From: Ectocarpus siliculosus
Lineage: Eukaryota; Sar; Phaeophyceae; Ectocarpales; Ectocarpaceae
Length of the DNA stretch: 54,516 bases
Direction: 5' to 3'
Assembly (NCBI GenBank): GCA_000310025.1
Contig: FN649747.1
Span: forward strand, 316,206 to 370,721
The notes under the pieces are model-generated. The model was given only the letters and a program-made list of their open reading frames with translations, made no database searches and was not told where the DNA came from. This document shows, in pieces, positions 1 to 54,516 of the stretch (position 1 is the stretch's first letter; each line of letters starts with the position of its first letter). The position numbers were made by a program, and so were the translations under genes.

Positions 1-360
1 ACCCCCCGGAGGGGGGCGATAGAAGAGGACTGGGGTTGAGCGGGCCGGAAGGAACAGCAGAAGAACCAGGCCACGCCTAGATTCTGGCCTCCCGCCATCG
101 AAGACCGAAGACAGTATGCGCAACTCTGTCGTCCGTTCTTCCACCTGCAGTGAACTGATGGTCGCCCTCTGGTGGACTGGTGGTGGCCAAAAACCCGCCT
201 GCTTTCATGCACTTCCCCAACCAAACTTTCGCCGTGTTCGAAACGTGAAGCACGCGTTGTGTGTATCTACGTGGCAGCCTGACACACATGGCACGTAAAT
301 GAGCCGTTTAGCGGTGTCCTGAGCTCTTCCCGCTGAATTCAGACACAAGACCTAACTCAC
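1..360 (-). other. intron sequence downstream of PAT1-like exon 3
   Basis: On the minus strand this follows the GTGAGT donor at 360-355. I see no reading frame resembling the conserved PAT1 core, so it is most simply intron. Confidence 0.4.
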
Positions 361-3300
361 CTGGTGTCGTATGCCGTCATCAGCTCCCCCCGCGGGAAGA
401 TCCCGATCGGCGGCGGCGGCGGCCGCGCATCCGGCTTCCCCTGCCCGGGGGGCAACGTCAACCCTTGCTTTCGCTGATGCTGCTGCTGCTGATGTTGCAT
501 CAGCATGGCCGGGTGAAGCACCTGGGGCTGCGGCCCCCGCGCCGGGAACTGAGGCGGTGGCGGTGGGTTGTGCATAACGCCTCCACCGCCGCCCCCGCTG
601 CCCTCCCGCTGCGGTGGCGGCGGCTGCTGCTGTCTAGCAGAAGGAGGCCCCATCATCATCGGCGACATCACACCGGCACCACCGCCGCCAACGCCGGGCA
701 GAACCATCGGGCTGCCTTGGCCTTGGCCTTGCTGCTGCTGCTGCTGCGGCGGCGGCACCATTGGCGGGAAGCCCGAAACGGGACCGGCTGCCCCGAACGG
801 TGGAGCGGCGGCGGGGGGAAGCGGCGGCACCGGCCCCCGCCTCCCGCCGTGCTGCTGTGCGTGCGCGTGCGCCATCGCCTGTTGCTGGAGAAGGTGCGCC
901 TGCACATGCGGGGGCAGGGCGTGGAATGGCGGCATCCCAGGGACGGGGCGGGGAGGGAACCCTCCTATCCCCTGCTGCTGCTGACGGGGCGGCGGCAACA
1001 TATGAGGGGGGAACGGCTGCTGAGGCCCAACGAGAGGACTGAACGGAGGCGGCATGCCGGGGCCTCCCGGTTGCTGCTGCTGAAGCTGCTGCTGCTGCTG
1101 AAGCTGCTGCTGCTGCTGAAGCTGCTGCTGCTGCTGCTGAGTCAGCTGCGGTGGTGGCGGTGGTGGCGGCGGTGGCGGCGGCGGTGTGGGCGCCCCTACC
1201 TCAGGTGTCTGCAAATGCTGTTGTTGCTGCTGCTGCTGCGCTTGTCCCGGGTGGTGTTGTATTTGCTGCGGCCATGCCGCCCCCGGCGCAACCCCGCCCC
1301 CCCCCCGCTGACCCACCTCTGCCCTTGTTTCCTCTCTCACGGCGTGGCTCTCATTAGCGGCGCATGGCACCACCGCAAGTGGGCTCCCCCCTCGAGCTGC
1401 AGCAGGGACACCGGCGGCGGAGCCGTTCGCGTTGCTGCTGCTGCCGCCGCCGTTCTCAAGCGAAGCACAGGAGGCCATTCTCTCCGAGCGGGGTGGAGAA
1501 CTGGCCGCCGGGGTAATGCTGATAACGGCGAACTCCGCCTCGAGCTCCTCTAAGGTCTTCGCCCCCGGCGGGAGCATGCTCATCCCCGTCCGCATCGGCG
1601 ACGCCGGGGTCGCGGCGGCCGCTGGTGCGGCGGGCGGAGGAGGCAGCGGGGTCGCCGGGGGGGACTGCTGCTGCTGTCCCTGCTGTGGCACCGGCTGCTG
1701 CACCTCCTCCTGCTGCCGCGGGGTGTTGGGAGACCCTGCCGCCGCCGAGAGCGACGCCACCTCTGATGGAAACCCGGGCTCGACGTCGTCCAGCGAGAGT
1801 TGCCTCATGGTGGCAAAGGCCGCCTTTGTGCGTGCGCGGAAGGGCAACAAAGCCGAGCGCAAGAGAACAAGACAAACCTGGGGCGTAAAAAAAGGCTTCT
1901 ATCCATCATACCAGTGGGCGCGCAGGATCCCTAGATCTGTCGTCAGAGCCCGGAACACGCTCGGCATCTGAATTCGGTAAGGATACACAAACAACGCTCA
2001 TCGTCGCTCCACCAGGGGCTGGCCGTTACGAAAAAGGCGGATTTCTGCCTCATCTGGGATTTCCTCTGTCAAGACGAAGAAGCGCAGTGGATAAATAAAC
2101 AAAGGAGCCGCCGCGCTTCCCGCTTGGAAAGGACTGGGACGCACCGGGCGCTTGACATCATCACATCATCATTGGTTCCAGAGGCACTCAAATCTAGCTG
2201 ACTGAAATATCGTGGGTCGGTGAAACTTGACTGGAAAGAGCGTGACCGGGCCAAGAAGAAATCTGAGCTTGTCCTGATAATACAGAGGCGACAAGCGAAC
2301 CCTCGACCTGACTGATACACACCTATCGCAGCAGGCACACACCTGTTCTCCGTCGTCGTTTGCCGTGTCCAAAGTCTCGGGTTGGTCGTCTTCTTCGATG
2401 TGGTGATAGCTGCGGTTTTTCGACGCCGCGGAGAAGAGCAACAACAAAAAAAGAAGACACGGTTTGTGTAACCCCGGGCTAGTACGGTGTAGACCGGCGC
2501 GCATAATAAATGGAGACGAAATCAAGCACACACACACACACTGCACACTGAGACGTGTTTTCATTGGCCAACTAGTTAGCGCGGCCGGTGCCAAAAAAAA
2601 AAATACACATCATGGCCCTGGAGGCGTTCTTCGTTATAAGTCGAACTGAGACTGACGTCTATTCATTGGTCAGCCGGTTAGCGCGGTCGATTCCAACAAC
2701 AAAGACACACATCCTGGCCTTAGAAGCGTTCGTGTTTACAGCAGTAGCCGCACTGAAGACTGACGTCTATTCATTGGTCAGCCGGTTAGCGCCGTCGATG
2801 CGAACAGTACAGACGCACATGAACACGCGTCCCCTCACCCACAAGGACACACGCGAAGGCCGAAGAATAACCTTCTTCAAAGACTTACTCTTGCAGGAAG
2901 CTCTTGTTCATGTCCTCGAACTGCTTCTGCATGAGCGCCCACTCCGACTGATCCGCGCCGCCGACAGACGCCGCCGCTGCCGCCGTCTCCGTCCCTTCCC
3001 CCCCTCCCCCCGCTCCGGCTGCCGGCAGCCCCAAGCTCGCCAACAAAGCATTCCCGGCATCACCGTTTCCCTGCCCGGGGCCGCCTTTTCCCCCAAGGTC
3101 GAAGTCCGCCAGCGGGTCGAAGAGATTGCTCGGCGAGTCCAACCCCCCTCTATTACCACCGCCGCCGCTGCCGCCGCCGCCGCCGGTTTGGAAGAAGTCG
3201 GGCAGGCCGTCGGTGTTGGTGATGTCTCCGGCGCTGTCGAAGAGGCCGCCCGCGGCGCTGTCGGCCCCCGCGTCCGCTAAGTCTTGCATGAGACTAATTA

Positions 3301-3934
3301 GTGTTGGTCGTCGCGTGAGAGCAGCGGTGGGTTGGCAGGGGATTGCGAGTGAATCTTTGCTTCAGACTACTGCGGTACAGCAGTGTCGGTAATCACACGA
3401 GAGCGTCGCGGGAGAGCAGGGGTGAACAACCACGTCTGGGATTTGGCCGCGACAAAAAAACACTACGCGTGGTGTTGCGCCTAGCACACCATCCTTGAGA
3501 CGGACTCCTCAACTTGCAGTAACCTACCTCACCGCTGTGCTGTCGTTTTCGAATCTACATACAACAGTATCTACGATACCCTCCACAAAATACCACAGCA
3601 GACAGTCGCAACACGTTTCATGTGCAAATTGTCAAGTGGTACAGCGTACCCGCCTTCCAGGTATGACAGACGGCATGCTGTTTTAGCGTTTGAACGCTGT
3701 ACACAAGACACACCTTGAAAACTCCTGGTCTCCAGAGGTGCCCTTGTCGTTGAAGAAATCCGGAAGATTGTCGTTCAGCCCCCCAGCAGCCATCATCATC
3801 GAAGCGTTGCTGTTGTCGCCCCTCTCCTGCTCGCCGCCGTCCCGTCTTCCCCCGAAGGTCTCGTCATCCGCATCTGGTTTGACGGCGTTGGGGAGCAAAA
3901 ACAGACCATTATCGTCACCGCTCTGTCGGCATTG
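361..3934 (-). CDS. PAT1-like mRNA decapping activator, N-terminal half (3 exons, partial)
   Basis: Three minus-strand exons join in frame: about 3934 or 3922 to 3714 (donor GTGTGT), 3293-2889 (donor GTAAGT) and 1803-361 (donor GTGAGT), after which the gene leaves the left edge. Exon 1 carries an acidic DDETFG motif like the NDDTFG motif near the N-terminus of animal PAT1 proteins. Exons 1 and 2 both contain LPDFF. Exon 3 has a TLEELEAEF segment, long Gln tracts, Pro runs and Gly/Met-rich stretches, and ends in GELMTAYD, matching the LMT segment that precedes the conserved DPY-DDYY core of PAT1. PAT1 bridges the decapping complex and the Lsm1-7 ring in cytoplasmic P-bodies. The conserved C-terminal domain is not in the window, so the family call rests on short motifs and composition. 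A start codon upstream of 3934 was not found; an earlier small exon is likely. Another low-complexity RNP protein is the alternative. Confidence 0.45.
2546..2830 (+). repeat. three tandem ~108-bp repeats inside a PAT1-like intron
   Basis: Three diverged copies share a core reading roughly GACGTCTATTCATTGGTCAG followed by CCGGTTAGCGCGGTCGAT and then an A-rich AAAGACACACAT segment. They start near 2546, 2648 and 2756. An inverted fourth copy of the core lies at 41153-41222, so this is a dispersed family rather than a local duplication only. A short (CA)n run at 2526-2540 abuts the first copy. Confidence 0.8.
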
Positions 3935-6469
3935 CTATTGCTGGACCTGTTAGAGCAACAGGGCAAAGGTGTGCGTTCTCTGTCGCTCTTTTTTGGGCAA
4001 AAAAGCAAGTGCAACCATGTGGCAAGCGTTGGTTGGTTGAGGCCCTTTCGTTGAGGAACTGTTCCTTAGCAACGGGTGCGCTGTGTGTCGTGGACCACAC
4101 CGACGGGCCGCGAACCTGACCGTCCTTCCAACGCCACCACCGCCGGCAAAGAAGTGCAGTGTCGGGCTGCCGATGACCATTGCCTAATGACATGAACACA
4201 ATAGTCCAGAGCGAGGCTGATAGCAAGAGAGAGAGAGAGAGAGAGAGAGAGAGCTCGGACAGGCAGAGAGGACCAACGACAGCAGATTCATCGGGACCGG
4301 ACCGGAGGGGGCACGACGATGGACCAAAAACGAAAGAGCAGCACATTTTCCGACACCATCGAGGATGCGCCAATCTCTCACCCTTTCCCTCCATTCCAGT
4401 AGCGCCAGCTCCCTGTAGCACGGGCTATGCACTCTCTCCACGAGAGTCCTCGCCCGTTCGCTCGCTTTCTCCTACTGCCTGTTAAATGACAGCGGGCTGC
4501 CGCCACTTGCTGTGGTGCGCTGGCACTGTCCACTCTGTCCAAGTTTGCCGCCCCGCTAACCCCTAACCCGGGCCCCTTTGGCAATGAATTTACGTCTCCC
4601 CCTTCATTCCGCCGCTTCCGGCACTCCCCCGCACAACCACACACCACACACGACACACCCTCCCTTCTGCCTCGAGCTTTGATCCCTCTCTGCCTGTCTC
4701 TATCTCATCGGCCGTGCACTTTGCGTCAGCCGGGCCTGCGTCTCTCGCATGGGCCCCGATTGCGTTGCTTCGTTAGAGCTCGACGATGTCTTTCGGAGGA
4801 CATGCGACACCGCCGTGCACCACCACAAGAAATGAGTCGCGGCGGTGAATGGTGTGGCCGACGCCGGCGCGTGTGTGGACCGGAGCGTTGCAAGTCGACT
4901 ACTGGGGCGGGGTATGCCGTTCTTCCAAGCATCTTCGGCTGCACTCGACGGCGGTAGCAACGGGACGAACCAAACGACGGGATGCATCAGTCCTGCACGT
5001 CGGATGAGAGAAGAAAGAGGCCTCACCAGAGCCACGAGTGTTTGACGAGGCACCCACCGCTTCCTTCGCGTACAGCAGAGGGCGCATCGAGTACGACATC
5101 TCTTTCGTCCCGTCCATTCATACTCTTTCGTCCCGTCCATTCATAGGGGTGAGACTTGACGCAAAAGCGCTCGTGGACACTGCTGGGGTCTGAATGCAGC
5201 TCTCGAAAGAGCCCTAACTTTTGGTCTCCGCGTTGGTTGTTGTCGAGATGCCGATGTATTGGATGTTCAAGTCTGCTTTGGCTCACATGCCATGCCCCAC
5301 TCACGCGCAAGCTGTTGCTTTCTACAAACAGCGATTTGGGTGTGGAAGTTCCTGCAGCTGTGCCCTCGCAACGCTTGTTGTCGATGATAGGTACAGTAGC
5401 CCCCAGTGCCTTTAAACCCGGCCCTCCCAAGCATCAGCTCGAGGTGGGGTTTCGGTTGCAGATGAGCTGGCTGCTGTCCTCGAACTTTTTGATAGCGAAA
5501 GAACGTCAACTGAGAAAGAACGGTCCGGGATGAATTCTTGCAAGTTTCACGACGGTCATATGACTGCAGGGGTGCAAAATGCCCCCCCGCTTGATTATTT
5601 TGCTCAAGAACTGAGACCTGTTCTGTCTGTTGTCACGTTCTACAACACCTGCTCGTGCGTGTGTGCGGCGAATATCGCGAGTGTTCTTTCTTGTTTTTTT
5701 TGTGTACTTCGTTGGCGATTGTGCTGGTTTCGTGTCCGGGATGCATGTGTAGTGGAGGGGAGGCATGGGTGGTTTCTGTTCTGCTACAAGACTAGATCCT
5801 TCGTAGTTCGGGCAAGACAACACCAACCACGACTGCGTCAGACTTGTACGACCGGTCTTTTCTACAGCAGCTGTTTTTTTTTTGGTGAATTCCAGATGCA
5901 CATTTCTGATACCCTGTTGTTACCTTCTCCGTAGGATGGATGCCCTGACTCTGCCTCGAGAGGCCTAAAACTGTAGGACCTCTCTCGTATGACTTTTGCC
6001 CCGCGAGTTTTCACTCCACGGCCGTGACTTGGCTCTGACCAACTGTTGGTTTGCTGCTTTGTTCTTTGCCGATGGGGTCAAACCGCTCGCAGGATGCTGC
6101 AAGATTATTCACCACCTCTGCCCTGCCTTCGCCTGCGTGGCTCGCTTCGGGGATGTCGCCCCGAAGTCCGACTCCTAGACTTGGCACCAGCCACCATCTC
6201 GTGTGCCAAGGACTGCTGGGTTATGAGAGGAGGTGGTGTGGTGACAGCGCCCCCCCCCCTTCATCTTCTGGGTGTCGCACGAGATTGTCGCTGGACGCCA
6301 CCTGCCTGTTTCCACGCTCCTTGGCCTGGGCGCGTCCACGACGGTGAGCTACCGTTGAACCGTGTAGTTGCTTGGTTTCAAACCCTTTCTTGTGAAATAC
6401 AAAGGTCTCAAGCGTGCGTTTACGGTCTTAACTGGCTGCCTCTTGTTTCCCAAGTCTAAGTCCAAGTGA

Positions 6470-6830
6470 GGATAAACATTTCTGTCAATCCACCGAGTAC
6501 ACTCGATGAAGACAACATATTTTATCACTATAACTGTCCGATGGACTTATTGCTGTATGTTGATTCTCTCCGAATGGAAACACTTGAAGCAGACGAATGT
6601 GTAGGTAAGACAGGTCAGCTTTTGGTCGAACAAAGATGAACATGTTCTCTCCTTCTTGACTACACTCAGCACCGTTCTCGGAAGTTGCATTCGAGTCACT
6701 TTTTTCGAGCGATGTACCAGTTTTGTTATCGGGCCATCGATCCAAGTGATGATGAAAACCTATCTGTCAATCCACCGAGTTACGTCGATGAAGATACGCA
6801 GTTCAATCACTATATTATGTCTGATGGACG
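6470..6830 (+). repeat. diverged direct repeat with a conserved reading frame
   Basis: Two ~65-bp segments (about 6470-6545 and 6755-6830) share CCAAGTGA-GAT and TCTGTCAATCCACCGAGT. Read in the same relative frame they give SVNPPS-x-x-DED-x-x-F-x-HY in both, with synonymous and conservative differences. A 2-nt length difference just upstream breaks the frame between them. Confidence 0.6.
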
Positions 6831-8565
6831 AAGCCCCCGTGAGTGTTCTCCCTACAGTCGTAGTCCACACGAGGACAAACAGTTTCTTTATTGCATGATA
6901 ATCGGTTTAAGTTGCGTCCAAGACATGAATGTTGAGGCCACCTTCACGGGATTTGGGCGTGCTCACCATCACCGTGCTCAAGAGACGCCTCCCGCATGCT
7001 TGTCTCTGCTGTGGCTACCCTTGTCGGACAGCTCCCCCTGTAAATGACGTGTTAGGTCGTCAAACCACCACAATCATGTTCCACCTCCACGCTCCTGTCT
7101 TGGTTTTTTTCTGTCTTGCTTCCTCAATGGGACGCTCTGCACGGTAGCGAAGCAAGGGGTGATGCAATTTCTACTTGCCTCGAGTGTTGGCGTTGAGCCC
7201 TTTTTCTCACCTTCACCCTCGCGACGTTGGTTGTCCCATGTTCCGGCTCATATACAGGTGGCGGGGAGAGCGTATCAGTGGTGCGAACGAAAATCACTTG
7301 GAACCGCTCCTACGACTCTCCAATAGCGCTTGGATGCCCGCCTGGGGTGCTTGTACTGTACCTCTCGGGAGAGAGGTGTCGCTGAGCCCGAGTTGCGGAA
7401 GCACAACTACCCCCTCTTGCCCCAGTTCCTTGAAGCTCTTGCCGAAGTTTGTTTTGGATGTGCACATTCAGGAATTGATGTACCGGGGCCTCTTGAGGGA
7501 CGGAATTTCGTTTCCCTAAGCCTGAAGATAGCGACCGATTGTCCCCCGACTAGGGTATGTGCTGTAGGACAGGGCACAGTTTTCCCTGCCATCAGAACAT
7601 CTCAAATTTTTGGCCGTGCCTTCAGGGTTCGGGTAGGCGTGGTACATTGAATGGGACGCAAAGGGATTTGGCAACCAGGCGCTGGCGCCATATGTCTCGC
7701 GGTTTTTCGACCGGGCAGTTTTTTTTTCTCCGTGAGGACACTGCCGCAGTCGTATGGGTACACGGCGATTATGGGATCTATTGGTACGCTTGTAACGAAG
7801 GCATCTGGTGCGTTGGAAGCGAGCGTTTTCTTGTCGTGATTGAACCTCTGATTGTTGTAGCTTCCTTCGATGATTTCGAGTTTGTTGTCGACTAAGGAAT
7901 GCTAAGGATGGGGTGTGTTCAACTTGTTGGCAGCGCGGATAATGCCCGTAACAAACGGCGCAAAAACGTTGCCATATTTGCCGGTTGGAACCCTAAGCAG
8001 TGTCAAGAGACAGCGTGGGCTGTTGGGACCACTTTTACCAGGGATAATTTTGAAGAGGGGATTGTTTGACGCAGTGATTGGGGAAGACGGCGACGGTGAC
8101 TGGTTGCAGCATTAAGGCAGGGGGCAACTCGTAAGAACGTTGGAGTGATCTTTGTTGGATTCGGTTTTTGTTTTGTGTATCTCGAATGGGGGAGGGAGGG
8201 TACTTGTGCGTGTTTGTCGGTGAGCGTCAGAGATCTGTCGCAACCACAATGGTCCACGCACAGCGGTGTTGTACAGGACAGGGGGCTAGATGATGATGTC
8301 TAAAAGAATCGATGTCTCTAAATTTTGAGACACCTAGAATGTATGCATACGAAGTTTGAAATGTAAAAAAAATGATGCCTATTGTCACGACGCGGGCGAG
8401 TGGGGGAATGCTCTTCATGTATCGTAGTTGGATTGGGTACGCTTGGTGTCAATTTGATCTGGAATGCCGCCGGAGTCTCTGAGTGAATTAAAACCTGAAC
8501 GACTTTCTGCGTTTTTTCAGCCAGCGAACGCCCCGGTGGTCAGGTTGGTGCCTTACTGGTCTTCC

Positions 8566-8932
8566 GACTCGTCCGAATCTCTGTGGTGCATAATGCAAAT
8601 GTCGTTCCCACGACAAAGAGGAAGGGACCGAACTGCGTGCAGAAAATTCCCGGTTTACCAATTTTATTTACTCGAAGGAAGCGACGGAGAGGGAACTGAT
8701 TCAACTATTGCAATGCAAAAGCTCCAGCGCTTGCCCTCTGCGTGTGCGGACTCGTCCGAATGTCTGTTGTGCATGAAGCAAACGTCGTTCTCACCACAGA
8801 AGGGGCGGAACTGCGTACAGAAAATTCCCGGGTTGCCAATATTATTTACTTCAAAGGAAGCGACGGAGAGGGAATTGATTCACCTATTGTATACAAAGCA
8901 AAAGCTCCAGCGCTTGCCCTCTGCGTGTGCGG
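8566..8932 (+). repeat. tandem duplication, 183-bp unit, two copies
   Basis: Units 8566-8748 and 8749-8932 both begin GACTCGTCCGAAT and end CGCTTGCCCTCTGCGTGTGCGG-like. They differ by many substitutions and several 1-4 nt indels, so a long open frame running through both (8464-9402) does not read the same peptide from each copy. Confidence 0.75.
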
Positions 8933-9825
8933 CCCTGGCTGGTGCGTCCAACACACGGTCAGCGGTAGAAGACCGGTTGAGGGGTACAAACATGAGGGCG
9001 ACGACCTTCTGCCTCGAGGGAATGGCAAGGCACGAACGCCTGACCAGGCACGCGACATGTACATACGTAACTGCTGCAAACAATCCACCCGTCCACCCTC
9101 CATGTCATCCCATACCAAAGCGGCAAACGGTTTCGTGGCAGCGAATTATTACCTCCGCAAGTTGGATCTTTAAATACGGTGTGCTATTGTTGATAACACC
9201 GACGATTGCACTTGGCAACAGGCAAAGCCAACCTTACAACCAATCCCTGTGTGCGGCTGGCGAGAAAACAAGTTCGCGCCAGATCATGGAACCGAACGAC
9301 GTCGTTGGATCCAATCCCATCAAGTCGCGAGGTCAAACAATGATTGATTCCCGTTGGTACATTTTGGACCTCAGGGAGCGCAGAGCATCCACTTCATCAT
9401 GACGATGATATGGTCTCCATCACCAAGTGTAACTGTCCGGTCGCAAAATCCGGAAACCATGTTGACATGCAAACGAAAAGAAGCGACCATGAAGCAGCAA
9501 CAACGCCAAGAACCAAGAACAAAAAAAGAAACGAAATAGATACCGGGCCGGAATCACACGAGCACGCCATCACCTCGTCCTCCTCCTCGGTGTTGAAAGG
9601 AAGACATCGCCGAACCATAACTTCACGAAAGCTTCTTTGATGTACAGTACGGATCTCCGTTGCCCTTCCTAAAAGTAGTATCGTTCGAGAAACTGCACAT
9701 ACATGTCCACAGAGTAAATGCCCAAAGAAAATACAATCTTGGGGGGGAAGGGCACGGTCCCCACTGGGGATGAAAATAAAAACGAGAGAAAAACCAGGCT
9801 TTGGGTCGTTGGTGGGGACCACATC

Positions 9826-10829
9826 CTAGAAAATGTCCTCGACCTTGACGACCCAGTCAAGTTTCCCTCGTCGATAAATCTCGATCCCCTCCATCGTGAC
9901 GCGCAGCTCGAATGAGGGGTCTTTCCTCCTCAAGAACCCGAACCAAGATGGCCGGGATTTGCGCTGCACAATTGTGCCGTCGATGGAAACCTCCTGCGCA
10001 GTTGAATATTGTTGAGGGGGGGGTAGTGTTTAGGGAGATGGTGTTCTGCAGATTTTTTGAGGGGGGAGATTTTTTGTGCCTGCCTACATGTAGGATTTCT
10101 GCAACCACTCCATTTTTTTTACTTCTACCTCCGATCAAGCGTTCCAGAATGCGAGGAGGACAATATCTATCTATAGTTGACCGGGGGGGGATACTTCAGG
10201 GTGCAGTTTGCAAAAAAAAAGACAACAGTTCCGCCCGTTTGAACCAAATCATAGACGTGGGGATCGATCCCAACCTACCACAAAACATCCTACCGGAATA
10301 CCCTTGACACTCCACAGCTTAAATTCTCTTTCCTGCCCTCCAACGCACCAAGTTCCCTCTGTTGGTGAGCTTCAGCGTGGCCTCCATCAGGTGGGCCTCG
10401 GCGTGCTCGCGCTCTCGCCTCCGGCGGAAGCCGTTCTTGCCAAACGGCAGAACGCCCGTGATGGCGGCCATCTTTGACCTCTTGAGTTCGCCGCCCTCGC
10501 GGGCAGCCTTACCTCTCTCCAACCTCTGCGCCCAGATTTCGGAACGGTTCCTCTCGATCTTGGACATCTGCTGCTCGTTGGGGGTGATAACAGTCTTCAG
10601 TTTCTGCGGCACGGGGCCGATCTTTCGCCCTTCCTCGTCCCGGGTCGCCTTTCCGGCGGACGAGGCGTGAACGACGGAGCTGGAGTTGGGCGAGACGTAA
10701 ATCATGGCCTTCTTGCCCGGGCTCATAAGTTTCCCGAACAGAAATCTTCCGGCCCGCAAGACGTTCTCGTCATGGAACTCGTCGGGCGGGGAGAACGAGT
10801 TGCCGTTGTCGTTGCCGTTGCTGTAGTGG

Positions 10830-10882
<53 letters not shown>

Positions 10883-10908
10883 GCCGTTGCTGTAGTGGTT
10901 GTTGTTGT

Positions 10909-10942
<34 letters not shown>

Positions 10943-10944
10943 GC

Positions 10945-11016
<72 letters not shown>

Positions 11017-14000
11017 CGTTGTTGTGGCGCCGGTCCTCCTGCTGCTGCTCTTTGTGCTGGCGTGCCTTCTTCTTGGTGGTCCACGTGTTCGAAACGGGAA
11101 TCGGCGAAGAACGCTCGCCCCCGCCACCGGCGCCGGCCTTCTTGCCGTGGTCGTTGACGGCGCGGGCTTCACGGGCCTTACTCGTCATGAACTCGGCCAT
11201 CGACGCACCGGAAGCGGGGTTGTTGCCAACGTCCGCCCGAGTGCTCGGGTTGGCAGCAGTTCCTGTCCTAGGCGTTGCAGGTGCAGCGGTGGCAGTAGCA
11301 GGCGTAGATGAGGTCGGTGTGGCCTCAGATGCAGCGGCGGTCTTGTCGCCATCATCGTTGTCGTTGGGATCAGCAACAGTGGAGAACGCCGCGGCCCGGT
11401 TAGGGGCGGTGGTGGCGGAGGAGGAGGACTTGTTGTCGGCGACGTCTCCGACGGTAGCGGTCGGGGCGGTGTTGGTCGTCGACATGTCCTTGGCAACGGC
11501 GGTGGCGGAGTCGCGTTCCCTGTTGCTCTTGGCGTGGCGGTTGTCCAGCTTCCTGCGAAGCTCAGGGTCGGTAGGCATGCTCGTCGCCGTAAGGTCGGCC
11601 TCCTTCTGTTGTTGGTTGTTTTGATATGTGCGGTACGTTGGAGGGGGGTAGAGAGAGAACGAGGTACAGTAGTCAGCGACTTCGTCATGCGAACAGCCGT
11701 ACAGGGGCAAATTTTCTGCAACATGTTCTTGTCGAGAGAGCTTGCGCGCCAGGAGGTGGTGGCTAGGGGCAGGTGATAATTTGCGTTTTGAATCTTTCGC
11801 TGCATCCTCCTGGACAAGATGTGCGTGGAACAAGTTACGGAGGAGTGCCGCTACTTGGGGGGAGCGACGTGTTCCGAAGACGGGCCCGAGCATTTCGCAA
11901 GCGCTACCACGGTCAAAGAAAAATCAACAATAGAAACAACCCTCCCTCGTGAACTACTGCACACTTGCAACACCGCCAGAGTTGATCATGACCTACCCGC
12001 CGCAAGGAGCTCGAGCCTGAGAAAGAGGTTACCCCCGAAACTCAACCAACATGTATGGATGTATCTCCCTCAGAATACGAAGATAACAACGCGTGTAGTA
12101 CCTGGTCTGCGGCCGCAGGGTCGGCCACCACGACAGACGCGGCCGTGTACCTAATGGTGTTTCGCGATTCTAGGGACCCTTGGCCCTCGAAGGCCACAAC
12201 CCCGTGCTTGTCCATCTGCGCATGTGCGACAACCAAACAGCAGCCGCAGAATCAGCAGCAGCAGAGGTCAGAGATATCGTTGTTGCTGCTGCTGCTGATG
12301 ATGATGAAGACGACAAAAATGTACGTATCGTATGCATACCCTTTCTTGTCTCAAGTAAGGCAAAGATGATGCAAGAACGGTCACGCGCAGAGGTCACCTA
12401 AACAACTTATCTAGGCTATACGAAGTGTACCATCGAGTTGTTTCCAGGCGACGCGAGTGTCTCGATGACAACATGCCGCGCGACACGCGCAGAGAACAAA
12501 ACACACACAGTGCCGGGACCAATTACACCGGGGCGAGTGGGACTACGTCTTGCCTCAGCATCGTCTTGGTTGGGCCAACTCAGTTTTTTCAGCAAGTGTT
12601 GGGACAGCATCGTGAGAGGAGGGGGGTACTCAAGGCAACCTACCGAACACATGGGCGCCGAAATCGTTGGCAGGTTGTGCAGTCATCGCCCTTTGTACTC
12701 ACCAGCGTGCCATCGAGGTGCTCGGGGAGCCACCTGGTCACTTCGAATTGGATGCTTCCGAAGACCCGAAGGATGGGTTGGTTGTCCATCTTGAGTCGAA
12801 CGGTGTTTGAAATGGGGCAACAGCGGCGCGCGCGCGCACGGGGGGGGGAGGTTGCCTTCATTGAAATTTACAGCTGAAAGGAACACCACGATGAAACAGC
12901 TACAGTACCGGAGGTATGGGAGAACCTTGAAACGTAGGCTGTAGACTACCTTAATCTACACCAGAAATGTTTGACAACAAAGTACACGATGGGATGGGTT
13001 TTCAGTAATATTGTAGAAGAAGTAGTTTCGACCTGTTAATATTGATGTGCACTTGCCTCCCTCCTCTTCATCATGACTGTCGGCGCGCGGATCGTCAACT
13101 TGGCCCCGGGGTGGACCTTCAGGGCAACGCCCATGGTGTTCATCGGGGCATGGGAGCGCACCACCGTGTCACCGGTAACGACGATCGTCTGTGTACGTAC
13201 GTCAAACACAAAAAAATGACGGGTCCGAGTGAGACAAAATTGTTGGAACGTACAGAAGGAAGAGCGAGACCGTTTCGGCGAAAATGCAACGAGTAATACC
13301 CATGACAAGGATTATGATATACCGCGTTTTCCCCTCAGACTACATGTCATGTGTATACATTTTTTGGATTTTTGTTTTCGTCCTTTTATTTTGGCGACAT
13401 GTATGATTTCGTGGTGGGACGTGTATTACGATTTTCAGTGTTGTAAGAGTACAACGCTTTTTAGTTGATTTTTCGTACAACTACAACCAACAATCCAGGG
13501 TCAGGGTAAACACAGGGCTTTTCCCTTCTTTTTATTTTAGTTTTCGTGCCCCACCTTCCTCCTGCGGTGCGTGCTGAATTTAAATATTTGGCCGTAGTCT
13601 ATCTTCGCTATACATCATATATTCGATATAGATTTTGATCTTCCTTCATCAGCGTTTTTCATGCTGCCCATCTCGACCCCTAACTTTCGCGAGGCACCGG
13701 AGAGGGTCATCCTGCATTTCTTGCAAGCGAATAGGTATATATCCCATCCAAGCAGCTAGCTGAGAATGAATACGTTCGCGCGCGTTGAAGAAAACAAGAT
13801 GATGAAATGAATGCATATATATATCCAACGGCCACAAAAAATGGGAAGTGCATACGGATGGATGATGTTGGCGGTGGAAAAACCTTGGCAAGGTGGACAT
13901 ATGTACTCACCTCTCATTCAACTGGAAGATAGGGAGGGATGGATCCATGACGGCAACATATGATAGGCTAGGATACCATCGTGGATCTCAACCACGCGGT

Positions 14001-14632
14001 ATGATGGGAGTCAGCGGATGATGCGGAAGCGGGGTGCTCCTTGTACGCACCACATACGTGTGGTCTCATTTTTTCATTTTTCGAAACGATGTCGAAGTCA
14101 ACCTGGCGATGAGTTTCGGAAAAAGAAGCTTGACTACATGCAGGTCCGGCCTGCACTCAGGCAGCAAGCACCGAGAAGGAGGATCTTGGTGGCGGGCGCT
14201 TCGCTTCGCAGCAGAGCCAGTGCCGGTGCCAATCTAGCAACTGGACCCCGGGATCGTACAGATAGGCCAACGACGCTCGCTTGTCAACGACGACCTGCCC
14301 ACACACACCACTGTCTCCAAAATGCTCCCAAGTCTTGAGACCACTGCTGCTGCTCTACAGTAGCTGTTGTTGAGACTAACCTCGCCGAAGTTCCAAAGAA
14401 CATGTCATCGAGGAGGATCAAAGAAGATCTCGTCTCTCACCTTCGGGTTGGCGCTACAGTCGATTGACGAGAGGATGGTGAGCGTGGTTCCGGCCAAGGT
14501 AGCCTTGGCGGGGATGTCGTCGCACGACCGGATCCACGTAGGTCCGTCGCCGAAGGGTCTAGCTTGGGTGCCCGGTATCGCGTAGGCGAGGAAGGCAAGA
14601 ATGCCGTACAGCAGCACCTTGGGAAGATGCAT
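9826..14632 (-). CDS. secreted protein with strand-rich exons and a poly-Asn exon (6-exon model)
   Basis: Reconstructed from splice sites: exons 14632-14441, 13188-13057, 12789-12703, 12215-12102, 11605-10349 and 9993-9826 (TAG stop). Each exon length is a multiple of three, so all introns are phase 0; the total is 649 codons plus stop. Intron 2 uses a GC donor (GCAAGT at 13056-13051). Residues 1-24 are a textbook signal peptide (MHLPKVLLYGILAFLAYAIP, then GTQA). Exons 1-4 are rich in alternating hydrophobic residues and glycines (VVTGDTVVRS, GAKLTIRAP, GSIQFE, GVVAFEGQGS), suggesting a beta-solenoid-like extracellular domain. Exon 5 is low complexity with Asn tracts and a basic C-terminal part; the last exon is charged and strand-like (EVSIDGTIVQ ... 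VVKVEDIF). I recognise no family. The exon 4-5 join is the weakest: exons 5-6 could be a separate gene, and a short exon at 12016 ending in a stop at 11993 is an alternative end. Confidence 0.5.
10820..11027 (-). repeat. (AAC)n/poly-Asn coding microsatellite
   Basis: On the plus strand this is GTT/TTG repeats. On the minus strand it encodes long Asn runs broken twice by the same HYSNGN peptide, so a larger unit (Asn run plus HYSNGN) has been duplicated as well as the triplet. It sits inside exon 5 of the minus-strand gene and stays in frame. Confidence 0.85.
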
Positions 14633-17229
14633 ACTTACCGCAGTGGGGTAGGTTCTGGCGCAGGAGAATATGTGGCCACTGTTTGGCTAGGGTCAGTCTC
14701 AAGAGCACAGCAGGTGTGCTCTGTAGGTGTGAGATGGATAGTGTTGATCTCATCTGGGGGGCAGAGGGCCGACCGCACCACAGGGATCGCCACCAGGGAA
14801 GAGCTAGAATTACGCGTCCCATCACGTCTGCTTTGATGTACATGCTCACCTGGTGAACAGGATCGGAGAGATTGTTGCCGTTCGTTCTTCCGTTCGTTCG
14901 ATTGCTGCTGCTGCGGACCGATGCGGACCGCAACAAATATTCCGCCCAGAAATAATCCACATACACGTTGCAGTTCTTCACCGACAATTCTGATGCTGTT
15001 GGTGTTAGCAGCGCTTCTGGTGGAGGAGTGGCGACGTGCCTGGGTGAGTGCTATTCGGTTGCTGCACGCAATCGTTGTACATGGGTGACATCGGGGACCG
15101 CAATGATCGTCTATCTATCTGCAGATTAGTCCTTTCGTTCTCCACGCGCATCACATTCCAGAAAAATAAAGAGTGTACCGGAATCACCGTTACCTGCAGC
15201 CAAATACACATCAAAAGACAAGGAGCACCCAGTAGCCCAACGGATACACACACGTACAACGAACCCGCCCTACCGGTCTCCTGCCCAGGATCCTCGGTAT
15301 GTTTCTTGCTGATCGAAAGCCGCCCCGGAACAGACAATACCCCGTCCTGCAGTTTCTACATCATGGAGCCTGGCATAGGATTCTCGAATTCTCTACGCTT
15401 CCTTTCGTTCCATGCGAAAGGATGATAACATTGACTGCGACGTTTATTCGGGAGAGGCGCGCGGGGGAACCGACGGTTTTTTATTTGAGGGGGGGGGGGG
15501 GACACGAAAAACGCAATTAATGCGTAGTCTAATGCGTGTATTTTATGTGTGGATCAAAATGGAGAATAAATATGCATACACGTGGGCAGTATGAATACAG
15601 CTGGCGTTTATTGGCGTGGTTCAGTGCTAATGGATATCAAACAGAAAGGCAGCTAACTGTACACGTACGTGGACGAGTGGACCAAGCTGGGGAGGGTAGT
15701 CCCTGATTCCTTTTCTTCGAAGACATCTATTTTATCGAGAAAAGCAAGGCTGACTGTGGGCAATTGGGGAGGTTGAACTGTGAGCGACTCGTGCTTGTCA
15801 TGAATGGATGGGATGAAGGAGATACAACAATACTAAAAATAGTAGAGGACACGCCCGCGAGCTGTCCATGCTGTTAGCAGTCTCGACGAGGAGTGCTGCT
15901 ACACGTCACCGTTGGGGGCATTCTGTCCAAAATAAATACCACAATATCATGCCGAACTTACTGGGAGCCAGGTCGACGCAGTCTTCAAAATATGTCGTCA
16001 ATAGATCGATGTTCTGGACATTTGTCAATATTCATTTTCACTCCTCGATCGTCTGCATTGAATTTGTTCCCTCGTTCGACAAGTTTCCCGAAGGTTCTAG
16101 CCGACCGGGGGCGGGCGGGGATTGACACGAAAATTGGCGGTGCCCGTCAAACCACCGTCGTCGTGTGCGGTTTCACTGTCCTCGGCGAAGGCCAAATATC
16201 TCTTCATGCAGGTGGTGGTACTTTCCTGGCAAGCTTCACATTCATTCAGGTTTATTTCGTGGAAATTGTGGAAAGTTCATGGAGGACGGGCAACAACCTA
16301 TCCCGTTGTTTAGTCTCAACTTACCATCAAACCCTGGCGTTTGCCATCTACCGCAATTTTCTTCGTGGAACTGGCGAAAAGAAAGAATATTTTATTTGCT
16401 ATCGAAGTGCAGCTCGATACGTTCTTTTTCCCATTCAGACCCGAACTATCGCCTTCCAGCAGCATGAAGATGTACAAGATTTACGTCCCACAGTAGAAGT
16501 TAGTTCGTGTTTTTCTTCCACGGAGTTTGAATCGAAGCATTCCGTGGAAAATGAAAAATGTATATGGAAAAGTAAATTCTGTAGTTCTCCACGGAGGAAG
16601 AGTTTCCAATGGGTTTCGGCCTGAAAGCAGTACCGCGGAAGTCCTGGAAACGCGCTGTAGAGAATGAATTTCGCCCTTTCCATCGAAGGTGCGCTTGACT
16701 CATCTGGAAGTTTCGCTTGGTTTCCACGGAAGATGAACACATATAGGGTGTGCCCTCGTCGTCGCTTATTTCGACTCTGCCTGATATCACCCACCGGGCA
16801 ATGCTTTCCGCCGATCAGGATTTTGCACCGATGTTGACCAAGAGGACCCTGCGCGCATTTGCCTACACGTTCCCTCCCTACCCAGGGTTCAATCGCTCCA
16901 CCCACAACGGTGCTTGCTTAGGCTTGTGACGTGTTCATACTCCTACGCGGGAGCCCGGTCTCGTGGAAAACGCGCGATCCCGCCGCGCGTACTCTGGGGC
17001 CAGGCGGCATCACTATTCCGCTCAGGGTTCCCTACAACCGAATGGATTTGTCCGGGTATTTATGAGAGAATATCCCGATCGTTGCACTTTGCGCCCAGAG
17101 TAGAACTTGCGCCCCAAACATCCACAAAGCTTGGAGAGCTACCACCGAAGCAGCCGATGTCAGTGAAAAATGTAGGAGAACATCTGGCATCTGGCGCTGA
17201 AAGAGATTCATATTTGGTTCGGCAGACGG
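14633..17229. other. intergenic stretch upstream of the secreted-protein gene
   Basis: The 5' part should hold the promoter of the gene that starts at 14632; I see no clear core element. A 243-codon open frame at 15893-16624 has no recognisable domain. A G-run lies at about 15489-15500. Confidence 0.4.
16250..16735. repeat. cluster of TTCCRYGGAA-type palindromes
   Basis: At least seven near-copies of a 10-bp palindrome occur within 480 bp: about 16256 (TTTCGTGGAAA), 16361 (CTTCGTGGAA), 16516 (TTCCACGGAG), 16540 (TTCCGTGGAAA), 16587 (CTCCACGGAGG), 16631 (ACCGCGGAAG) and 16722 (TTCCACGGAAG). Confidence 0.55.
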
Positions 17230-20200
17230 TTCACTCTCACATCCTAACACATTCTCGCCTCTATCCGAAGTCGTGGTTACACCGATCCCTTGTCCTCCGC
17301 CCCGCCATAGTCCTCCATCTCTTTCCAGCAGTACCAGACCTCTCTCAACGCCATACCCAGAAATTGTCCGCCTTCCCCTATCGTACCGTTCGAGGTGCAG
17401 GCGACACCCATCCCCACTCTACCGGCTCCAAGCTATCCAAGCTAAGGTCCGTCCAACATCTGCTTGGCTGCTCACAACGTCTGTGTTTGCAACCGCCGGG
17501 CGTTCCCTCGCCTTCCCCCACATCACACAAGTCTCGTCTCTACCCGAGCACCTGGCTGAATGGATCCCTTCTTCCCCACCCCAAGCCTAATTCATTCCAG
17601 CCCACCGGTTTGGCTTCAACCGACATCGCTCGTCGCCAAGCAAATACCTTCGCCCACGCTCCTCATGCCATGCCATCTTGCGCCCGGCTGGGCTCTTGCC
17701 TACACCGATCCCTTGCTATCCAACCCACGCTTCGCACGCAATCCTGACCTGCAACCGATATCGCTCTTCGCCACCAATCCGTGCCCCGAACCTTCTCCCG
17801 CCGCTCCATCTCGAGTGCAGCCGGATTCCTGGCTACGCCGGTTCTACACTCCCTTCTCCAGATATACAATCAACTCACGCCCAGCGACGCGAGGTACGCC
17901 TCCTTCTCCAACCGTTCTCTCGCAATGAATCCTGGCGTCCTACCGAGCGCCTCGCTACCCCGATTCCAAACCTTTCGATTCTTGCCTGATTTGCTCACTC
18001 CCACCTTCTCGCCGTCAAACCAAACCCCTCCCCGACCCTTCTCTCGCCATGCCATTCCGCGACCACCGGAGCTTCTGGCTAAACCGAAGGTTTGGTTCCC
18101 AATCCATGCCTCGTCCACCCACTCTTCCATCACCAAACAAAACCCACCCCCGGTCCTTCGCCCGCCATGCCATCTCGCGCCCAGCCGAGCTCCTGACTAC
18201 GTCGATTCGTTGCCTCCAGACCCATGCCTTGTTCACTCACTCTACCTTCCGTGGTATCGTTCCTTCCCCCTTCTCTAAACCCAACCCGTTGCTCGACCAT
18301 GCCATCTCACGTCCAGCCGAGCTCCGACTTACCCCAATAGCTTGCCCCGCAATCCTTCTTCACTCACACTCACTTGCTTCGCGTCCCTATACCTTCGCAA
18401 CCTGATGCCTCACCCTTCTCCCGCCATTCCATCTCGCGTCCGGCCGAGCTTCGACCTACCTGGATTGCTTGTCCCCCAACCCACGCCTTGTCACACACTG
18501 ACTCGCGTGGCGTCACTGCATTCGCCAACAACAGCCATTTCTCGAACCTTCTCCGGCCGCGACCTCTCTTATCCATGGCTCGACCGATTGCTGGCCGTCC
18601 AAGCCATGTAACGTGCACATTCTCTCATCTGAGCGGCATCCCTCCTCGCCGAGATATCTCCTTCCCCAATCATTTTCGTGCCACAAGATCTCGTGCCCCA
18701 ATGAGGACCCGTTTAGACTGAGTGATTGCGTTCCACCTCATCCATTATTCGTTCGGTGTCGCCGATGAGGCACCCCTCCTCACCAACCAATCCCTTCTGT
18801 AGACCTACCAACTTGCGGCAGCGGAGCTGTTGGTTCCTGTGATTTCTTGCCTCCCAACACATGCCTTCTTTCACTCGCATTAATCTGGGTGACATTCCTT
18901 CTCACCAACCAGATAATTTTCTTCACCCCCCTCCGGCAGTGCCATCTCGCGTCCAGTCAGGCTCCTGGCTCAACCAGTTGAATGCCTTCCAACCCACCCC
19001 GACTCCGCATCTACTCAATTGCCATCTTACGACCCGCCGAGCTCCTAACCACACCGATTCCGCGTTGGCCAAGTCCAGTGTTGTATACTCCGTCTCACCC
19101 ACGTCGATCGTTCTTTGCCAAACGAAGCCCGTCTGCAAACCGTCTCCCGCCATGGCTCCCGGCAACCATGGGCGAACCTCCTGGCTAGACAAAATGCTTT
19201 GCCAAGAATGAGTTCTCGTCTACTCGCCTCCGTGGGACGCCTTCGCTTCGCACCGATCGATCTCCTGACTACACCGATTCCTCGGCTCTCAACCTCGACA
19301 TTATTCACCCAATCGCACCTGCATGACATTCACCCATCTTCACAGCAACCCCTTCGCGAACCATATTGCCTACCGGCCGAGCTCCTGGAAAAACAAACTT
19401 CCTTGGATCCCTACCCATGCCTTCTTCATTCACTCTCAGCTGCTTCGAATCCCTCCTTGCCAACCCAACCGAGCTCACGGCTACATGGAACATTTGCTTG
19501 TTATCCCCAGCCTTGCACCCCTCCTGTCACCCGCGTGGCGCCCCTCCTTGCCAACCAACAACCTTTGCGGACACTGCTCCCGTGTCATGTTCATGACTAG
19601 GCCGACTCCTTGCCTCCGAAACGATGCTTTGTTCCATGACTGTCCTCTGCGTTGCATCCCTCATCGTCAAACAAATCGCTTCCGCAACCCTTCTCCCACC
19701 ATGCAATCTCGGGCCCAGCAAAGCTGCTGGCTACACCGATTGCTTGCCGAACTGACAGCGCTTTGTTCACTCACTCGCCCCTGCGAGGCACTGTTCGTCG
19801 CCCAACCCAGCCTTTTCCCAGCCCTTTTCCCGTCGCACCCGGTGCCGATCCGTGGAGTATCTTTCCTTCCCAAGCAATTCTTTGTTTGTGGCTAGACCGA
19901 ACACTTGCCGGTTGACCAATGCCTTGTTCACTCACTCCCATCTGCACGACATCTCTCATCCCCTACCTTCTCTCAACCTGCTCTGATATTACTCTCGTGC
20001 CCATGGCTAGACCGATTGCTTGCCACCGAAAGCATGATATATTCACTCCATGTCACCAGTATGACACCCCCCTCGTCGCTAACGAATCCTTTCTCCGACC
20101 CTGCTTCCAACAGCTAGGTCGCATGTAACGGAGCTTCTGGGTAGACGGATTCCGTCCCCCCGAACCAACGCCTTCTTCACTCAGACGAATACTGCGTGGC

Positions 20201-22250
20201 ATCCCTTCTCGCAACGATGTCCATTCCCTGACCCTCTCGCCAAGACATCTCGCGTCCAATCAGGCTCCTGACAATACCAACGGCTTGCCTCCCAACCCAC
20301 CCCAAGTCCTTTTCCCCTCAACTACTGCCGGTTTGCGTTCCGCCGAGATGCTGACAACACCGAATCTATGCCTCCCAACGCCATCCATATTCACTCAGTC
20401 TCCCCCGCGTGGATGAAAACCTCGTCAATCGACCTCAAAATATATGCACAGAATCACGTGTCTCCGACGCCATGCCATATTCACTCTCACCCACACCTAC
20501 GTGCCATCGCTCATCGCTAAATCAACCAAACGCCGACCCTTCTCCGACATTGCACTCTTAAGGCTTGCCGACCTCCGAGTCCTCGCCGATAGTTATCCCG
20601 CCGAGCCATTTCACGTCCTGCCAAGCTTGTGGCTATACTAGTTCCTGGCCTCCCATGCCGTCCCAAGTTCACTCACTCTCGTCTGCGTAGCATGTCTCCT
20701 CACCAAGTTGATCCCTTCCCCTTCGATCTTTCGCCATTCCATTTCACGTCCGACTGAGCTCTTGGCTATGGTGATTGCTTGTCTCCCACTCTTGTTCACT
20801 CACTTCCAGCCTAGTGGCATTGCTTGTGTCGCCAACCAACCCTTTCCCCGACCCTTCGCCCGCCGTGTCTTGTCGCGTCCAGCCGAAGGTCTGACTACAC
20901 GGCATTCTTGCCTCGTACCCCACGACCTTTTTACTTTCACATACCCGCGTGGGATACCTCCTATCCAATCGGACTCCTTTCCCGACCCTTTTCCAACCAT
21001 GCAATCTCGCGTCTAGCAGGGGGCCCTGGCTAAATCAATTGCTTGTCCCAACACGACCCATGTTCACTCACTTCGGGCTGCGTGGGATCAGTCATCGCCC
21101 AACCACTCCCTTCCCCAACCCTTTCCGTGTCATCCCATCTCGAGTCGGGGCGAGCCTCTGGTTAGGCCGCTTTTCCTTCTCATAACCCGCTCCTTGTTCA
21201 CTCAGGCTCACATGCCTCGCCTTGCCCCTCGCCATACCACCTCCTTTCCCCTACCCTTCTTCTCCATGACATCTCGCGTGTTCCGATTCTCTGTCTAAAC
21301 CAATTGCTTGCATCCCAATCCATGCCTTAGTACTCAATTCAAACTAGGTGGCATCCCCCTTCGCGCTCGCTCTTCCTTGACGCTTCTCCGGCCGTGCCAT
21401 CTCACGTCTAGCCGAACTGCTGGCTGTGTCAATTCTTTGTCTTCCAACCCAGACTTCAAAGTCACTCACTGGCGTCCGTGTGGCATTCATTCCGGCCAGA
21501 CTAATCACTACCCCCATTTCTCCTTTAGAAATCTCACGTCATGCCAAGCTCCTGGCTTAAGCGATTGCTTCCCTACCGGTCCAAGCCGTGCTCAATCATT
21601 CCCATCTGTGTGGCACACCACTTCACCCGACCGAACTGTCCTCCAACCCTTCTCCAACCATGCCATCTCGGGCTCAAGGCTAGACCGATTTCTCGCCGCC
21701 CACGCCAAGTTTTTCATACTCACTCTCACAATGACCTTCCCTCCTAGCCAACCCAACCGCTTCCCCGACCGGGTTCCCGCCGTGCAGTGCCCGTTAGAAG
21801 GTATCCTTGCCGCCGAGTCCGTGCCATGTTCACTCCGAAATTGTTTGTGTAGCATGTCTTTCTCGCCAATCCACATCCTTGCCCGACCGTCTTCCCGCCA
21901 TGCCACCTCACGCCCAGCCGATCTTCTGACTCAACCGATTCCTCGCCTCCCTCCCCGTGCTGCATTCACTCTTCGGCGTACTTCTTCGCCGAACTAATAC
22001 CTTCCACCGCATTTCTCCCGCCACGGCGTCGAACCTCCGGCCGAAGCCTAGCTACACCAATTGCTGGCCTTCAACCCCGAACTCTCATCCACTCTATGCT
22101 GCACGGCACCTGGGCTTGCCAAACCATCGGCTTTGCCTGCAATGGCGTCCGGCGTACAGCCCAGCTCCTGGATTCACCGATCCCCCCCCCCCATAGTTGT
22201 CCTCTCCATTACATTCCAACCGGCATGCCGGAGGCGGCATCGCTCCTCGT
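17230..22250 (+). repeat. diverged tandem satellite array, ~120-135 bp monomer
   Basis: A pyrimidine-rich monomer recurs about forty times. Its landmarks, in order, are CCATCTCGCGTCCAGCCGAG, CTCCTGGCTACACCGATTGC, TTGCCTCCCAACCCATGCC, TTGTTCACTCACTC, GCGTGGCATCCCTCCTCGCC and CCCCGACCCTTCTCCCGCC. The CCATCTCGCG landmark falls for example near 17669, 17806, 18049, 18170, 18302, 18428, 20867, 21000, 21132, 21398, 21530 and 21660, giving spacings of about 120-135 bp. Monomers differ strongly from each other, so the array is old. Open frames through it are by-products of its skewed composition. Confidence 0.85.
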
Positions 22251-22253
22251 TAA

Positions 22254-23334
22254 CCCTTATGTGACTACAGGCCGATTCAGCTCGTTCTCAGCTCCGATCA
22301 CTTTGCGTGCCGAAAGATCGCCGTTGTGCCTCGGCTAAGAGCAAAAAACATACATAGAGACCAGCAGGGAGACACAGGCAGCCCACCCCAAAAGCACGCT
22401 TATCAGCAATGCGCACAGGACTCACATAGCACAATACTATTCACCCATGCCTAATCTCTCTGACGTGGGGCAGATATCCTTTCCAGATCCAATCTACTGT
22501 CTACCAGCGGTCAAGATTCAAACGCAAAATACGGTATACATACAGCACCCTGAACATGTGATCAACCCGGTGCCGCATCCGCGTGGGAGAGCAGAGAAAG
22601 CGCACACCGGAGCCGATGCTAACGTACTGCCTCGGTGCTTGATGTTGTTGTGATTGCGGTGCGTGTGGTTCCCAATATTGGGAGTGAAGGGTGGTTCGTC
22701 TGCTGTGTGCAAAGTTTCGCTCAAAGGCAAGGGTTTTCGGGACTACAGCTCCGATCACAGCTCCGATCACAGCTCTCTATTTTGTAGTACAGAATAGTTA
22801 AATTTATCACGATTTTTTTGCATTTTGTGCGATAGTGGATGATGGTCTTGATTCTCTGATGAGCGGGCCGTTTTTTTGTCGATCTGGCGCTTCTGTGAGG
22901 CGGTTTCCCGTCAGCGTCTTCGCATCTAGCGCCGCTAGCATTTGCGCTTGCCGTATGCTCTGTCCAAGGATGAGGTGGAGAAGATGTGCCAACAGGTATT
23001 GCTTGCACAGGTACATCCTCTGTGCGGATGGTTGCTGTCGGAGACAGGCATGCACACCTGCTCAGAAACTACTGCTGCTGCTGTACAGCAGTCTATTTCT
23101 CTCCGCATAGCTGCTACTGCTGTACAGCAGTAGTACTACTACTGTACTCCTGTTCGTCACCCTTACATATACCGCGTCCCCATCCCTGTGAGCCCCACAC
23201 ATGGACCCACTGCTGCACCATCCTTGCCGCCGTGATTTACGGGTGTACACGCATGCTTGGAAGATCTTTGACCGCAGAGAGCCAGTTGTGGGGAAAAAAA
23301 CAAAACATTTCAAATTAACCCAGTCACGTAAGGG
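22254..23334. mobile_element. piggyBac-like non-autonomous element (TTAA target site)
   Basis: The left end reads TTAA then CCCTTATGTGACT (22250-22266); the right end reads AGTCACGTAAGGG then TTAA (23322-23338). The 13-bp terminal inverted repeats differ at one position and both sides carry the TTAA that piggyBac elements duplicate. The element is 1081 bp. It interrupts a satellite monomer, and the flanks on both sides are satellite, which shows it is an insertion. Inside are a repeated GCTCCGATCACA motif near 22747-22772 and CTGCTGTACAGCAG palindromes at 23075-23135. I find no transposase, so it would depend on a transposase supplied elsewhere. Confidence 0.75.
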
Positions 23335-23338
23335 TTAA

Positions 23339-23905
23339 TCCCAGCCAATGTGCCACCCTCCCCCCACCATGCTCTCTTGCTGCCAATAGCTACACCAACT
23401 CACGGCATTTTAAACCTACCCCCAAAGCGGCAGCCGACATCGCTCTTTGCCAAGCCCAGTCCTTGTCACGCCCTCCGCCCGTCTCGCCTATATCGGTGCA
23501 TATGCGTAGCTACATCCCGCGCCAAATTCATTGCTCTCCCACCTGTTTGGCTGGACCAATCGTCTGTGCTCGCCCAACCCCAGCGCTTGCCCCCGCCCTT
23601 CCCCTCCATCACCCCGACTCGCTTCAATCCGTGCTCCTGGTTACGCAGATTCCTCGCCCCACACATCACACTCACTCGATTCCTTTCCAGCGGTAGCGCT
23701 CCACACAACATGGCTCCTGGCCGAACCTGGCCAATGCCCCACCCGCCCTACGACCTCTCCGACTCCCCTCCATCCGAGCTTCTGGCCTCGTCCAACAACA
23801 GAAGCCAAAATCACTTTTTAACTACCTGGTTGGCTGCACCGGACATCCGTCCTGGCCAAACTCAACCACATTCCCCCGGCTTCACTAGACCACCACCGGA
23901 AGCAG
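23339..23905 (+). repeat. satellite array, continuation beyond the inserted element
   Basis: The same satellite family resumes (for example GCAGCCGACATCGCTCTTTG at 23423 matches CAACCGACATCGCTCGTCG at 17617) and decays into unrelated sequence near 23905. Confidence 0.65.
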
Positions 23906-24149
23906 CTGCTGTCTGAATGTTGGTTGATGATTGCTCGGCCCGCACTTTTGCTGTTGTGTGTGTGCTATGCAAAGTCGATATCCCGCCCTTCTGGAAAGTG
24001 GACTCCTTGACTGATGAAAACTTGTGCTCCCGGCCTGCCGCCGCCTCTGGAGTCTCTCCAACTACTACAGTATGCCTCACGTCACCACCACCGCGAAGTT
24101 GCCTTGATTGTGCCCTAAGCGCTTACTTACCCGCTTCGAACGCCGACAT

Positions 24150-24263
24150 TTTCTCTCACTCTGTCTCTGTCTCTGTCTCTGTCTCTGTCTCTGTCTCTGT
24201 TTCTCTTTCTGTTTCTGTCTCTGTCTCTGTCGCTCTGTTTCTGTCTCTGTCTCTCTGTATCTC
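24150..24263 (+). repeat. (CTGTCT)n microsatellite
   Basis: About a dozen TCTCTG/TTTCTG hexamers in a row with scattered substitutions. Confidence 0.9.
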
Positions 24264-24732
24264 TGGCTTTCTGTCTCTTGCACTCTCTCTTCTTCCTTGG
24301 CGTAGTCCGGCGCGAGGGCTTGGGGCCGTGGGAGGTGGGAAGTGAGGTGGGAGATCACAGCAGCACAGCAGAGTAGCAGAGCTTTCGAGTCGGTCGAAAT
24401 ACAGATGGGACGAAAATACAGAGAAAAGAAAGCGTCTCCGGTTCTCTGTCTTGGGCGTGGCTCGGGTTGTTGGCAGCAGCAGCTGGCTGCTGGCTGGTTG
24501 GTTTGCGCGCACTGATGGCCCTCAACAATGCGGGCTGCAGAAAAAGATTGAATCTTCAACACGGACAGCGGGCAAACGGGCAAATACAGAGAAGAATCAG
24601 TCGCATAGTGTACATGTGCCCAGATCAATATGACGTAGCCCGTCAGGGGCAACCCCCGCGCAAAACTTTCCTCCCCCAACTCGGTGCCACAGCAGTTTCC
24701 GCATTATCATTTCCCGCAGTTTTCGTCTTCAG

Positions 24733-24737
<5 letters not shown>

Positions 24738-24776
<39 letters not shown>

Positions 24777-24777
24777 A
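24738..24777 (+). repeat. (CT)n microsatellite
   Basis: Uninterrupted CT dinucleotides, flanked by further pyrimidine-rich sequence. Confidence 0.9.
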
Positions 24778-24839
24778 TCCTCTCTCTTGTCCTCTCTCCT
24801 CTTCCTGCTGGGCATACAGTGGCCCGGCACGTGGGCTTG

Positions 24840-25620
24840 GGAGACGTGGGAGGTGAAAGGTGAGGCGGGGGGTCACACAAGCACAGCACAAGTACGGGGC
24901 TTACGAGTTGGTTGTAAAAGCAACGGTTGACAACGATGCTACAGCAGTAGACATAAAGCGTTTCTTGTTCTCTGTGTTGCGCGGAGCGCGAGGTTTTGGC
25001 AGCAGCACCTGCGGCTGGTTCCTGGTTGGTTCGCTCCTCTACAAGGGTCCTGTGCCAGGTTACCTGGTGAGGGGCGATTTTTCTCAATGGAGCGGGTGCG
25101 AGACTCAGACGGTACAGCTGCAGCAGCACCGCAGCTGTACCGCAGAGCGCAGGAGGGCTGCGGGCTGCGGGCAGGGGGCAGCGGGCAGCGGGCAACACAC
25201 CGAACCAGAACCAGAACCAGAACCAGAACCAAACCCAGCGGGACCGTGTGCGCATGTGCGCATTCATACAGCGCCCATCGAAGTTTCTCCGCTTTCAACC
25301 ATTGCTCGTGGCCCCCTACCTAACCTCACTCCCATACCCCCAAGCCCAAATGTTGGACTAGTCTACGCCCAGCAGGAAGAGGAAAGAAAACAAGAGAGAG
25401 AAACAAAGGCGTTCGAAGCGGGAGGCTAGCCAAGAGGGTGCGAATTCCAGGCAGCGTGGCGGCGACGGGGGGGTAAAAGCTACCCCTTGGTACGTAGTTG
25501 GAGGCAATCCAGAACCAGAGGCGCGGGGAGCACAACTTGACATTACAGGCAAGGAGCGCACTTTCCAGCAGAGTGGTATCGACTACACACAGCACATAGC
25601 AGTAATCGTGAGAGGCGAAA
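24840..25620 (+). repeat. segmental duplication, copy A, block 1
   Basis: Homologous to 35840-36550 in the same orientation, for example TTACGAGTTGGTTGTAAAAG at 24901 and TTACGAGTTGGTCGTAAAAG at 35907, then GGTTGACAACGATGCT, the GACTCAGACGGTACAGCTGC segment, and TTTCCAGCAG-GTGGTATCGA near the end. No shared long reading frame is evident. A weaker third relative lies at about 24290-24520. Confidence 0.8.
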
Positions 25621-27205
25621 AACATCATCAACCGCCACCATCACACAACTCTGTATCTCATTGTTACAAAGCAATTTACGGGCCACACATGTAGAATTAT
25701 TTTGCCCGGAGACAGTACCGTCGTCGCGTCCCCCTGCGACAACTCTGATACGTGCGATACCCAACATGTTACGGCCGTACCGCATAGCACGCACGTGGTC
25801 GGTACTACAGCAACTGTGGCCGAACACAGAGAACTGCGTATGTACGTACGGTACGAGACGCGGCGGGAATAAATACGGCGAAATACGACATTGGACTACA
25901 TACCACAGTAATTTCCCGCCACCGAGAGGTCGTTTGCACAAACACACCGTGCCACACCCCGTTGCAGCATATCAGCGGGTGCAGGCACGAAAGCTGCCTC
26001 GGCCTCACAGGCTATAGTGCTGCTGCTGCTGAATGAAACAACGCGAAGTGACCGATGGCAGTCTCCTCTGACTCCTTGTTTTGGTCATATTTGCCAGTGC
26101 TTCAATATGTCGTACGCCATGCCGCCATCCAGAACGGGCCCGGAGACAAGAAACACCAAAACCGGGTCGAGCCTCAATTTCATATTTTTGGCACAAGGGC
26201 CAGTCGAAGTCGGCCAATTTCTTAAAATGAGTTTCTTATTCCTTGTGGCTTTCGCATCCTGCTGATTCTCTTAATTCTCATTTCTGGCGAGGAAAACAAT
26301 AACACGCTAAGCCTCCATGCAGCATTAAACTGACAGCTCGGTGTGGCGAACATTGGGGGTTGCGGCAGTACAGCAGTACAGAAGCAGTGGGTAGCGCAGC
26401 CCGCGGCGGCGCTGGGTCGCGGGGGGCGCGGCGAAGATAACCACTCTCCCCCCTGCCAAAAAAGTACATGGGCTAGGTATGGGGTGGGAGCTGGCAGCAC
26501 CAGCAGCGCCAGCAGCACCAGCAGCACCAGTCTGACGTAGCTTTGTTTCTATGTCTTGGGGGTATCGCACGATCGATCATGTTTCTTATTGGGACGTTTC
26601 TTCAGGTGTGGCCGAGATTGAGCTGTGTTTCTCAACCAATTTTCTTATTGTTCGTAAACGTTTGAGCTTTTTTTCTTATCTCATTTTTTCTTGATTGCGG
26701 GCCCGTTCTGTACGTACAGCAATACAACACCGTTCACGATACAGCGAAGTACCTCCTGTGCAGCGAGTGCCCCGGAGTCATTCGGGGCACGGTCTCGGTG
26801 ATATCGCACCTCCGTGCGATATCCCCGAACCCCGTGCGATAATCGAGTTAAATCACTTGGTTGTTGATTTTTTATCGCACGGGGGTTGGGTGCGATATCA
26901 TCGGTGCGTGCGATATTACAGAACCGCGCGTTCTCTCACATCCTTGGGGTACACGCCAAGAGTCGCAGTTTGTTGGGGACTTTCGCAGGCGTCGCCGCGG
27001 GTACATATCTCGATGAAGGCAGACTCTACGAATCTCAGCGACACCGTGTACTCCCAGGTGCCATCTCGAGCGCGGCATGTGTTTATCGTTCTTCCCTTAC
27101 GGTGGGGCGAAACCTGATGGACGGCAGGAGAGGGATGAACCAAGGGGGCACTAGACACAGATAGGCCTACGAATCGAAATCTGGGCCCACTAGGGGGGGG
27201 GGCTC
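25620..27205. other. linker between blocks 1 and 2 of copy A
   Basis: No recognisable gene. It contains the fold-back structure listed at 26795-26928 and CAG-rich patches near 26370 and 26500-26530. Confidence 0.4.
26795..26928. mobile_element. short fold-back repeat built on GATATCGCAC / GTGCGATA
   Basis: GTGCGATA or its complement occurs six times in ~130 bp. The left half (ATATCGCACCTCCGTGCGAT ... CCCCGTGCGATAA) is inverted relative to the right half (TTATCGCACGGGGGTTGGGT ... GTGCGATATTA). Each half is itself hairpin-forming. A small fold-back MITE is the simplest reading; no target duplication was identified. Confidence 0.5.
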
Positions 27206-27865
27206 TAAGTTCTAGATAATTGCGTATGGGGCACGGTGGATAGAAAACCCTCCGCCGTAGCGGGGGCAATGACTCATTTTCGTGAACAAAGCCCCTTTGC
27301 AATGTAGTTCCTATGTAAAACCCAAATCGAAATTGACCTTCCCGGGGGGGGAGGGGAGGGCGGCTGGCCTACGTGTCCGGAATTGTTTTTCGGGGGTACA
27401 GCTGGTTGAATACACAAAATTCTCCTCATGTCTCGCACATGAACAAGGCCCTTTCATTCGCAGCCGGCAGAAGCGCGTGAGATTACTGCTGCGACAAGCC
27501 TTTTGTGGTGACTGTTGTGTGCTAGCCTGCCTGTCCGTCTGCAGCAGCACAGCAGCAGCAGCGCACTATCGTGGTCCCTTTGGTATTCGGTGCTCTCTTT
27601 TACACGTGCGCTCTGTTAGTTGTTGTGTTCTTAGTCAGGTCAAATCGGTGTTTCAATCCGCAGGGGGCGAGCTAGCCCAAAACGCTCCTCCTGTCTGTCG
27701 CCTAGACGAGGGACATTTGGTTGTTTAGTTTGCGTGTAGGGTGGGTCCAACGCCTCTGTCTGGTAGCACGGGAGGTTGGTCGGAAATTTTATGAAATCTG
27801 AACGCCTTTTCCAGAAAGAAGACGGAGACGTCAGGACCGTTCCGGAGAATGGGCGCTAATTGCCG
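27205..27865 (+). repeat. segmental duplication, copy A, block 2
   Basis: Matches 40365-40775: CAATGACTCATTTTCGTGAA, the poly-G run after AAATTG, CCCAAAACGCTCCTCCT, TTTGGTTGTTTAGTTTG and TTTCCAG-A-GAAG. Copy A has about 255 bp (27392-27645) absent from copy B's block. Part of that extra piece resembles 36640-36850. Confidence 0.8.
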
Positions 27866-29425
27866 TGCTAATTTCTACCATGCGATTTCTGAAAGATTCA
27901 ATGCTGGAAAAAATTCCAGTCCGAAACGGTCCGCGACTCAAGTTTTTAGAAACACTGTAGACTTCTGTAGTCGACATTCAGTGTGAACGAGCACGCTACC
28001 GCTGTACCTGGGACGAAGGCACTCCAGCCGTGAGCCGCCAATATTGACTACTGCACGTCGCATTATGTGCTACCAAGCGCATTCTGTGCTTGATGGAATG
28101 TTTGATGATCACAACCCTCCTGGTACCGTAAGAATGCGGGTCTTGGCACGGATCGGCGACATCGCAGAGGCCGGGGTCTTGGCACAGGGGGTGCGGAAAA
28201 AATCGGATTCCAAGGAATATAATTGATTTATCGCACAGATATCGTTCACTTGGCACAGGGGTCCCGATAGCTTCGGCGAGGTTGGGTGAACCACGAGGTA
28301 TCCAGCTATTGTCGCGGACCACTACTGTACCAAAGTAGCTTGTATCATGGGCTCCACTGTGGTACTTCGGTATCGTAACGTTGCTCATGTGCAGGTGATG
28401 TTCTTTAAATATTTCTAGAACCGCCTTCTTGTTCAACATTTCTTACTGCTGTCGGAATCGAGAAACGGTATCTACAGTAGAACTCAAACAACAGAATCTC
28501 TTGGCATGTGATAGGTACAATGTGGGATATGTCGGAGCCCCCCGATGCCCCGCATGGCGTGCTCTGTCTCTCGCTCTTTTCTCCGGGCGTGGCTGTTTTT
28601 GCGCAGGGCTTACGTCACCGCAGCTCTCTTCTCTTCAAGCGGCGTCCATGTGACTAACCGATTCCACACGACAAGCCGGGCAAGGTGACGGGCAGGGTGA
28701 CGTAGCACACCTAAGTAGGAAGAGAGAATTGCACAGACGGGTGAACTTGTGTTTTTTTAGAAAGAAACTGGGTACTGCACAGGCAGACCCGAATCCCAAG
28801 GCATCTGTCAACTGACTTTGTGCCAGAATCGGCGAACCTTCGCATGTTATGTCGTCGTCAGCAGGACACTGGGTCGATACTCGGATCATGCACATTTTTC
28901 CCCTGACATTTTCTCATGGACACGAGTATGTGCCACTCCTGAGGGCACCTCTGGGAGTCGAGCCCATGAAAAAACTGTTACACCTCTATCGAATTGCCCG
29001 TCCTGGCCCGAATGGGTTTCCGGTCGAGGGTAAATTCTGCGGGTGGGGAATGCTAAGGAGGACGCGTTTCCCAAGGTTTCCGTCGGTTGACTTTTACCGG
29101 AATCGGTAGAGCTTGGCAGCACCATGCCTCTTTTCCCAGCTTTCGCATTGTGGTTGCGAAAAGAAGGCTGGTAAGAAGCCATTCGTGTGCGCTGGAAATG
29201 GAGGCAGAGAGACACAGACGATGCATGAGGGCCAAAAACGTTTTCTCCGGGGGAACCTGCGGCGCCGAACAACTCCATCTACATTCGGCTCTCAAAGCGC
29301 CGGTTCGCTTTTTATTGGCCGTGCTCTGCTGATCGAGGGCTGCCCATCAAAACAAAGAGTTGCCGCGGTGGGGGGAGACCAACGTCTAACCTTGTGAGGA
29401 CACACGGTACAAACGTGCAACAATA

Positions 29426-29830
29426 ATGAGTGAACCGTGTTCGTCGCAACGATCTATTCCACAAATCCGCTATAATGCTCCCTATCCAGGTGTGGTGCCG
29501 CCGAAACTGATGTCTTCTGACGACGGCAACTGCGGCAGCGAGGACGGGGAGGAATGCACGGGGGAGCAAGTGATGTTCCTCGTCATATTTTGCTGGGTAT
29601 GTATGCGAGTTATTATTGACGCAGTCACACGCTCCTTGAAGAAGAACGGGGCGGATTCGAACCCTTGTATCCAAAGGTGTTTGTTCACTCCAGGCAACAA
29701 GGATTTTGTGCTGCCTCGGTCGAGTGTTCATGCGACGTATATGTACAGGAAATTGCCAGCGATATGCGCTACACACCCGGTGATGTGCATTGAAAATTCC
29801 GTCACTTCAAATTGCTTTGTGTTTCCGTGA
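29426..29830 (+). CDS. hypothetical protein, duplicated pair member A (134 aa)
   Basis: An ATG-initiated frame beginning MSEPCSSQRSIPQIRYNAPY. It has an acidic patch around residues 30-45, a hydrophobic segment FLVIFCWVCMRVI at about 50-62 that could be membrane-spanning, then a Cys/Ser-rich tail ending in CFVFP. The paralogue at 43160-43570 keeps the same start and stop, and the length differences between them are whole codons. No family recognised. It could be a single-exon gene or an exon of a longer one. The only functional hint is the frame conservation. Confidence 0.45.
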   Translation: MSEPCSSQRSIPQIRYNAPYPGVVPPKLMSSDDGNCGSEDGEECTGEQVMFLVIFCWVCMRVIIDAVTRSLKKNGADSNPCIQRCLFTPGNKDFVLPRSSVHATYMYRKLPAICATHPVMCIENSVTSNCFVFP

Positions 29831-32239
29831 GGGCGACAAACCATTTGGGAGCACCATTTTTGTATCATCCATCGATAAATGGACGTCCCCTGTGTCGACT
29901 CGAGATTGAGTCAACTTCCTCCAACGTCATCCGGCCTATTGGCAACTAACTTTTGTAACCGCTACTTGCCGCCAACTTTGTGTTGCGATTCTGCTGTCAG
30001 ATGATGGTGGGGCTTGCCGTGAACTGGGGTCTGATGATTGTGAGTGGACCCAACGACCTCCCGGACGTCTATGGGTGCAACGGGATTTTACGAGCTGATC
30101 GGTGAGTATTTTGTATCAGGTGTTGCTGTTGTTGTGTTCACATTCGAAACCGCTCCGGTCTCCGCTCAGTCTTTACCTTCTAATCCCATTCTGGTCCAAC
30201 TGACGCGGACATCAGTGAGCCTAGACACGTACATGGCGTTTGATGTGGTCACGACGTAACCAGATGCCTAAAATGTCCTCCAGCACAAAGGAAAGGATGT
30301 GGCAACGCCGTTGGGAATCCCGTCTCCAAACGCGGTCTGTCTGCTGCGGAGAGGGTTTAAGCAAGGAGTTTGCATGCCCCCGCCGACGCTGCTTTCGTGC
30401 CTGCCAGAAGAATTCGCCTTCGTGCGAATTTTCATCAAGACCACAAAGCAGTACCCCCCTCGGCGTGTTCTCTGTCGGTAGTTTCTGCATGGTCCAGAAC
30501 ACAATACACAACCTTCGCCGTACATAGAGCGGCCTTTTGTCTTGGTTCCATGGGAGAAACTAGCAACGGCTGTTTTCGCAAAACGCGTGAGAAAGCACTC
30601 CGCTCGTTGCTTCGTAGGTTAGCTGAACAAAACCGGACATTTCACGCGCACGTTCACGCGGACGACAACAATATCGAGGTTCTCTGTTTGTATTGCTTCC
30701 TAAATCGTTCCAATATTGTATTGCGGTTGGGGTGTTGCTACGACTACGTACTGGACAATTGGTGATATACCTGCGCCGCAGTAGGGAGCTTAGCACTAGC
30801 CCGGGTAGTGCTCGGTTCTTTGAGCGATGATCGCCTCATTTGTGGTTCGACAAAGTGATGCACATGGACATGCCGGCACGCGCTTTCGGCTACATCGGAG
30901 GGGGGGGAGGCGGTGTTCCAAAAGTTCAACACATCACTGAACTCGAACCGATATCGAAAGTAGCTCGCCATCGTGGGAGAAAGACATTGCGATGTTTTCG
31001 CATTGGCAGCCTCACCGTAGTCCAGTCGTCTTTATCGCGACAACCATAAATAAAACGAGGCTCACGGCAATAGATCGCACAGTTCCACCACTTTCTGTGT
31101 AGAAACATGTATACACATTGCACGCGTAGTGTCCCGGGACGTTGTTGCCACGTACATACGATGTATGTTTTTAACACACTTATCGATGGCTGGTTGAGAG
31201 GCAGGGTGCCGAACATGGTCCAAGGATGCAGCATGTATTATTGCAAGTATGCAACAAATCTAACACCACGATCCCCGGCATTTCTTCTGTTCTGCTGCAG
31301 TGATCCGGGGTGCTTTTTCTTCTTTTTCAAGGTATGATGCTGCGGATTGGGTTACCTCTGGCGGTCTTGCGCTTGTCTCAGAGTGTTGGTGACGTCCGTC
31401 TATCGTGCCCGTTACATATTGTGTGAAGCGCTCGCGCTCAGTTCGAGACGACGCTGAGACTAGTTCATCTGTGAACCCAGAGTTTAACAGTTTCGCGTCA
31501 GAGGCAGGTACAATTGTTCTTGTTTCGACACCAAACTAGCCGCTCTGTCGCATGTTCAAGCGTAGACTACTGCCTTGTGTTTTCCGGCGCCTCTAACGAT
31601 TCGCACAGCACACAGCGTGCTGTTTATGCGCCGACGTTGACCTTTCACAGGTGCAGCTCACCCTGTTTTTGTGCATGATACTCTCACGCCTGCACCCCCC
31701 CCCGGTTTTTTCGTACGCTTCCGTTCCAATTCTTAGGCAATTGCAACGTGGATTGTGTGCGCGTGTCTGGGGCCCTTGCCGTTGGCATGTCTTCTCTGCT
31801 GGTGGCTTTGGCGGTATCTGCGGAATCTCTGCCGTTTCTGCATAGACCTCCCCCGACAAGCCTGTGAGTGCGGTGGAAGCGATATTTGTTACAGGTCTTC
31901 CTAGAGGGCACGGTCACTTTCTGCATGAATTGTGTGCTAGAGGCAACACCCGGCTGATACATTAGGTGCTCACCCGTTGAACGGGTGCAGTAGTTTTCTT
32001 TCTTTGAATCGAACAGACTTTGCCAACGGTTTCTCTTCCTGTCTCTCGCCAATACTAGAACGCAGTAGGGCTTACGGCAAGGGGTGTCCTCTGCCGAAAA
32101 AGTGCAAAAAAGCGAAACCGGTGTACTGCTGTACCTCGAAGGAATCATTCAAGGCGTACGGCGTCACCTGTGCTTCATTTTTCCCTCGTAGTCCACAGAA
32201 GGTTGTACGTTCCCTCCAACAGCAGCAGTATCGCTTCCG

Positions 32240-32602
32240 TTGCACCTCCTTCTTTGGCGTGTCGCAGCGAGGAGAAAGACACAACTAGCCGTGGACCGCC
32301 TGCGAAGATTTCCGGGTCAAAAATCGTGGCGAGATCGGGGCTGGCTGATCATGATGCGGGCGCGTCGCCATAGGTCCTCGGAAAGGTCCAAGGGCTGGCG
32401 GGCCAGGTTGCGGAAGCTCAAACAGTACGACGAGGCCGACATCATGAATTATGCCACGAGGGATTTCATGGGCAGCCAGACCCCTCCCGAGATAGAGTTA
32501 CTAGAGACGGGAAGGCTCAAGATGAATTTTGTGCGGACGGTAATAGCGGTGGTTGACATTAATGAGGACGGGTTGTTCCGCCACATCATTACGTACCTAT
32601 AA
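32240..32602 (+). CDS. hypothetical C-terminal exon, pair member A
   Basis: The frame reads through GQKSWRDRGWLIMMRAR, a basic stretch, YDEADIMNY, FMGSQTPPEIELLE and ends EDGLFRHIITYL, then TAA. The paralogue at 46026-46400 ends FRHIISYL at the same position with no indels. A probable acceptor (TTGGCGTGTCGCAG, ending 32269) precedes the conserved part, so this is likely the last exon of a spliced gene whose earlier exons I could not define. A second frame through the same DNA is interrupted by a stop in copy A, which favours this one. Function unknown. Confidence 0.4.
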   Translation: MHLLLWRVAARRKTQLAVDRLRRFPGQKSWRDRGWLIMMRARRHRSSERSKGWRARLRKLKQYDEADIMNYATRDFMGSQTPPEIELLETGRLKMNFVRTVIAVVDINEDGLFRHIITYL

Positions 32603-32719
32603 ATTGGGGGAGGTAGAAGTCTACTACTGTAGATATCGTATAGATCTAAGACTATACTATCGCCGAGGAGCACGGAGGAGAGTACATGACATTCTAAGAC
32701 ACAAGCGGCTAGATATCAT

Positions 32720-34430
32720 GGAGCGAGCAAGCCACAGGCATATCCTTACAAGGTCCGAGACAACCACGCGGCCCTTGATCCTCCTCAAACTCCTCAAATC
32801 GAAAGGAACTGCCCGAATATGGTGTGTGTTTCCGACGCAGAAGATTTCTCGCGAGACGACCGGTGCAAGAATGCAGGAATTGGCGTCATCATGAGACCGG
32901 TGTAGCCATTTCTTGCCGACCAGACAACCACGCGGCCCCTTGATGCTGCTCAAATCGAGAGTGACTGCCCGGATCAGGTGTCTGTTTCCGAGGCAGAAGA
33001 TTTTTCGTGAGCAGACCGTTGCAAGAATGCAGGGATTTGCGTCATCATGAGACCGGTGTCGCCATTGCTTGCCGACCAGACACCCACGCGAGCGCTTGTC
33101 GCTTTCGGAGTCGTAAGCGACAGAGCCCGGATAAGGGGTCTGTTTCCGGCGCAGAATATTTATCGCAAGAAGACCGGTGCAATAATGTAGGAATTTGCGT
33201 CATCATGAGATCGGTGTCGCCATTTCTTCCCAACCAGACAACGACGCGGCCCCTTGATAATTTCACGAATCGAAAGCGACTGGCTTGGATAAGGTCTCTG
33301 TTTCCGAGGCAGAAGATTTCTAGTGAGAAGACCGGTGCAAGAATGCAGGTATTTTCGTCCATCATGAGACCGGTGCCGTTATTTGTTGCCGACCAAACAA
33401 CCACGCGGCCCCTTGATGCTTCTCGAATCGAAAGAGACTGCCCGGATAAGGTGTCTGTTTCCGACGCAGAATATTTATCCTATGGGAGAAGACCGGTGCA
33501 AGAATGCAAGAAATTGCGTCTTGACGAGACCGGTATCGCCATTTCTTGCCGACCAGACAAACCACGCGGCCCTTTGATGCTTCTCAAATCGAAAGCGAGT
33601 GCCCGGATACGGTGTATGTTTCCGACGCAGAAGATTGTCGCAAGAAGACCGGTGCAAGAATGCAGGGATTGGCGTCATCATGACCGATGTTGCCATTCCT
33701 TGCCGACCAGACAACCACATCGTCAATTTTTGCTTTCGGAATCGAAAGCGACTGGCCTGATAAGGTGTATGTTTCGGACGCAGAAGGTTTCTCGCGAGAA
33801 GACCGGTGCAAGGGGATTTGCGTCATCACGAGACCCGTGTCGCCACTTCTTGCCGACCAGACAACCACGCGACCCCTTGTTGCTTTCGGAATCGAAAGCG
33901 ACTGCCCGGATACGGTGGTTGTTTCCGACGCAGAAGATTTCTCGCTAGACGACCGGTGCAAGAATGCAGGAATTGGCGTCATCATGAGACCGGTGTCGCC
34001 ATTGCTACCCGACCATACCACCGCGGCCCGTTTCTTTCCAGATCGAGAGTGACTGCCCGGATAAGGTGTCTGTTTCCGAGGCAGAAAAGTTTTCGTGAGC
34101 AGACCGGTGCCAGAATGCAGGGATTTGCGTCATCATGAGACCGTGTCGCCATTGCTTGCCGACCAGACACCCACGCGAGCCCTTGTCGCTTTCGGAGTCG
34201 TAAGCGACAGCCCGGATAAGGGGTCTGTTTCCGACGCAGAAGATTTATCGCAAGAAGACCGGTGCAATAATGTAGGAATTTGCGTCATCATGAGACCGGT
34301 GTCGCTATTTCTTGTCGACCAGACAACCACGCGGTCCCTTGGCTTTCCGAATCGAAAGCGACTGCCCGGACAAGGTGTCTGTTTCGGACGCAGAAGATTT
34401 CCCGAGAGACATACGGTCTGGAAGATCCAC
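32720..34430 (+). repeat. tandem array, ~153-bp unit, about 11 copies
   Basis: The unit contains GACCGGTGCAAGAATGCAGG, TTGCGTCATCATGAGACCGG, TGTCGCCATTTCTTGCCGAC, CAGACAACCACGCGGCCCCT, GACTGCCCGGATAAGGTGTC and TCCGACGCAGAAGATTTCTC. The ACCGGTGCAAGAATG landmark recurs near 32861, 33010, 33173, 33332, 33495, 33650, 33803, 33954, 34103, 34257. Some units are open as a 51-codon peptide repeat (CKNAG-CVIMRPVSP-LADQ ... CPDKVSVSDAEDFS), but indels break the frame between units. Confidence 0.85.
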
Positions 34431-35840
34431 AGCGACACGCACGTCAGACATACAAGGGGTCTGGCGGCTTTCGCCGCCCCGCTCGATAGATCGATTCCAA
34501 GATACGCGATAGGTACTCAACATTCATTCGTGCCAGTACACATAAAGTATTCAAAATGAGAATAAATATGGATCGGTGCAGAAAGAGAATAGTATCTGAC
34601 GAAGCATCAAAGTTAGTATGCATTCGTGAACGGAGAGTGGTGGTAGTGCTGTCGGCTTTCGCCGCCCCGCTCAATAGACCTCGACCGACCTCACCGCGAG
34701 AAGTACGCGCAGCGTCTACTCGCTTGGTTCATCGTGTATCATCAACTGACTGAGTAGATATCCGTATGCGTTGCAGCAGCAAAAGCTGTAGCACGGCACG
34801 CAGAATTCAAATGTCATGCGGAGCGCGTAGCTGATTGCTCGGCCAAAAATATTTGATCTGCTGTGACGTCGTGAGCCACACAACAACTGCGATGAGATGA
34901 GTGGTCCCAGCGAGAGAAAAATGACTGAGCAACAAACCGACCAAATCGTTCGAGCTACTGCTGCTGCTATACTGGCGTCATCAGCAGCTTATAGTTTACG
35001 CCGCTTAACGGGCGAGAGAGACCACGGAGAGTGCGGAGAGTCAGAAAATATGTGCCGCTCATCATGTCATGTGAAAAACTGAAAAACAAACAAATGTGTT
35101 GGCCAATAGTCTACCGCTGTATTGTACATAGATGAAGGAGCGGGCCCGCCGAGGGCGGACTGAACCTTGCACCACGCCAGATCGATTGAGGCGTCCGCTA
35201 CCCGGTTCGTCCGGTTTCCACGAGCAGGCGAGACAGAACCACCAGTCCGTGAAGTATTGGAATGTGAGAACCAAGGCGGAACGATGAACGAACGGAAAAT
35301 ATCTGAAAGCTCTAAAGGTCCCGGATGAGACGAGAGATGGAAATAAATGAATAATATGCATATGCATACGACATGTGAGAGCCGAGACACAGACCGACCG
35401 CCGGTGTGTAAGAGTGAAGAGAGAGACAGGCATGCAATGTCACGTGGGTATCGATCGATGGAGAGCAGAGGAAAAGAGCGAAAGGTTCCGCTAGCGAGCG
35501 ACGCGGAGTGAGGAGACATACACTACATGAAGGGGGAGAGCAGAGAAGAAATAACAACGAAGAGAGCGAATGTTCGACGCAGTGCAACGTACCGATAACC
35601 CGACATGGCAGCACCGAGAGACAAACTGGTGGTGTTTGAGAGCAGAGAGAGAGGGGGGGGGGGGCTGCACAAAATACGATGCGTCGTTGCCAGGGAGCAG
35701 AGGAAAGTGACGACCGGAACCAACCGCGAGCGACCGAGCCAGACGCGACCGAGCCAGACGCAGAGCGAGAAGATCAAAATATTCGTACATGTAGTGAGGG
35801 AGCGGAACGATCACGAAGCGCCCGAAAGATGCATGGAGTC
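34430..35840. other. spacer between copies A and B
   Basis: No gene recognised. It holds two copies of a CGGCTTTCGCCGCCCCGCTC hairpin segment (34463-34482 and 34653-34672) and a strongly purine-rich plus strand from 35400 to 35840, including a G-run at about 35653-35664. Confidence 0.4.
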
Positions 35841-36550
35841 CGGTGGAGACGTGGGAAGTGGGAGGTGAGGTGGGGGATCACAGCAGCACAGCAGAAGTAC
35901 GGCGCTTACGAGTTGGTCGTAAAAGCAATGGTTGACAACGATGCTTCAGTAGAAATAAAAGCGTCTCTGGCTCTCTGTGGTGTTGCGCGGGGCGCGAGGT
36001 TTTGGCCGCAGCACTTCTGCGGCTGCTTCCTGGTTCGCTCGCACTACGAGGGCCCTGCGGCAGGTTAGCCCCCCCCCCCCTGGTAACGGGCGATTTCCTC
36101 GATGGAGCGGGTGGGAGACTCAGACGGTACAGCTGCAGCAGCACCGCAGCTGCAGCTGTACCGCAGAGCTGCGGGCATGCGGGCCGCGGGAAACGCACCG
36201 AACCAAACCCGGCAGGACTGTGCGCATTCATCCAGCGCCCATCGCAAATTCCAAGAAAATTCTGCTGCGTGACCTCCCACCTCCCTCCCACCTCCACGCC
36301 CTCCAAGCCCACACGCCAGACTACGCCCAGCAGGAAGAGGAAAGAGGACAAGAGAGAGAAAGAGAGGCGTTCGAAGAGGGAGGTTGGCTCAGAAGGTGCG
36401 CATTCCAGGCGGGTACGCATCCAAGGCGGGTAGCTATCTTGGTACATAAGGTGGGGGGAGCACCACTTGTCATCACAGGCGAGGAGCGTACTTTCCAGCA
36501 GCGTGGTATCGACTACACACAGACAGAGTAATCGTGAGAAGCGGGAAAAA
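35840..36550 (+). repeat. segmental duplication, copy B, block 1
   Basis: Counterpart of 24840-25620, same orientation. A C-run at 36069-36079 replaces part of the A sequence. Confidence 0.8.
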
Positions 36551-36724
36551 AATCATCCAACACCAACACTTTCATTATTACATAAAGCAGTCTCGGACTG
36601 GGGCTTGTCCCCAAGGATTTGCAAAGATTACTTTCGAAAATAGTGTGAGACTTTTGGTGGGGCAGAGCGTGGGAGTGCTGCTGGTGGGAGTGCTGCTGCG
36701 ACGAAGTAATTGCGTGTGGCCATT

Positions 36725-36777
36725 GTGTGCCTGCCTGCCTGCCTGCCTGTCTGCCTGCCTGCCTGCCTGCCTGTCCA
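36725..36777 (+). repeat. (CCTG)n microsatellite
   Basis: About a dozen CCTG units with one TCTG interruption. Copy A has a shorter CCTGCCTGTCC at 27528. Confidence 0.9.
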
Positions 36778-36865
36778 CCTGCAGCAGCGTAGCAGCAGGA
36801 GTGTACTACCGCGATTCCTTTGCTGTTGTGGCTGCTTCTCCCTTTCTACATTAGCCGGATTCTTA

Positions 36866-37417
36866 TGGGACACGAGAAATGGCACGACGGATTTTTTTCA
36901 CTTTCCAAGAATCCGTCCACGGATTCGACCAAATGACAGACCTCTCACCACATCACCACAGCTTGCTCCCCCCATGATGGTCGGATCGCCACGAAACCTT
37001 GAAGGCTGTACGCACCAGCGTCTTTGTTGAAGTCTGTGGTGACTGCTGTCGGGTCTGTGTGTGCCGAGAGATGTTCATCCATGTGAGCAAAAGCAAGCAT
37101 CCGTGTGGAGAATTCGCCCGCGATTCCATACGAGAAATAGGGGTAAAAACCGTATGCGAGATCTCCATACGGATGCTTGCTTTTGCTCACATGGATGAAC
37201 ATCTCTCGGCACACACAGACCCGACAGCAGTCACCACAGACTTCAACAAAGACGCTGGTGCGTACAGCCTTCAGGGTTTCGTGGCGATCCGACCATCATG
37301 GGGGGAGCACGCTGTGGTGATGTGGTGAGAGGTCTGTCTTTTGGCCAATCCGTGTCCCATCCGTGGGGGGGGTGGGTATGCCAGTCCAAAAAAATCTGTC
37401 GGACCACTCGTGTTCCG
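36866..37417. mobile_element. fold-back (long inverted repeat) element with TA flanks
   Basis: The two halves are reverse complements over roughly 250 bp each, for example CTCACCACATCACCACAGC at about 36939 and its complement near 37310, and GCCGAGAGATGTTCATCCAT at 37063 against its complement at 37186-37205. The spacer centred near 37135 is short. Ends TGGGACACGAG / complement of CGGAACACGAG are bounded by TA on both sides (36864-36865, 37418-37419), the target of Tc1/mariner-type elements. There is no transposase. Arms are nearly identical for most of their length, so the insertion or its last conversion is recent relative to the surrounding duplicates. Confidence 0.75.
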
Positions 37418-37514
37418 TAATAGTCAGCCTCAGTCACAGTCAAATCAAGGGTCTACGTGAAAAAAGAAATGAAGACGCATGGGCCCAATAAATAATCTAA
37501 AGTCGGGGTTCGTG

Positions 37515-37665
37515 AGGGGGGGTGTACTCATAGTCGTACATGCCGTAGTCGTTTGACCATTGACCTCGCATCCCTACAAAGCCGGGACGGAGCACGCCGG
37601 GTTCTCACCGGACCTCTCATATCGCCAAGCGCGAAGCACCGTGAGGTATTCGGCGAGTCGCATGA
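37515..37665 (+). repeat. dispersed repeat shared with an RFC1 intron
   Basis: Shares CCATTGACCTCGCATCC, TACAAAGCCGGGA-GGAGCAC, GGGTTCTCACCGGACC and GCCGTGAGGTATT-like segments with 52800-52960, same orientation, about 85 percent similar by eye. Confidence 0.8.
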
Positions 37666-38617
37666 ACGGTGAGCTGCATCCTGCTAAGGGTGTTCGGCAT
37701 CTTGTGCTTACTTCCTTGCGTACGGATGACAGCTGCGTATGATTTAATTTATTTTCTGGTGCTTTCACTTCCAGAGACAGTTATAATGAGCCGGGGAGCG
37801 AGCGAAGCGAGCGACATTTTTTCCCTTCTCATCCCCAGGAGGGAAAAAAAATACTCTATATATCGGCCAAAGTTGCGCCGCGCGATACAGGGGCCCCAAA
37901 ACTTGGTTTCCAGGAAGCCTATTTAGCACACCGTTGGAACCAGATCGAGATCTTAGGGCACCGATTGACGATCTGCTCGCTTCTGAGGAAGAAGGAAAAT
38001 AGCGCGCTCTTCTCCACACCGGTCTCGTCGTGCTCCGAGAGCAGATGGCCGTGCTTCACCGGCATATGTTGCCTATTTTCGTAGGAGGTTTTGCTCCCGA
38101 AACCCGGGGTTCTACGCGAAAAGGCGTGCACAAAAGCGGAGATCGCGCGCGCGAGATTCAGACCAGGACAAGAAACACCGACAGAGAACACCACCAACAA
38201 ACGCATCACCGCTGAGACGCTGGTCTGAGACCAGCTATGAAAACCAGGAGGGGACCGGGCCTATATGACCTGTGCACTGTAGGCATGCGCCATGTGTAAC
38301 CTGGCGGGTATGTATTGATGTTGAGTGGGTCCAACCAACTGCTTTAAAAGAGCAGACCGATGACCACACACATAACACACCTTCCCAAGTCCAGATCACA
38401 CCTACCATCATCGAGAGACCCGTCGAGGGCGTGAGGGTCTACTACTGCTGCTGCTGTGCGTTATCAGGATGGTTCCCGGCGGGATCGGTTCAGGTTGCGT
38501 ACTTGCGCCGCGCTACTGACTGTCTTCGCAAAGAAAGCCGTGCCCTGCATGCTGTTGTTGCTGCTTCAGGGCTGCAGCATGGCCTCTCGGCCTCTCGCAT
38601 AAAAGTCATGACGTCAC

Positions 38618-39028
38618 ATGACCATCAACGGCTTTTTGTTGTTTTTGGTTCATGCTGGACTGCTTGCTTTCACTTGGGCGGGAAACTCGGAAAGCTTGAG
38701 ACAAATGTGGCGGGCAAGTTGTGAGCCTGACGCAATATTTGCCATCTGTCGTGTCACAACCCTATCTATTTCTACGCTGCTGATCGTGTTCCTCGACGGT
38801 GTGATGTGTGATACGCTCGCCGCCAGGGGGATGCTGCATGTATGTGTGCTTCTTCCAGATGCCCAGATGTGCGTGTTGGCGTCCGCACAGCGGGAAGACT
38901 TCACATTTTGTTTCTTCGTGCATGCGCATCAAAACGGGAAGAAACAACCGCATGTAAAGTGCAAAATTTTGAATGAACGGTGGTCGCTCCCGTCGCACAC
39001 CTGCTGTCCCTCTGTGGTGCACGTGTAG
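38618..39028 (+). CDS. possible small protein with N-terminal hydrophobic segment
   Basis: A 136-codon ATG frame whose first ~22 residues (MTINGFLLFLVHAGLLAFTW) look like a signal peptide, with a second hydrophobic segment near residues 45-60 and several cysteines later. No family recognised, no paralogue seen in the window, and no splice context that decides the matter. It may be a chance frame. Confidence 0.2.
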   Translation: MTINGFLLFLVHAGLLAFTWAGNSESLRQMWRASCEPDAIFAICRVTTLSISTLLIVFLDGVMCDTLAARGMLHVCVLLPDAQMCVLASAQREDFTFCFFVHAHQNGKKQPHVKCKILNERWSLPSHTCCPSVVHV

Positions 39029-39263
39029 CTGCACCGCAAGCGATTCAAGCTGGTGTGTGTCGGGATTCGTGCACCATCAACATCGCACCTAAGACTACTG
39101 CAAGGTATTGAGTCGCACCACGGGGCTCATTACCCCCCAATACCTAGTATGCACTGTGTAACTACCTCGAGGGTGCTTGACCACAACGTGGTGCGATTAT
39201 CCCCTTTGCGCGGAGTGACGGTTTTCGACCCCGCACAACATAATCAGCTTGACCTCCATTTAG

Positions 39264-40127
39264 GGCCGGTCTTAACGAAGGAATCGGTTCCCGATTTCGC
39301 TTCCCTGATTTGATTATAAGACCACAAGATCCAAAGAACTCTCTTGTTGATTGGCTAAAAGTTCGGGAACCCGTGGAATCTTTAGGACTTATAATCGGAT
39401 CCCCCCTCTCCAAATCGGGAATAAAAAAAAAGGTAAAATGATTTAATCGGATCCCGATTTGGGTGAAACGAAACCAACTTCGAACATTAACGGTCCAGTC
39501 GACGGCAAGTGAGGCACTGACGCAAAGAAAGTAGTGCCGTGGCAAGGCGCCACACCAAGCCGCGACACCAATCCAGCACGGAGTGCGCACAGGCACACCC
39601 ACGTTGGGGCCCCTTGTTGCGCAAGAGCAGTAGAGGAAGAATGTCCTATTCGCAAGGCGGGGGGCGTGACCAGGAGCATCACCAACATCTGGTCCTGAAA
39701 AAAAAAGTGTGTGGGATGTATGTGTTGGTCTGTGGGGCAATCTCCCGTGGGTTGTCGAACTTCAAATGCACAGACGAATTGGCGGCTTTCCGTCGGACGA
39801 GGGCCGATTCAAAGTGTCACATGCATAGACATCGTGTCAGTACCACACAGAGGCCATGTAGTACGCGTTTGGTGTGTGCTTCTCGGGAGCGATAGCTCCC
39901 CATGTGGTGTGGCCACGTCATAGCAGTACGTCACAACAGCAATCTGGCAGTTGGCAAGCGGCGGACCTCTCGGGTTGTTCGCGGTGGACTGCAGAGATTC
40001 GTTTCCATTTGGCAGATCTCCCGTTAAGACACACAGGCCATTTCTGTCCGGATTTGGGTAGATCCGACTCTTGTATTCTTATAATCAAATTCGAAATCGA
40101 GAACCGATTCCTTCGTTAAGACCGGCC
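39264..40127. mobile_element. 864-bp element with ~55-bp terminal inverted repeats
   Basis: The left end begins GGCCGGTCTTAACGAAGGAA followed by TCGGTTCCCGATTTCG and GATTTGATTATAAG. The right end is its reverse complement (CTTATAATCAAATTCGAAAT ... CCTTCGTTAAGACCGGCC). A second sub-terminal pair of GGATCC-GATTT motifs lies at 39399 and 39448. No transposase frame is visible and I could not define a target duplication, so the superfamily (hAT, PIF/Harbinger or other) is open. Confidence 0.7.
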
Positions 40128-40206
40128 TTTCCTTATGGTTACCGCCCAAAAACCAAACAGAGGTAAAACAAAAAGCGGTAACCTGGTTGCCGAGCTCACG
40201 AAGTGA

Positions 40207-40342
40207 TCGGCTTGTTTTACAACGTCGCTGCCAAGCGACGTAAACACAACCTCGATGGCAAACATCGGGGGGGGTGGCATGTTTTACAACGTCGTTGCCA
40301 GTGACGAAAACCCAACCCCCATGGCAAACATCGGGGAGGGGG
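40207..40342 (+). repeat. two ~66-bp direct repeats
   Basis: Both copies read TGTTTTACAACGTCG-TGCCA then ACCTCGATGGCAAACATCGG or its close variant, ending in a G-run. Confidence 0.75.
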
Positions 40343-40364
40343 GGACTCTAATTGCTGTATACGT

Positions 40365-40775
40365 TTTACGCAACGGGCACCACGGATAGAAAAACCTCTC
40401 CAGTAGGGGGGTCAATGACTTATTTTCGTGAACGAAGCCCTCTATACTAATCGAAATTGCCCTGGGGGGGGGTGGGGGATGGCCCATGTGCCCGGAATTA
40501 TATTTACGTAAATCGATGTTTCAACCCGTAAGTGGGCGAGCTACAATGCCCAAAACGCTCCTCCTTTGTGTCGCCTACAACTGTAGACCAGGGCCACTTT
40601 GTTGTTTAGTTTGTGTCTAGGGTGTGTCCAAAGCCTCTGCCTGGTCGCACAGGAGGTCCTTCGGAAAGCTTGCTGGGAGGAAGAAAAGTTTGTGAAACCT
40701 GAACGCTTTCCAGGACGAAGGCGGGACCGTCAGGATCGTTCCAGCGAATCGGGCTAAGTTTCTCGCGAAAGATTC
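40365..40775 (+). repeat. segmental duplication, copy B, block 2
   Basis: Counterpart of 27205-27865, shorter by the ~255 bp described there. Confidence 0.8.
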
Positions 40776-41152
40776 AGTAGCTGTCGCGATGCTTACAACA
40801 AGCGACAGCTGATAGATGTAACTGTCGTCGGACGTGTGCGTCCACGGTAGGAAGTGCGTGTGATTGCAAGAAAGAGCCGTTGTTTGTTATTGCATTTGAT
40901 TTTGTCGTGCAATCTTGCCTCCGTCGCTTGTTGTTGTGTCTCCCGCCGGCGCCTCGCAGCGTCTGTTTCACGGTTAGCCGCCAGCTGCTGTGGTGTCTGC
41001 TGCTGTCTGCCGCTGTCTGCTGCTGTCTGCTGCTGGTGCCTTGCAGCCTCTCTCTCTCGGTTAGCTGCCCGCTGTCCTGGTGTCGGCGGCTTCCCTCGCT
41101 GTCGCCCAGCGGCGGCTCTCTCTATCGGCCCACCCGCAGCCTGTGTGTGTGT

Positions 41153-41222
41153 CTTTATCATTAGCATCGACCGCGCTAACCGTCTGACCAATGAAAAGAC
41201 GTCAGTCTTACAGTAGTGCGGT
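41153..41222 (-). repeat. inverted single copy of the 108-bp repeat core
   Basis: The reverse complement reads GACTGACGTCTTTTCATTGG then TCAGACGGTTAGCGCGGTCG, matching the three copies at 2546-2830. CTG-rich sequence (40985-41040) flanks it. Confidence 0.75.
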
Positions 41223-41368
41223 TGAAAACACAAAACACTTCTATCTGCCATGAACTGGGACCCCATGAGGGGGCAGCATGGGGAGGCCAAACTATCTTTC
41301 GGATCAAAGACAGAAGAAACGGTGGCAACAGAAGAAAACTGCACGCGTCTACAAAGGCTATTACTTTG

Positions 41369-41915
41369 TACTCGAGTTCGTGTAGGAGTACTTTCACCAT
41401 TATCCTCTTTGTTGTCGCTACCATTATTCTGATCCTCATTTTGACAACAATCTCTTGCCAGTTCTTCCCTAGCCCTGCGTTTTTTGTTTGGAGAAGGTCA
41501 TCTGGCTCAAACCCTTTGCTCTCTTCCACTCCTCCATGTTTTCCTCCTCCATCGTTGTCTTCGTCCTCCTTTCTTCCCTTTCCCTTTCCTTCGTCTCCGT
41601 CACTCCCAAAAGAATTACCCTCATTACTATCCTTGTCGAAGAGATCCCAACCGATTGGCCCTGGTGGAAGTTGGTCGATCAGTAGCCCATGACGTTTGAA
41701 CACATCGCGAGTTCGCATCGACAGAAAACGAGCCAGCTCGAAGGTAAACCGTCTCCGAATCCTGTTCTTAGTTTGAAAAGCTTTCAGGCGAACTAAGGCT
41801 CTTTCGTCGTCAAAATTCCCCCGGCAAAAAGCTTCGTGCGCCAAGTGGTTGGCGATAGCAACGATGAGTCGATTGGTGCCTTTGCCAAGACCACCATACG
41901 TTGAAAAAACAGGTG
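41369..41915 (-). CDS. candidate exon, hydrophilic protein with GGLGKGTNRL motif
   Basis: The minus-strand frame is open from before 41915 to 41176. It begins STYGGLGKGTNRLIVAIANH, continues through a basic helical stretch (KAFQTKNRIRRRFTFELARF), then QLPPGPIGWDLF and an acidic Gly/Asp/Glu/Lys linker. A possible donor (GTAATA) lies after HELEYK, so the downstream part, which overlaps the dispersed repeat, is probably not coding. No ATG was found at the 5' side. The Gly-rich motif is loosely like the donor-binding segment of fucosyltransferase-type enzymes, but I would not assign it. The opposite strand (41216-41692) also has an open frame with a strongly hydrophobic segment near 41392-41460, so strand choice is uncertain. 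Confidence 0.3.
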
Positions 41916-41924
41916 TGCGTGTGT

Positions 41925-41962
41925 GTGAGAGAGACAGACAGACAGACTGACAGACAGAGCTG
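41925..41962 (+). repeat. (GACA)n microsatellite
   Basis: GAGAGA followed by about seven GACA units with one GACT. Confidence 0.85.
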
Positions 41963-43159
41963 CCTAGGGACCCCCTTTCCCCGCGGCTTTATGTGTGTCG
42001 CTCGCTGTGCCCGCTCTGCTGTGAGCTCATAGCAAAATTGAATGAATAGACGTCCGTTGCGGTCGATTGACCCGAACTCCATCCGCGAGGCTGAGGCGCA
42101 CATTGACTCTACTTCGCTGGCCGCTGTATGTGTTCGCTCGCTGTGCCCGCTCTGCCCGCTGTACGTGTGTCGCCGTGCCCGCTGAGCGTGTGTTGCCTGC
42201 TGTGCGTGTGTTCTGCAGCTGCAATCTGCTGTGTGGTCACGTGCGGTTTTGCTGACCCTCCTTTAGTATCAAGTGATGTACTCTAAACCCTAGATAAAGC
42301 GAACAGACACACGCACAAAAAAATTGTTCTTGGTGGAACGCTATTTTGCGCCGAGGCCTCAGGCCAGATTTGAAATCTCGTTTCGCTCGAATCATTTCTA
42401 CCTTCTATCTAAGTTGTTCCGGACAAATTGCCAGCCCTCAATTATTCTGTTTGGGATACGGGTGACACCGATCTACGGAATCTCTTGGTATGCGATATAG
42501 AGAGAATGTGCGATATATATGAGCCCCGATGCTCTGCACGGCATGCTCTCGCTCCCTCTTTCTCTGGGCGTGGCTGTTGTACGCGGGATTTGCCTAAACA
42601 CAGCGCTCTTCCCTTAAAACGGCATCCGCACATTTTTTTCCGGACTTGGCCAGTTTCTCATGGACACGAATATAGTGCCAGTCCTGACAGCACCTTCTTG
42701 GAGTCGATTTCACGAAAGAAACTGTTACACCTCTATCGAATTTCCGTCCTGGCCCCAGTCGAGGGAACATTCTGTGAGTGGCGAGCGTGTAGGAGGACCC
42801 GGTTCAAGGTATTCGTCAATTGACTTTCACCGGAACCGGTACACCTTGGCACTACCATGTCTCGTTTCACCCGTTTTCGCATGTTGGTTGCGAAAAGAAG
42901 GCTGGTAAAAAAACATTCGCGTGTGCCGGAAATGAAGGCAGAGAGACGCAAACGATGCATGTGGATAAAAAACGTTCCCTCCGCGGGGACCTGCAGCGCC
43001 GAACAACTCCATCTACATTCGGCTCTAAAAGCGCCGGTTCGCTTTTTTTGTGCCGTGCTCTGCTGGTCGAGGGCTGCCCATCAAAGCAAAGAGTTGCCGC
43101 GGTAGGGGGAGACCAACGTCTAACCTTGTGAGGACACACGGTACAAACGTGCAACAATA

Positions 43160-43570
43160 ATGAGTGAACCGTGTTCGTCGCAACGATCTATTCCACAAAT
43201 CCGCTATAATGCTCCCTATCCAGGTGTGGTGCCGTCGAAACGGATGTCTTCTGACGATTACAGCTGCGAGGAGGAATGCGCGGAGTCCTACATGAGGTTC
43301 CTCGTCATATTTTGCTGGGTATGTATGCGAGTTATTCTCGACACAGTCACACGCTCCTTGAAGAAGAGCGGGCCGGAGTCGAACTGTTTGTTCACTCCCA
43401 GGAAAGGAAGGAGAGAACATTCAAGAAGTATTTGTGACACAGGTTTTGTGCCGCCTCGTTCGAGTGTTCATGCCACGTCCATGTACAAGAAAATGCCAAC
43501 GATACGCGCTACACACCCGATGATGTGCATTGAAAAGTTCGTCACTTCAAGTTGCTTTGTGTTTTCGTGA
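43160..43570 (+). CDS. hypothetical protein, duplicated pair member B (136 aa)
   Basis: Paralogue of 29426-29830, with identical first 24 residues apart from codon-level changes. Relative to A it lacks 4 codons in the acidic patch and 5 codons after ESN, and has a longer insertion after FTPRK; every change is a multiple of three and the frame ends in CFVFS at the same place. The hydrophobic FLVIFCWVCMRVI segment is unchanged. Function unknown. Confidence 0.45.
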   Translation: MSEPCSSQRSIPQIRYNAPYPGVVPSKRMSSDDYSCEEECAESYMRFLVIFCWVCMRVILDTVTRSLKKSGPESNCLFTPRKGRREHSRSICDTGFVPPRSSVHATSMYKKMPTIRATHPMMCIEKFVTSSCFVFS

Positions 43571-46025
43571 GGACGACAAACCATATGGGAGCACCATTCT
43601 TGTATCATCCATCGATAAATGAACGTCCCTTGTGTCGACTCGAGAATGAATCAACTTCCTCCAACGTCATCCGGTCTATTGGCAACTACCTATCGTAACC
43701 GCTACTTGCCGCCAACTTTGTGTTGCAACTCTGCTGTCAGATGGGCGGGGGGCTTTTCGTGAACTTATTCCTGCTCGCCGTGTCACGCTTCAACCAACCA
43801 TTCATGGAGTTCATTAAGTGAGTATTTTGTATCAGGTGCTGTAGTTGATGTTGTTGTGTCTTCACATTAGAAACCGCTCGGTCTCCGCTCAGTACTATGC
43901 CTTCTAATCCCATACTGGTCCAACTGAACCGCGCATCAGTTAGTTTAGTTAGTCTCCAAACCCTAGACACGTACATGATGTTATTGTTTGTTGTGGTCAA
44001 CACGTTCCCAGATGCCTTAAAAGATCGCTAGTCTAGGACCAAGGACTATTCTCAGAAAGGGCATAGCTGTTTGAAATCTGGAAACACTGTAAATACCGTT
44101 AGGAATCCCGTCTCCAAACGCAGTCTGCTGTGGACAGAGATTAAGCAAGAAGTTTGCATGCCCCCCCCCGACGCTGCTTTCGTGCCTGCTGGAAGCCTCC
44201 GCCACTGTACGATTCCAATCAAGACCACAAAACAGTTCGCTCCTCGGTCTATTCCAATGTCGGTAGTTTCTGCGTGGTCCAGAAAACAATACAAAGCCTT
44301 CGCCGTACATAGATCGGGCTTGTTTGTCTTGGTTCCACGGGAGAAACTAGCCACGACGGTTTCCACGAAACGCGTGGCAATCCACTCCTCCTCTCGTTGT
44401 TTTGCAGGCTAACTCAACAACTCGACATTTACCCGCACGTTCACGCGAACGACACCAATGGAGGTTCTCAATTGTTTGGTTCCTAAATGGTGGTATGGAT
44501 CTGCAGTTTGTAGGCTGTTGCTATTACGACGTTCTGCTCAATTGGTGATACACCTGCGCTGTAGTAGGACGTCTAGCGCTAGCCCCGGTAGTACTCGGGT
44601 CTTCTAGCGATGATCGCCTCACGTGTGGCTCGATAAATTGATCCACATGGACTTCCCGGTACACGCATCCGGCTACATCGGGGGATGAGGGGAGTGATTC
44701 ACAAGTGCAACAGAATCACTGAACACAAAACGATTTCGAACGTAGCTCGCCATCGTGGTAGAAAGACTTTGTGAAGTTTTCGGATTGGCAACCTCACAGT
44801 CCATACGTTCTTCATCGTGACAAGCATGGATAAAGCGACGCTCACGCCCATAGATCGTAGAGTTCCACCACACTGTCTGGGTAGAAACATGTAACATATT
44901 ACACGCGTATTGTCCCGGGACATTGTTGCTACGTACGATGTATATGTTTCACACTCTCATCGATGGCTGGTTGAGAGGCAGCCGAAAATGGGCGAAGGAT
45001 GCAACATGTATCATTGCAAGTATCCAACGATTCTAACACCACGGTCCACGGCCTGCCTTCTGTTGCAGTGACCGGTGTCAGCGGAGCATCTGTTGCTACT
45101 TTACCAAGGTATGATGATGCGGATTGGGTGACTTTTGGCGGTCTTGCGCTTGTCTCAGACTGTTGGTGACGTCCGTCTCTCGTATGCGTGCCCGTTACAT
45201 ATTGTGTGAAGCACTCGCACTCAGTTTCGTGACAACGCTGAGAACCAGTTCATCCGTGAACCCATACTTTGACGGTTTCCGCGTCAGAGGTAGATACAAC
45301 TGTTCTTGTTCGGATGACATCAAAGTAGTCGTTCTGTCCTGTGTTCAAGCGTAGACTACTGCCTTGCGTTTTCCAGCGCCTCGAATGATTCGCGCAGCAC
45401 ACAGCATGCTGTTTGGGCCCCGGCTTTGACTTTTCAAGAGTGCAGCTCACCGCGATTTGTGCATGATGCTCTCTTACCTCCCCCCGCCCCCCCCCGTATA
45501 TTTTCCTTTCTTACGCTCCAATCCTTTAGATTTTTACAATTAACATTTTGTTTGCTTGTCTGGGGCCCTTGCCCTTGGCAAGCGTGCTCTGCTGGTATCT
45601 CTGGCGGCATCTGCAGTGTCTCTGCCTTTTCTGCTGGTACCTCCCCCGACAAGCTGGTGAGTGCCGTGGAAGCAGTCGTTGTTACAGGGTCTTCGTTGAG
45701 GGCACGGTCACTTTTCTACATTAATTGTATGCTACAGGCAACACCCGGCTGATATATTCTAGGTGCTCACCCGTTGAACGGGTGCAGTAGTTTTCTCTCT
45801 TTGATTTGAACAGCTAGTGTCAACGGTCCCTGTTGCTGTCTCTCGACAATACTAGAACGCAGTAGGGCCTACGGCAAGGGGTGGCTTCTGTCGATAAAGT
45901 GAAAAAAGGCGAAACCGTGTTACTGCTGTGCCTCGAAGGAATCGTGGGAGGCGTACGGCGTCACCTGTGCTTCATTTTCCCCTCGTAATCCACAGAAGGT
46001 TGTATACGTTCCCCCAACCGCAGCA

Positions 46026-46400
46026 ATGTCGCTCTCGTTGCACCTCCTTCTTTGGCGTGTCGCAGCGAGGATAAAGACACAACTAGCGGTGGACCGCCTG
46101 GGAAGATATCCGGGTCAAAAATCGTGGCGAGATCGGGGCTGGCTGATCATGATGCGGGCGCGTCGACAAAGGTCCTTGGCAAGGTCGAAGGGCTGGCAGG
46201 CCAGGTTGCGGAAGCTCGACCATTACGACGAGGCCAACATCATGAAGTATGCCATGAGGGATTTCATGGGCAGCCAGACCCCTCCCGAGATAGAGCTACT
46301 AGAGGCGGGAAGGCTCAAGATGAATTTTGTGCGGGCGGTGACGGCGGCGATTGAGATCCCCGAGGAAGGGTTGTTCCGCCACATCATTTCGTACCTATGA
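46026..46400 (+). CDS. hypothetical C-terminal exon, pair member B
   Basis: Paralogue of 32240-32602, with the same stop position and no indels in the shared part. Differences include several amino-acid replacements in the basic segment (RRQRSLARSKGWQARLRKL) while FMGSQTPPEIELLE and the FRHII-YL end are kept. The acceptor GGCGTGTCGCAG is conserved. Function unknown. Confidence 0.4.
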   Translation: MSLSLHLLLWRVAARIKTQLAVDRLGRYPGQKSWRDRGWLIMMRARRQRSLARSKGWQARLRKLDHYDEANIMKYAMRDFMGSQTPPEIELLEAGRLKMNFVRAVTAAIEIPEEGLFRHIISYL

Positions 46401-46529
46401 ATTGGGGGCGGGATATACTACATGTATCGCCTAAATAGAAGTACGGAGGAGAGTACCATGGCCTTCATGCAGGAGGTCAGGGGCTAGATACCATGGAGTG
46501 AGCATAGCCCCCGACGTATCCTTGCAAGA

Positions 46530-49500
46530 TCCGACCAGAGCTACTCCAGCGTGGTTGTGATTGTGATGGCATCTCGACGAGTGTCGTCAGGGCTGCCTTC
46601 CTGAAACTTTTCAGTTTATCAGCGGGCAGCGTTAACAACTCGAGAGCGCACACAGCGCGACACGCTCAACCAACTGAAAAAACAATGTGCTGAAGAAGAA
46701 GGAGCAGCCTTCAGATTTCAGTTGAACCAGCAATAAACCGAGACGGAACGCGACAAAACCGAAACACCGGTGAGAAGCAGTTGTTGTCGCTTGGTATTGT
46801 AACGGCACAGCACCGCGGTCGTGACACTACAATGTAATAGAACCATTGAACCACCGCCGCCCAACCATCAGATACCTGACGTACACCGCAACAAGCCCCA
46901 GTAAGGTAACCTAGAACCTTTTTTTGTCTTGTACTCGCCCGCACTTAAGATGCCCGAAAAATGCTCGAGGCTCGCGCCGTATACGCTGCGCCGAAATTCA
47001 GCAGCGGCTCTTGTGTCGCGTAGTTCATTTTTTCGGACGGGCGAAAGTTGCCAGGTTCTCTTTCTGTCGTTTGCTGGTGGTGGTGGTGGTGGGGTCGTCG
47101 TCGCCGAATCCCCTCACTTTAAAATACCTTCCTCAGTACCGTATAATATCCGTACCGGTCAACGGACATGAAAAGTTCTCAATCGACTGCTCCATTCAGA
47201 ACAACGTTCATTTTGTTTTGGGATGTCTTCTGGAACTTCATGACGTACATGGATGTACATGTAGTCGTGTATGGATATGCATAAGTCACCAGCTAAGTGC
47301 GGGCCGTAGGAGTGTCGCATGACAGCACGAGAACGGAATGACGAGTACGTGAGCACGCCGCAGGATAGAGGCGCTGGCCAAGATAGGCGGCCACAAGAGG
47401 TGTGCTACTGGCTTGTGTGCATCGACGTTGTGACAACATCTGATGACGACGGTGCTTTGACGACCGTCAAATTATCATCCGATGAGATTCTCACAACAAC
47501 CTACGATAGCGCCTCGGCATGTGGCAGTAGAGCGCAACCATCATGCTTGCATGGCAGCTCCCTTCATGGCACAACTTCATTCACCACAATCCCTTGGTGA
47601 CATACAGTAGTGCCCCGAACACGAATGAGGTGACAGTGATATGATACATACTCTCTCTCAAACGTTGCTTCGACAGGCTAGGGCTAACAGCGGGAGAAGG
47701 TTTGCTGTCGATCCTCATCGCTACCGTCCACCGGACGCACTGTTCGTACCATGCCTCAGCTGTTCTTCTTACCGCTGTGGCTGGGTCCCGAGTCGGTTCT
47801 ATTGTTTGAATGGCGGGTGGAGGTGGAGTTGTTGTTTGTTTTGTTGTTGTTTCTCACATTAGCTCTATAGTCCACAAGAATGGGGAGCCCGTGGTCGCAA
47901 AAAACCCGCAACATACGACGCCGCGGGGAAACAAAACAAAAATAGGGTACAAACCACTCGGAAAAAGACAACAAAATGGTAGAAAGAAAAGAACAGCTAC
48001 CGCACCGACCGGACGAGAAAAGAGCCCTAGGAAACCAATCAAAATAAAACAAAATAAAAATAAAGATAAAAGGAGGACGCTTCCCACACCCGCCTAAAAA
48101 AATCAAAGGGTGACGTACCAGCACCAGGCACTACGCACTAGGGCATGGGAATAATGTAGGCAACAGAACAAAGAGGAGGCAGATGGGCAGACAGCCAGAA
48201 ATATAAAAGCAAAAGCAACAGCAAAAGGGAGATTAAGGTACCCAAAAAGGCAGTGTAGGCAGGGAGGACAGGAAAAAAGAAGCACAGTACAGAGGCCGAA
48301 GGCAATACAAAGGACATACAGGAGTATAGCATACAGCAGGGAGGGTAACAGAGCGAAACAACATCAGCCGGGTACATAGGGCCAAAGATGCTGCCTCGGC
48401 CGCCCTACTCGCTTCTACAGCAGTATATGTTGCTGTTGTTGTGGGTGAAGTTGTCGTCGTTCCTACATATCTCTCTCTCCACCCGTAGAGCTCGCCTCGA
48501 AGCGAGGGTTGTACCTACCGATAGCCTTGTGTTGCGAGGGCCCTCCCGCCGTGCCGCGCGCTCTCGGGGCGGACTGCGCACAGCACTGGCGAGGGCAGAA
48601 TGTCGCGTCCCGACATCTACCATGGGTCCACCAATCACACCCCGATTAACAAGTGTAGGCTATACACACACCTGGAAGGGTGACGACGTCATGCTTCCTT
48701 TGAATAAATAAGTGTTTTTCCGCCGCTGGCGGCAAATCGGAATGAAATCGTGGCATTTCTATCTGTCGTTGACTTCTATTGTCTTGCGGACCCTTCGGGT
48801 CCATTTTATTTCGTATACCTGTTGTGGGTAAGTTAGCCTGTGACCACAGGAATCGACCCCGCCAAGTGTTGAAATAGTTCAGTATGGGCAGAGGATTAAG
48901 GTACTGGGCAGAGAGAAATGTGAAGACAACAACAGTGTACCTTTATGAAGGTGGTCTCCACAACAACAAACAAGTTCGGCGGATGAAATGGCTGCTCTTC
49001 CGCTCCCCGGGTTTATTGCCCCTTTGTACGAACCTCGGGTTTAAAGCAGCCTCGATCGCCGTCCGTACGCGTCTGTAAGTACGGTAGCTTCTCACAAAAG
49101 GAGTGAGCCCATGCTTTGCGATGTTCGTGTGTTCCTATGCATACGCGTACTCGGATTTATTTATGGTATTATTCATGGTTTCACATTCGCCGGGGCCGCC
49201 CGCAGCAACTGAACACATATTTCCAGAGGCCATCGGGTCTCTCCTTGCACTACTCCGCCCGCACACACATGCCATCGCCATTCCACCTACGAGCGCAGCG
49301 GCGACTGCCCGTGGCGGTCGTCCGCGAAGCGCCCCTGTGCTGATCTACAACAACACTTACTTGACGCGGTCGATTCCCGTCGTCACACTCAAAAATAATA
49401 TGGACCCGAAGAGTCCGCAAAGCCAACATCAATCAATGACAGATGAGCCTAGAGCCCTTCGCTCGCCTCCACAAGTACACGCTTACGCTATGAATTCATT

Positions 49501-50020
49501 GCTAATCTGTCTCTGACTCTTTTCATTGATAGAGATGGATTCGTTGTGTCACATATTAAGAAAAATAACAAAAAGAAATGTGTGTTGTGGGACTGGTTCT
49601 ACAGTGTGTTTATTTTGTATTTCCAATCATGGAGTGAACCGACCAGCCCTTGTCGTGGAAGCAAGAAAACTCTCAATCAAGTGGCGTGCATCAGCACAAC
49701 GTGCACCTCGCCACTCGCCGCAAGATGGAGTTCCCCCACTAATCCTATGCAGTGTATCTGCTGTCTGCTGCTCCCCAGGAAGGCACATGTGTGATGCATC
49801 ATCCATTTGGTTCCATGTGAACCAAATTCTGAACCATCCCCCCCCCCCGTCCCCTTGTATTTCAAGCTTTTTCTGCTGCACCACAAACATCCCACCCGCT
49901 GGCAGCTTTTGAAATTTCAAGTCGCGTGCCCCCGTCCGCTCTCTGCTTTTGGTCTCTTCCTGCGCCCTCCCTGCTCCGGTACACACCACTCCTAGATCGA
50001 CAACAACCGCCCGGTCGACC
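46530..50020. other. intergenic region upstream of RFC1
   Basis: No gene recognised. It contains an A-rich plus strand at 47890-48080 and the inverted repeat pair at 48783-48872 and 49345-49421. The last few hundred bases should contain the RFC1 promoter and 5' UTR; the C-run at 49840-49848 and pyrimidine-rich stretch to 50000 are the only features I can point to. Confidence 0.4.
48783..49421. repeat. diverged inverted repeat pair
   Basis: 48783-48872 (TTGCGGACCCTTCGGGTCCA ... GGAATCGACCCCGCCAAGTG) is repeated in inverted orientation at 49345-49421 (complement reads TTGCGGACTCTTCGGGTCCA ... GGAATCGACCGCGTCAAGTA), the latter lacking about 25 bp in the middle. The GGACC-TTCG-GGTCC core is itself a tetraloop hairpin. 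Confidence 0.65.
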
Positions 50021-51396
50021 ATGGACATACGGTCCTTCTTCGGCCCTTCCTCGGGAGGGGCAGGCGGTGCGGCGAAACCCAAGCCCAAGCCCAAGACACC
50101 GGCATCGGCGAGCAAGAAGGGCGGTGGCCAGGCGAAGTCTCCGAGCAAGAAGGCCACCGCTAGCAGCAGCATCCCCAAGAACAGCAGCAAGGGTGGTGTC
50201 GGCAAGATGACGTGAGTCCTTGCCGCACACAGCAGCACGTCGTCTTCTTATTATGGGTGCCATGGGTGTGTGCACGTTAATGGAAGGCGGCGGTTGGCGG
50301 CGACACACCAGTTCTTCAATTGTGGTGCAATCAAGCTTTTGCCGCTGCTTTGGGCGCGTGGTGGATAGGGTTGGCGAATGGCGGATCGATGCGAATTCGA
50401 GCCACCATCACCCATGCCCACCGCCCTGCCGTATGTACCCCCTCCCCGCAGCAAAACTACCATCTGAACAACAATGAATTTGTCCTGTGACTCCTTGTTT
50501 CAACGAGTGCCATCCTTTCTTATCTCGACTCCAAAACCGCAACAACAGGCATCACACATGTTTGATATTTCAAAATCTTGAAATGTGCGATAGAGCGCGA
50601 ATTTTTGGTTGATTGTGCCGCCTCCTTTACCACCCGGACTCGCAGACAAGCTACACATTTACTGCTGTAATTATGTATTTTCCTAATACAAAGACGAGTG
50701 TTGCATCTACACCAATACAGCAGTGTGTCGTCGAGTATCGATACCGTTTTTTTTCGTCTGTTTTATATATGCGTTCATCTTTCGGCATCTATTGTACGTT
50801 TTGGACGGACCAGCCGGGGTTGCAATGGAGGAAAACCACACCGCTTTCTTGTTGTGTTTCTTGTCCATCTTTCTCCTGCGGCACAGCAGTGTAGCTCCCG
50901 CACTCACGTACGAACCTCTAGGTTTGCCCTCCAAGGCTTGAAAGGTTCTCAGTCCCGACTATTAGGGTTATCCGACCGATGGCCGCCTGATACATAGGTT
51001 TAGTGTCAGGGGTGCTTAGCCGACCCTACAAAAATGGAGCTCAAGCTCTTAGGTGCGTGCCCAATTTTGGTCATCCTCACTCCCAAGTTGTTCGGTACGG
51101 GCTCGAACTGTAGCTCAGCAGTAATTATTATCCCTTCGGCGGCCGCACCCCTCAGTTTGGAGAGCACCTCCAAGACCAACGTTTCTTCGAAAAAGGGGCA
51201 GGGCGCGTCCTCCCAAGCAGCAGCAGCAGCAGCAGCAGCAGACGACGACGACAGCGACGACGACGTGGTCGAAGTAACCCCGCACCCCGCCAAAAAGAAG
51301 AAGGATAGCACCTCCTCGGGTTCACCCGCAGCGGCGAGTCCGGGCAAGAAGAAAGCAGCAGGAAGGGGCTCGATAACAACAACCAGTGGTAGTAGC

Positions 51397-51430
<34 letters not shown>

Positions 51431-51822
51431 AGAGAGCGGCGAAGTCGGCAGTGAACTACAAGGAAGACGATGATGATGACGGTGAGGGAGGGGGCGGTAA
51501 CGATGACGACGACGACGACGAAGCCTTCAGCGGTTCCGACGCGAAAGACGAGGAAAGCGACGAGGACGACGACGACGATGACGCCGACGATGACGTCACG
51601 TCCAAGTCCCGCAAGCGGAAGTCTGGGGGCTCGCCGGCGCCTAAGGCGGCGGCGCCGCCTAAGGTGGCGGCGGCGGCCGCGTCGCCGAGCAAGGCCAGCG
51701 TGAAGACGAAGAAGAAGAGGGCGGTTGTGGAGGAGGATGAGGAGGATGACGACGTGCAGGAAGTCGCCAGCTCCAAGCATTTCTCTTCGGCGACAACCAA
51801 GAAGAAGACGGCGGCACCGGGC

Positions 51823-51853
<31 letters not shown>

Positions 51854-54402
51854 GGAAAACGACTACGTCGTCCACGGTAGACCTTGGCGGGACCTCAAGC
51901 GACGAAGACGACGCACAAGAAGAAGAGGTGGCGCCCACCCCGCCGCCGAAAAAGAAGCCGGCGCCGGCTAGCAGCAGTGGCAGTGCGAAGAAGACGCCCG
52001 GCGGCGGCGGCGGCGGCGGCGGCTTTCGGCCGGCGTGGCGGGGCGGGGCGCGCCTCGCGCCTCCGAACGAGGGGAAGAAGGAAGTGCCCGTGGGGAAGGA
52101 GCAGTGCCTTGCGGGGAAGGCGTTCGTGGTGAGCGGGGTGCTCGACTCACTCGGGAGGGAGGCGGCCGAGGACCTGATCAAGCAGGTACGCAAGCGCGTA
52201 CCAACGGTGCTCCATGTACACGTGGAATGTAATTGTCGTTTTGTAGTGTTGGACAATTTTCTTTTGTTAGGGTTTCCTCTCCGTGCATGTGTGTTTTTTG
52301 CGGATTTCGTACAGGAATGGACACCCGTAAGTCTGGGCCGAATATTTGGGACCTTGGCCGCGTTGAAGGTGGAGAAAGCGGACCTACTGACACGAGTTTC
52401 CTCTGCCGACGAGCTCAAGCCCGTCGATCACCCCACCCCACAAGAGCAATTCCACGTCCAAAAGAACCCAACCGTAGGTGTCTTATATTGTATTTTTTCT
52501 CCCTGATACCCACCCCCTTTCCCCGTCCCCCGTGGCGGCCTGTCTCTCCCCCGCCCTTCTTGCCCCTCCGAACAGTACGGTGGCAAGGTGACCGGCGCCG
52601 TGAGCAGCAGGACCCACTTCCTGGTGCTGGGTACGGTGCTGGATGACGGACGGCCGCCGGAAGAGGGCAGGTGCGCGGCGCTACTGCTGTAGCCTGGCGT
52701 TCTGAGGGCGCGCGATGGGCGTGGGATACCACCTACGAGCGTCGCGGGCGGTGGGGGGTGGCGCGACGTGTTTCGGGGTTGTGGTTTGGATGATGGGGGG
52801 TCGGAGGGGGTGTGCTCGTAGCCGTGCATGTCGTGGTCGTTGGACCATTGACCTCGCATCCGTACAAAGCCGGGATGGAGCACGTAGGGTTCTCACCGGA
52901 CCAGGCTCTCACATCGCCACGCGCGAAGCGCCGTGAGGTATTGGGCGAGTCGCGGGGAGAGATTTCGTTGCTGTTGCTGTTGGTAAACCGATGCGGCGAT
53001 CTGCGCGACGAGAGGACAGCAGCGATGGAACCTAGCGTGCCATGCCTGTTTGTTGTTACCGCCCACTGTGCCGGTTTGGCAGTAAACCTCACGGCCGGAT
53101 TGATTACAAGGCGAAGTGCGTCCCGATCGATCGATATGAATGTGATGCAATCTTTTGTGGCCCTTGTCCCGGCACCGGCTTTGTGCACTGCGCGCAGCAA
53201 GTACAAGAGGGCCATGGTGATGAAGACGAGAATCATCGACGAGGACGGCCTGTTCAAGATGCTCCGAGACTCCAACCCCAAGGGGCAGCAGCCGCCGGGG
53301 GGTGGGAGCCAGGACCCTTCGTCGGCAGCAGCGGCTCCGGCCAGCAAGGTGGGGTTGTTGTTGTTGTTGTTGTTGCTGTCGTAGCTGTTGGTGATGGTGG
53401 TGATGGTGCTGTTGTTGCTGCTGTGGTTGTTGCTGTTGCTGTTGTTGCTCGCTACCGCTGTCGTGTTTTTGTTGATGTTGATGCTGCCGCTGCTGTTGCT
53501 TTTGTTTTGTTGTCGTTGCTGTTGTTGTCGTTGTTGCTGTTGCTGTTGTTGTTGATGTTGTTGTGGTCGAGAAGAAGCCCTAATTTCTCCTTATCCTAAC
53601 CCCCCCCCCCAACCACACCACGCCCCCCCCCCTCCGTGCCTCGCTGACGCGTTTTCAGCCGGCCGTGGCGAACCCTTACCAGCCCAAAAAAGCGGTCGTG
53701 AACCCGTACGCCTCCATGCAGGCGGCCGCCAAGAAGAAAGCAGCCGTCAACCCTTTCGGTGCCGCTGTCATCGCCGGTGGCAAGGGGAAGGCCCCGGCCG
53801 GAAAGTCTCCGGTGAGCTATGTAGCTGTTACACGGCACCTGTGGTCTGCAAGCAGGGGGGAGCGATAGATCGGGGAGTTGCTTCGTCTGGGATTGGTTGG
53901 TGGCTGTGGTATTTTACTCTTTGTACGGCGTGTGCACTCGTCTCATGTTGCTGTGAACTGCTGTTGCGCGCATTGGCTGGTGGCATTTTACTTTGTGTAC
54001 GGCGTGTGCATGTCTCGACGCCTCTGTTCCGCACAGAGGTTGCCTGACACGACTACACATCAGGGTCAATTTTTCGGTTGCGATAAACCTCTACGACAAC
54101 CGTAGTCTGGCCATCCGTTTGCGTCGAAGACGAGTTCCGAAACGCATTCATTGCCTTAATTCCCAATCTCCACCGACTACCCGCAGGCTGGGACTTCCTC
54201 CTCCTCCTCCTCCTCCTCGAAGGCTGCGGGCGGGGCGAGGGCGGCGGCGGCTGTCCGCCAAAACCCCGGCCAGATGTGGGTGGACAAGTACAAGCCGACT
54301 AGCTCGTCGGGGGTGATCGGGCACGCCGGGCAGGTGAAGAAGCTCAAGGTCTGGCTGCAGAACTGGGAAGGGTGGCACCTCAAGGGCGCCAAGGCTCCGA
54401 CG
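50021..54402 (+). CDS. RFC1: replication factor C large subunit (RFC1), N-terminal part, 6 exons
   Basis: RFC1 is the large subunit of the five-subunit clamp loader that opens PCNA and places it on primed DNA in the nucleus. Exons: 50021-50211, 51156-52185, 52576-52670, 53198-53348, 53659-53811, 54187-54402; all junctions keep frame with GT-AG sites. The start MDIRSFFG is the conserved PIP-like N-terminus (human RFC1 begins MDIRKFF). Residues ~65-375 are a Lys/Ser/Ala-rich and acidic disordered linker with DDDD and Gly runs. Residues ~379-466 form a BRCT domain: CLAGKAFVVSGVLDSLGREA, YGGKVTGAVSSRTHFLVLG, SKYKRA, TRIIDEDGLFKMLR. Exon 6 has MWVDKYKPTSSSGVIGHAGQ and VKKLKVWLQNWEGWHLKG, the segment preceding the AAA+ Walker A. 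The Walker A and the rest lie beyond the window. The long disordered linker is rich in Ser, Gly, Ala and acidic runs. Confidence 0.95.
52800..52960 (+). repeat. dispersed repeat within RFC1 intron 3
   Basis: Second copy of the family seen at 37515-37665. It lies between the exon ending 52670 and the exon starting 53198, and does not touch splice sites. Confidence 0.8.
53350..53575 (+). repeat. (GTT/GCT)n-rich intron 4 of RFC1
   Basis: Degenerate GTTGTT/GCTGTT triplets fill most of the intron right after the donor. Being intronic, they are free of coding constraint, unlike the poly-Asn tract in the minus-strand gene. Confidence 0.85.
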
Positions 54403-54427
54403 GTGAGAGCAGGGAAGACGTGGTTGG

Positions 54428-54490
54428 GGGGCGGGGGAGTCGTACGAGCAAGGTTGCGTAGGCGGGGGGGGGGGCGGGGGGGGGGGGGGT
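54428..54490 (+). other. G-run region in RFC1 intron 6
   Basis: Several runs of 5-14 G separated by single bases at the window end; potential for G-quadruplex and an error-prone region for sequencing. Confidence 0.6.
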
Positions 54491-54516
54491 ACACACCCGG
54501 AAAATACCCAACGCAC

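Follow-up and report, generated by a model that had tools for sequence, protein, structure and literature searches.

The window analysed here is a stretch of 54,516 nucleotides of the Ectocarpus siliculosus genome (C22:316206-370721), and the genome searched comprises 189.5 Mb in 492 contigs. At positions 22250-23338 the window holds TTAA, 1,081 bp and a second TTAA, inserted in a C-rich repetitive region (Table 1). The sequence reads TTAA-CCCTTATGTGACT from 22250 and AGTCACGTAAGGG-TTAA up to 23338, which confirms the claim of the preliminary description that the ends lie directly against TTAA on both sides. The inverted ends are 13 bp long with one mismatch, and CCCTTAYGTGACT is present at both; short terminal inverted repeats beginning CC(C) are typical of the piggyBac superfamily. 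The 17-mer TTAACCCTTATGTGACT, with up to three mismatches allowed, matched the window only at the two element ends, and two such matches occurred in 0 of 100 shuffled windows. The internal 12-bp tandem repeat resembles the left subterminal part of the element, and its units are possible transposase-binding repeats. A palindrome described earlier at the right end is indeed present there, but it is not conserved: the inner TTAACCC is found in 14 of the 23 copies compared below, the right end of the 10-kb relative reads GGGTTC without it, and the palindrome looks incidental.

The longest stop-to-stop frame within the element is 115 aa. Thirteen internal frames reach at least 50 aa; 10 of these were scanned, none with a Pfam match at E 0.1, and BLAST against the transposase-coding part of the autonomous elements described below gave short chance-level matches only. 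The element carries no transposase gene of its own and is thus non-autonomous. In the window as a whole, nothing was found with Pfam at E 0.01 (10 of the 42 ORFs of at least 150 aa scanned) or with Rfam at gathering scores. Two further tandem arrays lie at 32797-34409 (156-bp unit, 10.4 copies) and 8566-8932 (183-bp repeat, 2 copies, 85% matches). The genome also contains EsV-1-7 motifs, with 150 matches among the best 150 of 880 candidates and 0 in 14 control genomes; according to the text of PMC12477816, this domain has multiplied in brown algae and, outside them, is known mainly from giant viruses.

Table 1. Features of the insertion locus (window positions) and autonomous copies without a left TTAA (contig positions)
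Feature	Position	Strand	Remark
Left part of C-rich degenerate ~133-bp tandem array, insertion target	17000-22249		
Left TTAA, target-site copy	22250-22253		TCAA at the paralogous unoccupied site, likewise preceded by CTCCTCG
Left terminal inverted repeat CCCTTATGTGACT	22254-22266	+	
Non-autonomous piggyBac-type element (very probable), long MITE, 1,081 bp	22254-23334	+	many copies, flanks mostly unrelated, longest frame 115 aa
Internal 12-bp tandem repeat ACAGCTCCGATC x2.6	22745-22775	+	resembles left subterminal CAGCTCCGATCAC
TTAACCC-10 nt-GGGTTAA palindrome, right end and its TTAA	23315-23338		varies among copies
Right terminal inverted repeat, CCCTTACGTGACT on the - strand	23322-23334	-	
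Right TTAA, target-site copy	23335-23338		
Right continuation of target sequence	23339-24000		paralog alignment over about the first 190 bases
Autonomous copies without left TTAA	C30:3060663-3069378; C12:2161872-2170250; C66:42474-52467; C11:4292503; C82:151124; C3:7304388		

The flank had been described as a satellite monomer. It is strongly C-rich (GC skew of -0.33 to -0.42 at 17-22 kb of the window) and periodic, with an autocorrelation peak of 0.311 at lag 134 (mean 0.278, sd 0.007), i.e., a period of ~133-134 bp, and the copies of its main 78-nt repeat family are 60-78% alike. Tandem Repeats Finder listed no arrays at 17-22.2 kb, and a 650-bp piece of the left flank was found at five further places in the genome only, in a search that skips very common words. 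The flank is therefore repetitive and periodic as described, but it is part of a local degenerate ~133-bp tandem array and not a clean, high-copy satellite.

On the opposite strand, C22:203157-203569 matches the left flank at 68%, right up to the last base before TTAA. This paralogous array, 135 kb off on the same contig, is unoccupied and runs through the insertion point. Aligned with the 651-base paralog, the joined flanks scored 218, whereas 200 joins in which the right flank was shuffled in two-letter blocks averaged 162.5 and did not exceed 175. The right flank alone scored 66.8, and 300 shuffles of the same kind reached 30.5 at most. After the common CTCCTCG the paralog has TCAA where the window has TTAA, and the alignment contains a gap of one base at the TTAA site and another of ten bases shortly after. 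The unoccupied C22 site is a paralog, not an allele. The earlier reading that the flanks form one unit without the element agrees with the comparison with the paralog, which was more informative than local alignments inside the window, where the join scored 24.2, a value reached by 89 of 200 random-phase controls.

Searching the genome with the element gave 42 rows among the best 40 of 243 candidates. Copies of ~1.08 kb with the same ends and TTAA had been anticipated, and among these best 40 we found 38 near-full rows, i.e., the window and 37 other copies, 86-96% identical; the remaining four rows stem from two copies that are each interrupted by an insert. We compared 23 copies: the window, the seven best by similarity (L002-L008), and 15 traced to a search with the end motif (13 from the listing of its places and two from fetches around them). 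Flanks of up to 150 bp per side cross-matched at E 1e-4 in two pairs only (54 bp at 80% and 26 bp at 92%). Because the flanks differ between nearly all 23 copies, the ends are true boundaries, and no copy continuing past them was seen among the copies read. A chance inverted-repeat pair beside TTAA, with no mobile element behind it, would be helped by TTAA being a common tetramer and 13 bp being short, but it is refuted by copies with unrelated flanks and we consider its probability negligible: homology between the copies spans all 1,081 bp and stops sharply at the ends, and the end motif TTAACCCTTAYGTGACT with at most one mismatch occurs at 244 places genome-wide (not all independent insertions, see below) versus 2 for the reversed pattern.

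In this set, of which the 15 copies from the motif search are biased towards TTAA, the tetramer is present on both sides of 10 copies, on the left of 16 and on the right of 17, and 13 of the 23 are without it on at least one side. Among L002-L008, which were ranked purely by similarity, the right side has TTAA in 7 of 7, and the left side has TTAA in three, a sequence one letter off in three, and a truncation in one. The element thus shows the TTAA target-site duplication of the piggyBac superfamily. Copy lengths were 1,069-1,096 bp in 21 of 23 and 1,048 and 1,056 bp in the other two, being extrapolated for eight copies whose match did not span the element from end to end; such multiple copies of uniform length are those of a MITE.

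One flank was common to 13 of the ends read (L016, L106, L109-L112 and L118-L124, L122 with a small change). Searching with the L016 flank gave 42 rows among the best 40 of 390 candidates, including 22 long matches counting L016 itself. This host repeat was rejected as a source of empty sites, as all seven places read contain the short element. The L016-type sites look like one insertion amplified together with its host repeat; hence neither the 103 places of a 53-base inner left-end pattern (at most three mismatches, control 0) nor the 244 places of the end motif are counts of independent insertions. The repeat lies at C4:3726024-3726523 and on C94, C120, C121, C130, C143, C182, C360, C460 and others, mostly on contigs numbered above C50. 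The same terminal motif also bounds other short elements with diverged interiors at C13:1250542 (L036, 75% identity over 586 columns, 662 bp between end motifs), C7:2276140 (L024, 71% over 259 columns, 601 bp), C9:718016 (L025, 376 bp) and C30:1224535 (L095).

A non-autonomous family, as the preliminary description pointed out, would need an active transposase elsewhere in the genome. PF13843 (DDE_Tnp_1_7) matches this genome 29 times, each time above the cut-off, and has no match in 14 control genomes. The end motif lies upstream in matching orientation in 15 of the 29, at 4.9-5.8 kb in 14 cases and at 9.3 kb in one; for the remaining 14, some of which are second matches within one element, end motifs were judged among the first 100 of the 244 places. 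A DDE_Tnp_1_7 transposase between the same ends is thus present in the same genome. Twelve of the 15 have an L072-like left end, two belong to a second type (C187, C16) and one is the C184 element; those on C3, C11, C66 and C456 were typed from left-end pattern matches. L072 (C25) and L073 (C53), both of the common type, are 99% identical over their aligned parts. The left-end pattern of this type was found at 25 places, 19 of them exact over 44 bp, and its right-end pattern at 19 places, 16 of them exact over 40 bp, with controls of 0 for both. By their coordinates, left and right ends could be joined into thirteen pairs: nine measure 9.88-10.11 kb, three 8.3-8.7 kb and one, L042, 5.4 kb. TTAA stands on both sides of ten of the pairs. 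A run of 3,101 N lies inside the copy L042 (L042:1550-4650). Two pairs of autonomous copies have identical 12-bp left flanks, one pair at C53:262816 and C24:2132065, the other at C23:3486966 and C162:90140; these are possibly duplicated or haplotype contigs.

The ORF pieces of L072 match DDE_Tnp_1_7 at profile positions 35-86 and 153-282, and at 288-347 below the cut-off, and the transposase ORF matches the piggyBat transposase in PDB (E 1.8e-5). Its motifs ICDVAGY, MDNYFT and MGGVDTADQ look like those that hold the three catalytic aspartates. The alignment to piggyBat transposase supports the second aspartate, and the first and third are putative, judged by motif. In the Trichoplusia ni piggyBac transposase these residues are given as D268, D346 and D447 (PMC7351741). 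A further ORF of 295 aa inside the autonomous element, at L072:567-1451 (+), contains DGHCGF and HNHFD and has no significant Pfam or PDB match. These two motifs are, as we presume, reminiscent of OTU-type cysteine proteases. Six of the 25 autonomous left ends match the 40 bp of the element perfectly, yet lack TTAA (Table 1): the C30 copy has TTAC on both sides, the C12 copy TTTAG before and TTTTAG after, and the C66 copy GGAA before and TTAA after, and for the C11, C82 and C3 copies right ends were not found with at most three mismatches. Such sites point to a relaxed choice of target in some insertions; for Pokey, ~10% non-TTAA duplications are given in PMC3849761. The ~10-kb partner could, tentatively, represent an unusual piggyBac lineage that combines extra reading frames, one of them OTU-protease-like, with relaxed target choice, though an ordinary lineage is the likelier case.

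The short element and the ~10-kb type have 16-17 bp and side-specific letters in common at each end. The left ends read TTAACCCTTATGTGACTACAGGCC... in the short and TTAACCCTTACGTGACTACACCCC... in the autonomous element, and the right ends TTAACCCTTACGTGACTGGGTTAA... and TTAACCCTTTCGTGACTGGGTTCT..., respectively. The side-specific letters agree with the commonest autonomous type, GTGACTACA on the left and GTGACTGGGTT on the right (ACA, GGGTT), whereas the second transposase-bearing type (C187, C16) has AACCCC after the shared left end instead. The C184 element starts with TTAACCCTTATGTGACTACACCCACGAATGAGCTCCG...; the short copy L116 on C24, which aligns with the window element over 1,129 columns at 89% identity, is 96% identical to the C184 element over its first 55 bp. 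The right end of the latter was not found in C184:16900-18460 with at most two mismatches. Beyond ~17-20 bp per end, the window element has almost nothing in common with the autonomous elements fetched, the longest match being at most 51 bp at 82% with C184, and a search for the short-element interior in them turned up nothing beyond the ends and short matches of 11-27 bp. The window element is therefore not a plain internal deletion of the fetched elements. Membership in some other superfamily of DNA transposons with TTAA or similar target sites would agree with an interior in which no coding homology was detected, and TTAA with short ends does not by itself prove a superfamily. We consider this reading very improbable, as the same end motif with its side-specific extension bounds DDE_Tnp_1_7 elements with a PDB match to piggyBat.

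We are therefore highly confident that the window element is a non-autonomous transposon of the piggyBac superfamily, a long MITE that would be moved in trans by a related ~10-kb element. The boundaries, TTAA on both sides, mostly unrelated sites, the unoccupied paralogous site and the transposase elements with the same ends were all observed, and the copies, the paralogous site and the matching transposases together uphold the original non-autonomous piggyBac-like reading. Judged from these sequences, the short element is very probably mobilized by the ~10-kb piggyBac transposon. The transposase from the autonomous element would bind the ends common to both, cut the short element out and paste it at TTAA, leaving TTAA on both sides; by analogy with the chemistry in the piggyBac literature, this route may involve TTAA hairpins and seamless repair (PMC7351741).

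It is possible, although we tend to doubt it, that the short family is no longer active and consists of relics to which the present transposases do not respond any more, which would be compatible with the non-autonomous piggyBac reading. The mean pairwise difference among copies of 5.5% (0.3-11.1%) and the 13 copies without TTAA on at least one side speak for such a loss, whereas the two closest copies are just 0.3% apart, the window copy departs from the majority state by 1.2%, and 19 of 25 autonomous left ends agree exactly over 44 bp. These latter points bear on recent activity only.

The short element is of an ordinary, well-precedented kind. Its arrangement with the ~10-kb partner is nearly the same as that of mPok and Pokey in Daphnia pulex as described in PMC3849761, where mPok is a long MITE of ~750 bp with 90-110 genome copies, sharing ends of 12 or 16 bp with Pokey, a larger autonomous piggyBac element. 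Both short elements have many copies, a central region without observed similarity to the autonomous partner, and mostly TTAA duplications with, for mPok, ~10% others. In contrast, mPok shares 160 and 350 bp with its partner, compared with ~17-20 bp per end here, and is also found in 28S rDNA (PMC3849761). Coral CMITEs are presented as another such case (PMC2872659). The autonomous partner resembles T. ni piggyBac in TTAA specificity, short asymmetric ends and a DDE-type transposase, but piggyBac has a single ORF of 594 aa according to PMC7351741, while the partner is ~10 kb long with transposase homology in separate open frames and further ORFs. For Ectocarpus sp. 7, four PiggyBac families with 1,588 copies, 289 of them intact, are listed in Table 1 of PMC12477816, whose main text names PiggyBac once, without ends or sequences; the short element may be one of these four. 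In the literature, supplements excepted, we found no paper evidently about it. While the short element leaves our knowledge of piggyBac or MITE biology unchanged, it provides a matched pair of a short and an autonomous piggyBac-type element, probably brown algal, with defined ends and young copies, which can serve annotation and the study of insertion polymorphism.
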